Below are positions 1 to 64,000 of a stretch of DNA of 64,000 nucleotides, piece by piece. The position numbers and the translations under genes were made by a program. The stretch lies in NCBI GenBank assembly GCA_964017235.1, contig OZ024927.1:47001293-47065292 (forward strand), in the 5' to 3' direction. The notes beneath the pieces are model-generated. The model saw only the letters and a program-made list of their open reading frames with translations, was not told the origin of the DNA and ran no database searches. Position 1 is the stretch's first letter. Every line of letters begins with the position of its first letter. The stretch comes from Sabellastarte sp. h YS-2021 (Eukaryota > Annelida > Polychaeta > Sabellida > Sabellidae).

Positions 1-2135
1 AACTCTGTTCCTTTGATAAAAATGCCCTTTATATCTGGGTTATGAAGAATTAGAACTGTTAATATCTGACCACCAATAATGTACAAATAAGGAGAAATTG
101 GGTCGCCCTGCCTGCAGCCTCGGCCGATTTGAATTGAGTTGGATGCATATCCACTCTGTATAACTCTTGCTGTAACTTCATTATTAAGCAGTTTGATCCA
201 TTTTATATAACTCTCACCAAATCCAAGGAACGACAAGGTATTGTAAATAAAATTCCACGATATAGAATCGAAAGCCTTTTGGAAATCAATGACCATGAGT
301 TGTCCAGTTATATTCGCTTTTTCTGTGAAATCCATAATATCGTACACCAACCTAGTACTTTCACCAATGTATCTACCAGATATAAAACCATTTTGAGAAC
401 TATCTATAAGGTAATTTAAATGTGGCTTCAAGCGATTTGCCAAGGAACTTGATACAATCTTATATATAACAGACAGCATAGACAGAGGTCTCCAGTTCTT
501 AATAAGTTCTCTGGCTTTATCCTTTTTTGGCAAGCATGTTATAACACACTGCCTCAAAGAAGCGGGTAACAGACCACTCTCAAAACTGAAGTTAACAGAA
601 GCGCAGATCCAAAACTTGAGGTCCTTCCAAAATACTTTCACAAATTCGGCTGGAAAACCATCCACACCAGGAGTTTTATTATTTTTCATATCTTTTAAAG
701 CAGCCCCAAGCTCTGAAACAGTTAATGGTTTTTCAAGATAGGCAGATTCAATTTTTGTAAGTTTTCGTATTGGAATATCACTTATTAACTTTTCCAAATT
801 TATGTCAGTGAGTTGATTGTCAAAGGATTTAAATAGGTTAGAATAATAATTTGCAACTTCTTGCAAAATTCTTTGCTGGTCTATGCAGATACTACCATCT
901 TTCAAAATTAACTTTTTTATAGTTTTTTCAATATAATTTTGGTGTTCAAGTGAGCAAAAATATTTACTCGGTTTCTCCCCTTCTTTTAGCCATTGAACTC
1001 GTGACCTTACTTGATGACCTTGCATTCGACTTTCCCTGATATTTAATAGTTCAGTTTTTTTTTCTTCTAGAAGAGTGATATTCAATGCATTACAACTTTC
1101 CTCTAATGACTGTATTTCTTTTTGCAAATTTGACTCAATTTCAGTTTCTTTTTTCTTTTTTATAGTTGCATATTTAATAGTCTCTCCTCTGATTCGAAGT
1201 AACAACATTTTTAAGAAAGAGTTGTAATTAATTGTTAAGTGTATAGAATCATCAGATAAAGATTCAAAAGTGTCTAAATTGTACAGGGGAACTGCATATT
1301 TGCGTTTTTCGTCTTTTATCCAAGTTCTGACAAGGGACAGGTAGTCCTTGTCTTTTAATAACATGGTGTTAAATTTCCACAAGCCAGGGCCACGAGTGAA
1401 ATTACTAACCAACAAAGACATCATCAACAGGGAGTGGTCGGTACGATAGCCAGCTTTTATATCAATATTACTTATTATATCCGTTAGGCTTGAAGAAACA
1501 ATGAAATAGTCAAGTCTAGCTTGCTTGATAGGATTTTTTTTGCGCCATGTGTATCGTTTACGACTTGGATAAAAATATCTATAAGCATCTGTTAAGGAAC
1601 ACTCATTAATCATGTTTTTTAAAGCATTTTGTGCTCTTGGATTATTCAAGTGTAGATAGTTAAAGTTATCTAATGCTGGGTTTAAAGTAACATTTAAATC
1701 TCCACATAAGATGACATAGTCTTGGTCAGATTTATTGATCATGTCCGTGACACAATGGAAAAAATTTGGCTCATCATGATTTGGCCCATATGCATTTATT
1801 AATAATATAGACATATGATATATCTGGAGCTTAAGACATACCATATTTCCATCAGTATCTGTTTTAGTTTCGATGATGTGATACTCAAAAGTATTATTAA
1901 TCAAAATAGCAACACCCCTTGAGTTAGTACTGATTCCACTTTGATAGATTTCACCTTTCCACAGTGTTCTTGTTAAGTTAATATCATTTCCAACTAGATG
2001 TGTGTCTTGCAAGCAAATTATATCTGCACAAGTTAACTTCAAGTAATTAATAACATCTTTTCGTTTGGTCATGTTTCTTAGCCCTTGACAGTTCATGGAA
2101 ATTATTTTGACTGTTTGACCTAATTTTGTAGTCAT
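1..2135 (-). CDS. LINE-A ORF2, endonuclease plus reverse transcriptase (partial)
   Basis: Open reading frame of about 711 codons running from an ATG at 2135 off the left edge with no stop seen. The first ~230 residues are an APE-type endonuclease: an early SMNCQG motif, ICLQDTH, ILCGDLN, the TWRKKNPIKQARLDY block and GYRTDH. The reverse transcriptase follows with NNKTPGVDGFPAEF, NWRPLSMLSVIYK, SSQNGFISGRYIGESTRLV, VIDFQKAFDSISW and GRGCRQGDPISPYLY. The window ends before the expected F/YADD box. It would nick target DNA and prime reverse transcription of the element's own RNA. The motif order and the later zf-RVT of its sister LINE-B place it in the L1/Tx1 group. The endonuclease has D where most relatives have E in the QETH motif, a change shared with LINE-B. 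Confidence 0.9.
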   Translation of the reverse strand, partial: MTTKLGQTVKIISMNCQGLRNMTKRKDVINYLKLTCADIICLQDTHLVGNDINLTRTLWKGEIYQSGISTNSRGVAILINNTFEYHIIETKTDTDGNMVCLKLQIYHMSILLINAYGPNHDEPNFFHCVTDMINKSDQDYVILCGDLNVTLNPALDNFNYLHLNNPRAQNALKNMINECSLTDAYRYFYPSRKRYTWRKKNPIKQARLDYFIVSSSLTDIISNIDIKAGYRTDHSLLMMSLLVSNFTRGPGLWKFNTMLLKDKDYLSLVRTWIKDEKRKYAVPLYNLDTFESLSDDSIHLTINYNSFLKMLLLRIRGETIKYATIKKKKETEIESNLQKEIQSLEESCNALNITLLEEKKTELLNIRESRMQGHQVRSRVQWLKEGEKPSKYFCSLEHQNYIEKTIKKLILKDGSICIDQQRILQEVANYYSNLFKSFDNQLTDINLEKLISDIPIRKLTKIESAYLEKPLTVSELGAALKDMKNNKTPGVDGFPAEFVKVFWKDLKFWICASVNFSFESGLLPASLRQCVITCLPKKDKARELIKNWRPLSMLSVIYKIVSSSLANRLKPHLNYLIDSSQNGFISGRYIGESTRLVYDIMDFTEKANITGQLMVIDFQKAFDSISWNFIYNTLSFLGFGESYIKWIKLLNNEVTARVIQSGYASNSIQIGRGCRQGDPISPYLYIIGGQILTVLILHNPDIKGIFIKGTE

Positions 2136-4247
2136 TTAATCAGAAAAGTTCCAACTGGTAAGCATAAATACATATACACATACATGTATATATATATATA
2201 CAATTTCAACTAACAGTACCATTACTTGAAATCTAATACTGACCAAACTGTCAAATATGAAACATATGAAATACAGTTAATTATCTCATACAAACAAATA
2301 AACAGTTCTGCTGCATTTCTCTGATATGCTTTTGGATGTAACAGATATTGGGAAGGAAAAAAGAAAAACATTGTAAACATATTAAAAACAATAATAGGAA
2401 TTGGGAGAAAAAGAAGGAAAAAAAAGATTTATAAGCCAAAACAGGAACTGAACCAAAAAAAAAAAAAAAAACTTTTTGAACAAGTGAAAACAGATAAGCC
2501 AAACGGACAAAAAAAAAAAAACAACAAAAAAGGAATATGAAACATGGTGGTTAAGCAATATGGAAAATAATCTTTGGTATGTGACATGTTCACAAAATAT
2601 GATTTATACATTTCTCATGGGGTAAATTACTACCTAGGTTCGTAAATCTCAGAATACTGAGAGAGCTTACTAGCACATCATACTGGCCTTTTTAAATTAA
2701 AGTTATTATTCATAATTTGGTAATCAAAGTAATCACAATTACAAAGTAACCAAAAGAAACAAGAGTTTAGTCAATTGTCCAACAAAAACTGAAGCTAGTA
2801 AAGACAAGTCTGGTTATCAATATATTAATATTTAGGTTAAAATAAAGTTTATCAGTTAATATATTCATTTGTAATCACTGATATGGTTAGTTATAACTTG
2901 AAATTAAATCCACACAATAGACAAAATTGACCTAAAAATATTTTGTCATACCATTGCAATGATTGCTTACATTACTCTAAATAACTCAAACTTACTATAC
3001 AAATAATGGGAAGGGGTAAGAAGTAAATAGTCAATGAAATACATACTATGTAGTTTCAATGAAAAAGGAGGAAATTGAACAGGGAAAAACCTTTACAATT
3101 TATGTTACATCTAATTCAGTATCAAGAGCAGTGATTACTTACATTACTCTAAGTACTCAAACTTGACACAGAAAAAAACCCCCCTGAAATCTGGCAAAAT
3201 TCCAAAAAATAAACAAAAAGAAATTCTATTAGCAATTAATACTATATGAAAGGTTCATATACCACTTTTTGTATTTATTGACAGTTTTAATTCCAGATAT
3301 TAATTGAAATTCTGTCTTACTATAGACAACACTTTTCCAGGTTCATGTGGATCTTCCATTTATAGAGATCTGTAGCAGTCTACTGGCAACTCGTTTACAA
3401 TCAAAACTCTATCAAACTGCCAATACTGGGAAGAAATAAAAGACTTAGAAAAATTATCACTTTGAGACAAAATATAACCCTATGTCAAGTGATATCATAC
3501 AAACTATGAAAAGTAATAACTTTTGAAAGAAAATGTAACCAATATTAAGTCTTGCAGTACAAACTTTGAAAAGGTTTATTTGATGGTGTGTCTAATTAGA
3601 CTTAGTGACGTATAAGTGCCTTTGTATCAAATAAATTCAGTGATTATGATGTTTCATGAATAGAACATAAGTCTACCAAAGAAAGGTTCAAAAGGGAAAA
3701 ACCTGTACAATTTACAGTATGTCAAATCCTCATCTGTAGCAGTCTACTGGCAATCTTTAACTTGTTTATGACCAAAACTCTATCAAATTGCCAATATTAA
3801 GAAGAAAAAAAAACACTCACAAAAATTATCACTTTGAGACAAAATATAACCCTATGTCAAGTGATATCATACAAACTATGAGAAGTATTAACTTTTGAAA
3901 CAAAAAGTAACCAATATTAAGTCTTGCAATACAAACTTTGAAAAGGTTTATTTGATGGTGTGTCCAATTAGACTTAGTGACATATAAGTGCCACTACATT
4001 AAATGAATTCAGTGATTATGATTTATTAATAGAACATAAGTCTACAAAAGAAAGATTCAAAAGGGAAAAACATGTACAATGTACAGTACGTCAAATCCTC
4101 ACCAAGCTAGAATTAAACTGTGTCCAAGATATTACAGCAATTATAAACCTTGACAAATTGAAAAAGAAATCTGCTAGCAATAATTCTAGTTGAAAGGTAC
4201 ATAAATGATACCACTTTTGGTGTATGAAACAGGTTTTACTCCATACT
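2136..4247 (-). other. LINE-A inter-ORF spacer
   Basis: No ORF worth calling lies between ORF1 and ORF2. The stretch is A-rich on the plus strand (T-rich in the transcript), with several long homopolymer runs near 2400-2520. It contains a two-copy tandem repeat (3368-4099) and weaker, shorter copies of parts of it near 2940-3160. A 2.1-kb spacer is very long for an L1-type element. LINE-B has a comparable spacer that also carries tandem repeats. Confidence 0.6.
3368..4099. repeat. 364-bp tandem repeat, two copies
   Basis: The block starting ATCTGTAGCAGTCTACTGG at 3368 restarts at 3732, and both copies end near GTCAAATCCTC. The copies are highly similar, with scattered substitutions and small indels. 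They lie inside the LINE-A spacer between ORF1 and ORF2. Confidence 0.85.
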
Positions 4248-5459
4248 TTATTTTATACTCTGTCTTACTCTGGACAACACCTGCCCCGCTTTATTCTGGC
4301 CCTTCCACTTGTTTTTATCGAAAATGTTCTTGTCACGCAATGGAATGCCAGCCCCCCAATATCTGTCTGTAGGATTAGCCTCTACCAAATCAGTGGTTCC
4401 TGTGTTCCTTAAGAAAGATGCAAGCTCTGGATTTTGACTGAATTTGGCGTACATTGCTTGGAACATACACTCATCTTGCACAGCTTTCCATTTCTTTGGA
4501 TCGTAATTATGGATGTGTTTCCCAAAGAATTTAGCTTGAACTGGGGATTTACACTGCAATATCTTTTGGGCTGTTTCATTGTCACTGAAGTAGACTGCTT
4601 TCTGATACATGTAACACTGTTCAGAACTTATAAATTGTTTTCCCTCAAAGCTCACAGGGACTTCAAAGTGGTTACTTAATGGGGATTCCTTGCTAAAAAA
4701 TGCAGTTATGCCATTTACAGCTGGAGTAAACACATGTTTGGGTTGAAGTTCTGGATATGGTATTGCAGATATATTATCCACTGAATACTTTTTACCACCA
4801 AGTAAAAGGCTGTCTACTAGGAGTTTTGGGTTTTGATTTGGACAAACATTGAGTGATTTGAAAAAAGTAGGAACAATCACCTTCCTTCGGTCTAGAATTT
4901 CCTTGGGGTAATCCTCAGATACAAATATACCCCTTTTCTTGAGTGAACTCCTTTTATCCATAATGGCTAGTTTGTTTTTATAATGGTGCAGCCTCATGAG
5001 CACTGGTCTTGACTGTGAAGTGGCTGGACCAACAAAATGTATTCTTTCAATGTCACTTGAATTCAAAGCAATTTGCTCTTCTGATAGCACCATTAAAACT
5101 AAATCCAACAGATGTTGGCCTTCCTTAAGTTTTATTCCCCACAGTTTGATATTATTTTTTCTGCTGAAGTTTTCCAGATTTAATAGTTTATCCATTACTG
5201 ATCTAGTTTCAGCTTTACAAAGTTTCAACTGGTTTTCTAAACTTTTAATCTTGGCATCTTGTTGTTCCACAGTTGCTTGCAAATCAGTTAGATTCTTAAG
5301 CTCTTCCAGTGCATAGTCCACACTGTTTTCTATTATGTCAAGCTTATTCAATTTATCCTCAATAGGCTTTAACTTTTCTTCAAGAATTTTTGTAAATGCT
5401 GTAATCATTTCTGATTTTTCTCTTGAAGCTCTAGTGTCTTTGGTTTCCTTGCTAGACAT
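4248..5459 (-). CDS. LINE-A ORF1: coiled coil, L1-type RRM, C-terminal NADAR domain
   Basis: Intact 403-codon ORF. Residues ~25-95 are heptad-like (KILEEKLKPIEDKLNKL). Residues ~98-182 match the RNA-binding RRM of L1 ORF1p/transposase_22 (ENFSRKNNIKLWGI; later DIERIHFVG and RPVLMRLHHYKNK), followed by a short CTD-like segment to ~230. Residues ~253-402 match the NADAR/YbiA family: a start like FFSKESPLSNHF, SSEQCYMYQKA with Glu280, the SPVQAKFFGKHI block, DRYWGAG at 365-371, and a closing GQNKAGQVLSRVRQ. NADAR proteins act on N-glycosidic ADP-ribose, including removing ADP-ribose from guanine. The fusion is seen directly; its role in the element is inference. The ATG at 5459 gives a full coiled coil. 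The reading frame has no stops or shifts. Confidence 0.88.
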   Translation of the reverse strand: MSSKETKDTRASREKSEMITAFTKILEEKLKPIEDKLNKLDIIENSVDYALEELKNLTDLQATVEQQDAKIKSLENQLKLCKAETRSVMDKLLNLENFSRKNNIKLWGIKLKEGQHLLDLVLMVLSEEQIALNSSDIERIHFVGPATSQSRPVLMRLHHYKNKLAIMDKRSSLKKRGIFVSEDYPKEILDRRKVIVPTFFKSLNVCPNQNPKLLVDSLLLGGKKYSVDNISAIPYPELQPKHVFTPAVNGITAFFSKESPLSNHFEVPVSFEGKQFISSEQCYMYQKAVYFSDNETAQKILQCKSPVQAKFFGKHIHNYDPKKWKAVQDECMFQAMYAKFSQNPELASFLRNTGTTDLVEANPTDRYWGAGIPLRDKNIFDKNKWKGQNKAGQVLSRVRQSIK

Positions 5460-5890
5460 TTTTATGATATTTATTTTTTACACACATTAAACAGCAAAGG
5501 TTTAAAAAAGTGAAGTTCTAGATTATATTAATGTACTTGTACTTGACCCCACTAAAGAATAAAAGTCTGTGTTTGGCTGCACTTGTAAACTAGAAAGGAA
5601 TTCAATATAGAAGGCTAATTAGTGAAAAACCCTCCTAAAACAAATACTTTAACAGGGTCCTTGAGTACACTTCAATGTTTAGATATTCCAAGCCATATTA
5701 AATAGTCAGAAATTCAACAAAAGTTTGTCACTGTTTTTCTAGCTATCCAGACATTTTATTTTGTAGAACATATGTCCATAGAATCCTTGTGATATATTAT
5801 TAATGTTTACCTACTTTTTGTGCCAACTGTAACATTATTTCCACAAGCTTTTTTACATTTTTCCTCTATTGCAAAAACACACCTTGCTAA
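5460..5890 (-). other. LINE-A 5' untranslated region (probable)
   Basis: About 430 bp upstream of ORF1 with no coding signal on either strand. It is taken as the LINE-A 5' UTR because the next recognisable sequence upstream (5942 onward) is DIRS gag. The exact start is not proven, since the matching 3' target duplication is outside the window. Confidence 0.4.
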
Positions 5891-5932
5891 CTAAAGAGAC
5901 ATTTGCATTCCCTAAAGAGACATTTGCATTCC
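5891..5932. repeat. 21-bp exact tandem doublet at the LINE-A/DIRS junction
   Basis: CTAAAGAGACATTTGCATTCC occurs twice back to back (5891-5911 and 5912-5932), at the point where LINE sequence meets the truncated DIRS gag. It may be a 5'-end feature of the LINE or part of the target duplication. Confidence 0.85.
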
Positions 5933-5941
5933 CTTTGATTC

Positions 5942-7828
5942 TTAATCGGAGATCTCCTCGTCAGCCCTCTTGATCACTGCATCAGGGAAGAGGGTCGGGA
6001 AATGTAGAGGGGCTGTTCTAAGTGCAGCCACAGTGTCCAGCTTGATCCCACTCTTGACGTGTGTGAGGTAAGCACCTCGCCTAGCCAAAGTCAGGTTCCC
6101 CATTGAGATGAAAAACAATTCACTTAGGTGCTCCATGGTTTTGGCAGCTGCTTGCGTAATGCTGGAGTTAAAGTCCATGAGATGCTGTAGTTTGTTCATG
6201 GCACCTGATCCCTTTGAGGTTTTCCTTTACTCTCACAACATAGGGGTTTAAGCTGGCTCTGCATGTCCTGCTGCACTTTGAAGAGGCACTTGTTAAAGCT
6301 GGCAGCCTGGTTGCAGATGAATGTAGCCTCTCTGGGCGACTTCTCCCATCTTCGCAGAGCTTCCTGTGAAATGCGTCTGGATGCAGGGGGGTAGAAGTCA
6401 GCCCGGATTGTCTAGCTATCCTACTGGAGCAACTGTTCAGTTTTGAAGACTCCAGTTCGAGACAGCGGCAGGGTCAGCTTTGTGGTCGGATGACAGCCCA
6501 TACCACTTGGACTGCGACTTTGCTGTTCTCAAAAACTGGTCCATCAACAGGCCACTGGCCTCGGAACTCTGGGAGGGGTACCCCTCAGAGTTAGGTTCAG
6601 TTTAGTAATCTTCTTACAAAGCCAATCTTCAGTAGGCATTTGCACCGACACTTTCCCGGGAGTAGCAGCTTTGGGACTATCTAAGTCTGGAATGTCTGAC
6701 CAACCCATATATGCTCTTATGCTCTTCATTGTTTCCCTGTAACTTTGTTCTTCTGAGGGCATCTGGTCGGGCTCCATAGCAGTTAAATCCAGATCATCTG
6801 ACAGTTCCCCTTCCTCAGCATAGAGGTCGACTGGTGGTCAGTCGGAAAACTCACTGCCAGTGCCGGAACTTAGACTGAATACACTGTCCTTTCTATGTTG
6901 GTCAAGTGAAGGGGAGCCGGTGTCGGTTGCCACAGTGGAACCTGGCCGGTCGACATGAGGTTTGCTGTGAGGTTTGCCAGTGGACTTTACAGTGGTCGGT
7001 ACTAGAGAGTCCAGAGGCTGGAGGTCGGCTCCGGTTCGTATGAGGCTGGCTGGTGGACTGTTGCTTGAGAGCAGATGCGTCTGTACCAGTGCGCCTGTGA
7101 GATCTTGAGGTCGGTTGGTTGGTGATAAGCTGGCTGGCTGGTTGATGCAGAGTTGCAGAGGAACCCTTTCTGTTGCGCTTTGGTGATGATGAAGTTGACT
7201 TCTGTCCATCGGATGTGAGCTGGCTGGCTGGTTGATGCTGGGTAGCAGAGAAACCCTTGCCAGTGCACTCTGTAGCAGTCTGTGAATCCGACTCCGGCTG
7301 GCTGGCTGACTGATGCATTTCTGCAGAGAAGTCCTTACCAGGCGCCCAGTAGGATGAAAAAAATGGCTCCGAATCTCTGGGAATGTTAGCAGGTGGAGAA
7401 CGAGGAGGAGTGACCTTAACTTCAGATGAAAATGCTGGTCGCATTTTCGTGTCAGTAAAACTACCATCTGAAGATTTCTTGGATTTAGAAGGCAACTTTT
7501 CCTTTTTGGCTTTCTTTTCCGGAGGCACAGAAGAAGTAGGTGGAGACTTGACAGATTCTTGCTGGCCAACAACCCCAATGACGGACACACTTGCAGGGTC
7601 AACAAGTTCAGAAGTTTCTTCAGTGGGGGTGGCAATTTCCGATTTTCGTGCCTCACGTTTCCCCTTCTTTAATTTACAGGAAGGGGTAGATATCTGAGCA
7701 AGTTGCTCTGGAGTCAAAGCCAAACAAAACTTACAAGTAGTGGTGTCCTTGCTTTCAACACAAGGGTTCTTGTCCTTATTCTTCTCGCGACAACGTGCAC
7801 AGTAAGAGTGCTGATCAAAATTCGGCAT
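5942..7828 (-). pseudogene. DIRS-A gag-like ORF, fragmented
   Basis: Three minus-strand pieces read as the gag of a DIRS retrotransposon. The N-terminal piece (7828-6902) opens with a Cys-rich segment (SYCARCREKNKD...CKFC) and continues as a Lys/Ser/Pro-rich region with repeated HQPASQ units. The middle piece (6777-6544) has SYRETMKSIRAYMGW and a VSVQMPTEDWLCKKI block. The last (6199-5942) has NLTLARRGAYLTHVKSGI and AALRTAPLHFPTLFPDA, a conserved DIRS gag C-terminus. The pieces are in different frames, so the gene is broken. Downstream RT, RNase H and recombinase are missing where LINE-A abuts. The 5' terminal repeat lies just upstream (7971-8183). Confidence 0.75.
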
Positions 7829-7970
7829 AACATGGCCACAACCCCCTCTTCGTTACCTAGGGGAAGATATTCTGAGCTATAAGTTCTATAAATAACTTTG
7901 GTATAACCAAAAACATGAAGTCTCACAATATAACAGAATAATCTGCCAATTTTCAATCACTGAAAAATTC

Positions 7971-8183
7971 CGCTTGCACAGATCTCGCGCCAAACAAAAA
8001 AAATACTATGACGTCACGCTGTCTAGACAGGAAGGAAGTACAATGCACCACCTGGCGAATGCACAGCACTGGACCAGCCTGGCCGGTGGAAACACAGGAC
8101 GTCTTTTTCTGGCGTTTGGCGGGCCGGTCTGCGCCGACCGGATTAGCAATTGTCCATTGGATAGGATGTATTAATGCAATAAA
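7971..8183 (-). repeat. DIRS terminal repeat (DIRS-A, gag side)
   Basis: This ~213-bp block matches the right terminal repeat of DIRS-C (21592-21806) and, inverted, its left one (15925-16097). Shared landmarks are CGCGCCAAAC, a TGACGTCA palindrome, CTGTCTAGACAGGAAG, CACCTGGCGAATGCACAG, GGCGTTTGGCGGGCCGGTC and TGTCCATTGGATAGGATG. It lies directly upstream of the gag fragment, as expected for the 5' terminal repeat of a minus-strand DIRS element. Confidence 0.85.
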
Positions 8184-8184
8184 A

Positions 8185-8870
8185 TTGTGTTTTTCCATTT
8201 TTGGCAAACATTCGAAAATTCAAAATGGCCGCCTTTTTGGGGGAGAGGAAAAATTGTGAAAATTGCCAATAGTACATTTCTTAGATACCCTGCAGGTCGA
8301 AAATTTCGACGAAATCACTCTAACTCACACAGTTAAGGAGATAGAAGCAAATTTGTGTTTTTGCATTTTTGGCAAAATTCGAAAAATTCAAAATGTCCGC
8401 CATTTTTGGCGAGAGGAAATTTTTTTGAAAATTGCCAATAGTACACTGCTTAGATAACCCTATGGGTCGAAAATTTTGACGATATCGCTCTATCTCACAC
8501 GGTTTAGGAGCTAGAAACAAATTTGTGTTTTTCCATTTTTGGCAAAAATTCAAAAAATCAAAATGGTCGCCATTTTTGGGGAGAGTAAAATTTTTTGAAA
8601 ATTACCAAGAGTACATTGCTTAGATAGCCTGTGGGTCAAAACGTTTGACGAAATCACTCTATCTGGCACGGTTAAGGAGATAGAACCAAATTTGCGTTTT
8701 TCCATTTTTGGCAAAAATTCAAAACGGCCCCCATTTTTGGAGAGAGGAAAATTTTTTGAAAATTGCCAAGAGTATATTGCTTAGATACCCTGTGGATCGA
8801 AAATTTTGACGAAATCGCTCTATCTTGCACGGTTTAGGAGATAGACATACATGTGTTTATGTTTTTTGCT
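8185..8870. repeat. Satellite-like tandem array, ~168-bp unit, 4 copies
   Basis: Four head-to-tail units start at about 8185, 8352, 8521 and 8692, each with TTTTTSCATTTTTGGCAAA, a CAAAATGGCCGCC-like core, GAAAATTGCCAAKAGTA, TTAGATACCCTG, GACGAAATCACTCTATC and GGAGATAGAA. Diverged copies of the same family recur at 11880-12330. No coding potential. Confidence 0.85.
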
Positions 8871-10150
8871 ATGTAGCTATTACTCAGGAGATTAAAGCTA
8901 TTACCATCAACAACAATACCAAGCAAGCAATTGACGCTATAAACCTTCACACCAAATATTAAAAATATGAGTTAAATAATTATGTTTCCTTTAAAAGAGT
9001 GAAAACAGAAATGCAATTCAGAGTAGGCTCAAACTAGCAAAGCAGCTATTACTCAGATAGCTACAAAGCTATCATCGACCAAAAGCTATCCTGGCCAAAC
9101 TATTGACCCAATTATCCTTCATATAAATTTTTATGAAGATAGAAAACATTGTTTCATTAAAAGTCAACTCAAAATAGCATAATAGCTATATAGCACAGTA
9201 GCTATTACTCAGTTAGCTATAAAGGTATTATCACCAAAAGCAATCCCAAGCAAGCTGCTGATCCAATAATCCTCCATCCCAAATTTTGTGAACACAGGTG
9301 AAATACTTTTCCTTTAAAATGCTTAAAATAAAAAAGCTACTGAAAGTAGCTAAGTAGCTATTACTCAGTCAGTTATATAGCTATTATCACTAAAAGCAAT
9401 CCCAAGCAAGCTATTCACCTTACTTTTGCTCATACCAAATTTGGTAAAGATATATCAAATATTTTTCCTTAAAATGCCTGGAAACGAAAGAAGTACACAA
9501 AAGTAGCTAAGTAGCTATTACTCAGTTAGCTATAGCTACAAAAGCTATCATTGACCAAAAGCTATCCTGGCCATACTATTGACCCAATTATCCTTCATAT
9601 AAATTTTTGTGAAGATAGAAAACATTGTTTCATTAAAATGTCCAGAAAAAAAGTCAACTCAAAATAGCATAATAGCTATATAGCACAGTAGCTATTACTC
9701 AGTTAGCTATAAAGGTATTATCACCAAAAGTAATCCCAAGCAAGCTACTGATCCAATAATCCTCCATCCCAAATTATGTGAGCATAGGTGAAATACTTTT
9801 CCTTTAAAATGCTTAAAATAAAAAAGCTACTCAAAGTAGCTAAGTAGCTATTACTCAGTCAGTTATACAGCTATTATCACTATAAGCAATCCCAAGCAAG
9901 CTATTGACCTAACTATTGCTCATACCAAATTTGGTAAAGATATGTCAAATATTTTTCCTTAAAATGCCCGGAAACAAAAGAAGTATACAAAAGTAGCTAA
10001 GTAGCTATTACTCAGTTGGCTATACAGCTATCTTCACCAAAAGCAATCCCATGTAAGCTATTAACCCAATAAACACCCATACCAAATTTGGATAGATAGG
10101 ATAAATACTTTTCCTTGAAATGACCAGAAACCAAGTGTGATGGCGGACGC
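8871..10150. repeat. Tandem array of ~155-bp units with ~480-bp higher-order repeat
   Basis: Units share AAGTAGCTATTACTCAGTYAGCTAT, a TATCACCAAAAGCAATCCCAAGC block, a CAAATTTGGTAAAGATA-like block and CTTTTCCTTAAAATGC. Sets of three distinct units repeat as a larger period: the block with GACCAAAAGCTATCCTGGCC occurs near 9075 and again near 9551, and flanking variants repeat in the same order. The array ends at a hairpin (10169-10194). Confidence 0.75.
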
Positions 10151-10168
10151 CGGAAAAAGCAAAAATTA

Positions 10169-10194
10169 TATGTCCACCCCCCAGTGGGGACATA
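10169..10194. other. Terminal hairpin TATGTCC/GGACATA
   Basis: A perfect 7-bp stem (10169-10175 with 10188-10194) with a C/G-rich loop, directly after a CGGACGCCGGAAAA stretch at the end of the tandem array. It is one of four hairpin-terminated repeat blocks in the window. Confidence 0.6.
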
Positions 10195-10225
10195 ATTAAA
10201 ATTTATGTCTCATCATATAACCATG

Positions 10226-10440
10226 GTAATACTCTCGTCTCCCACCTCTGAAGCCGGAATTCAGTTCCCGGCACGGCCTCAAGTGGGAAAGCTGGTAGTT
10301 GCTTGCTGTTGGTCGGCAGTTTACAGTACAGAACCTTGACCAACTGTATGTACTGGTTTCCTCTGCCCTTCCAACTACCCGTCGTGATATGACCTGTACA
10401 GTGTTGAAAGCAGCGTAAAAACCCCACATAAATAAATAAA
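10226..10440 (+). mobile_element. tRNA-derived SINE in MEI4 intron 4
   Basis: The 5' part resembles the tRNA anticodon/T-arm region of molluscan SINEs (CTCTCGTCTCCCACCTCTG, TTCCCGGCACGGCCT). The body ends with CCCGTCGTGATATGACC and GTGTTGAAAGC and an AAAT-rich tail. It is flanked by a 16-bp target duplication with one mismatch, TCATCATATAACCATG (10210-10225) and TCATCATAAAACCATG (10441-10456). A partial copy of the same SINE, in the opposite orientation, lies at 25695-25804. The right duplication ends four bases from the MEI4 exon-4 splice donor. Confidence 0.85.
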
Positions 10441-10465
10441 TCATCATAAAACCATGCCTACTTAC

Positions 10466-10872
10466 ATTGTTTAATGTGGTACATTGCACCATTTCCACCA
10501 AGAGGCTCTCTACCATCCCACATACATGTTCAGTCACCTCCTGTCTCGATGCACTCAAGTCACTATCTAGTACACTTAATATCACCCATACACAATGATT
10601 CAGCATTTTCTCTGACAACAGGTTTTGTTTTTCTGGATCACAGAGCCAACTTTTGATGATAGAGAGAGATCTCTTCAATGTTTTTAGAGTAATCTCACCA
10701 ATCTTTTGGTCTGTATGGAGATGGGTGTTGGCCTGAGATTTCAGAGCTATCACACTGGTGAGAAATTCCATATGATTTGACAAAGTCCTGCTTGACTTGT
10801 CCTGGTTTTCCTCTACTAGAGGGTCTGAAGAGCATGGAGGAGTAGGGTACACAATTTCACTGTCACCATTAC
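10466..10872 (-). CDS. MEI4: MEI4 exon, helical core
   Basis: 407 nt, acceptor TTTCATTTAG, donor GTAAGT. Its first two bases complete the codon left open by the previous exon. It encodes a Pro-rich linker (IVYPTPPCSSDP), then SNHMEFLTSVIALKSQAN and an all-helical stretch to VESLLVEMVQ. It ends in phase 0. Confidence 0.85.
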
Positions 10873-13800
10873 CTAAATGAAACAAGAATTCAGCAACATT
10901 GTGTCACCAGCTTTATTTATTAATTGAAATTAGAAATCACACACATTATGTTGGACTGACATAAATAGTTGGTTGACTGGCAGCGTTTTACTGATCCAAT
11001 CCATCATTGAGGAGGACTGAGCCATAGTTTAAGACACCACTGTGGAATAGTGGGTAACACACTCGCCTGCTAACACAGAGGATGTGGGTTCAATCTCAGG
11101 TACAGGCAGATACATAGTGGCTCAGATAACCGCTTAAAATGGCGGTGATCTGTCATTGGGTCCTATCCCCTCAAGAACGTTGATAAATGGTCATCCTTGA
11201 GCCTCTGTCTTTCAGTTAGGGGAATGTCATTAATTTGAGAGTTGGACTGTACTTGTACAGTAGGATGGGTCATATAGTGCTTTGAATCCTGTAGTACATG
11301 GAGATATTGAGCTGAGTATAAAAAAAAAAACAAATACAAAATACCACCTTATTGAATGGTATATCAAAGATCAGATGTTTACGTTTTGACTTGTGATCAC
11401 ATGCAGATAGAGAGCAAATACAGATACGCAAAATTATGTGTACATGTATATCAAACTTTCACTTACCAAGTTTTTACCAAATGTCAGCACTTAGGTGTAG
11501 ATTCTATTAAGTGTCATCTTGCTGACCTACTTTTAAGATGTTTTTCATATGCCCATATTATGTAATGTGTAGTGTCATATGGCTCCTGTCTGTCTTGTCT
11601 GCCTCCTCCTTTCATAAAGAAAGAAAGGATCTTCAATTGCCCATCATTTTGTGGGACAGTATAATCTTGTGGAGTGTAAGGTCAACTTACCATACAGATC
11701 TTCTTCAAGACCTTTCATATCAAAAAACAAGACCACTGCTGCGGTGTTTATCTCTCACCGGATATTAAAGAGAAATGATCGATGGTAATGTGACCACAAA
11801 AAAGGGGTTCAAAGCCCAAGGAGCAATAATAAGGAATATAAAAGGCCTTTTCCATACAATGACCCAACTGAACCTTGAAGCGGGACTCAAGGTCAAATCT
11901 GAATCTGAAAAGTTTCGCAATAATTAACATTTTCAATTTCCAGCAAAATTTAAGATGGCAGCCAAAATTTGGAAAATTAAAATTTTTTTCATAGGTATTA
12001 TATAATACAGGGTCTATGGTACCCAACAGGTCCAAAATTTGCTCACAATCACTCTATCTCCAATGGCTTTCAAGACAATTGCATTTTTCATTCCCGCCAA
12101 AATTCAAGATGGTGGCCGAATTGAGAAAATTTTAAAAAAATTTCAGAGGCATTATATCCAGAGTCTATAGCACCCATAGAGTCCAAAATTTGCTCGAAAT
12201 TGCTCCATCTCTAATGGTTTTTTGAGATAATCAACATTTTCCATTTCTGCCAAAAGATTCACTTGCAAAAGATTCACAGGACATGACTTCCTTTTGGTTA
12301 TTTTCATATTTCAAAGTTCTAGGACCACTAATAAGGGAGTTAGAAGTGATTTTCTCAACAGTGTGCATTATAAAATAGCTATTGCTCAGCTATATAATGA
12401 GCTACAGGTCTACAATCTTACTATGCTTTAGGTGACTCAAAAGTAGTTTTATTATTATAACATATTTTAACGAAATGCAATAGTTTTGTAGCTACAAGTA
12501 GTTTACTCAACAGTGAGAATCTCAAAATAGCAGAAATAGGGAGATATAAGTCCTTTTTAATGGGATAACCCCATTTGACATTAAACATATGACATGGCGG
12601 CTATTTTGGTTTTGAAACTAAGCCAAAATTACTATCATGTCAGTTTGCCAAACAATACACTTTTTGTGCAAATTTGAAGCTAGCTGCAATATTTAAAGTT
12701 TTAGAGCATTTTGATGGTTTGTTTTTCAAAATAAGGCCAAAATTTTGCACAGACATATTTTCATAGCCATAAACATTCCCTGCAAATTTGGTGAAGTTAT
12801 CTTTATAGAACAATGAAATATAAAGGTTTCTGTAAAAAGGTGATGGATGGATGGACAGACATATGCACTCAAGAAGGCATTTTATAATCTCCCGACCGCG
12901 GCCTCTGGCGGGAGATAAATAAAATAGCCAGCCTTGGCGGGCAAGAATCCCAGCCGCAGGTATAACTAAATGGGCAACAACATTGATATTCAGGAAAAGC
13001 TATAGATCCTCCTGGGGTAAACATACCCTGAAAATTTGGTGAAAATCCGTGCATGGATTTAGGCTGTGGAACATCCACAAGCTTTATGCCCCCCGCCGCC
13101 CGGATGGCGCAGGTGACGACTATAACCCCAGATTTTATGGGCTGGGGTTAAAAACTGGAAAATTGGCAGCTGTTGGCAGATGTGTCCCAATGAAAACACT
13201 GTCAGAACCCTGATCACTAACACCAAGGGAATATTAGTCAGTACACTCCAAAGTTTCTGCAGGAGATGGAACTGAAACTTTAAGCTAGAGGCTGAGAGTC
13301 TGGTGAAAGCACTATTCAGTGGGGACCACTTGTTGACTGATTTCCCTGGTCTAGCAAAAAGGAGTCAGTAGCAGGATGCATGGCATATCATCTTGCCTGT
13401 GATTTGGGTGGTTTGACGAACTGGTCGATCTGAAGGCAGTCACGGTCCCCGGCCCTGGAGACATGGCCCTGAAGATGTAGGTTCATCTGTTCTATTTTGG
13501 AGCAAAACCAGTCATCCACTGGCATAGCAACAGAGACCTTGCCCGAAGGTTGAGACCCATCCAAGGGTTGTCTTGGTGTGAGGGGCAAACATATTTGTGG
13601 TCTGGGATGAAGGACCACTTCATGTAGGATCTGATGCCGCACACAGTGTCTCTATAACTCTGATCTTCAGGATGAAGAGTTTCAGTGTCAGTTGGATCAG
13701 CTTCTGAACTAGAAGGGGCTTCCTGTATATCATCATAGGACATGATTGGGGCCCGGTCAAAATGAAAGTCTGATAAAGCTTCTATTTCTGAATCCTAACC

Positions 13801-15819
13801 AGGTAGAGGTTGATCAGAGGGGAGATATATCCCTGGTCACTTGTGGCCTGAGGATTGACATCCCAATTGCTTGATCCAGAGAACTGGAGTTGGACCAGTG
13901 GCAAAGGCCTGAGAGTGTTGTAGCTGGTGGACTGCCAAAAAAGCAATACTGGCAACTGAAGCCAGAGTGAAGACTGTAGACAGATCAATTAAATTATCCC
14001 TTTTCTCTGACTGATCCCTTTTGTCTTTCTTATCCTTGTGATTTTTATAAGCAGGTAGACAACTGTTGTACTTGTTCAGGGCTAAGAAAAGAGCAAGCGG
14101 CAGAGCCACCCTGACCAAGGACACAGGGATCTGACGGTTTCTGACCCCATGCTCTGACCTTCCAATGTGCACACTTTTGGCGAGTTTCAAACTCGGCCAG
14201 TTGAAGACATGTATGTTTATAACACAACTGCTTCACACTCGCACACAAGTCAGTTAAAATCACACAAATATCCAAGAAAGAAATTGCACTGAAAATTTAA
14301 GCATCTGTTTGGAATGCGCCAAACAAAAAGAGCAAGTTCCGTCACAGCCACCTGGCGGATATGGGAGGCACTACTCCCTGGCGAGTGAGGGGGGAATAAT
14401 AGGAGCCGGTTGGGCTGCAGGAGACACAGGATGATACTTACTGAATCCACTAATATCTTTTTGGGATGATAATTATTTCCAGTAATCCCTTCTGGCACTT
14501 AGTGTATGTATATGTATTTTTTCATTTCAAATTTTTTTGTATATATAAAAAATGTTGGTATGATCCCCCAAATCTGAATAGATAAGCCAGACTTGTACTG
14601 ACCTTTGTCCTGCACAACTGAAAGTGTATTGTGCAAAAGTTGCTGTTCAAGGTTCAGAACTTTGTCTTCAAGTGAACTGACTTTATCTCTCCAAGATGTC
14701 TGATTGCACATAAACTCAGCTGAAAATGGAAACAAGTTCAATATAAAAATTACAGGATACAGTAATATTTCACATTTGAACACTCTTAAACTGAAAGAAA
14801 ATATTGATATACTTGAGAAGCATTTTAAGGTAATTAGCTCTTTTGCTTGTTTTGTATCTGACTGCACGCAATCACAGTATCACTCTGTCTTAATGTGATA
14901 TAATATATTGAAGAGGCTTTAATTTCATGAGAAAAGTTATTTATCTTAAATATAACATTTTCAAGATAAGTAGACTGGGATACTTTTATCAGTACTTATC
15001 ATTTTTCTGGGCTAAGGTAGCATCATGGGTAGTTTCCTTGAAGCAAGCATTTGCTTTTATTCACTGACTTTAAACTTTTCAATATTAATCTAATATATTC
15101 AAACCAAATGAAACAGAAAAATATATTTTTGCTCAATATTACATCTGATATCGCACTGTGCTATGTTAATAATTTACAAATACCAAAAGATATTCATTGT
15201 GTAATGGTTATATTTAATGTAACTCAGTAAAAGTTTTCAAGGAAGCATTGAGCACTACTCACCACACACAGTTTTAGCATGCTGCAAAGTGTCTGACCCA
15301 CATGGTTTTGTTTTTATTATAGCGATTGCTGTAGCCACACGTACATAATTAATAAAATGTCCTGAAAATATAAATTTTTAACAACTGTACTTGTCTTTTG
15401 CAGTCCTTCATCAATTCTAACAATTATTGCATGCACTAGATTTTAACAATAATTTTGAAATTAAACTCTTTTTATAAACCATAGAATTCTACTAATTTCA
15501 TCTAGCTAATGAGCAACATGGAGCTCTTTTCATATATCGTGGAAGTAAAATTTCTGGGAATATTTGGGCATTAAAATATTTGTGGATCTTGTCGGTCATC
15601 AAGGAATACTTGCTGAGGTCTTGCAAGTGAATATTTTCTAAAGTCAAACACTTATGTATTTACAATGGAGTGAAAATTGACAGAATGCTTCATCTGATAT
15701 TTTGTACTGTTACTGATATGTTGGGGAATACAGTCAATACACTCACCAAGAGACTCTGAGTAGCCCTGGCCTTCTGCTACACTGATATCCGATAATTTGT
15801 TTCCTTCTGAAGTAGCCAT
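10466..15819 (-). CDS. MEI4: MEI4, meiotic double-strand-break formation protein (four exons, 3' end not found)
   Basis: Four minus-strand exons join with consistent phases: 15819-15747 (from ATG), 15328-15263, 14719-14603 and 10872-10466, about 220 residues. After a short leader the protein has LAIAIIKTKP, SWRDKVSSLEDKVLNLEQQLL and, in exon 4, LSNHMEFLTSVIALK. From memory of vertebrate MEI4 these match LALAIIRSKP, KWRSKVEILEAEVMQLRQKLL and LSSHMQFLQYLLELK in the same order and similar spacing. MEI4 acts with REC114 and IHO1 on meiotic chromosome axes to permit SPO11-dependent breaks. All splice sites are GT-AG (donors GTGAGT, GTGAGT, GTCAGT, GTAAGT). The C-terminal exon(s) after 10466, starting in phase 0, were not found down to position 1; they may lie outside the window. 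Introns carry SINEs, satellite and a DIRS remnant. Confidence 0.85.
11030..11340 (+). mobile_element. tRNA-derived SINE with A-rich tail
   Basis: The segment at 11048-11105 resembles a tRNA: GGGTAACACACTCGCCT near the A box and GTGGGTTCAATCTC as the B box. A ~220-bp unrelated body follows, ending in an A-rich tail at 11319-11340. Different family from the SINE at 10226. Target duplications are not clear. It sits in MEI4 intron 3. Confidence 0.65.
11770..12560. repeat. Diverged satellite units in MEI4 intron 3
   Basis: Two to three units related to the 8185-8870 array (CAAAATTCAAGATGGTGGCC, GGTCCAAAATTTGCTC, ATCACTCTATCTC). They are followed from 12330 by a unit of the family found at 30335-30990 (CTACAGGTCTACAATC, TTACTCAACAGTGAGAATCT). 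No coding signal. Confidence 0.65.
12561..13150. repeat. Interspersed repeats ending in hairpins
   Basis: Two repeat blocks, each ending in a perfect stem: ATCTCCCG/CGGGAGAT at 12887-12916 after GATGGATGGATGGACAGAC, and TAACCCCAG/CTGGGGTTA at 13123-13150 after GCCGCCCGGATGGC. A degenerate copy of the first block lies at 21830-22390. These look like non-autonomous elements, but the class is uncertain. Confidence 0.5.
13380..14440 (-). pseudogene. DIRS-B remnant (gag and terminal repeat) in MEI4 intron 3
   Basis: Minus-strand fragments match the DIRS-A gag in order. HPEDQSYRDTVCGIRSYMKW (13743-13492) corresponds to SYRETMKSIRAYMGW, and SGKVSVAMPVDDWFCSKI corresponds to the GKVSVQMPTEDWLCKKI block. 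Upstream are Lys-rich, frameshifted pieces up to ~14190. At ~14310-14420 GCGCCAAACAAAAAGAGC and CACCTGGCGGATATG match the DIRS terminal repeat. The copy is heavily decayed and truncated on the pol side. Confidence 0.65.
14603..14719 (-). CDS. MEI4: MEI4 exon, coiled-coil segment
   Basis: 117 nt between a TCCATTTTCAG acceptor and a GTCAGT donor. Encodes QTSWRDKVSSLEDKVLNLEQQ, a heptad-patterned stretch that aligns with the coiled coil following the conserved N-terminus of MEI4. Confidence 0.85.
15263..15328 (-). CDS. MEI4: MEI4 exon, AIIKTKP motif
   Basis: 66 nt, entering with two bases and leaving with one, so it preserves the phase of its neighbours. Preceded by GGCTACAG and followed by GTGAGT. 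It encodes the conserved N-terminal AIAIIKTKP block, which is the strongest MEI4 signature here. The acceptor has a weak pyrimidine tract. Confidence 0.8.
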
Positions 15820-15853
15820 TGTTAAAAGTTTTGAAAGACCATTTTGTAGGCAT
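15747..15853 (-). CDS. MEI4: MEI4 exon with start codon
   Basis: The coding part is 15819-15747 (73 nt, ends in phase 1), from ACAATGG. The exon may start at 15853 after a TTTTTTAG acceptor-like site or may extend upstream as the first exon. An out-of-frame ATG at 15853 would make an overlapping upstream ORF. Donor GTGAGT at 15746-15741. Confidence 0.75.
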
Positions 15854-15892
15854 CTAAAAAATAAAAGTTGATCTAACAGCTAATGAGAAACA

Positions 15893-15957
15893 TTTTTGGC
15901 TTGCAAATTTAATAAGTAAATTAAATTTTTATAAGTTAATACCCTATCCAATGGACA
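15893..15957 (+). repeat. 65-bp perfect inverted repeat, left arm
   Basis: Exactly the reverse complement of 16158-16222, with a 200-bp spacer that holds the DIRS-C left terminal repeat. The arm includes the outer end of the terminal repeat (CCCTATCCAATGG) and 30-50 bp further out. Confidence 0.9.
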
Positions 15958-16157
15958 ATTTGCTAAACCGGTTGGCGCAGACCGGCCCGCCAAACACCAG
16001 AAAAAGACGTCCTGTGTTTCCACTGGCTGGCCGGTCCCAGTTGGCGCATGGTATTTACTTCCTGTCTAGACAACATGACGTCATAGCATCTTTTTCATTG
16101 TCTAAACCTATTAGACCCCTAGTAAGCTGATAGCGGGGTCGGTGGGAGGGTCTTGTG

Positions 16158-16222
16158 TGTCCATTGGATAGGGTATTAACTTATAAAAATTTAATTTACT
16201 TATTAAATTTGCAAGCCAAAAA
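16158..16222 (-). repeat. 65-bp perfect inverted repeat, right arm (possible DIRS internal complementary region)
   Basis: All 65 positions pair with 15893-15957. In DIRS elements an internal region next to one terminal repeat is complementary to the outer ends and serves circular-junction formation. This arm is in the right place, on the recombinase side, for such a region. Confidence 0.8.
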
Positions 16223-16539
16223 GGCCACACTGTCTGGTCTAGGCTGACTTCGTCAGGAGACCTATAGGCCCACGCCTGGGTTGACCTTATGGTCAGGAAA
16301 CCCTGTAAGGCCATGGTGGCTGCCAGCAGCCGGTTACCCGGGGCTATACCGCCATCGCCCCCCCCTTTTTTAAGCAGACCTGCTCTGAGGTAGGGGAAGA
16401 GAGGGATGAGTTCAGTCCCAGAGTGCAAATAAACCTCCCGAAGGAAGCACGCCACACTCAATTCTTATGTACATAGAACTGTTTATACATATATATATAT
16501 ATATAAATCTCCTCAATCTAAGGGCCCCTTGTGGATCTG

Positions 16540-19370
16540 CTGAGCAGCCACTGCCAAGCCCAATTGGTAAAGCTCTGAATCAGCCCAAGCCACGCCCTTC
16601 AGATAGAACTGTGTGAAGGTATTATGTGACTTCAGTGGCAGGCTGACAAGATTGGATCTAAGGAGACTCCCGACTGGAAGACCTTAGAAGCAGCAAAAGG
16701 CCCTGACATCATGGGCTTTAACCTGATGTAAAGTGTGGGCCTCCTGGTCGGAGAGCTCATAACATAGGATCACAGTCTGCTTGATCCAAGAGGAGATAGT
16801 GGCAGGTGAGATGTCTTTGTCGAAACCTTTCGTAAAGGAGACAAAAACCACCTCCTTATTCTTCCTGAGATCGGAGGTCCTGTCCACATAGTAGCGCAAT
16901 GCTCTGACTGGACAGAGGGACCTGTCAGACTTCAGGGATCTATCCAGAGTTGGGGGCCAGGGCTGTTATAACCCCTGGGGCCACACTGTCTGGACCCTCT
17001 TTGGCCACCTGATTCTTGGAGAGAAAGCTAGGTGATGGGTACAGGGACACCTTTGACCAGTCGGATTGGTGTCTAATATTTCTGTTTTGCCAAGCATGTA
17101 TCTCACTTCTACACTTGCCCGACCCCAGCGCCAAGAGGAAAAATGTCTTGAAGGTCAAATGCTTCAAGGAGGCCTCTTTAATTGGTTTAAAATGAACCTT
17201 GTCAGCTGGTGCAAAAACCAGGGAGAGGTTCCAGGAGGGGATTCCCTTCCGGCCTTTGGATCTGTCTCAGTGGAAAATATCCAGGTGACGAGTGAGATTT
17301 TCATCCTTACTGATATTGATGGGCCAATTTCCCAGTCTATCAGCAATGGCTGACCTGTAACCATCAATGGTACTGGGCTGCAACTTCCTGTCCTGAAACA
17401 GGTACATAAGGAAGTCAGCAACTGACTTTACAGGGAGGGCCCCGAAGTCCACCTGAGGAGTGATACATCACTTTGTAAAAAGGCCCACTTGCCTCATAGA
17501 CTGATCTGATTGATCCCCTTTGAGGAGCCTCAATTCTTGCTGCCACTGCCTCAGACAAGCCCCGCTCCTCGATTGCTGAGGCTCTATGAGCCATGCATGA
17601 ATATTAAGATTTGTCAGATTTCTGTGAGGGATCTAATTGAATGGCTGTCAACAGGTTGGGCAGATTGGGCAGGCTCAGTGGGATTTGGCTGCACATGGCC
17701 ACTAGATCCCAAAACCAAGGCATATTGGGTCACCCCGGAGCAATCAGAATGATTCTCTTGCACGGGGAGTCCTGCAACTCCTCCACCACTTTGCCCAATA
17801 TGGTTGATGGTGGGAAGGTGTATGCTTCCAGATCCTACCATGGCCGACTGAGCGCATCCACTGCTGTGGCCAGGGGATCCGGTACCAGTGACACAAACAG
17901 AGGCAACTTGTTGTTGAACCTCATGGCAAATAAGTCTATTTTGGGCCGGTGCCACCTGATGCATATTTAGTGGAAAACCTCTGGAAGGAGAAACCACTCT
18001 GTTTGGATGGTCTGGCCTAGCCTGGATAGCTTGTCTGCTACCACGTTCAGCCGGCCTGGAATGTGTCGGGCTTAGAGTCACTTGTTTCCTGGTACACCAG
18101 GTCAAGATTCTCCATAGTAGGGCACAAGAGGGCCCGACCTCATGCCTCCTTCCTTGTTTATGTATGACACTACTGTGGTGTTGTCAGTTGCTACAAGTAC
18201 TATCTTGTTGAGCAAAGATCTTGGAACTCTTTTAAAGCCAGAGAAATTGCTTTAAGTTCTAGATAGTTTATATGCAGCTTGCTTCCCGGAAGGGACCCGG
18301 TTCCTCCTGCAGTGTGCTCGTTTAAGTGAGCGCCCCACCCTTCTATTGATGCATCTGTAAATATTTGCAGAGCATGTTTATTGGGTGTAATGGTTGGCCT
18401 GTAAGTACATTGTCTTCCTTCAGCCACCATTGTAAATGGGGGTGCAGGGACCTGGGGACTTGGATCACCTTTTCTAGTGATTCTGGTACCCTCCAGTTGT
18501 TTTTGAGATGCCACTGTATGGGTCTCATTATGAAGTCGGCCTAGATGAACTAGCTTTTCTGTAGCTGTTTGTAACCTATCAAGGACATGAACTCCCGGAC
18601 CGGGCAAGCCGGTGGGGATAGCCGTTTTAGCATAGTCTCTTGAAGGTTCTGCCACCGGTCCAGAGTCAGTCGGAACCGATCAGACCTGAGGTCGAACTGG
18701 TAGCCTACAAAATCGAAGTCTTGTTTGGGCTCCAGCTCTGATTTCTCTAAGTTCATCAGCCAACCCAGTTGCCGACACATTATTTACTAGTTCCTGTGTA
18801 TGTTGGAGACAAGCCTGGTGGGATCTGGCTCTCACCAACCAGTCGTCTAGGTACTGGTGGGTTCTTAAATCCTGGTGTATGGCCATCAGTTTCACCTCCT
18901 TTGGGGTCACGGTGAACTCCAAAGGTGCTGTGGACAAACCGAATTGCAGGGCCTTGAACTGGTATGCCCGACCTTGGATGTGAAATCTCAGGTATTTCCT
19001 GGATTGTTCCTGTATAGGTATATGGAAGTGGGCGTCCTTGAAATCTACTGAGGTAACCCACTCCCCTTGGTCTCCGAAAGGCTTGGTTTGTCCAGACCTA
19101 GAATAGGTCTCCAACGGCTGTGTAGTTTTGGAACCAAGAAAGGTCAGCTGAAGAAGCCCTGAGATTTTGAACTGGCTCGACTGCATCTTGTCCATTAGCT
19201 GATGGATTTTTGGTGACCTTGTAAGTTGGTCTTGGGTACAGCCCCGAAGGCTTCCAAGGTTCCCAAAAAGGATTTAGTCTAGATCCTACAGGCAGATTGT
19301 GTTCCACATTTGGGACATTTGGAAGTCTGACAAACATTTCCGGTCCCTCCGGACACCAGTCTGGTGACAA
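16540..19370 (-). pseudogene. DIRS-C pol: RT, RNase H and tyrosine recombinase, broken
   Basis: RT (19195-18550) has WVTSVDFKDAHFHIPI, QFKALQFGLSTAPLEFT, HQYLDDWLVRA (an intact YLDD box) and FDFVGYQFDL. RNase H (18655-17614) has LQIFTDASIEGWGAHL, INYLELKAISLAL and a frameshifted VATDNTTVVSYIN. The recombinase (17452-16550) has DFLMYLFQDRKLQPSTIDGYR, LTFKTFFLLAL, then VKAHDVRAF, where a one-base insertion shifts the frame. A further one-base loss precedes the HNTFTQFYLK segment that holds the presumed catalytic Tyr. At least five frame changes make this copy non-functional. Confidence 0.8.
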
Positions 19371-19679
19371 TAATCTAAGTTAACAGTCTCTCTGTTCTTG
19401 TTGTGGTCCGGTCAACTTTTCACCTTTACACTCTTTGCCCCAGACCAGCTGCCTGCAAGGTGCAGCATTCACACAGTAATTGTTATTTGAAAAAAGGTTG
19501 ACCCCTGGCCAGACGTGATGAAAACTTGTTTGACTGTAGACTACCTTAAATTTCCTCTTGCTGCTGAAAAAACCTATTTTTCCAGTCAAGTCCAGAACCG
19601 ATTACAGGCTGGTAAGAGGTGTGATAAGGCAAGGTTGCCTGGTAGTAGCTTTGGAAATTGCCATATCAAGACCACTGAT

Positions 19680-20220
19680 TGGTCTAAGAATTTTCTGTAA
19701 CCAAAATGACCTTGGGCAACTCTGTCAGGTACCAGGTCTCTGTAACCGGTAATTTCCTGTAACCAGTAATTCTCTGTAACCGGCAAACTGGTAGGCTGGA
19801 GTCACCCCAGAATTTAGACAGCTACTGGTCTATATTTGGCTAGTAGGTTGAAGTAATTCTTGTAAATGCTTCCACATCTACCTGAAGAGTTGAATGGACT
19901 AGGTGGGTAGACTCTGTAACCGGTTTTGGTGAAGCAAGGTTGTATAGCCGGTACCTTGTCGGCAGGCTCTGTAACCAGTAGTTGAGGTGATCACTCTGCA
20001 ACCGGTTTTGGTGAAAATAAGGCTGTATAGCCGGTAAACTGGTCTGGTGATTTGAAGACTCTGTAACCAGTCAGTTGAAGCCATATTTGTAGATACTTGC
20101 TGTCTACCTGCCCCAGAATCACTCTGTAACCAGTTGTTGAAGCAACTGTACAAGGCTGTGTAGCCGATCGGTATACTCTGTAACCAGTTGTTGAAACAAT
20201 TTTACAACTATCTTTTGTGT
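19680..20220. repeat. Dispersed 13-bp motif array CTCTGTAACCRGT
   Basis: CTGTAACCAGT or CTGTAACCGGT occurs about ten times over 540 bp, interleaved with a second motif (AAGGCTGTATAGCCGGTA). It occupies the place where DIRS-C should have gag. Confidence 0.75.
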
Positions 20221-20345
20221 TGAATTCAGCTTATTGTAGCTTTCCTCAATTAATTAAAGTATTTATTTAATCGCACGTCTTATCTGTAGATTTGACAGTT
20301 GCTGGGAATGCCCTTGTGAACTATTTTTAGAAACAATTGTTGTTC

Positions 20346-20880
20346 GGCGTGTCACGTGACCAGTCTGCGGGTCGGAAAGTCATGCGATTGGCTGATTGGA
20401 GATGACATCAGTGGTCGCGTTCTAGTGTGATACTTAACCGGCAACGTTACAGTATGCTGAACTGTCCACAAAACCTCACTACCGACAACAAAGCCGGGTC
20501 TGCAAAGCAGGGACTGGAGTCACAGTAGATGTGAGTTCTGAAGAACGCAGTTCTGACCTTTCTGGTCGGTGAAAGCATGTGACCAGCTTCATGATTTGGT
20601 CGGAAGGACACGCGATTGGCTGACTGGAGATGACGTCAGTGGTCGCATTCTTTGCGTGATACTTCACCAGCAACTTTACAGTCTACAAAACCCCACTACC
20701 GACAACAAGGCTGGGTCTGCAAAGCAGGGACTGTAATCACAGTAGACGTGAGTTCTGAAGAACCCACTTCCGACCTTCCTGGTCAGTGACAACACGTGAC
20801 CAGCTTCGTGGTTAGGTAGGAAGGACACGCGATTGGCTGACTGGATATGACATCAGAGGTCGCGTTCTTTTGAGCTGGTC
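20346..20880. repeat. ~225-bp tandem repeat, 2.3 copies
   Basis: Units begin near 20346, 20575 and 20805 with CACGTGACCAG, then CGCGATTGGCTGACTGGA, TGACRTCAGTGGTCGC, CCACTACCGACAACAA, TCTGCAAAGCAGGGACT and GTGAGTTCTGAAGAAC. GC-richer than the surroundings. In the DIRS-C gag region. Confidence 0.8.
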
Positions 20881-21591
20881 GGTCGGCTGCCTGGACCAGT
20901 GCGCTCTGAAGAAGAAAAACCTGGTCGGTGCCGGTCTGAAGTCAGTTCTTCTCAGCCGGCTGTGCACTCAAACCAGTGTCCTGGCCATCCACTGCCCTTA
21001 TTACCGACATAGGGGCCGGGTCCACAAGGGTGAGACTGAGAGTGACTGAAGATGAAATTCCTTCTATGTCGTAGATCTGAAGTTCTGATGAAAACACTAA
21101 TACTCAAGCTAGGCTGGTGTGACTGATGCTTTACAGCAGAGAAGTCGGTACCAGTGCGCTCTGAAGAAATCTGAAGAATGCACCTCTTGCTTCTGTTGAG
21201 GAATTCCTTCTGTTTATAGCATAAATGCTGACGTTTCTTCCGTGAATGTAGCTGGAAGCTTACAGAAGGTACATTCAAAACAAAAGACACAGATAAAAAT
21301 ACCTTGTAAGTAATATATCCATTTCTTTCTAAATATTGTCGATCTGCCCCTAACAACACAATTGTTGAATGGGAGGAAACTAGAAAATGGCTGCCTTCAT
21401 ATTTCTCGTCAATTACTGCCCTATCATCAACACTAAATTGAGTCAACTAGGGAGTGTTTCCAGCAGATTTAATAATGTATATCCATGCTTGAGATGTAGA
21501 TAACCCTTTTAAACTAAAATATTTGCAAATAAGGGTGAAAATCCATCATAATCCACACTTTTCCTTAAAATATCTGGAGATTGTTGAAAAC

Positions 21592-21806
21592 ACGTTCGCA
21601 CAGTACACGCGCCAAACGAAAAAGATGCTATGACGTCATGTTGTCTAGACAGGAAGTAAATACCATGCGCCACCTGGCGAATGCACAGTACTGGGACCGG
21701 CCAGCCAGTGGAAACACAGGACGTCTGTTTCTGGCGTTTGGCGGGCCGGTCTGCGCCAACCGGTTTAGCAAATTGTCCATTGGATAGGATGTATTAACGC
21801 AATAAA
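21592..21806 (-). repeat. DIRS-C right terminal repeat
   Basis: Inverted relative to the left terminal repeat at 15925-16097 and nearly identical to the DIRS-A repeat at 7971-8183. Contains TGACGTCA and TCTAGA palindromes. Confidence 0.85.
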
Positions 21807-21829
21807 AAAGCATTTTGATGTGCCACTGT

Positions 21830-24000
21830 AATCATAGATCTTCTAATTCTTGTATTAATTATCAGTTATATTTTCATAGTGAATGGGATATAAAGGTTTA
21901 TGTAAAAATGTAACATGTTTTGTTATTATTCATTTATTTATTATCCCACTTGACCTAGAAGCAGGGGTCAAAGACCAGAAACACTTGGAAACGACCATGA
22001 TGTTGTGTTAGCTGTTTTCATATAATGAAGCCCTCGAATCAATAATAAGGGAGATAAGGCCTTTTCAGTGTCACAACCCAACACAGGGGTCAAAGGTCAA
22101 ATTCAACACTTCTTTGTGTAGATCTGATAAAACTAGCTGTAATATTTTAAGCTTTAGAATATCTTAATGCTTTCTGAACAATCAGCAATTGTTTTTCAAA
22201 ATGAGGCTAAAATTTTTACAGACTGTTTTAACAGCCACAAACATTCTCTGCAAATTTTGTGAAGATACATGTATCTTTATAAATGACTGACAAAGCTTAT
22301 GTGAAAATATGACAGACGCACGCATGCACATAAGACGTTTTATGATCTCCCAACCCTGACCTTTGCTTGGCAGGCAAGAGATAAAAAAAGTAATTAATAG
22401 AAAAGTACTATGTTTGACAGATCCGCAACATAATATATTTTCCGTAAGAAAAACATTGTGTTTGAACTAAATGCACTTGCTATATTAGGGTTTAGCCTAG
22501 GTGTGATTACCTCGGCTCTACATCGTTTGTACAGCCATGGCAAACCCCACACAAAACTGGAGATTTGCATGAAATCCTTTTCTGTTGAATCAACTTTGAT
22601 ATGATTAAATTTAAAGGATACAGAAAAGCTATAGTTAACACAACTTTTATACTAAAATAACATTTTCATTTTTTTTTTACAAAAATGGACCAAAAAACAT
22701 TGAAAATGGGGAAATGTAATTTACACAATTATGTGTGTATGTTGATGAAAGGTAATAAAATAGTTGTTGGAACAAATTTCCACTTCTATGTGTGTCATGC
22801 CATGGATCCACATGTGAGTAAAGTAGAGCAGAGGCAATCACATCCAGTTTTAGCAATACAATACAATATTCCAGGAAACAAATGAGGGCAAAACAATTTA
22901 TTTGGTTTTCACAGTCCTATTAACAAAATCCCCTTATATAGAATACTGTAAATAGCCTGCTTATTTAACTGAATAATATTTTTTTCCAACTTGGATATTA
23001 ATGCTATTTTTAGTTGAATCATCTCTGATTTAGGTGAATTATGACCTCATTCGCCCGCACAAAATCAGCTATAAAATGTACTTTGGCATAGTAATCTACA
23101 CCCTAAACCTGCTGCACTACATTTTCTCTTGCTGAGTTAACTTTTGATACTGAAATGACATAACATCTTAACTGAAAGGGGTACTGTATGTATGGTTGAA
23201 TATGCTAAAGTATGAAACAAAACAAGCATAGAAGACAGAGGAACAGTTACGACTATGGAACAGTTCAATCACCATTCATCAGAATTCAGTTGTGAATTCT
23301 GGAGTCCACAAGAAGATAATAGCCATAAAGATTAGAAGACCAAAGTGAAGCAGCTGCAGCAACTGGGTAAAAGTAGCGGCCATTAGAAAATAAGGTATGT
23401 TGAAGATGGTCATGTATTCAGCAGTGACAACTGGATTCAACCAGATGATCTCCATCCATGAAGCAAGCTGCCAAAAGCCGCCCAGATCCATCTATATTAT
23501 TTTCAGCCAGACAGAGCCTCTGATAGCCATCTACTGTGGCCAGTAGATGCCTATATAGACTATGGATAGTACAATGCCAGTTCTGGCAGCCATCTAAAGT
23601 TGCCAAAACAGCCACCTATAGCCAACCATATCCATCTATATCATTTCCAGCCATATATGGCTGCCAGTAGCCATATACAAGCCATCAGCAACCACCTATA
23701 TGCATGGCCTAGATATTCTATATTAAATCCAGCTTTGTGGCTATTATTCTATGAGTAATAATAATCGGTACCCAAGTATTTTATTGTTCAGTCCCCATAA
23801 ATTAAAATTTGTTAATGAACTTTTTAAATCACTACCTATTATTACATCACATTGGAGTCTATAATTCTGCTTTGGTGATGGTAACTTGATTTATTTGCAC
23901 CACTTTTTACAATTTAACAAATTATCTATTACTTTGATTTGCATGTTGGATTAATGTGAATAGCTTGAATCCCTTGAGTTGCTTGCTTCCTGTTCTGTTA
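21830..24000. other. Non-coding region with diverged repeats
   Basis: 21830-22390 is a degenerate copy of the hairpin-ended repeat of 12561-12916 (TTTATGATCTCCC...AGAGATAAA). From 22400 to 24000 I see no convincing exon. 23490-23700 has loosely repeated ATATGGCTGCCAGTAGCC-like words. Short ORFs here lack family motifs. Confidence 0.4.
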
Positions 24001-24006
24001 TTTTCC

Positions 24007-24276
24007 TTAAACATACTTACACAATAAGGAATCATACAGTCGAAAACTTGTACTCGGATTTGATGAAGAGCTATTGAAGATTGACTCCAGATCATAATCT
24101 GGCACTGAATCTGTTATTACACAAGGGGTCCTGTGAGGAATCTGTCTCTGACAACTGGATGTACTTTGAAGTACCTCGAGATTCAATAGTGAATATAGTT
24201 TAATGCTGCTTGGAGATCCTAGAATTTCCTGTGGTTGTGTGAGAGATGTCTTGCAAGGTAAATTGAGATTCAGCAT
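24007..24276 (-). other. Ser/Pro-rich ORF with donor-like end, weak exon candidate
   Basis: 90 codons of low-complexity, Ser-rich sequence (SIFNSSSSNPSTSFRLYDS). It runs into a perfect GTAAGTATG donor-like site near its end, but I find no clear acceptor and recognise no family. It could be an exon of an unidentified minus-strand gene together with 24692-25050, or chance. Confidence 0.2.
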
Positions 24277-24495
24277 TAAATCTGGTGTTACGAATCTTAC
24301 GATGCATCGAGGTAATATTGAAATGCAATTTCAGTATCAATATTAAACTCTAATATGGCTTTGCCTGTCGATCCATATTGAAATAATGTAAAATGCATTA
24401 CTTTGCACCTACTGATCCTTATCAAAACTTGTTTTGTTAATGTATAAAATATACAGAACTGACCACGAATTTAATACAAGCTCACTATAGAAGTA

Positions 24496-24656
24496 TAGTA
24501 GAACCTCTATTATCCAAATTTTCAATTATCCAGCCTCAAACCCCCTCTCCCAACTCCATTTAAACAGGTTATTTTAGGCTTTCTATTGTCAGAACTTTCT
24601 ATTATCTGATCCAATTGTTACTCCCCCAAAAAGGTTGGATAATAGAGGTTCTACTG
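24496..24656. mobile_element. pogo/Tigger-like MITE, ~160 bp
   Basis: Terminal inverted repeats AGTAGAACCTCTATTATCC (24497-24515) and GGATAATAGAGGTTCTACT (24637-24655) with no coding capacity between them. The AGTAGAACCTC terminus is characteristic of pogo/Tigger-type Tc1-mariner MITEs. A TA precedes the left end, but a clean TA duplication is not seen on the right. Confidence 0.8.
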
Positions 24657-24691
24657 TTTTTAGACTTTGTCAAAATTCTCATAATAATCTT

Positions 24692-25050
24692 TTAATTTAT
24701 GAATATTGATGATGAAAGTACAGGTAATTGATAAACTACAACACTATTTTTTGAATTCTTTCTTTTGGGTACTGGAAACAATATTGGAATTAACAGTTTT
24801 GCATTGGTGTTGAAATTCAGTATTGATTGATATGTCCTGGAGGTATCTAATGAAGGTTTCTGTTTCAGTATTTGATAGATGTCTTGGGGGTGCTGGTGAT
24901 TCTGAAGGCATTGAGTCAGCTTTGCTGGAGATTCAGTAGTGAGTCTGAAAACTTCCTGTACAGGTGGGATAGGAAGAATATTATTGGTTCGACAGATCAT
25001 CCAACTGAGAGCAAGAGTGTGAGATACTGTGCCACTCAGATCCGCCAGAG
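24692..25050 (-). CDS. Candidate host exon, unknown protein
   Basis: An open minus-strand frame follows a TTATTCCATACAG acceptor-like site near 25050 and runs about 115 codons to a TAA at 24692. It contains PIPPVQEVFRLTTESPAKL and QNHQHPQDIYQILKQKPS. I recognise no family. The plus strand is also partly open here, so coding is uncertain. Confidence 0.25.
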
Positions 25051-25694
25051 TATCTGTATGGAATAACAGGGTTAAGTAAAATTGACCAAAATGTGCTCTA
25101 CATGTTTGGCTACATATATGAGAATATAATAATTTTAAATTAAAAATATATTTAATAAAATCAATAGAGGTCTGAACCTAAGGAAGTCATACTTTGCATA
25201 TAAAACGTAACATAAAGGACTTGGAAAACGTTAAAAACTTTAAAATCACCAGATATACCAACTTTTGAATTTTGACAGAAATTTTCTTACGTAACAATCT
25301 TGATGTTAAAAACTTAAAACATGCATATCCTTGTGGTGTCAGTTTTTGACGGTGTAATGCCATATTTTACACCTCTACCATATTTTACACCCTTTCTTTG
25401 ATCTTTTAGGGATGTATTTTATGGCTATAATATTTTACACCACTAACAATGGGGGATTAATGGGGTGTAAAATATGACTGCCATATTTTACACCCCTACC
25501 AAAAGTTACACCCCCTACTAGTCCTTACATAGCAAATCAATGGGGGATTAGGAGCAAACCCTTTATTGGTTAGATTTCAATTGAATTTGGAAATTGTCTA
25601 TTGTCTAACTACTGCTGAGAATGTGATTGTTTTACTTTTAGATTGTAAGGTCTTTTGTCTATTGACTCTTTGAGTTGATTTGTTTGGCTATGTG

Positions 25695-25804
25695 TTTATT
25701 TTTTTTTTTTTTTTTTTTATTTGGGGTTTTACGTCGCTTTCAACACTGTATAGGTCATATCACGACGGGTAGTTGGAAGGGCAGAGGAAACCAGTACATA
25801 GGTG
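25695..25804 (-). mobile_element. 5'-truncated SINE with 13-bp target duplication
   Basis: The 3' part of the SINE family seen at 10226-10440 (CCCGTCGTGATATGACC, GTGTTGAAAGC, poly-A), here on the minus strand with about 20 terminal A. Exact duplication GTTTGGCTATGTG at 25682-25694 and 25805-25817. It splits the basic tail of the Ulp1-like gene. Confidence 0.9.
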
Positions 25805-26300
25805 GTTTGGCTATGTGACTTGGTAAATGGATTAGTCTTAGATTTGCCTTTTATTTTAGCATTCTTTTCAACTTGATTTGTTTCATTTGTGGTTAAGTGA
25901 CTAGCTAAGCCAACAGGATTAATTGGTATTGTTGAAAAACTTTTTTTAGATGTTTTTGGGAGATACATCTCCTCCATGATAATCTTACATAAATTCCTGT
26001 TATTTACACATACATACTGTCACAGATGTACACTTCTTGTTGTTTCACAGCACAGGCAATCCCATGCTTTCTAGATGACTGATAAATCACCTGAACACTG
26101 CCATAGTCTAAACCTATATGTTCACAGTGTTCTGTGTTGTGAAGAACAAGTGTGGGCTGGAGGTGGCCTTTCTTATTTGGGAACTGTTTTTTAAGAAGGT
26201 TTGATACTGCATTAATGCATCCGTCATTTAGCTCATAATATAGAATTGTGATCCCATCTGAGAGTTTGAGATTCAAGTTCTGTATCCATACATCTGTAGT

Positions 26301-27356
26301 GGGGTGTAGGACATTTCGTACCCGGACATTTCGTACCAGGACATTTTGTACCAGGACAATTCGTACCCGGACATTTCGTACCCAGCCTAGGACATTTCGT
26401 ACCCAAAATTTAAAGTTACAATTTTTACTGTGCTCTAATGTATGTTTACCTTGTGCAAAAGTATTTTTAAAGTTTATGTTTAAAATTAGTTGTTTAAAGT
26501 TTTTGGGTCTGAAGCTCTGGAAATTGTCCATATTTTTAAATCAGTGTGTTGTCTAACATCTTTTGTTTATCATTTTTAAATTTTATATGGTGCTTTGTGG
26601 GGTTTGGAAGTTCATAGTCTGGGTCTGTTCATGTATTTACTGTTAAGGTATCTATTCTGCGGGAGACAATATCATTAACTGATTATTTGATTTAATGTTA
26701 TTCCTTCAATAAAGATTTTACTCATACCTTTTCAGCCTTTTTTTCTTTTTCTATGAAGCCACAAACTTGGTCACTAATAGGACCTCTGTTTTCTGTGACA
26801 CTTGACTCTATTAACAGTTAATCCCCAGCAGATTATTTTTGCAAACATGAAAACAGAAAGACAAAAACATGTGCAAACCCTAAATAAAGCTTGTCATCCT
26901 ATGAAACAAAACAAGTGTCACCTGGTAAACCCATTAAGCTGTTGATAAAAGAACAGGAGGGATTCTGTGCTCTCTGACATTCATTACACAATTTATTTGT
27001 TTTGTTCTAATATTTATTCTATTATGATTGTTAAAACTGGAAAATATGTAAAGTGGCTGAAGTTAAAGTGATTTTTAAATTATAGACTCTAAAACAATAT
27101 TTGTTGATGAACTTTAAATCCAACACATATTTTCTTTCCAAAAGCTGAAACCTTGAAACTCAAAAAACCTTGTACTTTGTGCCAACTGAGAAAGTGCTAT
27201 AAAATTTCAATAAAATCTACCAATAAATAAAAGATTTTGAATTTTTAAATTTTGAGTACGAAATGTCCTGGCCTGGGTACGAAATGTCCGGGTACGAATT
27301 GTCCTGGTACGAAATGTTCCGGTACGAAATGTCCGAGTACGAAATGTCCGTACCCC
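26301..27356. mobile_element. Inner foldback element with iterated GGTACGAAATGTCC repeats
   Basis: Left arm 26301-26402 is a run of GGACATTTCGTACC units; right arm 27255-27356 is a run of the reverse complement. Ends are GGGGTGTAGGACATTTCG and CGAAATGTCCGTACCCC. Flanking duplication TCTGTAGT(G) at 26293 and 27357 (8 bp, or 9 depending on the boundary). The ~850-bp middle is AT-rich with no ORF of note. Its superfamily is unknown; 8-9 bp duplications fit hAT-like or MULE-like transposition. Confidence 0.85.
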
Positions 27357-27582
27357 TCTGTAGTGCTACCACTATCTACAGCTTGGGTGTGTTCTGTATC
27401 ACAATTGCATTTTTTAAGAGACTCTTTAACTTTTTCACTCCTTTCACTCTTCTGACACTCATCGGATACTGGGCAATGATATTCCTTGAATCTTATGGAA
27501 TTGTAAGTTTTTTCAAGAACCTTTTGTGTTTTTAGATTCTTAAGCCTGTAAACCTCTTTGTCTATCTCCTCAATAATTTCAT

Positions 27583-29750
27583 AGTTCTAACTTGTTAAAA
27601 GTTTCTAGATGAGAAACCACAGCTAAGTTGGTCAATGGACCCATTTTGTTCATTATGTGATATAAATCAAACCAAAAGAGACAATAACCTATGTATTACC
27701 TAGTAATGTAAGTCTCTTTGAAGTCAATAAATGAAAACACTAATAGTACACAAAACAAGAACCCCAGGTGAGAAGCCACAGTTAGCTTTAAAGCCTTGCA
27801 CATAGTTGCAGGTCTAGTGGCAAGATTCCAATCAAAGGGCTGTGGTGACTAGACAACAATAGGGATAATTTCAGTTAGGGACTAACCTAGTGAATACAAG
27901 TCAAGAAAAATGGTTTGGCCTCTCACTTCAAAGGAAAATATATAGAAATGATTTTGTCCCACTGTATTAAAGGTGTATATTCATATTTCAAAAGTGCTTT
28001 AATTTTACATTCCCTGTATAGACAACTGCATACAAGGTCCACATAAGTAAACAGTATGGGAAAAACAGCCTGTAAAGTTATAAAAAATGACAATTTTTTT
28101 TTTTTTTTATTCTCAAAATTCGGGCCGAAAAATGTAGATGGCATTTGTGGTGTTGTCTGTTTTGTGGCAAAACAACACACAAGAAGTAATTACTTCATGT
28201 TGATTGACAGGTGTAGCTCATTGACAAGTTTTGTATGAAATCACCTTTTTTGGTGATTTTTTACGTTTTATATTAAAGTAGGAGGTCGCACATGTCATGT
28301 GATATGAGGATAGCTGAAAAACAAAAACAAATACGTCTTGGAGAAGTAAAAATATTGTAAAATATATGCTTATGCATAGCATGATCATTCCTAGTGAACT
28401 TTAAGATTTGGCCAAAATTTCTGAATATACACTTTTAACACTAAATATATTTTATTTCATTCAGTTTATTGTTCTTCGACATTTATTTGTGAATTAACTG
28501 AAAAGTCATTGAAAAATAAAATAATTAGCTATTATTATTTAGATGGGCCATCAAATATTTTAAACATATTTTACAATTTGTGAACAAAGGAATGATTTTT
28601 TTAAGTTTTAATGCTTAATTTGTGGGTGTTTATAGCTGCTGAACTTCACTTATTTCATAAATGTAGAAACTGTAAAGAAATCCACCGGGAGGTGTAAAAT
28701 ATGGCAGGGGGTTGTAGAATATGGCAAGTGCTGTAAAATATGGCAAGTGAACTTGCCATATATTACATCATCATGCATTTTATGTGGGGTGTAAAATCTG
28801 CCACTACACCAGTCTAACATAGTTTAATCCTTTTTCATTTGTTATTTAATATTTTAGAAATATATTGTTTATTTGACAACTTTAAATATAAATGATATTT
28901 TCTGTTATTTTACTTTTTTATACTCAATTCAATTTCTATGTAGACTGGCTTCTTATTTTGCAATTGGTTGTCATCTACAGAAAAATAAAATCAATTAAAA
29001 GTATCCAAAATATATTAACACTTTTCTAGTTTTCACCTTGGTCCTGTTTAAATCAATAATTCAACTTATAAATTGAATAATTGTTTGAACTGTAACACAA
29101 ATATTGTAAATATTATTCTTTTATGAAGGGGCACGTCAAATTACTTTCACAGAACACTATATCTTTATGTCTTTAAAATTCATTTTGAAGGATATTTATT
29201 CCATTTAGTTTCAAGAGGAAACACGTGATTTTATGTTAATGAGCTTTAACGTGGTTTCTTTTTGTTATAACATCCACATTCCACAAATCAAAATATTTTA
29301 TTGCATGTTTTCCTTATATTGCCGGTTGAACTAACACATGTTGTCAGTGACAATAGCTTAAAACAAGCAATCAGTGCCCGTGAACGGGCTTTGTGTCAGC
29401 TGACTGTGTGTTTTGAGTTTCAGAGTAGGAGTGACAGAAGAAAAGGAAACAAAAGTTGTGCCCTGCAAATGGTATTCAGAAGGAAAGTAACAAGGTAACT
29501 GTTTAGGTGTAAAAAAGTAGGTTAAAAACATATTTAAAGAAAATATTGCAAATGCAATAGTTTTTGAGTTACAACTAATTAACTGATCAACAGAAAAATA
29601 GTATCAGAGATGCCCGTACCCCACAGCCTAGGGAAATATTTTTAACACCATGAGATATGGAAGTACTGTATCAGTACAAACTTCAGGATACTTTCAGAGC
29701 ACTGTCAGTTATATAAAGGTCCAAACAATGTTTAAATGGAGAAAATAATG
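27583..29750. other. Non-coding AT-rich region
   Basis: No convincing gene on either strand. It holds the right GTGTAAAATATGGC block (28690-28803), a T17 run near 28095-28110 and, at 29500-29600, one unit of the repeat family of 30335-30990. Confidence 0.4.
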
Positions 29751-30297
29751 TCCTAACCAATGTCCCTACCACGTATCAACTTCCTACACCTTACGGTTTC
29801 CGAGATATAGCCCGCACAAGATTTTATAGGTCAAGGTCACTACGGCAAGGTCAAATCAAGGTCAGACCATGACGTTGCACACCTACACCCCCTAACCAAT
29901 GTCCCTACCAAAGATCAACTTCCTACACCTTACAGTTTCCGAGATATAGCCCAGACAAGATTTTATAGGTCAAGGTCACTACGGCAAGGTCAAATCAAGG
30001 TCAGACCATGACGTTGCACACCTACACCCCCTAACCAAGGTCCCTACCAAATATCAACTTCCTACACCTTACGGTTTCCGAGATATAGCCCGGACAAGAT
30101 TTTATAGGTCAAGGTCACTACAGCAAGGTTAAAGGTCAAATCAAGGTCAGACCATGACGTTGCACACCTACACCCATTAACCAATGACCCTACCAAGTAT
30201 CAACTTCCTACACCTTACGGTTTCTGAGATACAGCCCGGACAAACTTTTTCCTGCCGCCCGCCCACCCACCCATCCGGACACCATGGGTGAAAACAA
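29750..30297. repeat. ~143-bp tandem array rich in AGGTCA half-sites, ~4 copies
   Basis: Units start near 29752, 29892, 30034 and 30178 with CTAACCAATGTCCCTACC, CAACTTCCTACACCTTACGG, TTTCCGAGATATAGCCCGGA, then TAGGTCAAGGTCACTACGGC and AAATCAAGGTCAGACCATGA. Copies are nearly identical. Each complete unit has about four AGGTCA words, two of them in the extended form TCAAGGTCA. Confidence 0.9.
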
Positions 30298-30327
30298 TAC
30301 CCCGACAGCCTTAAGGGCTGTGGGGTA
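30298..30327. other. Hairpin TACCCC-ACAGCC/GGCTGT-GGGGTA
   Basis: Twelve paired bases with a one-base mismatch pair and a short TTAAG loop directly after the AGGTCA array and a CCGCCCGCCCACCC run. Same layout as the hairpins at 12887 and 13123. Confidence 0.7.
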
Positions 30328-30334
30328 AAAAACC

Positions 30335-30990
30335 TCAAAATAGCTATAGCTCAACTGTGGGAAGAGCTACAGGTCTGCAAATTTACTATGTTATAGCTGA
30401 CCCAAACGTAGGTGAACAACATATTTATAGAAAAATACTTTAAATGCAATATTTTTCAAGTTACAACTGATTTACTCAACAGTGAGAATCTGAGAATAGC
30501 TATTACACAGCTATGCCATAAGCTACACGTCTCCAATTTTACAATGTTATAGCTAATTCAAAAGTAGATGAATAACAATAATTATTTAAACAAATTCTCC
30601 AAATGCAAAAGTTTTCATGTTACAACTGATTTACTCAACAGTGAGAACCTGAAAGTAGCTATTGCTTGGCTATGCAATGACATATAGGTCTGCAATTTTA
30701 CTATGTTATAGCTGACCCAAAAGTAGATGAACAACATATTTATAGAAAATACTTTAAATGCAATAGTTTTCAAGTTACAACTGATTTACCCAACAGTGAA
30801 AACTTGAGAATAGCTATTACATAGCTATGCCATGAGCTACACAATGACAATTTTACAATGTTATAGCTAATTCAAAAGTAGATGAATAAGATATTGAAAC
30901 AAAATTCTCTGAATATGTAATGGTTTTCAAGTAACAACTGATTTACTCAACAGAGAAAACCTCAAAGTAGCTATTACTCAGCTATGCAGT
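30335..30990. repeat. ~155-bp tandem array, ~4 copies, alternating unit types
   Basis: Units contain AATAGCTATTRCNCAGCTATG, GAGCTACAGGTCTGCAATTTTACTATGTTATAGCTGA, CAAAAGTAGATGAAYAA, AAATGCAATAGTTTTCAAG and TTACAACTGATTTACTCAAC in order. Odd and even units differ consistently (GACCCAAAAG versus AATTCAAAAG), giving a ~310-bp super-period. Single relatives occur at 12330-12560 and 29500-29600. Confidence 0.8.
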
Positions 30991-31774
30991 GAGCTTTCAA
31001 TGAAGTTTTCAAATGAAAAGTATTTGCATTTGAAAAAAATTTCAAATATTTTTCAAATACATTTTGCAAATAGTATTTTTTCTGCAAGTGACTGAATTTG
31101 CTGCTTTTTTATTTATTTATTTTTTTTTTTGCAAAGTTATTCTTTTTTTATTAATATTAATGTTATGTATCAGTGAACTCAATTTAATTTAGATTTTTGC
31201 AAATGTTTTTATAAAAGTAATAAGTTAAAAATATGTTATCTTATTGCCTTATTGGATATTACTAATATTATAAACATGCCTATTTGAAGATATTTAGCTG
31301 ATAAACAATATATCAAAGAGTGATCGCTTAAAGTGATATTGCAATTAACATAAACAAGTCTAAAACCAAACCATTGTCCGGCTTATACAAAAGCAGATTA
31401 CAAGTGGTAGTCCCATCATTGTGGATTTGTGTAAAAATACATAAACAAAAACAAACATTCAGTAAAAGGTTACTTGGAAGATTCAAGATGTCAGGAAAGA
31501 TTAAGTCTTATGTTTGACAACACTCTTCTGTTATGAATAACCCTGATTAAAAAGGAAAGTATGGTGTGAGGCAGTGAGTGGAATCGCCTCAATTTTCGTG
31601 GTCGATTATTCGTCCATTTTTCCGACCGATGATCGACCCATAATCGACTTTTTTACTCCACTCTTGGCCAATATATCATGAAACACATTCCGGGATGAAG
31701 GATATGTCAATCCGGTAAGAATAACGGTGTTTCCGACATTTAGTACCCACAAAAAGCACTCACATCCGGTAAAT

Positions 31775-31893
31775 ATGGCGGTAGTTATAAACAAACACAA
31801 AATTCGTGACAAATCTCTTGATTTATTAAAAAAAAGTTTAGGAAACTACCTAAAATATAGAAAATACGTGGATATTGAGACACATAAAGAAGG
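31775..31893 (+). CDS. Candidate first coding exon of a host gene
   Basis: ATG in the context AATATGGCGG opens 39 codons (MAVVINKHKIRDKSLDLLKK start, ending VDIETHKE) and runs into GG|GTAAGA, a good splice donor, leaving two bases over. The 150 bp upstream is relatively CpG-rich for this region (CCGACCGATGATCGACCC, CCGGTAAG), as expected near a promoter. I do not recognise the protein and have not found exon 2. The following 900 bp leads into an inserted LINE. Confidence 0.35.
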
Positions 31894-32810
31894 GTAAGAT
31901 TTAATCGATTTTCAGAAGTTATCAGTGACCAAACGCGATTGTACCATGATACCGACAATTAATCAAACGTTCGTCTAATCGTCCACCCACTAGTGTGAGG
32001 TGCAAGCATTGCTTTACTGAACTCAGTGGCTCAGCGAAAGTAACCACAATCCCCTTACTTAAAGGTTAAATTCTTAAGCATTTCTTGTAAAAAAGTTGTA
32101 AAAGTTCCGTCCTTCATAAAGAAATTACTTTATTAGAAAATAAATATCTTAGAAGTTCATGAAATAATTTGAAAATATAATCTTTTTGAACATTGTAAAT
32201 TGATTCATTTTTTTTCTACAGATTTTTAAAAAATATAATACCAATTGTACTAATCACCACTATGTTTTAAGTAAAATAATGGTACACTTCTGCTGTTTTC
32301 CCTACTTGTTTTTACAAAGTGACACTATTTATAGCACATTTCTATTATTTTGTTTCCAGAGAACATTTAAAATTTATTTTGTGTGTTTTACAATGTTTAA
32401 TCTCCACATAATGTGCATTATACTTTTCACATTTAATATATTCATGTATGCTAACATATAAAACTTAAAGCATTTGAAAAAGTATTTGAAATACCTTTGA
32501 AAAGTATTTGCATTTGAAAAATTGAAAAGTATTTGCATTTAAATACTTTTGAAAGTATTTGACCTCAAGTCTGCAAAACAATTAACACTAAACCTCCAAC
32601 CTTTGGAGTGAATCATATCTGCATGTGTAAAGACAACAGAATGTGCAAATAAATAACACAAGGAACAAGGAAGTAAAGGACCGTTACATGATATAGACAA
32701 TACATATTTCCTAATCCTAGTGGCATTCTAAGAGTAAAGGCCGGCCTACCAGTAAACACCTTATATGTCTTTGTTGGTGGTCAAGGACAAATGCTTTTAT
32801 TTACTGCAAA

Positions 32811-34112
32811 ATGGGTATTCACTGTTATTTCTGGTTTGCTGTAAAAATGCTCAGGTCATCAAATCTTCAATTTGGTTTCAAGGAAAACCATTCAACAAGC
32901 ATGTGTACATTTGTGTTTAAGGAAGTAAGCCAGTATTATATAAATAAAGGTAGCTATGTACATTGTATGATGATAGATGCCTCTCAGGCTTTTGATAGAG
33001 TGGAATATGTTAAACTATTTACTCTTCTGTTAATGAGAGGTCTTTGTCCAATTGTAGCCAGATTCTTAGTTTCCTGTTATACTCAACAAAAGCTCAGAAT
33101 AAAATGGGGTAATAGTATGTCAAATGCTTTCTCAGTAAAAAATGGTGTCAAGCAAGGGGGAGTGTTATCCCCCTTTCTATTTGCTGTATACATGGATGCT
33201 TTGTTGCAAAAGCTTGAAAAGTTAGGTTTTGGATGTTATGTAGGAAATAAATTCATGGGTGCAATTGCTTATGCAGATGATGTTGCTATACTTGCACCTT
33301 CTGTGACATCACTTAAACTCATGTTAAAGGCTGTTGCTGAATTTGGATGTAATTTTGCTGTTAAATTTAATCCTAGTAAAAGCATATATGTCATCCTAGG
33401 CAAGAAGTTACACAAGTCACTTGTTATATATTTTAATGGTGTAGCTATTACTTCTACTAATGCAGCAGACCACCTTGGACATTCTATTGGCTGCAAATCT
33501 CAGGAGAATCATATATTAAAAACGAACAACGATTTTGTCAAAAGATTTAACTTAATGATGAGTGTGTTCAGGCATTGCCCAGTAAGTGTGAAGTACAGAC
33601 TATTTAAAACTTACTGCTTGTCTTTATATGGGTGTGTTCTTTGGGAATTCTCATGTGATGTGATAAACAAATTTTATGTGTGCTGGAGAAAATGTATGAG
33701 ACAATTAATTGGATTAAGTCAAAGAGCACATGGTGGTTACTTACACAAGGTTGTGGATGATATTTCTATCGAAAACCAGCTGATTAAAAGATTTGTTAAA
33801 TTTTACAATAAGGTAATTTGTAGTGAAAACCCTGTTGTGCAATTATGTTGTTCATTGGTAAACCTAGGCAGTAACTCAACATTTTGTAGAAGTTTAAACT
33901 ATGTGAGAAATAAATTTAGTATTACAACTGACAAAAAATTAGAGATACCACATGATAAAATAGTAAATTTAATGAAAGAGAATGATTGCACCAATGACGA
34001 TGATGTATTTAATATATGTTGTATTAAGGATGTTATAAACTTAAGAGAAAATAATAATGTCTTCAGTAAAGCTGAAATAAATACTATGTTAGACTACTTC
34101 TCTATTAAATAA
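32811..34112 (+). CDS. 5'-truncated LINE reverse transcriptase
   Basis: 433 codons open. RT motifs in order: LQFGFKENHST, MMIDASQAFDRVEY, NGVKQGGVLSPFLFAVYMD, AIAYADDVAILA (intact YADD) and NPSKSIYVILG, then a C-terminal domain with CHCP-like VFRHCPVSVKYRLFKTYCLSLYG spacing typical of jockey/CR1-superfamily LINEs. The endonuclease and the N-terminal RT are missing, so this is a dead-on-arrival copy, although the remaining frame is intact. Clade not resolved. Confidence 0.8.
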   Translation: MGIHCYFWFAVKMLRSSNLQFGFKENHSTSMCTFVFKEVSQYYINKGSYVHCMMIDASQAFDRVEYVKLFTLLLMRGLCPIVARFLVSCYTQQKLRIKWGNSMSNAFSVKNGVKQGGVLSPFLFAVYMDALLQKLEKLGFGCYVGNKFMGAIAYADDVAILAPSVTSLKLMLKAVAEFGCNFAVKFNPSKSIYVILGKKLHKSLVIYFNGVAITSTNAADHLGHSIGCKSQENHILKTNNDFVKRFNLMMSVFRHCPVSVKYRLFKTYCLSLYGCVLWEFSCDVINKFYVCWRKCMRQLIGLSQRAHGGYLHKVVDDISIENQLIKRFVKFYNKVICSENPVVQLCCSLVNLGSNSTFCRSLNYVRNKFSITTDKKLEIPHDKIVNLMKENDCTNDDDVFNICCIKDVINLRENNNVFSKAEINTMLDYFSIK

Positions 34113-34260
34113 TTTCAATGTGATCATGTAAATAGAATGTAACTATGTTTATAATTTTTGATGTGTGTTCTTTTCTGTTCTGTTATTTTTTATTTAAAAC
34201 TTGTAAAGTTCTATGTACTCTGTGTACGAATCCTGAAATAAAATAAATAAATAAATAAAT
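34113..34260 (+). repeat. 3' UTR and AAAT microsatellite tail of the LINE
   Basis: Short UTR after the stop, ending in an AAATAAAT run at about 34237-34260, a typical 3' tail of jockey/CR1/RTE-type LINEs. Confidence 0.7.
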
Positions 34261-34667
34261 GCCTGATCATAGAGATATATTGTCAAAATATAACATTTTC
34301 AAAGAAATGTTCAACAGCAAAATTAAATTATCCTCGATTGACGGGTTTTCGATATGATAACGTAAATGGACAATGATGATTATCAACACGAATGTAACCA
34401 AAATGATCAAAAATATAACAACAAAATTAAATCCACAAAGTCTCTGGTTCAGTGTAATTGCATATTTATTCTAAAATATTATAAAACGGTATCCAAAAAA
34501 ACGAAACTGTGAGCTTATTGTTAAATGATCGAAAACGTGAATATCGAAAACCCGTACATCGTTCTATAATTGTACTGTATGCCATAAATACAAGCTAAAC
34601 CTGCTAATAAAATATAAATGTTAAATATTATCTAAAGCATGGGCGTTTACTGATTGATAGTCACTGC

Positions 34668-34670
34668 TGT

Positions 34671-34701
<31 letters not shown>

Positions 34702-34703
34702 GG
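34668..34703. repeat. (GT)n followed by a G run
   Basis: About eight GT units and then about 20 consecutive G. The nearby Pro-rich minus ORF is an artefact of this tract. Confidence 0.95.
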
Positions 34704-35436
34704 TCCTTAGGGGGCGATAATACAGTTTCCCTCTCAAATTGGCATGCACATCAGCTAGGTCAGCTCCAAAGTTGAATATCTCATATATTATAAATAAGAA
34801 TTTGTAAAGATTGAACACTTACACCTAAAATTAAATTACTAAATTAAATCTATGGGTAACGCGAGCTCTTTGTGGCGGGCTGGATGAACCGGAAACCATA
34901 AGCAGGGAATGATAAAATGTTCACGCTGAACATTCTGTCATATTTTAAGTAGTTACGCTAATATTTGTACGAGGGTTCAGAAGTTATTTTGTCGCTCAAA
35001 TTATCCTGGCCTGGTCTAAGTTTACCCCATAGATTTCTATGGTTTACCCAGGAAGAAAGAAACATAAATTTAAAGAATACTTATTATCGTACATGCATGT
35101 AATATCTGTTGTGTTACTGACTTTCTATGACCTAGCTTATAGTATCATATAATCAATATTTTAAATTCCTCACAACCTTTTTCAGTGTTGACTAAGTACT
35201 TTTGATTTATTTTTAGCTACACATGGGTTACAAGTATGGCACCTTCATGTATGTTAGTGTCTCATTACTAAATATTCCATAAGATGCATTAACTCATTGC
35301 CATATGGACCAGACAAGTCAAATTAGTGCCCAGCAGGCGCGCAACTTTGAAACCAGTTTGAATCCAACAGTGAAAATTTGTTGAAATACATGTAGATTTC
35401 ACAAACCAGTTTTAGTTGGATACAACCGGTAAAATG
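34704..35436. other. No recognisable gene
   Basis: Mixed unique sequence between the LINE remnant and the YR retrotransposon. No family motifs or good exons seen. Confidence 0.4.
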
Positions 35437-35754
35437 AACTTTAAGAGGTGGTTTGGACTGATCTGGCATTTTATGATATCCTCGCCACCTACACTCCCTG
35501 AACCTGTACTTTGGGCTAGATATGCATTTCTGAAGGAACACACAACTAAAATTCATTCAAGTGGCGACTCCTGTGGGGCACAGTATGGTTTAAAGCCTTA
35601 AATCTGCCTTAACTGAGAAAAATATCAGCCTATCCTGATACAGCCACCTGAGGCTGTATTTTCGCCTTCCTGGACCCCATTTCACACATATGACACCACT
35701 GGTACACCAGATGTAATCCTGAAACCTGTGCATATCCCTGCCACTTTCCCCCGA

Positions 35755-37604
35755 CTATACCCAAAGTGATTCGGATCCGGAATCAGTGACTCGAGTAAGT
35801 GTGACTGCTGCTATAGACAATGGCATTGATTCTGGCAAAGTCCTGATTTATAATGTTAATGGTGTTGATGATAAATTTGCAAGTTCAATACTCCATGCTG
35901 CCCAGTTCAAGAAGGTGGGGGTGGGTAATCTGCATGTTAACACTAAAATACACAAAAAATGGCATTCCCAGTCCATGGGACGTGCATGGTCTTGTCAGAG
36001 CCACTGGTGTTCCCAATTTCATTAAAGCTAGAGTTCCAATCAAATCACAACTTAATGTTCAAGCCTGGAAAGACAATCTCAAAGGTTATTGGGACCAACA
36101 GTTGTGTCAACTGGTGGAATTCGGTTTTCCTCTAGACTTTAACAGAAAATGCGACCTTAAGTGTGACAAGGGTAACCATAAGTCTGCCTTAGAGTTCCGC
36201 GGGGATGTGGACGCTTACATAGCAGAGGAACTTGAGTTTGGCGCTCTCCTGGGGCCTTTCAGTGAACCTCCTATTCCCTCTAGTCATTCTTCACCATTCA
36301 TGACGTGGGAAAAACCCAATTCTGACAGGCGTCGAGTTATAATTGACTTGAGCTGGCCCCTAGGGGCTTCTGTCAATGCTGGTATTGACAAGGAATCGTA
36401 TCTTGACAGCAAATTTTGCCTTACCTTTCCCACAGTGGATCATATCACTGATGAGCTTAAGAAGCTGGGTCGTGGCACCCTGTTGTACAAGATTGACGTT
36501 TCGCGTGCGTTTCATCACGTCAAGGTAGATCCAGGTGATTATGACCTGTTGGGGCTGGATTGGCAGGGCCATTACATCGACACGTGCGTTCCGTTCGGGA
36601 CACGTCACGGGAGTCAGATCTTTCAACGCCTCAGTGACGGCGTCAGGTACGTCATGCGTCGAAAAGGATATGACATCATTGATTACATTGACAATTACGT
36701 CAGCGTCGGAGTCCCGAACATTGCGTCAGCGTCGTTTTCTGCTCTCATTGACCTCATGAGTGACCTTGGCTTAACCATAAGCCAGAAGAAGCTGGTTCCC
36801 CCTTCGACGCAAGTCACCTGTCTCGGCGTGCTCATTGACACAGTTAAAGGAACTATTTCCATACCACCTGACAAATTGCGTGACGTCACGTCAACCGTGC
36901 GTCAATGGCTTTCGCGTGACGTGGCTTCTAAGCGTGACCTACAATCCATATTGGGTCTCTTACTGTACGTACACAAGTGCGTCAAGCCTGCGTGTATTTT
37001 TCTAAATAGAATGCTTGACCTACTCAGATTTGCCCACAGCCGTCAAAAAGTGATGCTTACCCCAGATTTCAAAAGAGACCTCAAGTGGTTCGCAAAATTC
37101 CTGCCTGTGTATAATGGGGTGTCACTATATGACCACAGACCCATTGACATCTCCCTTGAGTTGGACGCTTGCCTCACAGGCCTGGGGGGTCGTTCTGGAA
37201 ATTTCATTTACCATCTCCCTATTCCCATGGGTTACAGAAATTGGACCATTGTCCATTTGGAAATGGTGAATATACTTGTGGCAGTGAGGCTCTTCCATCA
37301 CCAATGGGCGTCGAAAAAAGTGTTGATACATTGTGATAATGCTGCTGTCGTGATCGTTCTCAAATCTGGTAGGACCAGAGATCCTTACTAAGGCGCATGC
37401 GCGCGCAACGTGTGGTACGTCGCCGCAACGTCAGATATAGATTTGCAATACACCCACATTAGGGGTATTGACAACAGGGTGGCTGATGCCTTGTCCAGAT
37501 GGCAGGGCACTGTAGACCAGTGGCAGCTGCTGGGTTTGCATGTGTTGCACCCAGTGTGGCTCCAGGTATCACATGATTTGCTGGAGTTAGATCCAGAGTT
37601 GTAA
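35755..37604 (+). pseudogene. Ngaro-like pol (RT-RNase H), copy 1, broken
   Basis: Starts in one frame with an acidic stretch and GKVLIYNVNGVDDKFASSIL, shifts at an A6 run near 35955, then continues (to 37391) through EFGFPLDFNRKC, TWEKPNSDRRRVIIDLSWPL, LYKIDVSRAFHHVKVDP, PFGTRHGSQIFQRLSDG, IDYIDNYVSVG and CLGVLIDTVKGTISIPPDK. The RT catalytic box reads YIDN, with Asn at the second Asp. RNase H follows with DISLELDACLTGLGG, IVHLEMVNILVA and IHCDNAAVV. An in-frame TAA at 37389 interrupts DPY/ACARN, after which the same frame runs to 37604 (HIRGIDNRVADALSRW). Confidence 0.8.
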
Positions 37605-37733
37605 TTTTAGTTACATTGTGTAATGTGTATTATGTATGAAGATATGGGTGTATAATGGCTGTAGGCAGGCCCTGCCTGCTATCTTATATCGATACTGAGG
37701 GATGCTACGCTTTGTGTTGTAGATACTGAAGCA

Positions 37734-38693
37734 ATGACGTCACTTTCTGCAAAAGCTACATCAAGATTACATGAAGCCGTCCGTCCCAAGACACGAGGGG
37801 CCTACCTGAACATGTTCAGAACTTTTGTAGCCTTCTGTATTCATATCAAATGTGTCCTGGCTAAAGTTGATATACAAGTAGTCTTCGAATGTTTAGTCAT
37901 AAATGGTTGCTCAACTTCAATGGTTGAGAATTATGTGTCAGCCATAAAGGCTCATTTTGTCTTACATGACTTGTCTTTTGAAGTGTTTGATCATCCAAAG
38001 CTAAAATATTTTCTCAAAGCCCTCAGAATAAACAGGCCATTATCAGTTAAGTCTCACAACATTATATCTCTAGACAGATTGGCCCTGATCTCAACTGCGT
38101 GTAAAGATTTCTCATCAGGTTTACTGTACAGAGCTGTATTCTTAGTGGCCTTTTTTGGCTTTTTCAGACTGTCAAATTTGGCTCCTCATGCTATCTTAAG
38201 CTTCGATGATACTAGGCATCTAACTGGGGATGACATATTCTTCACAAAATACTTTGTAAAAGTCCTGTTAAAGTGGACTAAAACTATGCAGACTCGAGAT
38301 CGAGTCCAATGTGTGACACTTCCCAGGCTTCATGACAAGTGTATTTGTCCCTATGCAGCTTTAAAAGCATTATTCAAGACTTATCCCATGTCCTCAAATT
38401 CATCACTCTTTCAAATCAGTACTACACGTGGTTACATCACATTAACAGACTCCAGGGTGCGTAAAACGTTAAAGAGTATTAATCAGGCCCTGGGTTTGAA
38501 CCCAAGCTTTCATACATTCCATGATTTCAGAAGATCTGGGGCTACTTTTGCCTATAATTCCCACATTCCCATCCAGGAGATCAAACGACATGGTACTTGG
38601 TCGTCAGACTGTGTCTGGCGTTATATGCAATCTGACCACACATCAGGGGAGAGTTTAGCTGTAACCTTGGCTTCTACAATAAATGCTTTATAA
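37734..38693 (+). CDS. Tyrosine recombinase of Ngaro-like copy 1
   Basis: Intact 319-codon ORF, 130 bp after the RNase H frame. The N-terminal SAM-like core binding half (TRGAYLNMFRTFVAFCIH) is followed by the catalytic half with the YR signature: Arg145 in FFRLSNLA, His263-x-x-Arg266 in FHDFRRSGATFAY, His286 in KRHGTWSSD and the nucleophile candidate Tyr297 in VWRYMQS. It would integrate a circular DNA intermediate, which is why these elements leave no target duplication. All catalytic residues are present although the upstream RT is mutated. Confidence 0.88.
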   Translation: MTSLSAKATSRLHEAVRPKTRGAYLNMFRTFVAFCIHIKCVLAKVDIQVVFECLVINGCSTSMVENYVSAIKAHFVLHDLSFEVFDHPKLKYFLKALRINRPLSVKSHNIISLDRLALISTACKDFSSGLLYRAVFLVAFFGFFRLSNLAPHAILSFDDTRHLTGDDIFFTKYFVKVLLKWTKTMQTRDRVQCVTLPRLHDKCICPYAALKALFKTYPMSSNSSLFQISTTRGYITLTDSRVRKTLKSINQALGLNPSFHTFHDFRRSGATFAYNSHIPIQEIKRHGTWSSDCVWRYMQSDHTSGESLAVTLASTINAL

Positions 38694-40015
38694 GCTCCTT
38701 CCTCTGGTCTTGGGTTTGAGGGTGTTTTCCTATGTTATATTATGTCAGCTTTTTGGCAAACATGTTACAAATTCATTCACATTCTTTCAATTATTAGTGC
38801 TTTTAATGTAAACTCTGGTCCCTTCCTCTTCAGCAGTCTAGGGGGCTTTGCTTTGACCTTTGTGTGACCTCAGTCAAAATTTGCTATGCATCACCTCTTT
38901 GGTTATAGATATGTCCCTCTTAACTAATCGCAAAGCCTCCCCTTCTGCTGGGGTTCAAGGTCACCCCAGGGGTCAGTAGGTCAAGTCAACTGTCAGGTTG
39001 ATCTATCAAACTTTATCATCAATATAGGGCTGTGTTGTTATAGTAATTTCTCTGTGCAGCCCATATCAGTATTTTAACCATCATTATTATGGCATATTTA
39101 TAACAAGATTTTTTATATACACATACTTTTAGTTGACATGTAAATAGTATTAGTATTAGTATTGTATTTACAATTTTTATAGTAACTTTTATATATATTA
39201 ATAAAATGGTACCCGCAGTCGTTTGTCTGTCTTGGGGAGCTGGGGACTGTAAATAGGGGCTTCAGACTGGCAATATTGTGAAATACTTGACATCCCCCCC
39301 ATAAGGGGAGGCCAGGCCCCCCACACACACACACCCCGGAAATGAAATTCCTAATATGGCCCTCGAGTGGACCAGACCAATACAAATTCATTCTCTGATA
39401 TAAACTGAGTTTTCTGCGAAAATTTCAGCAAGATTGATCAACTTTAAGAGGTGGTTTGGACTGATCTGGTACATGTCTTTAATTTACATTAACATTCTGT
39501 GAAATATACCAAATATTTTACGTAAAAAACAAACAAGTTGTGAGATGTTTTCTTTTCATAATATCCATCATATTCCAGCATTGTTACAATAGTTTTCTTT
39601 AATTGTGAGATCATTGCCTGTAAGCGTATGTTCCAAATATGTGGCTGTCAATTATAATTCCAGTTCCCCCAGAAGTCCCCCCCAAAAGCAGTCAAGCACC
39701 AAACAGAGGGTAATAGTAATTTTATTATACAGTAACAATAGTAAGACATAAGTAAGATTACATAACTAAAACTACCAGTACTTTACAGATCCAATATATA
39801 TGTATACACAGAGTCAGAATCATGATTATACACAATTGACATACATGAGTACATATTAACTTAATACATAAGAATACTTATAGATATATGATTAACCATG
39901 TAAATACACACAGAGTAAAGAGAGTCACCATAACATAAGTTAAATTTAACACTTATAAGCCAAAAACAGGTGGCTAATTAAATTGAATACAATCTAAGGT
40001 CACCTTAAACTAATT
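38694..40015. other. 3' region of copy 1 and flanking sequence
   Basis: No ORF of interest. It includes the right 30-bp repeat and, from ~39680, AT-rich sequence that continues, beyond the LINE-B insertion, at 47062. A C-rich/CA-rich stretch is at 39290-39340. Confidence 0.4.
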
Positions 40016-40032
40016 AAAATTTTAAAAGCCAA
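40016..40032. repeat. LINE-B target-site duplication, left copy
   Basis: AAAATTTTAAAAGCCAA. The right copy TTTTAAAAGCCAA is at 47049-47061, directly after the poly-A tail, whose last A residues overlap the first four bases. On the bottom strand the nick would be TTTT/AA, the usual L1-type endonuclease site. Confidence 0.9.
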
Positions 40033-40782
40033 GTGGACTTTAGGTCTCAGGATAATCTGTCAGGAGCCATCGAAATCGACACTGCAAGTCGCATGGGAAG
40101 ACAAATTGGACAAAGAGGTAGGCCAATGTTAGTTAGGTTCACAACTCACAAAGGTAAAGATGTTGTTATGAAGAAGATCAGATCAGAGAGGACTGGTGGA
40201 CTGATCAAGATCTCGGACCAATATCCGGCCACAATGAAAGAAAAACGAATGGCTCAGATAGATGAACTTAAACACACCAGGGATATGTACAAAGACAGTG
40301 GGAAAAAGGTAGCACTGGTAAAGGATAAATTAATGGTAGGATCACAAGTTATATTGGATGCTTTTGAGAAAAACAAGCTGCCAATTACTCCAACATCAAA
40401 CCCTCCATCACTCAAAAGCATAAACAAAACACAAATAGAAGATATTAATGGAAGTCGCTTCATGGGTTTCTCCTCCAAGGTAACCTCAGTACGACACGCC
40501 GCTGAAGTTCGTGAAGCACTGTACCAATCTCCGCATGTCGCCCAAGCAGACCACACCATCTACGCCTATGTTGTAACAGACGAGTCGGGGATGAAAATTA
40601 CTGGTCACAGTGACGATGGCGAGTGGTCAGCATCAAAGATTCTGATGAACCAGCTCTTAGAAAAGCAAATTACCAATGCATTCATTGCAGTTTCAAGAAT
40701 TCATGAGGGCCCAAATCTTGGGAAAATGCGTTTCAATATCATATCAAGGGTGGCCACTGAAGCGATAGAGATGTTGCTCTAG
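40033..40782 (+). CDS. LINE-B ORF1 (5'-truncated): RRM plus IMPACT/YigZ (UPF0029) domain
   Basis: 249 codons open from the insertion boundary; the GTG at 40033 is not a true start. Residues ~12-65 are the second half of an L1-type RRM (IDTASRMG, RPMLVRFTTHKGKDVVMKKI, GLIKISDQYP), and a CTD-like stretch follows to ~125. Residues 141-246 match the UPF0029/Impact N-terminal family: SRFMGFSSKVTSV, HTIYAYVVTDE, ITGHSDDGEWSASKILMNQLL (the DDGE signature at 194-197) and AFIAVSRIHEGPNLGKMRF, corresponding to the VVVSRWYGGILLG strand/loop of IMPACT and YigZ. IMPACT proteins bind GCN1 and restrain GCN2 signalling. That the domain is fused to the ORF1 is seen; any anti-stress role is inference. Confidence 0.85.
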   Translation: MDFRSQDNLSGAIEIDTASRMGRQIGQRGRPMLVRFTTHKGKDVVMKKIRSERTGGLIKISDQYPATMKEKRMAQIDELKHTRDMYKDSGKKVALVKDKLMVGSQVILDAFEKNKLPITPTSNPPSLKSINKTQIEDINGSRFMGFSSKVTSVRHAAEVREALYQSPHVAQADHTIYAYVVTDESGMKITGHSDDGEWSASKILMNQLLEKQITNAFIAVSRIHEGPNLGKMRFNIISRVATEAIEMLL

Positions 40783-41159
40783 GAAAACTAATATTGCATA
40801 ACTTTAATTTAACTATAACATACTGTCTTAAAATAACCAACTTCTCTCTGGGTTGCCTCTGGGTTTATAGTTAAGAAATGTTTAAATACTAACAGTCTAA
40901 CACTGTTATTGTGTAATAATATTGCAGAAATTATCAAACTAGTATAATAACTCGATTGTTTAAATTATTCTTTGCTAAAACATTTTAAGTCACAAACTAA
41001 AATCTTCTTGTTTCTAAGGTGTATTTATGATTAAAAAATTAAATGTAAACTCCAATCAAAAGTTACCTTAAAACTTAATTTATTACAACTAAAATTTATA
41101 TAATTGTGGCCACTGGAATCATTAACCTTTATTTTTTCTAAATATCTTTTTCTTTACAG

Positions 41160-41785
41160 CTCTTCCTCATTCGCTGATACTGTCAGATTCACTTACAAAG
41201 GGTTTCTGTGCTCTGCAAAAAACAGTTGTTGCAACACGACCAGGAGCTACCCCGATTAAGATACTTCACCATTTAAAAACCAATCCCATCATTCTCGACA
41301 ACTTCAAGGTAATAGTTCTCCATGTGGGTACTAATTGGCTAAGCCAGAAGTCTGAGTTTTCCTTGTACCTCCAATTTGTTAACAATATCATTTCTGAAGG
41401 AAAATTCAAAGAACAACTGCATCGACTGAATCCACCTCCTGCAAATGGTTCAGCAGTAGCATTCAGAGATACCTTTCAGAATATCATTGATTGTATAAGA
41501 TGCAGAAATCCGGAGGCAAAAATTCTGGTGTCAGCCATAATTCCAAGAAAATGGGACCATGACCGCAGGCATTTAGTCCGTATCTCCTACAATAATATTC
41601 TGAAAAAATTAGCCGATGGAAAGTCAGTCTTTTTTGTACAATCTTACAGTCCCTTTTTTGACAGCCAGAGAAACCTGAAATCAAACCTCTTTTCATATGA
41701 CGGTCTTCACTTTTCTAAAAAAGGATCAACAGTACTTAGAACCTTCTTATGTGATAAAATTGATAGGCAATTAAGAACAAATTAG
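41160..41785 (+). CDS. LINE-B SGNH/GDSL hydrolase frame
   Basis: The frame is open from 41126 with no upstream ATG; coding similarity starts just after a TTTTTCTTTACAG site at 41159. SGNH blocks are present in order: LILSDSLTKGF (catalytic Ser), VIVLHVGTNWL (Gly and Asn) and DGLHFSKKG (Asp and His), with ILVSAIIPR between. All four catalytic residues are retained. SGNH esterase-like domains are known in ORF1 of CR1 and other LINEs. Here the domain sits in its own frame downstream of ORF1. Either it is joined by splicing, or it is re-initiated, or its start was lost. Confidence 0.75.
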
Positions 41786-41993
41786 TTTAAAACTGCAATT
41801 CTTGGTCACACAATATCAATGTAAAGGAATAATAAAAATGAAATCAGAGGAAATGTTGTATAAAATAAGAATTTAATATGTAACCGATTAATTAAAGAAT
41901 TGGTGTCTATCTTGTACAGTTTAGAAAAAACACATTTGAAAGATATCATCAGTTTTTCACATGTCTAACTTGAATGCTGTAAATCCAATATGA

Positions 41994-42772
41994 ATTTCCC
42001 GGACGATGAAAATCTTCCAGTGGGAAATATCAACCTTTTTGCTTTAAAGTTAGTGTTAAAAATACTTAGAAATGTATTCATAGTTCAAATAGTATTTATA
42101 AACGTCAATGTCCTACACATTAAAGGTCTTCCTGGGGGAAATAATGCATATTTTCTGCACAAAATAATCAACACAGCTAAAGTGGTAATGCTGTTAAAGT
42201 GTTGTTAACTGTTTTACATGTTCTAGCTTGAATGCTGTAAAGCTAATAGGTTTTTCCTGCACTGAAGATGAAAATCCTCCAGTGGGAAACCTTAACATAT
42301 TTATCTGTTTTTAAAGTCAGTGTTAAAAATATTCATAAAAATATTTGGTGTTTAAAAAGTATTTATAGAGGTCATTTTCCTGCACTGACGATAAAAATCT
42401 TCCAGTGGGAAAGAGATAAAACTCATGTTTTGTATCAAAATAGTCAACTGTGATGTATCAGATGGCTTAAAAAATAAGTTTTTGAGGGGTCAAACAGGGT
42501 AATATGCGTGACAATGAATTAACAAGGTCAACATGTTCTATTTTCCTGCACTGACGATGAAAATCTTCCAGTGAGGAATATGCAACACTATAAGTAAAAA
42601 TTTTGTTAAATGTGAATGGTAAAGATGCCCTTTGCATCTAAAACAAGCTCTTGTTAGGCCAATGGTTTTTTTTTTTACAAAAATACAGTTCATTGCAATG
42701 AAAAGCCTCCAGTGGGTAACTACAGTAGTTTGATCTAAATGTTGGTAAGTTGAAAAAATTTCTTCCAGTGTT
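41994..42772 (+). repeat. Array of ~130-165 bp units each centred on a hairpin with GAAA loop
   Basis: The core GATGAAAATCTTCCAGTGGG recurs at 42004, 42267, 42390 (GATAAAAATC variant), 42553 and, weaker, at 42135, 42698 and 42763. Around it sit paired arms. In the first copy ATTTCCC (41994-42000) pairs with GGGAAAT (42022-42028), and GGA-GAT pairs with ATC-TCC around GAAA. In later copies CACTG pairs with CAGTG and TTTCC with GGGAAA. The units lie between the SGNH frame and ORF2 in LINE-B RNA. Confidence 0.75.
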
Positions 42773-43104
42773 GAACTACTTAACTGTAAATGGTAAAAAA
42801 AAATCCTTGGTTATGATAACTGTTGGTTATTAAATTAGCACGGATAAATGAGTACATAGTAGTACAGCTCCATTGTGTTAAACCTTATTGTGACACTTTA
42901 TGTTATTCTATTTTATCTCTATTTTTCTCTGTTTGTTTGTTTTGTTTGTATATATTGTTTTTGTTAAATGGTCAAAAAACAATAATGTCTTTAATATGTC
43001 ATTTCATAATCTAATTGATGTAATCAGCTGCTCGAAAATTAGACTTGAAATTAAAAGTATCATTAACATTGTGTTACATGGAGCTCTCTACCACAACTTC
43101 AAAA

Positions 43105-46100
43105 ATGTCTTTGCATAACACAATTAAAGTGTCATCGGCAAATGTTCAGGGCATATGGGATATGAATAAACGGATTGATGTGATTACATACTTACTAAAG
43201 GATGCTAATATAATTTGTCTTCAAGACACACACTTAACAAAGTTAGATACACATTGTTTAAGAACCAATTTTCCAAATTGTGAAATATTTATTGAAGGCA
43301 ATAGAACTAATGCTAGAGGGGTCTTAATTCTATTGAAAAAGAACTTTGAATACAAAATAAAATACTCAATGAGTGATAATACAGATAATTTACTGCTTCT
43401 AGATCTGGACTTGGGGGAAATAAGTCTGAGGTTAATAAATATATATGCCCCAAATACCGATAATCCAAGTTTTTTCAAAAAAGTTTCAAATTTTGTTGAG
43501 GAATCATCAGAAACATACTCCTTATTATGTGGAGATCTAAACCTTGTCCTTGATCCTAAGCTGGACTCATACAATTATGTAAGTATTACTAACCCAAAAG
43601 CCAGGGAAGTCTTATTACAGAATATGGATAAATACAATCTTACAGACATTTTTAGACAGCTACATCCAAAAGTTAAGCGATATACATGGCGACGAAAAAA
43701 TCCTATAAAGCAGGCCAGACTGGATTATGCTATTGGTACAAACAGTTTAATGGATATAATCCAGTCTTGTAAGATACTGCCTGGTTATAGAAGTGACCAT
43801 TCTAGATTAGAACTAGATCTGCTTCTTAATTCATTTACAAAAGGCAAAGGCATTTGGCGCTTAAACTGTAGCTTACTAAGAGATCCTGAATACTTAAAAT
43901 GTATTAAAAATTGCATAAGTGAAGTCAGACAACAATATGCCATTCCGGTCTACCAATTTGATAATTTAGACAAAATAGAGGATAAAGACATTCAGTTTAC
44001 AATATCAGACACAATGTTTCTCGAAATGCTCCTGTTGAATATAAGGGGTAATTCTATAAGATTTTCTAGTAGAGCTAAAAGGCAGCAGAATGATCAAGAA
44101 AAAGAATTACAAGAAGAAATTGCAAACCTTGAAAGCAGGGAAGATGAAGAAAACTTCGGACTAATTAATACCAAAAAGGAAAAACTCTCTAAACTACAGG
44201 GGTTCATGATTAGATCTAGAGTACAGGATATTTTACTAAACGAAAAGCCGACAAAGTTTTTTTGTAACCTAGAAAAAGCCAAATATATTGACAAGACTAT
44301 TAAAAAGGTTACCTTGCAAAATGGGAAAATTATCATTAACCAAAGGGATATTCTTAATCAAGTAAAATGCTTTTATGCAGATCTATTCTCATGTAAAAAC
44401 ATAGATGAGGACAATCTGAATGATTTTAAAAATACCCTACCAAACTCAAAAAAACTCTCACCCGAAGAATCAATAGGAATGAGTGGCCCTTTGACTATTA
44501 CAGAGTTAAGTAATGTGCTAAAAAGCATGAAACATAATAAAACTCCAGGACTAGATGGCTTTCCTGCCGAATTTTATAAAATATTCTGGAAAGAATTACA
44601 AACATTTATACTAAGGGCACTAAATGAGAGTTACCAAAAAGGGATTTTACCTCCAAGCTTCCGTCAAACAGTTATTAGTTGTTTGCCTAAAGGAAATAAA
44701 CCACGGGATGATCTAAAAAATTGGAGACCAATTTCGTTAACTAGTGTTTTATACAAAATGGCAACTAGTGCAATTGCATCACGTCTTAAAAAAGTTCTCC
44801 CTGATTTAATTTCAAATTGTCAAACCGGTTTTATAAAAGGTAGATTTATAGACGAAAGTACCAGATTAGTTTATGATATTATGAACTACACCGAAAAAAA
44901 GCAAAAAACAGGGCTACTGATGTTAATTGACTTTGAAAAGGCCTTTGATTCAATTTCCTGGAAATTTATGTATAAAGTCTTAAATCATTATAATTTTAGC
45001 AGCGAATTTATTAAATGGATTAACATATTTAACACAGAGATAACAGCTACAGTATTGCAGGTAGGTTTTTTGTCAGATTTCTTCCCAATTAAAAGAGGCT
45101 GTAAGCAGGGGGATCCAATAGCGCCTTATCTTTTTATTATATGTGCACAAATATTGTGTGAAATGATATTAACAAATAAAAATATCAAAGGGATAAAAAT
45201 TGGATCAGATGAATTCAAAATCTCTCAATTTGCTGATGACACCACATTGTTTATGGATGGTTCAGAGAGCTCCTTGCAGTATACATTGAATGTGTTAGAA
45301 ATTTTTGGATCACTATCAGGGTTAAAAATGAATTTATCAAAAACTAGGATGCTTTGGATAGGTAAAAAAAAAGGTTGTAAAGAAAAAATTAACTGTGGTA
45401 GACTTTTAAACTGGGATAGTAATAATTTCAGTTTATTAGGAATTACCTTTGATCTAAATCTATCAAATATACCACTGATCAACTATAACAATGCCATAAT
45501 TAAAATAGAAAACACCATAGCTTCATGGAAAAAAAGATCTTTAACACCCTTAGGTAAAATCACAGTTATTAAGTCTCTAATATTGTCTCAGTTGAACCAC
45601 CTTTTTATGTCAATTCCGCTACCTGGAAAAGGTTTCTGTGAAAATCTCAATAAAAAATTATACAACTTTGTTTGGGATGACAAACCCGAGAAAATTAAGC
45701 GTGTGATCCTATCTCAAAATAAGGTAAACGGAGGGCTCAAAATGCCAAACATTGTTAATTTTATAGATGCTTTAAAGTGTACTTGGATAAGAAGAATTCT
45801 TGTTTCACCTAACAGACCTTGGGTCAGGTTGTTTGAATCATCATATTGTTCTTTAAACGATTTGATTAATTACGGTCCCCGTTGGGGGATCAAAGTTAAG
45901 GATAATATTCAGAACGATTTTTGGAAAAAAATATTTTTGACATGGAATAATGTTTATAAAACCTGTCAATTGAAAACTGAGTCAGATATATTCAATACTC
46001 CTCTATGGTTCAATAGTAAACTATCGAATAGCAACTTAGTAAAAAACAATTGGAACAATCAAGGAATTTCTGTTATTGGACACATTGTTGATTCAAACCT

Positions 46101-46899
46101 TCAGATATTAAAAAAAGAAGATATTGAAAGCAAATATAATTTTCGGATTAATAACTTTTTAGACTACTTCCAATTGCATTCAACAGTGAAAAAATTCATA
46201 TCACAAAATTCTGCATTAGTAACCGAAAGGTCTTTCTTTTCACAACCGTTCATTCCCCATCATATTTCCATCTTGCTCAACTGTAAGCATGGTTGTAAAG
46301 GTATCTACAATATGATTAATGTACAAGAGGTGGAAAATAAATATAAGATGAAATGGAATAAAGATCTAAAATTGAATATCGATAATTCAACATGGAAAAG
46401 TATATTTAAACAGATTTTTTATAATATCCAAGACAATTCCTTGATATGGTTTCAATATAGACTGATCCATAGAATACTTGGCACTAAAGATTTACTCCGT
46501 AAAATGCAGTTAGAAGATTCAAACATCTGCAGAATATGTCAGTGTGAAACAGAATCCTTGATGCATCTGTTTGTTCATTGTTCACATGTTGTTAACCTAT
46601 GGTCAACCTTGGAGTCATTGATATACTCTTCTACATGTAAAAGATTAGTATTTTCACAAGAAGATATTATCTTAGGCTACCTATACAATGATAATAACTA
46701 CTATCCTGTAAATACCATCATAGCTGTCACAAAGAGTTATATTTTCTCAAGTGCAGTCCATGGGGCCATCCCAAACATCAATGCTTTGAAGCACAAACTT
46801 CAGAAACAATTTAGAGATCAGCTTCATGTAAATATGGAGATGAATAGGACTGATAAATTCAACTGTCAATGGCTCCCATACAGAAAATTATTTGTATAA
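43105..46899 (+). CDS. LINE-B ORF2: endonuclease, reverse transcriptase, zinc-finger
   Basis: Intact ORF of 1264 codons, starting at ATG 43105 (a TTA-initiated extension upstream is not used). The N-terminal ~235 residues are an APE-type endonuclease with SSANVQG, ICLQDTH, NIYAPN, LLCGDLNLVL, ARLDYAIG and YRSDHSRLE. The RT follows with NKTPGLDGFPAEFYK, NWRPISLTSVLYK, QTGFIKGRFIDESTRLV, LIDFEKAFDSISW (~609), KRGCKQGDPIAPYLF and QFADDTTLF (FADD ~709-712). The C-terminus has a zf-RVT knuckle CRICQCETESLMHLFVHC (~1140). All RT catalytic Asp are present; the endonuclease has D in place of E in QETH. The copy could in principle still be active for ORF2. Confidence 0.95.
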   Translation: MSLHNTIKVSSANVQGIWDMNKRIDVITYLLKDANIICLQDTHLTKLDTHCLRTNFPNCEIFIEGNRTNARGVLILLKKNFEYKIKYSMSDNTDNLLLLDLDLGEISLRLINIYAPNTDNPSFFKKVSNFVEESSETYSLLCGDLNLVLDPKLDSYNYVSITNPKAREVLLQNMDKYNLTDIFRQLHPKVKRYTWRRKNPIKQARLDYAIGTNSLMDIIQSCKILPGYRSDHSRLELDLLLNSFTKGKGIWRLNCSLLRDPEYLKCIKNCISEVRQQYAIPVYQFDNLDKIEDKDIQFTISDTMFLEMLLLNIRGNSIRFSSRAKRQQNDQEKELQEEIANLESREDEENFGLINTKKEKLSKLQGFMIRSRVQDILLNEKPTKFFCNLEKAKYIDKTIKKVTLQNGKIIINQRDILNQVKCFYADLFSCKNIDEDNLNDFKNTLPNSKKLSPEESIGMSGPLTITELSNVLKSMKHNKTPGLDGFPAEFYKIFWKELQTFILRALNESYQKGILPPSFRQTVISCLPKGNKPRDDLKNWRPISLTSVLYKMATSAIASRLKKVLPDLISNCQTGFIKGRFIDESTRLVYDIMNYTEKKQKTGLLMLIDFEKAFDSISWKFMYKVLNHYNFSSEFIKWINIFNTEITATVLQVGFLSDFFPIKRGCKQGDPIAPYLFIICAQILCEMILTNKNIKGIKIGSDEFKISQFADDTTLFMDGSESSLQYTLNVLEIFGSLSGLKMNLSKTRMLWIGKKKGCKEKINCGRLLNWDSNNFSLLGITFDLNLSNIPLINYNNAIIKIENTIASWKKRSLTPLGKITVIKSLILSQLNHLFMSIPLPGKGFCENLNKKLYNFVWDDKPEKIKRVILSQNKVNGGLKMPNIVNFIDALKCTWIRRILVSPNRPWVRLFESSYCSLNDLINYGPRWGIKVKDNIQNDFWKKIFLTWNNVYKTCQLKTESDIFNTPLWFNSKLSNSNLVKNNWNNQGISVIGHIVDSNLQILKKEDIESKYNFRINNFLDYFQLHSTVKKFISQNSALVTERSFFSQPFIPHHISILLNCKHGCKGIYNMINVQEVENKYKMKWNKDLKLNIDNSTWKSIFKQIFYNIQDNSLIWFQYRLIHRILGTKDLLRKMQLEDSNICRICQCETESLMHLFVHCSHVVNLWSTLESLIYSSTCKRLVFSQEDIILGYLYNDNNYYPVNTIIAVTKSYIFSSAVHGAIPNINALKHKLQKQFRDQLHVNMEMNRTDKFNCQWLPYRKLFV

Positions 46900-47048
46900 T
46901 TTTTTTTTTTCCCCTGATTTTAAGAACATATACCAATACGTGTCCAGATGTAACTTTATGAGTTATTATAAGAGCAGTTAATTTTAAACTAAAAATTGTA
47001 CTATATTACTTGTATGGGTATTAATAAAAAAATAAATAAAAAAAAAAA

Positions 47049-47061
47049 TTTTAAAAGCCAA
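47049..47061. repeat. LINE-B target-site duplication, right copy
   Basis: TTTTAAAAGCCAA following the A8 end of the tail; see the left copy at 40016-40032. Confidence 0.9.
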
Positions 47062-47239
47062 AGTTACATCAAAGCCAAAGAAAGGTGACCATTAAAATTT
47101 TGAAAATACAAATTTAAGATGATTATAACGATAGGGGAGGGCCGAGCCCCCAAATTAGAGAAAGAATTTAGAATGAGTGAAATGATAATATGCAGAAGTA
47201 TTAACATTCATGTGGATTCCTCAAACCCAAACACAGCAT

Positions 47240-48123
47240 TTATAAAGCATATAATTCAGCGAAAGTAGAGGCAACTTGAGAAGCATTATCAGGATTACTA
47301 TGAATATATTGCCATACACAGTCTGAAGACCAGGTGCCCTGCATTTTTATTTGGTGAAGGGGAACATGACAGGAGAAGGCTAAGGAGGCACCAGATCTCC
47401 TGAAAGAATGGAATGTGAAATAATGAGGTGAATAGCCCATTTTAACATTAAGCAGGGACAAAGTTTTTCTTACTTTTGAATCAATAAGTGCTTTCCAACC
47501 CTATTGGTACCTAAACTGAAAAAGTGGGTCATTACCACTGGGAGAATACATTTTTAGCATTTTTGAGAGGGCCCTGACAGGACAAATGGTGGCTCTACCT
47601 AATTTGGGAAGAGAAATCAACTTGACTTTGTCACGTGATTGGATAGTCTTTGACCATTTAATAAGTACTTTTACTGTATCAGAATCAAAGAAAATATCAC
47701 CAGCAGCTAAGTGCCTGGTAAAATCAAAAGAGGACAATGAATGAGGGCATAGGTTTGAAAGGCAAAAAAAGCCAAAGTTTTAAAGACTTTGCCCATATAA
47801 ATTTTATCACAAAACCCCACCAGGGAATACAGATCTTGAATACCAATGATATTACATTTTGATATGCACAGGGGTCGATTTATCCTCAAAGATTTCACAT
47901 AATAGTGTAATTTTTTATCATCACAAACTACAGATGGAAGCCCATAGATAATAAATTTAGCTTTCAATGCAGCTAGGTAGTTGCTTTGCATACTTGAAGA
48001 TACACCATTTACATTAAGGCATTCCAGAAATGCAAGTAAAGTGCCCACAGTGATCTGAGACCATGAAATACACATGTACACACAAAAGGCTACAAATGTT
48101 CTGAACATAGCACTGTAGGCCAC
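47240..48123 (-). pseudogene. Tyrosine recombinase of Ngaro-like copy 2, broken
   Basis: Three frame-shifted pieces align with the intact recombinase of copy 1: 48123-47707 (AYSAMFRTFVAFCVYM, LRINRPLCISKCNIIG), 47737-47501 (FDFTRHLAAGDIFF, LIKWSKTIQSRDKV) and 47461-47240 (FHSFRRSGASLAF, MQGTWSSDCVWQYIHS). The FxRLSNL segment with the first catalytic Arg is disrupted between pieces 1 and 2, and the His before GTW is Gln here. The Tyr is kept. Confidence 0.75.
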
Positions 48124-48281
48124 CTGGGTACTTGGTCAGAAGGCCGAATTGAGATGCGGCATGGCTTTCTCGCTCAGACTCTTGAGTCCAGAGCAACCTA
48201 AAAACAAAGCATAGTATCAGTATTAGAACATATCACTTAGATATCATTATCAAACTCTAGCATGTCCAAAGATAGAGCATG

Positions 48282-50584
48282 CTAGTGAAAATTTGGTACT
48301 AACTGTTTGAGAGCTGCATAATTATCACTGGTGTAAGACCACCTAGACAACAAGTTAGCAATACAATTACTTTTGCCCCTAATGTGACTAAAGACAAAGT
48401 TTATAACAAATTTTGCTACCCAGAGCCAAATGTTTCTAGCACATGCTGCCAGATAAGGATCTTTCATCCTGCCAGATTGCAAAACTCAGACCACTGCACC
48501 GCACAAAAGATTTGAACCGATTTCTTTGACCACTGGTGGCAGAACATCTTTGTGGCCACTAGGATATTGACCATCTCTAAGTGGCCAATATTTAGGCTTC
48601 TAAATCCTAAAGGAATTTTTAGGTGATACACCTGACTTCCATATATGCCACCCAGGCCCTGAAGGCACGCATCCAGATGAGTTTGACAGACAAGGCGACA
48701 CCATTGAAATGAGGAAGAAAATTTTTAAACCATCTGAGGTCTCTATAAAAAGCAGGAGTGAGTTTTATGTAAGCAGCATTGTGAGTATTTCTAAGGAGTT
48801 CTAACATCCTATTGAGGAAGAATCTTGCAGGTTTTACACATTTACGTATGTACAATAAATGGCCAAGGAGGGATTGCAATTGCCTTTTTGTACAGGATTT
48901 TTTACCCTGCCAGTCAATGACCATGTCTGAGATGGCTTGCATTTTTTCAGGGGGTATGGAGACAGAACCATTTGCAGTGTCAATTTTTATGCCCAAACAG
49001 GTAACTTGAGTACTTGGCGGTACTAATTATTTCTCACTAATAGTGAGACCTAAGTGGTGGAGTAAACTTACCAAGGTTTGAAAAGAAGCCTCAGCCTCAG
49101 TAGGTGTACCAATATAATCATCCACATAGCCGACAATTTTGTGACCATTTTTTTCTCATGATAAATCTGACGGCATCGCTACATCTCTGAAAAATTTGGG
49201 AACCATGCCTGCTCCAATATGGGACACAGGTATCAAGGTAAACATGACGCCAGGAGAGACCTAACAAGTCATAATCCAATGGATCCACCTTTATATGACG
49301 AAAGGCTCTGGATATATCCACCTTATAAAGTTGACAGCCCCTGCCAATTGCTTTAACTTGGTCAGTGATATGGTCAATAGTTTGGAGACTTAAAGTGAAG
49401 TCTGTGCCGAGATAAGAATGCTTAACTATGCCACCATTAACAGATTCGCCAATTGGCCAACTCAAATCTACAATTACGCTACGATTTTCTGAGTTCGGTT
49501 TTTCTCTTGTCAAAAATGGGGATATATGCCCACCAGTACATGGATGTCCCTCAAAGGGACCCACAATGGCTTTATGGTGAAGTTTCTCATCGAGATAAAC
49601 CTCTATGTCCCTGGGAAAATTTAGAGCTGATTTGTGGTTTTCCCCCTTCCACCTAAGGGGAGAATTCCGATTGAAATCGAGAGGGAAGCCAAAATAAAGT
49701 AAGTTAATAAGCTGAGAATCCCAATAGTCATGTAATTCAGCTTTCCAAGCTTCTAAATTTAACTGTGAATCGACTTTCAACCTTGCTCCTAGATAGTTTG
49801 GTTTATGGAAGCTTTTGACAATATTATGAGCTTTTATAGGGCAGTAATCCGAAATAACATGTACTTCAGTACTGTCAGATAAACGAAATTCCCCAAGGGG
49901 AATAAATCCAAACTCAAAATCTGTTTGAATTTTCCACATTTTGTACGATTTTGCATTACAATTTGCAACATTTTCAATGTCATGACACGGCCGGATAAGA
50001 ATGGAATTAATATACTTATCCTCAAGTCCGTTAATGTCATATAACTTTATTTTCTCTGATCCGACTTTGGCAGCATTTTCCACATTTTTCCTGTTTATAA
50101 TATCAGCTTCTGCTTTTTTACTACATATAACCCGCTTAATATCGCTGCAAGGGACAATAGATTTACTATGGTCTGCATTTACAACGACAGGGACAGTGAT
50201 AGCCTTTCTACTGGCTTTGCCAGCAGCAACCTCTGAGTACAAACGATCATCACAGAAGGAAAGTTGAGGGACATTTTTCTTTTGTCTGCCGCCATCTTGG
50301 GCAAAACTGTACTGACTGGGATTAACAGACGCCTGGTTTGTCACAGAACTATGAAACCATTTACATGCTTTCTCTTTTTTCATAGCCATCATAGCTTCAA
50401 CATCACATAGTTTGTAACTAGAATTAATTACAAAACGCGTTCTGTACTTTTCAACTTTTGCAGAAGTTTTCACACAACTGTTAATATCTTTTGACATTGA
50501 CACATTTTGGTTTTCACCAGGATCATGAGACAAGAAGCTGTCCAAAGGTTGGGACACCTCAGGACAGCCCCTCCTTTTCTGCAT
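48282..50584 (-). pseudogene. Ngaro-like pol (RT-RNase H), copy 2, broken
   Basis: Overlaps gag by 26 bases in another frame, as gag-pol pairs often do. 50584-49118 carries a Lys-rich linker, KIKLYDINGLEDKYINSIL, YFGFPLDFNRNSP, LTREKPNSENRSVIVDLSWPI, LYKVDISRAFRHIKVDP and SRHGSQIFQRCSDAVRF. At an A7 run (~49150) the frame shifts; the following frame has an intact YVDDY box and then a TAA in place of a Lys. 48996-48619 continues with IDTANGSVSIPPEK and RH-flanking helices. 48482-48282 ends RNase H (DPYLAACARNIW, HIRGKSNCIANLLSRW), with the CDN active-site segment damaged just before it. Confidence 0.8.
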
Positions 50585-51579
50585 GATTTAACTGCTTACC
50601 TTTATCTAGGCAGTGAGCACAGATGTGTTTATGTATCTTACCATTTGTCTCATGGTCCTTAGTGAAAGTACATGACCCAGTTTGAAACATTTTACAGAAC
50701 CAAGGACGTTTGCCAGAATCATGACCATTCCTACTGAAATTTTTAGGGCTTTGCATGTGCTTTTGGGCATGTGCTCTTCTAATTCTGTCGATATGACATG
50801 TGTCATCCCAGGAAACCGCCCCCCTTTCCATGTCACAAAGTAACACTGCATGTGACGCTTTCGCACCTTGCCAACTGAAATCAGTGGCGTCCTCCATGAG
50901 GTCTGACAGATAATTTAACATGTTTTCCCTAGTCTTGTTGGTTTTTTCCTCTAGAATGTTTCTGGCAAATCCCTGAACCCATTGACTCCATGACAATTGA
51001 TCATATGATACTCTTTGTTTGCTATTACCACCTAAAATGGTGTCATGGGGCCAGGCCACTTTCTTATGTACCAAAATATCAACATTACCACCACGTTTTG
51101 ATTTGAACTTTTGCTTACCCTGTCCTTGTGGAGTAAAAGTACAATCTTCTAATTCACGTAACCTATTATCAACCTGTCTCTGAATGTCCCTAGCAGATTT
51201 CAGATGACTCAAACTTGGTCATCTGATGATGAGTCACTATCTTTACTGTGGTTAACTTGTGAAGATTTTTGAGCCAACGAGAGACTACTTATCTTTTTGG
51301 TGTGTCCTGTGCAATGCTTGACCTCAGGAAACTCGTCCTCCATATTGTCCAATCTGTTGTTGACTTTCTGTAGTTGAATCAATATTTGTTGCTGAACATC
51401 TGATGTACCACTAGGTGAAGGTTGACGCCTCTTAGGTGACCCAGAAACTGAACTGTCTGTAGACAGTCTGGTCCTAGCTCCCTCTTCGTCATCTGGCATG
51501 TATTTGCATTTTTTCCAGTAGGTGGCACATGCCTTCCCAGGCATTTGGAACACTTTGACTTTTGACCGGGCATGTCCAA
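50559..51579 (-). pseudogene. Ngaro-like gag, copy 2
   Basis: The first part (to 51209) is Ser/Asp-rich with QQQILIQLQKVNNRLDNME, a short coiled coil. The second part (51212-50559), one base out of frame, has SYDQLSWSQWVQGFARNIL and a C-terminal zinc-finger-like region: WFCKMFQTGSCTFTKDH and HKHICAHCLDKGKQLNH. This is the nucleocapsid-like end of Ngaro gag proteins. The TTTGA junction at 51209-51214 looks like a one-base loss. Confidence 0.7.
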
Positions 51580-51586
51580 GCCCCTT

Positions 51587-51612
51587 GTATATATATATAT
51601 ATATATATATAT
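51587..51612. repeat. (AT)n microsatellite
   Basis: About 13 AT units, near the 5' end of Ngaro-like copy 2. Confidence 0.95.
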
Positions 51613-53375
51613 TTATGAGTCAGTGTCCTAACAGATCTGTAAAAACACAATACACAGTGCACTGATAGACTTTACGTTATGCTTGACTTAACTTTAGGGA
51701 CAATTTTCACTGAATGAAATCAATCTCGGCCCAAAAGGGCAATTGCAAAAATGACATAGGTTAGACCGTCCCTCTTGAGCAAAAAGTCAAGCTTAAGGTT
51801 GTCTAATCAGTGCACTATCATGGATGGCAAAAGTTCTTCACAGCAGGTGACAGTTCTCATTGTAATCAACAGTCAAATGTCGAAATTATAGCACAATCAT
51901 TAAAATAGTTTGTATAAAATCAAGTTTCCATAAAACGTAAAACAAGTAAAATCATATAAAATTCTGTAAATATCATATAACTTCTAGGAGCCCAATAAAT
52001 TTTCATGTATACAGTTCTGGCTCCAAAACTAAACTGAGGGAGTCAGAATTCAATTTTCATGAAGGTAAGAGTCCGAACGAATCAGGGGCTAGTGTTACTG
52101 CATTCCTAGAATTGACCTTATGCTTATTCATGAAGTAATTCCCGCCATGCCCTCTGGCCTATATTCCCCCAATTAATTTAAATATTACTAGGGAGTTGCC
52201 AGGACCACGGGAATTCCCCAAACCAGATAAACCCAAAGACTGAAGCCCAAGAACTTAAGGTAGGGGCCAAAGGAACTGACCCCCCGAGTGCCCGAATACT
52301 CAGGATGAATCTTTCTGCTACTGTTTTGACTACTGTGACTTATTTAATAATTTTATTTCTTTTAAAAATATTGGATTAATAAACATGTATATGTAAGGCC
52401 CAATCTATTAAATTGCCCATTTTGTGAAATAGGCAAGAGTTTCAATTAAGTAAGCCACATGTGTAGTCAATGTGGGTTAAGGTAAAGGGGGGACTTAAAT
52501 TGTAAATTATAAAGACTGAAGACACTGTTTTAGTACTGTTCATATGCAATAAATATGTGTTTAATGTATAGCTGATGGTTGAGTTAATAAGAGACATGTT
52601 TTATTTAAATCAATGTCTAGTCAAATGAAATATGTCTGTTTTATTACATATCTAGAACTATGGTTATCAATTTCTTCGGTAAAATATGATTTTTTGCATA
52701 AACATTTGAATACAATGAAACATTATTTTATGTGTATTCCCACAGTTAGCAGCTAAACACGTTTCAGGCATTCTTCTTTTGGTCTAAAATTATAAACAAA
52801 TGCTTCAATGCACAACTGTGCTCTCAGGGGGATTCCTCTTAGGTATATAGAATCAATAGTTTCTTTGTTGTAATTATACATAATATTGAAATATATCCAC
52901 CAATACAACAAAAACTTTTAGCTGTAAAACGTTTCTGTTGTATGCAGATAAGTGATTTACAGAAATTGGTAAAACTTGAGCTACATAAGTTGTACACAAA
53001 TTAAGACCTATTTTATTTCTACAAAAATACACCAAATACTTACTGGAGAATTTGTTCTAATTGAATAATTATTTTGTATTAAGAAAGAAATAATTTTATT
53101 ATGAGTCTGTGAGGTATTTAAAGTCAGATTTTAACATTTTTAAAAATTGAAGTAGTAATTACTTGATTCAGTAACAAAACAGCATAAATCCAATTAAAAA
53201 CACTGCTCTGTATATTGCAGATGCTAAACATAAAGATAATACCAAAATGATGCTATAAATGCTTTGTAATTAAGATAACAAAAGGCTTTTTAGACTTTTG
53301 TAGTGATGTGTGTCTACCAGGGATTTGTTGTATTCATGTGATAATGTGTGTACAGGTGATCCAGGGGTTAAATGT
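51613..53375. other. No recognisable gene
   Basis: AT-rich sequence. 51613-52300 may include the 5' untranslated end of Ngaro-like copy 2. I see no exon, RNA gene or named repeat. Confidence 0.4.
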
Positions 53376-53613
53376 TCAGTGGGGCAGTTTTCTGTGTAGA
53401 CTTTCATCAAGTCCTTTTGTCTCAGGTATTATATGAGGATTGTACGACTTTTTTACCAGAATGTGGGGCTGACAAAAGTTGTATTTCTCTAGACAGAAGC
53501 TTTTATACTCATCAAGTGGGTTCATAATGATTTCATGTATGTCAGATTTGCTGAAATGAGAAATACAAAGACTTGGAGCAAGTCTATTTTCTGTGGGGAA
53601 GCTAAACAAAAGC
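53376..53613 (-). CDS. Candidate terminal exon of an unidentified host gene
   Basis: After TTTGTTTAGCTTCCCCACAG, a good acceptor near 53605, an open frame of ~70 codons ends at TGA 53376. It has ordinary protein composition, with SLCISHFSKSDIHEIIMNPL and KYNFCQPHILVKKSYNPHI. I recognise no family and have not found the preceding exon. Confidence 0.35.
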
Positions 53614-54084
53614 ACTTTTTTTGACTTTCCAAGTGATTATGTGAATATTTATCTACTGTGTTGGGTACATTTATTACGCACCACGGAGAACGCGTCTTTT
53701 CAAAAATGCAGTAAGAAAAACATATTACGGGGAATATTGTGTACTTTTTTATTCTATTATCCAGTATTTTAAGTTTATTGTATTATCTACCTGATGTAAA
53801 TTTGATTTTTTATCCCCTATAACTCTTACAGTGATTTTACAATATATCGGGTATTATTGCCCACCTAGCCGGGAATTACCGGTAACTGTTTCTCAATCTA
53901 TCATGCTTATTGTATATTCTGCTAACTGTGTGTAATTTTAAATTGGCTCATTACTCTCATAGATGGTTTATTATTGCATTGCAGCTTCTTTTGTCAGTTT
54001 CCAGTATATTTTAGTATAAAAATACTCTTTGTGTTGTGGTTGGTTTTAGTTCATAAGGTTGGCTTTAGTGTGGGTTGCTAGGGT

Positions 54085-54108
54085 GCCCGTGAGTCGCCCA
54101 CGGGACGA
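54085..54108 (+). other. Hairpin in CR1 5' region
   Basis: GCCCGTG pairs with CCACGGG-like sequence (CCCGTG/CACGGG) about 20 bp before the CR1 frame. Confidence 0.4.
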
Positions 54109-54122
54109 AGTTTCAAGGGTTA

Positions 54123-56651
54123 GTGCTTAAGGCCATAAAGGTTAGGCCACCCACAGGTGATTTTTATTCTACGGCATTCTCATTCAACCAACCCAACCAA
54201 GATGATTGCCATGCGCATTCTTCTTTTCTGCACCATGTTGATGGCTGCCACTCATCTCAGGAGTGTCTCCCAAATTTCACTGGGAGTGGATTCCTTATTC
54301 CATCCTTGTTGAGGATTGCTAAGAATAACTCTTATAGCTGCTCCTTCCATGTTTTTCCTCCTACTATAAAACAGAGTGGGGTTATGCTATTGCTTCTTAT
54401 GTGTGGTGATGTTGCCATGAATCCTGGACCGTTGAATGTGAGGTCAATCTGAAATAAGGGCCCTCTCCTCTCTGATACAATTGCATCTCATGCCTTTGAT
54501 TTCCTCTGTCTCACAGAAACACACATTCGTACCACTGATTCTGATAGTTTCCTTCGTTCACTCACCCCTGATGGGTTCTCATTGATACATAGGCCACGTT
54601 CAACAGGTATTGGTGGTGGTGTTGGTTTCTTCATTCGTGAATCATTCAAATGTCGCAAAGTGGATACCACAAATTACAGTTCCTTTGAAAATATTGTCAT
54701 ATCAATTTCTGTGTCGGGCCGTACTTTGCTCCTAGCTTCTATCTATCGTCCTCCTGGGTCGTGTTCTTCCATTTTTTCAGATGAATTTATGTCCTTTGTT
54801 TGTTTCCTGTCTTCTGTTGATTGCAACTACTTCATCTGTGGTGATTTCAATATACATGTTGATGTACCTTGTACTGATAGTTACAAATTGGAATCCCTAT
54901 TAGAATCATGTAATCTAACACAGTCAGTTAACAATACCACTCATTTGCATGGTCATATCCTTGATCTCATTCTTTCCCCCAGTGATCAAGATATGTGTGT
55001 TCATGTTGACGTCTGTGAATTCATATCTGACCATGCAGTAATTAAATGTGCTATTGACTTTCCTTCCACTCTTGCTAACTCCCAAACAAGAATTTCCTAT
55101 AGGAGGTACCATTGCATAAATATGTCCAACTTTATGTCTGACCTTAAAGATATGCCTTTTGTGAAATGTCCAGTTCTACCTTCTATAACCAAATTGGTTA
55201 ATTGTTGGCTCCGGGAGTGACTGGTTCCAGATGGGTTCAAAAAGGCTGTAGTCACTCCACTTATAAAGAAGGCCTCGCTTCCTGTTGAGGATTTGAAAAA
55301 CTACCGCCCAGTATCTGGACTTAGCTTCATTTCCAAACTGGTCGAACGTGTAGTTGCTAAACAGCTGGTTGACCATATTCATCGACATGGCTTGGATAAC
55401 TCATACTAGTCAGCATATAAGTCAGGACACTCAATGGAAATGGCTCTGCTTTCCATCAAAAATGATATTCATCTGTCACTATCTCGGGGTGAAGCTACTG
55501 CCTTGGTACTTCTGGATCTCTCGGCCGCCTTTGATACTATTGATCATTCCACACTCCTCAGCTGTCTTCAGGATTGGTTCGGTGTTGGTGGCTCCGCTCT
55601 CAAATGGTTCTCTTCCTATTTGATGGAATGTTTTCAATCTGTTAAGATTGGTTCTACTTTGTCTGATTTACAAAAATTGCTTTTCAGCGTAACTCAGGGT
55701 TCTGTTCTGGGTCCTCTCCTATTCTCTCTTTACACATCTCCCCTTAGTACTCTAATTGGTAAACACAAAGGCGTAAAATTTCATTTCTACGCCGACGATT
55801 CACAAATTTATGTCCATAAGTCGCACATGAATGCCTCAGCTGCTTTTGATAAGTTGAACAGATACCTTCAAGATGTTAAGGAATGGATGTCGGCTAGCAA
55901 ACTTAAACTTAATCCAGATAAAACTAAGTTCATACTTTTTGGCTCCAAGAAACAGAGAGAAAGGTTAAATGTATGTTTCTCAATTGACATCTTGGGTAAC
56001 CCCCTTCACCCCACAAAGTCAGTCAGGAACCTGGGTGTGTGGTTTGACTCTGATTTTTCTTTCTCTAAACACGTCCAGAATGTTTGTAAAAGCTGCTTTA
56101 TTCAACTGAGGGATTTTAGGCAGTTCTTGACTCATGATGCAGCTGTGTCAGTTACCAATGCTTTTGTTAGTAGTCGGTTGGACTACTGTAACTCACTTTT
56201 CAGGAGTCTCTCCAAATTCAACCTTCACAGATTGCAGTCTATCCAAAATAGTGCAGCCAGAATTGTTACAAATTTGAGTAAATATACTTGGATAACTCCG
56301 GTCCTCAGAAAACTCCATTGGCTCCCTGTTCAGTTTCACTCAGAGTTCAAACTGGCTACCCTGATGTACAAGTTTATTCATACTGGCTTCCCGAAATATT
56401 TTGCTCCATATCTTTCCACATACCACAATACTTACAATACTAGATGCAGTCAGAGTGTTGCCAATTTCCTTAATGTTCCAAAGTTTCAACCTAAAATTCA
56501 CAAGTCCACTAAGCAGTTTGGTTTCAGTTTCGCCTTTGATGCTGCCACTGTTTGGAATTCACTCCCTGAAGACATTCGTGCATCACCCACTATTGCCTCT
56601 TTTAGAACCAAACTCAAAACCTATCTCTACACAAGGGCTTATCCTCCTTAG
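54123..56651 (+). pseudogene. CR1/L2 LINE ORF2: endonuclease and RT with three in-frame stops
   Basis: The N-terminal segment ends in CGDVAMNPGP, a 2A-like motif (54408-54431). The endonuclease follows: LCLTETHIRTTD, GGGVGFFIRES, ASIYRPPGS, FICGDFNIHVD and FISDHAVIK. The RT has [68 protein letters not shown] and LNPDKTKFILFG, and the C-terminus has SRLDYCNSLF and QNSAARIVTNL, CR1-typical. Stops are TGA 54450, TGA 55218 and TAG 55407, all in the same frame with no shift. About 150-200 residues normally found between endonuclease and RT are absent near 55180, so the copy is not autonomous. Confidence 0.88.
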
Positions 56652-56790
56652 GTCATTTTCTCTTATGGCTTCTCCGTGGTGCTGACCTGTTTCTGTCCCT
56701 GGACTTTGAATTTGTATATTGCTATTGTCTTGTTGCGCCTTAGAGTCCACTATTCAGTGGAGATTAAGCGCTATAAAAGTCAAATTAGAA
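54123..56790 (+). mobile_element. CR1/L2-type LINE with internal deletion
   Basis: One continuous reading frame with three stops, from a short N-terminal segment through endonuclease and RT, then a ~135-bp 3' UTR ending AAGCGCTATAAAAG, the kind of end found in CR1/L2 elements. Part of the linker between endonuclease and RT is missing. Confidence 0.85.
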
Positions 56791-56799
56791 TTACTGTGT

Positions 56800-57785
56800 G
56801 TGTTGATGAACATGTACTGAGAAAATAGTTTTCTAGTTGCAGTGGCCCTTTAAGGGTTGTCTCTATTCTATAAAAAGAGTCACTAACAAAAAATTTACCT
56901 CCCGCTCGAATGTAAGTTAAATGAATTCATGCCAGGGCATAAAGAAGGCCAGGTACTTCTAGTAGCATGGTAATGTATTGTCCAGAAGTGCCAGGTATGT
57001 AGCAACAACACTGTGGCTACTCGGTAAAGGAACTGACCTAAATTCATCCACCTAGCAACAGGCCTGTCAGTTACACTTCCCGGCTTGTCCTTATCACCTG
57101 CAGGCCTGTCCTATTTGGGCCGGCTTGTCTTTTGTAACTTAAAGTACTGCTCATTTGCAGTCCATTTCCAGCATGATGTGAGGTAAAAATATGATCAAAA
57201 ATTATGTCCAGAATGACAAAGAAACAGTGCAAGTGATTATAATTTCAGGTGAAGTTCCCCATATATCCTATACTTAATTAAGAAACCTGAAAAAGTGTTT
57301 TTATTTGATTAATTAAAATCCAAGCTTATTTCAGGAAATAAATTTTTGGGCAAAAAGAAGATCAAGTGTCGACCAATCAACAAATCTAATGCAGGTGTTC
57401 CACTGGAGCCGACCCTGACTCTAGGGTCGGTTACAAAAGTTGTAGGGTCGTAGGGTCGTGGGAAAAAGCGCACAAAAATGCTCAGTCGGTTATGAAATCC
57501 ACGACAGGTCGGTATAGTTACAGACAGGACATGATGAGCATCCCGACAAGACATAGGATTGGGGACGTTTTTTGCACGGCCAGTCGTAGAACTACTATGA
57601 AAAGCCCTAAACCCCTAACAGACAAGCTGGATCACAAACAGACAAGCTGTAAAGACAAACAGACAAGCCGGAAGCATGTTCCCGACCCTTCACGACAGGA
57701 CTGATTGTTTTTGTGGGTTGGAATCTATAGTTGGGATCCAGAATTGGGATCCATATCACACTATATATCATTTCACACTTCAAAG
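56800..57785. other. Repeat-rich region before the Harbinger remnant
   Basis: GGCCTGTC/GGCTTGTC words at 57060-57130 and AAACAGACAAGC words at 57600-57670 are roughly inverted to each other. Iterated TAGGGTCG lies at 57410-57465. No gene seen. These could belong to the ends of the PIF/Harbinger element, but termini are not resolved. Confidence 0.35.
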
Positions 57786-58976
57786 ATGACAGGAACACAT
57801 CAAGAGCAACTGATAGATCACTTGAGGGTCCTTTTCTTTTTTATTGAGTTGAGTTTATTTTTATATGTTGTGATTTCAACATACAGAAGACAGCAGAACA
57901 CAGCACCTGCCCAGCCAGCATCACCATCACCCCCACCACCCAGAAGGAAGCCACAGAATCCATGGGTCCTGCCCTGGATACTGCAGAGAGAGGAGAGAGC
58001 TTGCTACAGAACACTCTGGGACGAGCAAATCACTACTGATATACCAGGCTACAGCAATTTTACCAGGATGGAGCCAGCATTTTTTATTTGATTGAAGAAA
58101 GAATCACCCCCCCCATCTCAGGAAGTCAATCACCAACTTCGGGAAGCCACTGGAAGTCGGGTTGAAACTGGCAGTTACTTTGAGACACTTATCCACAGGG
58201 GAAAGCTACACCTCACTGCAATACCACTGGAGGGTTGGAAGAATGACCATCTGCAAATTTGCCCCCCAGGTCTGCAAAGCCATTTTGAAAGAATTTCAAC
58301 AAGAGTATCTGGTGTGCCCCACTGATCCTGAAGACTGGAAGAAAATTGAAGAAAGATTTAGAAACAGATGGAATGTCCCCCATGCAGTCGGTGCATTAGA
58401 TGGAAAACACATTGCTATCAAGAAGCCCAAGAAGTCAGGCAGTGAATATTTCAACTACAAGGGCTACTTCTCCTTGGTACTTTTGATACAAGTTCCTGTG
58501 GGTCAAAGCAGGGGCCAGTGGGTCATCATCTGATGCACAGATTTTCAACCGCAGCAAACTGAAAAGAAGAATTGAGAATGGAACCTTGCCTGATCTACAC
58601 TACTTCCTGCTGGGGGACGATGCCTTTGCCCTGATGCCTTGGCTAGTCAAGCCTTACAGTAGATGCCAACTGACCAGAGAAGAGAGAATAGCCAACTACA
58701 GGATATCCAGGGGGAGAAGGGTGGTCAAGAACTCATTTGGTATACTTGTAAAGTGATTCAGGGTGCTGTTGACCACCATGGAGCAGAGGCCAAAAGTTGT
58801 GAGATACATTGTACTAACATGTGTGGTACTACATAACATGCTGAGAAGCTATCAGGGGGGAGCAGACAGACCACCCACTCCAGCTGATGACATACAACCA
58901 CCACAGAGGAACCAGGGGGAACAGAGACATCATGAGAACTTAAGAAACCCATTGAGGGAGGCCAAACATCAATGAG
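57786..58976 (+). pseudogene. PIF/Harbinger transposase (HARBI1-like nuclease), broken
   Basis: The N-terminal part has WVLPWILQREERACYRTLWDE and FTRMEPAFF, followed by an in-frame TGA at 58089. A frameshift near 58160 leads into LAVTLRHLSTGESYTSL and TICKFAPQVCKAI, then RWNVPHAVGALDGKHIAIKKP and GSEYFNYKGYFS, the first part of the HARBI1 DDE core (first Asp in GALDGKH). A short deletion near 58488 removes the expected VDA(D/N)Y-like Asp segment and shifts the frame. The next frame has [31 protein letters not shown] and NSFGILVK, a TGA at 58754, then VVRYIVLTCVVLHNML. No Myb-like partner gene is seen. Confidence 0.85.
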
Positions 58977-60600
58977 ACCTACTGAAAGACTACTTCAATC
59001 AAGTGGGGGCGCTGGCTGGGCAGGAGGACAGAGTTTAAGAAGACTGAGGGGAGAAGACTGAGGGGAGAACATGCTGTCATCTATCAGTCCTTTTCAGGAC
59101 TACCCAAATAATCCAAGAACTGTTATTTAGCAAAGTGTTGCACAAAAAATAACACAAAATTTCCAACAATTTAATGCAAATTCAATTTCACCAAAATTAT
59201 TCCCTATCACAAACAGAAATCCATCACAAGCCCATTTCACCAATTTAAATATCATCTTATACAGATTTAAACCCAGCTCCTCAATTTACAAATGTCACAT
59301 CCACCACCAAAATGACCTGGGTTTATTGTAAAAAAATTGCAAAATAGTAAAACACAAATGCTCCCATTTTAATCTAATCTAATCTAATCTACTGCTTTGC
59401 AAGCGCAAAATCTTCCCCACAATAAGTGCGCTAATTAAACAAAAACATTATCATATGGAAGTCGAGGGGCGTTCAAGGTCAGTAATCCAGGATTGTGGGT
59501 GTGATCGGGAGGAAGGAAGACTAAGTTGGGAAGTTAAAGCTTAAGAGGTGAGTTTTGAGGTGCTTCCTAAAAGATGCAACAGAGGGACTATTTCTTACAT
59601 GGAGAGGGAAAGAGTAAATTCTGGTCCCCAAATATCAAACACAGAAACAATTTTATTGATCCCTTTGGTGCAGAAACTGGAAAAAAATTTAAAATGAGAT
59701 TTCATAACTAAAGTCTTTGAATGTTTTGTTAGGTTTTGCTGTTTGTTTGTCTGTCAGTCACTCCACACATTGAAAAAAACAACTTTTACTTGTATGGATT
59801 TTGGGTTTCCTTCAAATTTTTATTTTGGGTGGGAGGGATGTGGAATGGTTTCTGGATCATTGTTACTGGTTATTTGTTGGGTGGTGGACTTCAGTTTTAT
59901 AAGTTTTTTGTGGGGTTGGGGGTGTGAGTGGCTTGCTTTGGAATTCTTGGTGGTCATATATTATTTAACTTTTTCTTTTTTCCTAAATATTTTTAAAATT
60001 TTTTTAAATTTTTTTTTCTCGGGGAAACTTTAGTAATATTTTTTTAACATTCACTCATTCATTCACACAATTTTTTGTGTACTGTTGGGATGTGTAAGTG
60101 TTGGACGTTGTTCATTTTTTGTTTTTTTGGGCAGAAACATTCAGGTTGTTAATTGTTTTTGGACGATTCGGGTGGCACTTAGAAGGGCCGGGTTTGGTGC
60201 GACTTGTGTGGGCTAATCCACTGATCTGGGCTGACTCTGCTGGCTGGACTGGCTGGGAGGTCTTGACTGTTCATGATGAGTCGAAGAATGCACTGGTGAC
60301 AGTGCTGGTTGAAGTTGAAGTTGAGAGGGTGAAAATGGCTGTGGTGTGTCCATCTGCCTTTTTTTCCAGGATCAATTTATTTACCCTTTTGTAACACAGT
60401 GCATTTGGGACTGGGCAGGCGAGGGTAGCAAACCCACCATCAGTCCCTTTACAGTGCCATTCATACACAGTATGAAACTTTTCGTGGTTACAAACATGTA
60501 TTTTCAGGCAAAAACAAATATTAATATAATTTATGAAAGACAGGGGGGACAGCCTCAGGTGTAAGAGAAGGCCGGCCAGCCAGTCTTACACATAATATTA
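58977..60600. other. No recognisable gene
   Basis: A (TCTAA)n-like short run at 59372-59390, T-rich low-complexity sequence at 59940-60130 and a few short ORFs without family motifs. The G/T-rich ORF near 59736-60033 is low complexity. Confidence 0.4.
60558..60592. other. Hairpin GTGTAAGA/TCTTACAC near LINE-C 3' end
   Basis: An 8-bp perfect stem with a GGCCGGCC-containing loop, close to where LINE-C 3' sequence ends. It could be a 3' signal of the element or of its flank. Confidence 0.5.
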
Positions 60601-63600
60601 GTAGACATACAAATTTGATGCTTCAGCAATACATTTTAACATTTATCTAACAAGACAAGAGCTGCGAGCATTGAGGAAACAAAGATACACAATAGACACA
60701 AAGTTATACAAAGTACAATACATATACATCTTCATTCATAGTTTCATATTTTCCATTAGGTAGGCTTTTGCATTCATTCAGCCATTACTCGCCACTTTGG
60801 ATCTTTAAGTTTACTAATAATTTGTATTTTTTTTAAATGATATACACCACTGCAATATGAACTTCAGTAGCACAATTTCAAGATAGGTATTGATATATTT
60901 AATTTAAATATTTAATACACATTTTTATATTATCTTTAGTTTGAAAAGAAAACAAAGTACCTTTAATTTAAATGATGAAGCATACAGTTAATTATATTTT
61001 CCAAATTTTGACTTTGGGATGTAGAATATACGAGTTGATACACTTCCTTATATAATATTAATTTTTTCTTTATTTCAAGTTTTATATCACATGTAGTGCA
61101 CTGAATATTGTCACACGATGACTTACACCAAACACAAAAAATTGAATATGCAACAATTGCTATAAATAAATGTTTATTCAAGCTCACATAGTCTTTAGTT
61201 CTAATTCCCAGAATTACATGACTTAACTTTATGTTCATGCTGAGGTAATTACTGAATGTTACCCAAATTGGTTTTATCCTGCTACATTCATACAACATAT
61301 GAGTTATGCTTTCTTTTGTATTACAATATTTGCAAATGCTTGAAACCTTGGAATTCCATTTAGTAACAATATACCCACATGGTAAAATACCTAATAAAAT
61401 TTTATATTTAAACTCACACAGTTTTTTATATTTCATAGGATAAAAATTATTACAGTAAATATTTGACCATTCATTGTGGTTTAATGATATGTTTAAAATT
61501 CGTTCCCACTTTTTTTCAGAGTAAGGTCGCACATTTTTTCTTTTCGAGAAAGAGATGATAAATATCTCTTGATTTAATTAAATATGGATTAATTAAAACT
61601 TTCCTATGGTAGAAGTTAACATTAAGAAATAATTTTTGTTGCATGTATTTGCAAATAGTGCTATCAATTTTGGAGACAACTTTGCCAACTGTTTTCTTTA
61701 AAATAGTCAACTCAATCAACCAATTCCTCTTGTTTAAAAGTTTTGTAAAAATTTTGTCAGACTGTAGCCACTTCCCATCTTTAGTAAATAAATCTTTGAC
61801 AAATACGAAGCCACTTTCAATCCAATGTTTGAAAAATAAAGTCTTCTGCTTTGATTTAAAATATTCATTGCCCCAGATTACTTGAGACATAATATCACTA
61901 GGTTTTAATTCAGCTAAGGGTTTTATTATTTTGCACCTATTGTATGCTGTAAAAACATCTTGGTAAAATTGTGAGAAATTATTAATTATTGGTTCTGATA
62001 GATTTTTAAAGTTTGTTTTCAACATGTGTGTTAGGTCTAATCCTGTGTTAGATAAGTACAGGCTAACAATGTCTTTAAGTTTGCCATCATCATTTATTAT
62101 TTTGGACACCCATGCAGCTTTTAAAGATAGCACTTTTGACTCAATATCTATCAAACCTATTCCTCCATTGCTATGGCTATTGATTAAAAGATTCTTTTTA
62201 ATCTTATGGACCTTTCCCCAAAGAAATTTAAAAATTATCTTTTCTACTGTTTTTATGACATTAGTTGGTACTGGTAGAAGTGTGAACAAGTATACCAGAT
62301 TTGGTAAGGCTATAGTATTGATAATTTGTATTTTCCCATACAAAGTCAATTTCTTAGTGCTCCACTGCAGTAACAATTATTCAAGTTTGGCAATTTTCTT
62401 ATTCCAGTTTAAAGTGTTACAATTTTCTTTATCAGTTCCAATATAGATTCCCAGACATTTTATTGGATTGGAGCTGAAAGTTATTCCCTCAACACATTGG
62501 GGATTGTTCTTTAATGGACCAAGCCACAGCCCATTACATTTTGCAATGTTTAGTTTGAGACCAGAAACTGATGAAAATTCTTTTAAAATAAAAATAGCTT
62601 GAGATACTGAACGTTCATCTGACAATGTGAGTGTTGCATCATCAGCATATAATGTAATACAGGATTCCAACTGATATAACTTTATACCAGAAACATTGGG
62701 GCTTTTAGTAATTTCATTAGACATGTACTCAATGCAGAGTATGAATAGTAAGGCTGAGACAGCACACCCTTGTTGTATTCCTCTTTCCATGACTGATTCT
62801 TTTGATAGGACACCATTATTTTTTACACAGAATGTGGGTTTATTATAGAATATTTTGATCCATTGTATAAATGACTTTCCAAAACCATATTTTTCTAAGG
62901 CAAGAAAGAGAAAATTCCAATTTAATGAATCAAAAGCCTTTTCAAAATCCAGGCAAACAATTGCACCAGGTATGTTGTTATTTTCACAATTATCAATGAT
63001 ATCACTAATTAGTCTAGCATTTAGCCCTATATATCTTTCCTTTATATAACCACTCTGATCTTTAGAAATTAATTTTGGAAGAATTTGTTGTATTCTTTTA
63101 GCGAAAACTGATGTCAAAATTTTGTAATCATAATTGCTTAAGCTTATTGGTCTATAATTAGTCAGTAAGTTTCTATCTCCTTTTTTGTGAATTAATGCTA
63201 AAACAGCTTTACGTGTTGAGATTGGCAAGATGCCTTTAACAAATGTTTCCTGCAACATATTCACATAAGCTTTTTCTAAGTTTGGCCAAAATTTCTTATA
63301 GAATTCAGGAGTCAGACCATCAATACCAGGTGATTTATTAGCTTTAAGACTTTCAACAGCTTCACAAAGTTCAATTTTTGAAATTGTATTATCACAAAAC
63401 TTTTTATCTTTATCATTAAGTTTGCTTCTTGGTTCATTTTTCTGTAAGTAGGTCTTTATTTTGTCTATTGGTATGTTTCTGTCCTTGTACAGACTTGTAT
63501 AAAAATTAACAATTTCTGAAAGTGTCTGACTACCTTCATTTACAAAGCTATCGCCAACCTTTATTTCCCGTATTACATTACTGGCTTGTCTTTGCTTTTC

Positions 63601-64000
63601 TAACCCCAAGAAATATCTGGATCCTAGCTCTCCTTCTTTAATCCATTTGGCCCTTGATCTGATGCAATATCCCTTAGCTTTATCATCGTATCTTTTATTT
63701 AAAATAATTTCTAATTCTTCTTTTCTTAAATATAATGATTGGAGTGTATTTCTATCAGCATTATCCAAGGTGTTTTGCATCATATAATGAGAAATATCCT
63801 TATTAATAGTATCCAATTCTAATTGCATATCATTACAGTTGTCTATCAATATTTTAGCTTTTGCTTTGCAGTAATGTATTTTTTAATATTAACCTTTAAA
63901 ATTTCCCATAAGAGTTGATGTGAATCTAGTCTCAGGTAAGTATTCATTGTGGAATTTATTGTCTCATGGATACCGTTTATGTACTCTACATCTTTTAATA
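60600..64000 (-). mobile_element. LINE-C: Tx1/L1-like LINE, 5' part outside window
   Basis: Minus-strand element whose pol region enters from the right edge and ends at ~60963, followed by an AT-rich 3' UTR to about 60600. More diverged from LINE-A and LINE-B than those two are from each other. Three disruptions make this copy inactive. Confidence 0.8.
60963..64000 (-). pseudogene. LINE-C ORF2 (RT and zinc-finger part), three disruptions
   Basis: From the right edge, the linker between endonuclease and RT reads YLRLDSHQLLWEILK and shifts frame at ~63850. The RT (63849-62377) has ANKSPGIDGLTPEFYKKFW, NYRPISLSNYDYKILTS, DQSGYIKERYIGLNARL, VCLDFEKAFDSLNW, ERGIQQGCAVSALLF and LYADDATLTL (intact YADD). 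A TAA at 62377 interrupts the frame, which continues in phase to 61516. Here a one-base shift leads to the final part (61532-60963) with a zf-RVT knuckle CKYCNTKESITHMLYEC. Endonuclease not in window. Confidence 0.85.

Follow-up and report, generated by a model that had tools for sequence, protein, structure and literature searches.

What is a NADAR domain doing at the end of a LINE ORF1 protein, and has the element been selected to keep it? The question is raised by a locus in a stretch of 64,000 nucleotides of contig OZ024927.1 of the annelid Sabellastarte sp. (assembly GCA_964017235.1), hereafter the window. A sequence-only reading of this DNA had claimed an uninterrupted fusion of NADAR to an ORF1 with a coiled coil and an L1-type RRM, and had called for a NADAR profile search and for superposition of a predicted model on YbiA. 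Both analyses bear the claim out. The domain gives a significant match to Pfam PF08719 over the whole of its length (E 3.3e-40, profile positions 11-162 of 163). The predicted model of the protein resembles a NADAR crystal structure as well as L1 ORF1p; coiled coil, RRM and CTD follow one another in it as they do in L1-type ORF1 proteins, and on structure comparison its C-terminal part adopts the YbiA fold. Thus, we conclude that the ORF1-NADAR fusion is real. Its parts lie as follows:

4248..5459, minus strand: ORF1-NADAR, 403 amino acids (stop codon counted in the coordinates)
5163..5432, minus strand: coiled coil, residues ~10-99, a single long helix (H10-99) in the predicted model
4731..5156, minus strand: L1-type RRM and CTD, residues ~102-243
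4251..4730, minus strand: NADAR domain, residues ~244-403, with active-site residues E280, K287 and E360

The element around this frame extends from the 5' side of ORF1 past the left edge of the window, and comprises the following further features:

3..2135, minus strand: ORF2, with APE-type endonuclease and reverse transcriptase, 711 amino acids inside the window, the frame open past the left edge
2136..4247, minus strand: long ORF1-ORF2 spacer, compared across 13 family loci
3368..4101, no strand: direct repeat of ~370 bp (88%) within the spacer, present too in the related copies L009 and L010
5460..5929, minus strand: 5' untranslated region; the common 5' end of L009 and L010 corresponds to about 5900, and a short extra duplication reaches 5929
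5930..5943, minus strand: 5' copy of a 12-14 bp target-site duplication (TSD), the 3' copy lying after the poly-A run, outside the window

An adjoining locus of 2300 bases (L049) completes the left end: ORF2 reaches its stop ~1.7 kb beyond the edge, for a total of 1273 amino acids; beyond the stop come a short 3' UTR, poly-A and the second 12-14 bp copy of the TSD. Poly-A and TSD around this copy are the footprint of target-primed reverse transcription, neither ORF1 nor ORF2 is broken, and the element is apparently a full-length, recently inserted LINE. The sequence-only reading had overlooked the minus strand, the ORF2, poly-A and TSD, and also a second fused ORF1 in the window, with UPF0029, described below. 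The best PDB match of its ORF2 is human L1 ORF2p (8uw3, E 1.9e-68). An L1-like ORF2 with APE endonuclease and reverse transcriptase, a poly-A end and a TSD are the marks of the L1/Tx1 group, and we regard the element as probably an L1-like non-LTR retrotransposon of the Tx1 clade, a name taken from the oyster elements of PMC12477816. The spacer holds no third conserved ORF, in that none of the frames of at least 70 amino acids on the element strand of the 13 loci recurs between subfamilies. It does contain, at 3215..3361, an incomplete duplicate (72% identity) of the sequence at 4161..4310, where the NADAR frame has its 3' end and adjoining flank.

The same reading had proposed a search for further copies, naming as its counter-case a single copy with host exons flanking it. 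Searching the 1.79-Gb assembly, we took 2758 first-look candidates to at least 103 scored matches, which run from 99-100% down to 35% identity, mostly cover both halves of ORF1-NADAR and, in 83 cases by manual count, have no internal stop. Twenty of the 103 (L009-L028) were extended to 10 kb; these are mostly full-length open frames by choice, a preference that biases the sample against decayed NADARs. ORF2 sequence lies downstream on the same strand at all twenty, quite unlike the counter-case, with only its first part inside the extended locus at L013 and L017, and only the endonuclease part found at L020. The ORF1-ORF2 spacer measures 0.8-2.9 kb at most of these loci; at L013, L017 and L021 ORF2 starts 4.3-6.3 kb past ORF1, the long spacer of L013 being due to a 3.3-kb insertion relative to L012. 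ORF2 is open in one frame of 1260 or more amino acids in L012, L022, L023, L026 and L027, and in frames of 1212 and 1145 amino acids in L025 and L028 respectively, while at the remaining extended loci ORF2 is interrupted or cut by the locus end.

Near-identical units were found on different chromosomes (L009 and L010, 99.1% over 7.9 kb; L012 and L015, 99.4-99.5%), with a common start ~440 bp before ORF1 (438 bp in the alignment of L009 with L010) and a poly-A end; L011 is shortened at its 5' end by about 285 bp. In a scan of 14 loci made without a chance control, seven had an exact TSD of at least 10 bp, 12-18 bp long at five of them (L016, L018, L022, L023 and L025). The other seven had none by exact matching, among them L015, where a 14-bp copy with one mismatch can be seen by eye. 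In a search of public proteins, NADAR was carried by 16 of the 18 other proteins recovered, and 15 public NADAR proteins have ORF1-like sequence at 25-88% identity. In the remaining NADAR protein, P0018, the N-terminal part is very unlike theirs. The two proteins lacking NADAR are P0010, whose sequence ends short of that domain, and P0019, an ORF1-like protein.

That the fusion is either under selection or recently acquired had also been proposed, with a dN/dS test of the NADAR part among the suggested checks. From 38 distinct open ORF1-NADAR frames we dropped L005, which is truncated, and compared the remaining 37; ten of the 666 pairs were usable, having dS between 0.02 and 1.2. NADAR dN/dS was 0.12-0.39 in all ten. 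For RRM plus CTD, eight of these pairs gave 0.15-0.34 and one, a very close pair, 1.78; in the last the ratio was undefined. At dS near 0.35 the NADAR values were 0.12-0.14, in three pairs that all share L035 and so constitute one independent comparison. Fisher tests on NADAR gave p values from 2.3e-2 to 2.5e-9 in six of the ten pairs, which overlap and amount to about three independent comparisons. Across 640 diverged pairs, mean identity was 51% for NADAR versus 43% for RRM plus CTD, and NADAR was the higher in 599. Thus, we conclude that NADAR is under purifying selection in this LINE family: its low dN/dS and its better conservation than RRM plus CTD indicate that breeding copies have been selected to keep it. 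As the active-site residues are kept in the copies examined (see below), the domain probably helps the element to survive in its host.

Residues were mapped by alignment onto the NADAR of Phytophthora nicotianae, and all 12 residues named in its paper fit, at an offset of 2. E43, K50 and E125 of that protein correspond to E280, K287 and E360, each of them invariant in 37 of 37 copies, including the Glu280 that the sequence-only reading had singled out. D130 (D365) and W133 (W368) are present in 36 of 37 copies; K75 (K310) is Lys in 35 and Arg in two, the R79 position is basic (Lys or Arg) in 33, and the Y84 position is Phe in 32 and Tyr in five. D86 of the oomycete protein is kept in none of the 37 and R93 in one, and these differing ligand-contact residues may mean that substrate preference differs from that of the oomycete NADAR. 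The last-strand catalytic residue is Glu (E360; E125 in P. nicotianae) rather than Asp or His, the mark of the YbiA subfamily; together with the kept catalytic residues, this assigns the LINE NADARs to the YbiA type, and they look catalytically competent. To hydrolyse guanine-ADP-ribose, the C7 NADAR of E. coli requires the corresponding residues K95 and D171; its E88Q mutant is inactive, E88A changes little in vitro, and rescue from DarT1 depends on all three residues (PMC11543638).

How might such an enzyme serve a LINE? In human L1, ORF1p uses its coiled coil, RRM and CTD to form trimers and to coat the RNA of the element. By analogy, and from the predicted fold, we infer that the ORF1p of this element would coat its RNA as a trimer through the same three parts, each subunit holding one YbiA-type NADAR hydrolase adjacent to RNA and cDNA. 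NADAR would then take ADP-ribose off guanine bases of the bound RNA, the nascent cDNA or both, in cis, and host guanine ADP-ribosyltransferases would thereby be unable to block reverse transcription: the domain would act as a cis antitoxin. This, a fuller form of the protection of RNA or cDNA that the sequence-only reading had suggested, is our best explanation, and taken in full, as the ORF1 of a complete Tx1-like LINE with NADAR as a cis guanine de-ADP-ribosylase, it seems to us about evenly poised between right and wrong. Counted against it are the changes at D86 and R93, the ORF1-like P0019 that has no NADAR, and the inactivity of NADARs on RNA phosphate ends. ADP-ribosylation of such ends is made by Tpt1/KptA-like enzymes and PARP14. 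NADARs are the sole hydrolase family found to reverse ADP-ribosylation of guanosine bases on RNA, and they fail to remove ADP-ribose from RNA phosphate ends (PMC11833690). Removal of ADP-ribose from guanine is a plausible role, given the guanine-ADP-ribosylating enzymes of several clams: N2-guanine ADP-ribosylation of DNA was detected as an activity in six edible clams, and CARP-1 was purified from one of them (PMC11209040).

There are other possible explanations for the selected domain. One is that NADAR works at the target site, removing or binding PARP-made ADP-ribose at the endonuclease nick and so muting the damage response or directing the RNP to the nick. PARPs have been linked to L1 integration, the element encodes an APE-type endonuclease, and NADAR retains the core of its ADP-ribose pocket. 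We nonetheless think this explanation unlikely, given that the documented NADAR activity is on guanine-linked ADP-ribose and is absent on RNA phosphate ends (PMC11833690), and that we came across no report of activity on protein-linked ADP-ribose. We are similarly sceptical of a second explanation, in which NADAR acts in trans in the host cell to degrade soluble ADP-ribose derivatives or other N-glycosides, such as immune signals, RNA-repair by-products or riboflavin intermediates. The NCBIfam model TIGR02464 does label the window's NADAR domain a riboflavin-intermediate N-glycosidase, and a possible preference of viral NADARs for soluble derivatives has been suggested (PMC9503650). Against this, fusion to an L1-type ORF1p would be expected to tie NADAR to the RNP instead of leaving it loose in the cell, and for the NADARs of eukaryotic RNA viruses the same source favours macromolecular targets (PMC9503650).

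A third explanation, that NADAR is a non-enzymatic structural or binding module of ORF1p, would accommodate the variability of some ADP-ribose contact residues. It is very unlikely in light of the three catalytic positions, which are invariant in every copy despite the mean NADAR identity of 51% in diverged pairs; with 24 of the 158 positions invariant, any three given ones would all be so with a probability of 0.003, although the catalytic residues are conserved superfamily-wide in any case. Finally, a chance fusion or a domesticated host gene is scarcely credible for a protein with at least 103 scored matches across many contigs, ORF2 sequence downstream at 20 of 20 loci, near-identical units on different chromosomes with a common 5' end and a poly-A end, and TSDs at the window copy and other loci.

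The guess that NADAR in transposons had been described before proved right. Repbase ORF1 proteins of several Crassostrea gigas Tx1 LINE families apparently contain a YbiA-family NADAR, as reported in a 2025 paper on Ectocarpus (PMC12477816). Those elements are alike in having a LINE ORF1 with this domain; they differ, when compared by description, in that the passage concerned in PMC12477816 is a one-sentence mention, without analysis of selection, active site, ORF2 linkage or TSDs. NADAR in LINE ORF1 is thus already known, and what is added here is the evidence on selection and active site, the unlike ORF2 partners and the UPF0029 ORF1 described below. The same paper finds NADAR in Ectocarpus Gypsy elements and suggests a role in the processing of RNA intermediates (PMC12477816). 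These too are retrotransposons with a YbiA-type NADAR, but they are LTR elements that carry it on Pol, and they presumably acquired it independently of the LINEs. Passages on ORF1 and Tx1 in a paper on bivalve transposons make no mention of NADAR (PMC10294476). The NADAR of P. nicotianae (8bau) and YbiA of E. coli (2b3w) are alike in fold, 8bau also in catalytic residues, and differ in being unfused to an RNA-binding chaperone. Human LINE-1 shares the coiled coil-RRM-CTD fold of ORF1p as well as the ORF2p match, and differs from the window family in the spacer of 0.8-2.9 kb that most loci of the latter have; human ORF1p is not known to carry a NADAR. CR1/L2 LINE ORF1s with an esterase or PHD domain are comparable in their modular ORF1 and in likely ORF1 transfer between LINE lineages, and differ in their accessory domains and in belonging to another LINE superfamily (PMC4120745).

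The partners of NADAR-ORF1 also vary within the genome. We built an ORF1 tree from 18 representative copies of this genome and 13 public proteins, and an ORF2 tree from 18 of 24 matched pieces (aligned length at least 300, or from the window). Locus L028 joins a NADAR-ORF1 (1267-2601) to an ORF2 (3364-6801; both in element orientation) whose lineage is unlike L1/Tx1 and whose reverse transcriptase is not closest to L1, the ORF2 start being confirmed in two further copies, L050 and L051. At a single locus, L019, the ORF1 belongs to the main clade and the ORF2 is closest to that of L027, a case to which we give no weight. In a weakly rooted tree of the NADAR domain, the stand-alone proteins P0025-P0028 group with a deep set of L027, L028 and P0012-P0017, outside the main clade; the positions of P0017 and P0018, both on long branches, are uncertain, and no NADAR donor can be named from this tree. 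A second NADAR family also seems to be dispersed in the genome: the top 38 of 150 scored NADAR matches (from 2705 candidates) are short frames of 167-179 amino acids, scoring 158-168 bits, on many contigs, and 35 of the 38 have no internal stop by manual count. At the one locus examined (L052 533..1036; C18:8625300-8626799) the short frame stands alone.

The window contains a second modular ORF1:

40033..40782, plus strand: LINE ORF1 remnant with a C-terminal UPF0029 (IMPACT/YigZ) domain, and with an ORF2 at 43045..46899, plus strand

Longer public relatives, such as P0032, have an L1 ORF1p-like layout plus the UPF0029 domain. We found no description of UPF0029 in retrotransposons in the open-licence PMC literature, and a LINE ORF1 bearing it is possibly undescribed. 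IMPACT functions in translation control, to which, by analogy, the ORF1 domain might be tied. A GDSL-like lipase/esterase ORF (41324..41785, plus strand; PF13472, E 4.7e-9) lies between the remnant and its ORF2. Elsewhere in the window, 35853..38693 (plus strand) contains two frames, one for a reverse transcriptase (RVT_1, E 9.9e-9) and one resembling a recombinase (Phage_integrase, E 1.8e-4, short of its cut-off). The frames at 49118..51212 (minus strand) resemble them by eye, 49118..50584 having no Pfam match at 0.01, and both stretches look DIRS/Ngaro-like.

A bolder reading, which we offer tentatively and consider possible if on balance doubtful, is that the ORF1p C terminus is a slot for exchangeable anti-host enzymes, filled by NADAR or, on a homologous chassis, by UPF0029, with NADAR-ORF1 joined also to an unlike ORF2; NADAR would be an antitoxin-like de-ADP-ribosylase that counters the host's own guanine ADP-ribosyltransferases, of which clam CARP-1 is an example. 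Antitoxin NADARs are known, as are NADARs of phages and viruses, and the part they play in animals is described as open (PMC11125620). Were the slot and antitoxin reading true, animals and their retrotransposons would be engaged in a conflict over DNA and RNA ADP-ribosylation like the one already described for bacteria and phages. A selected NADAR active site in a LINE family points to nucleic-acid ADP-ribosylation as a force acting on animal retrotransposons. It also shows that accessory enzymes can be mounted on an L1-type ORF1p.
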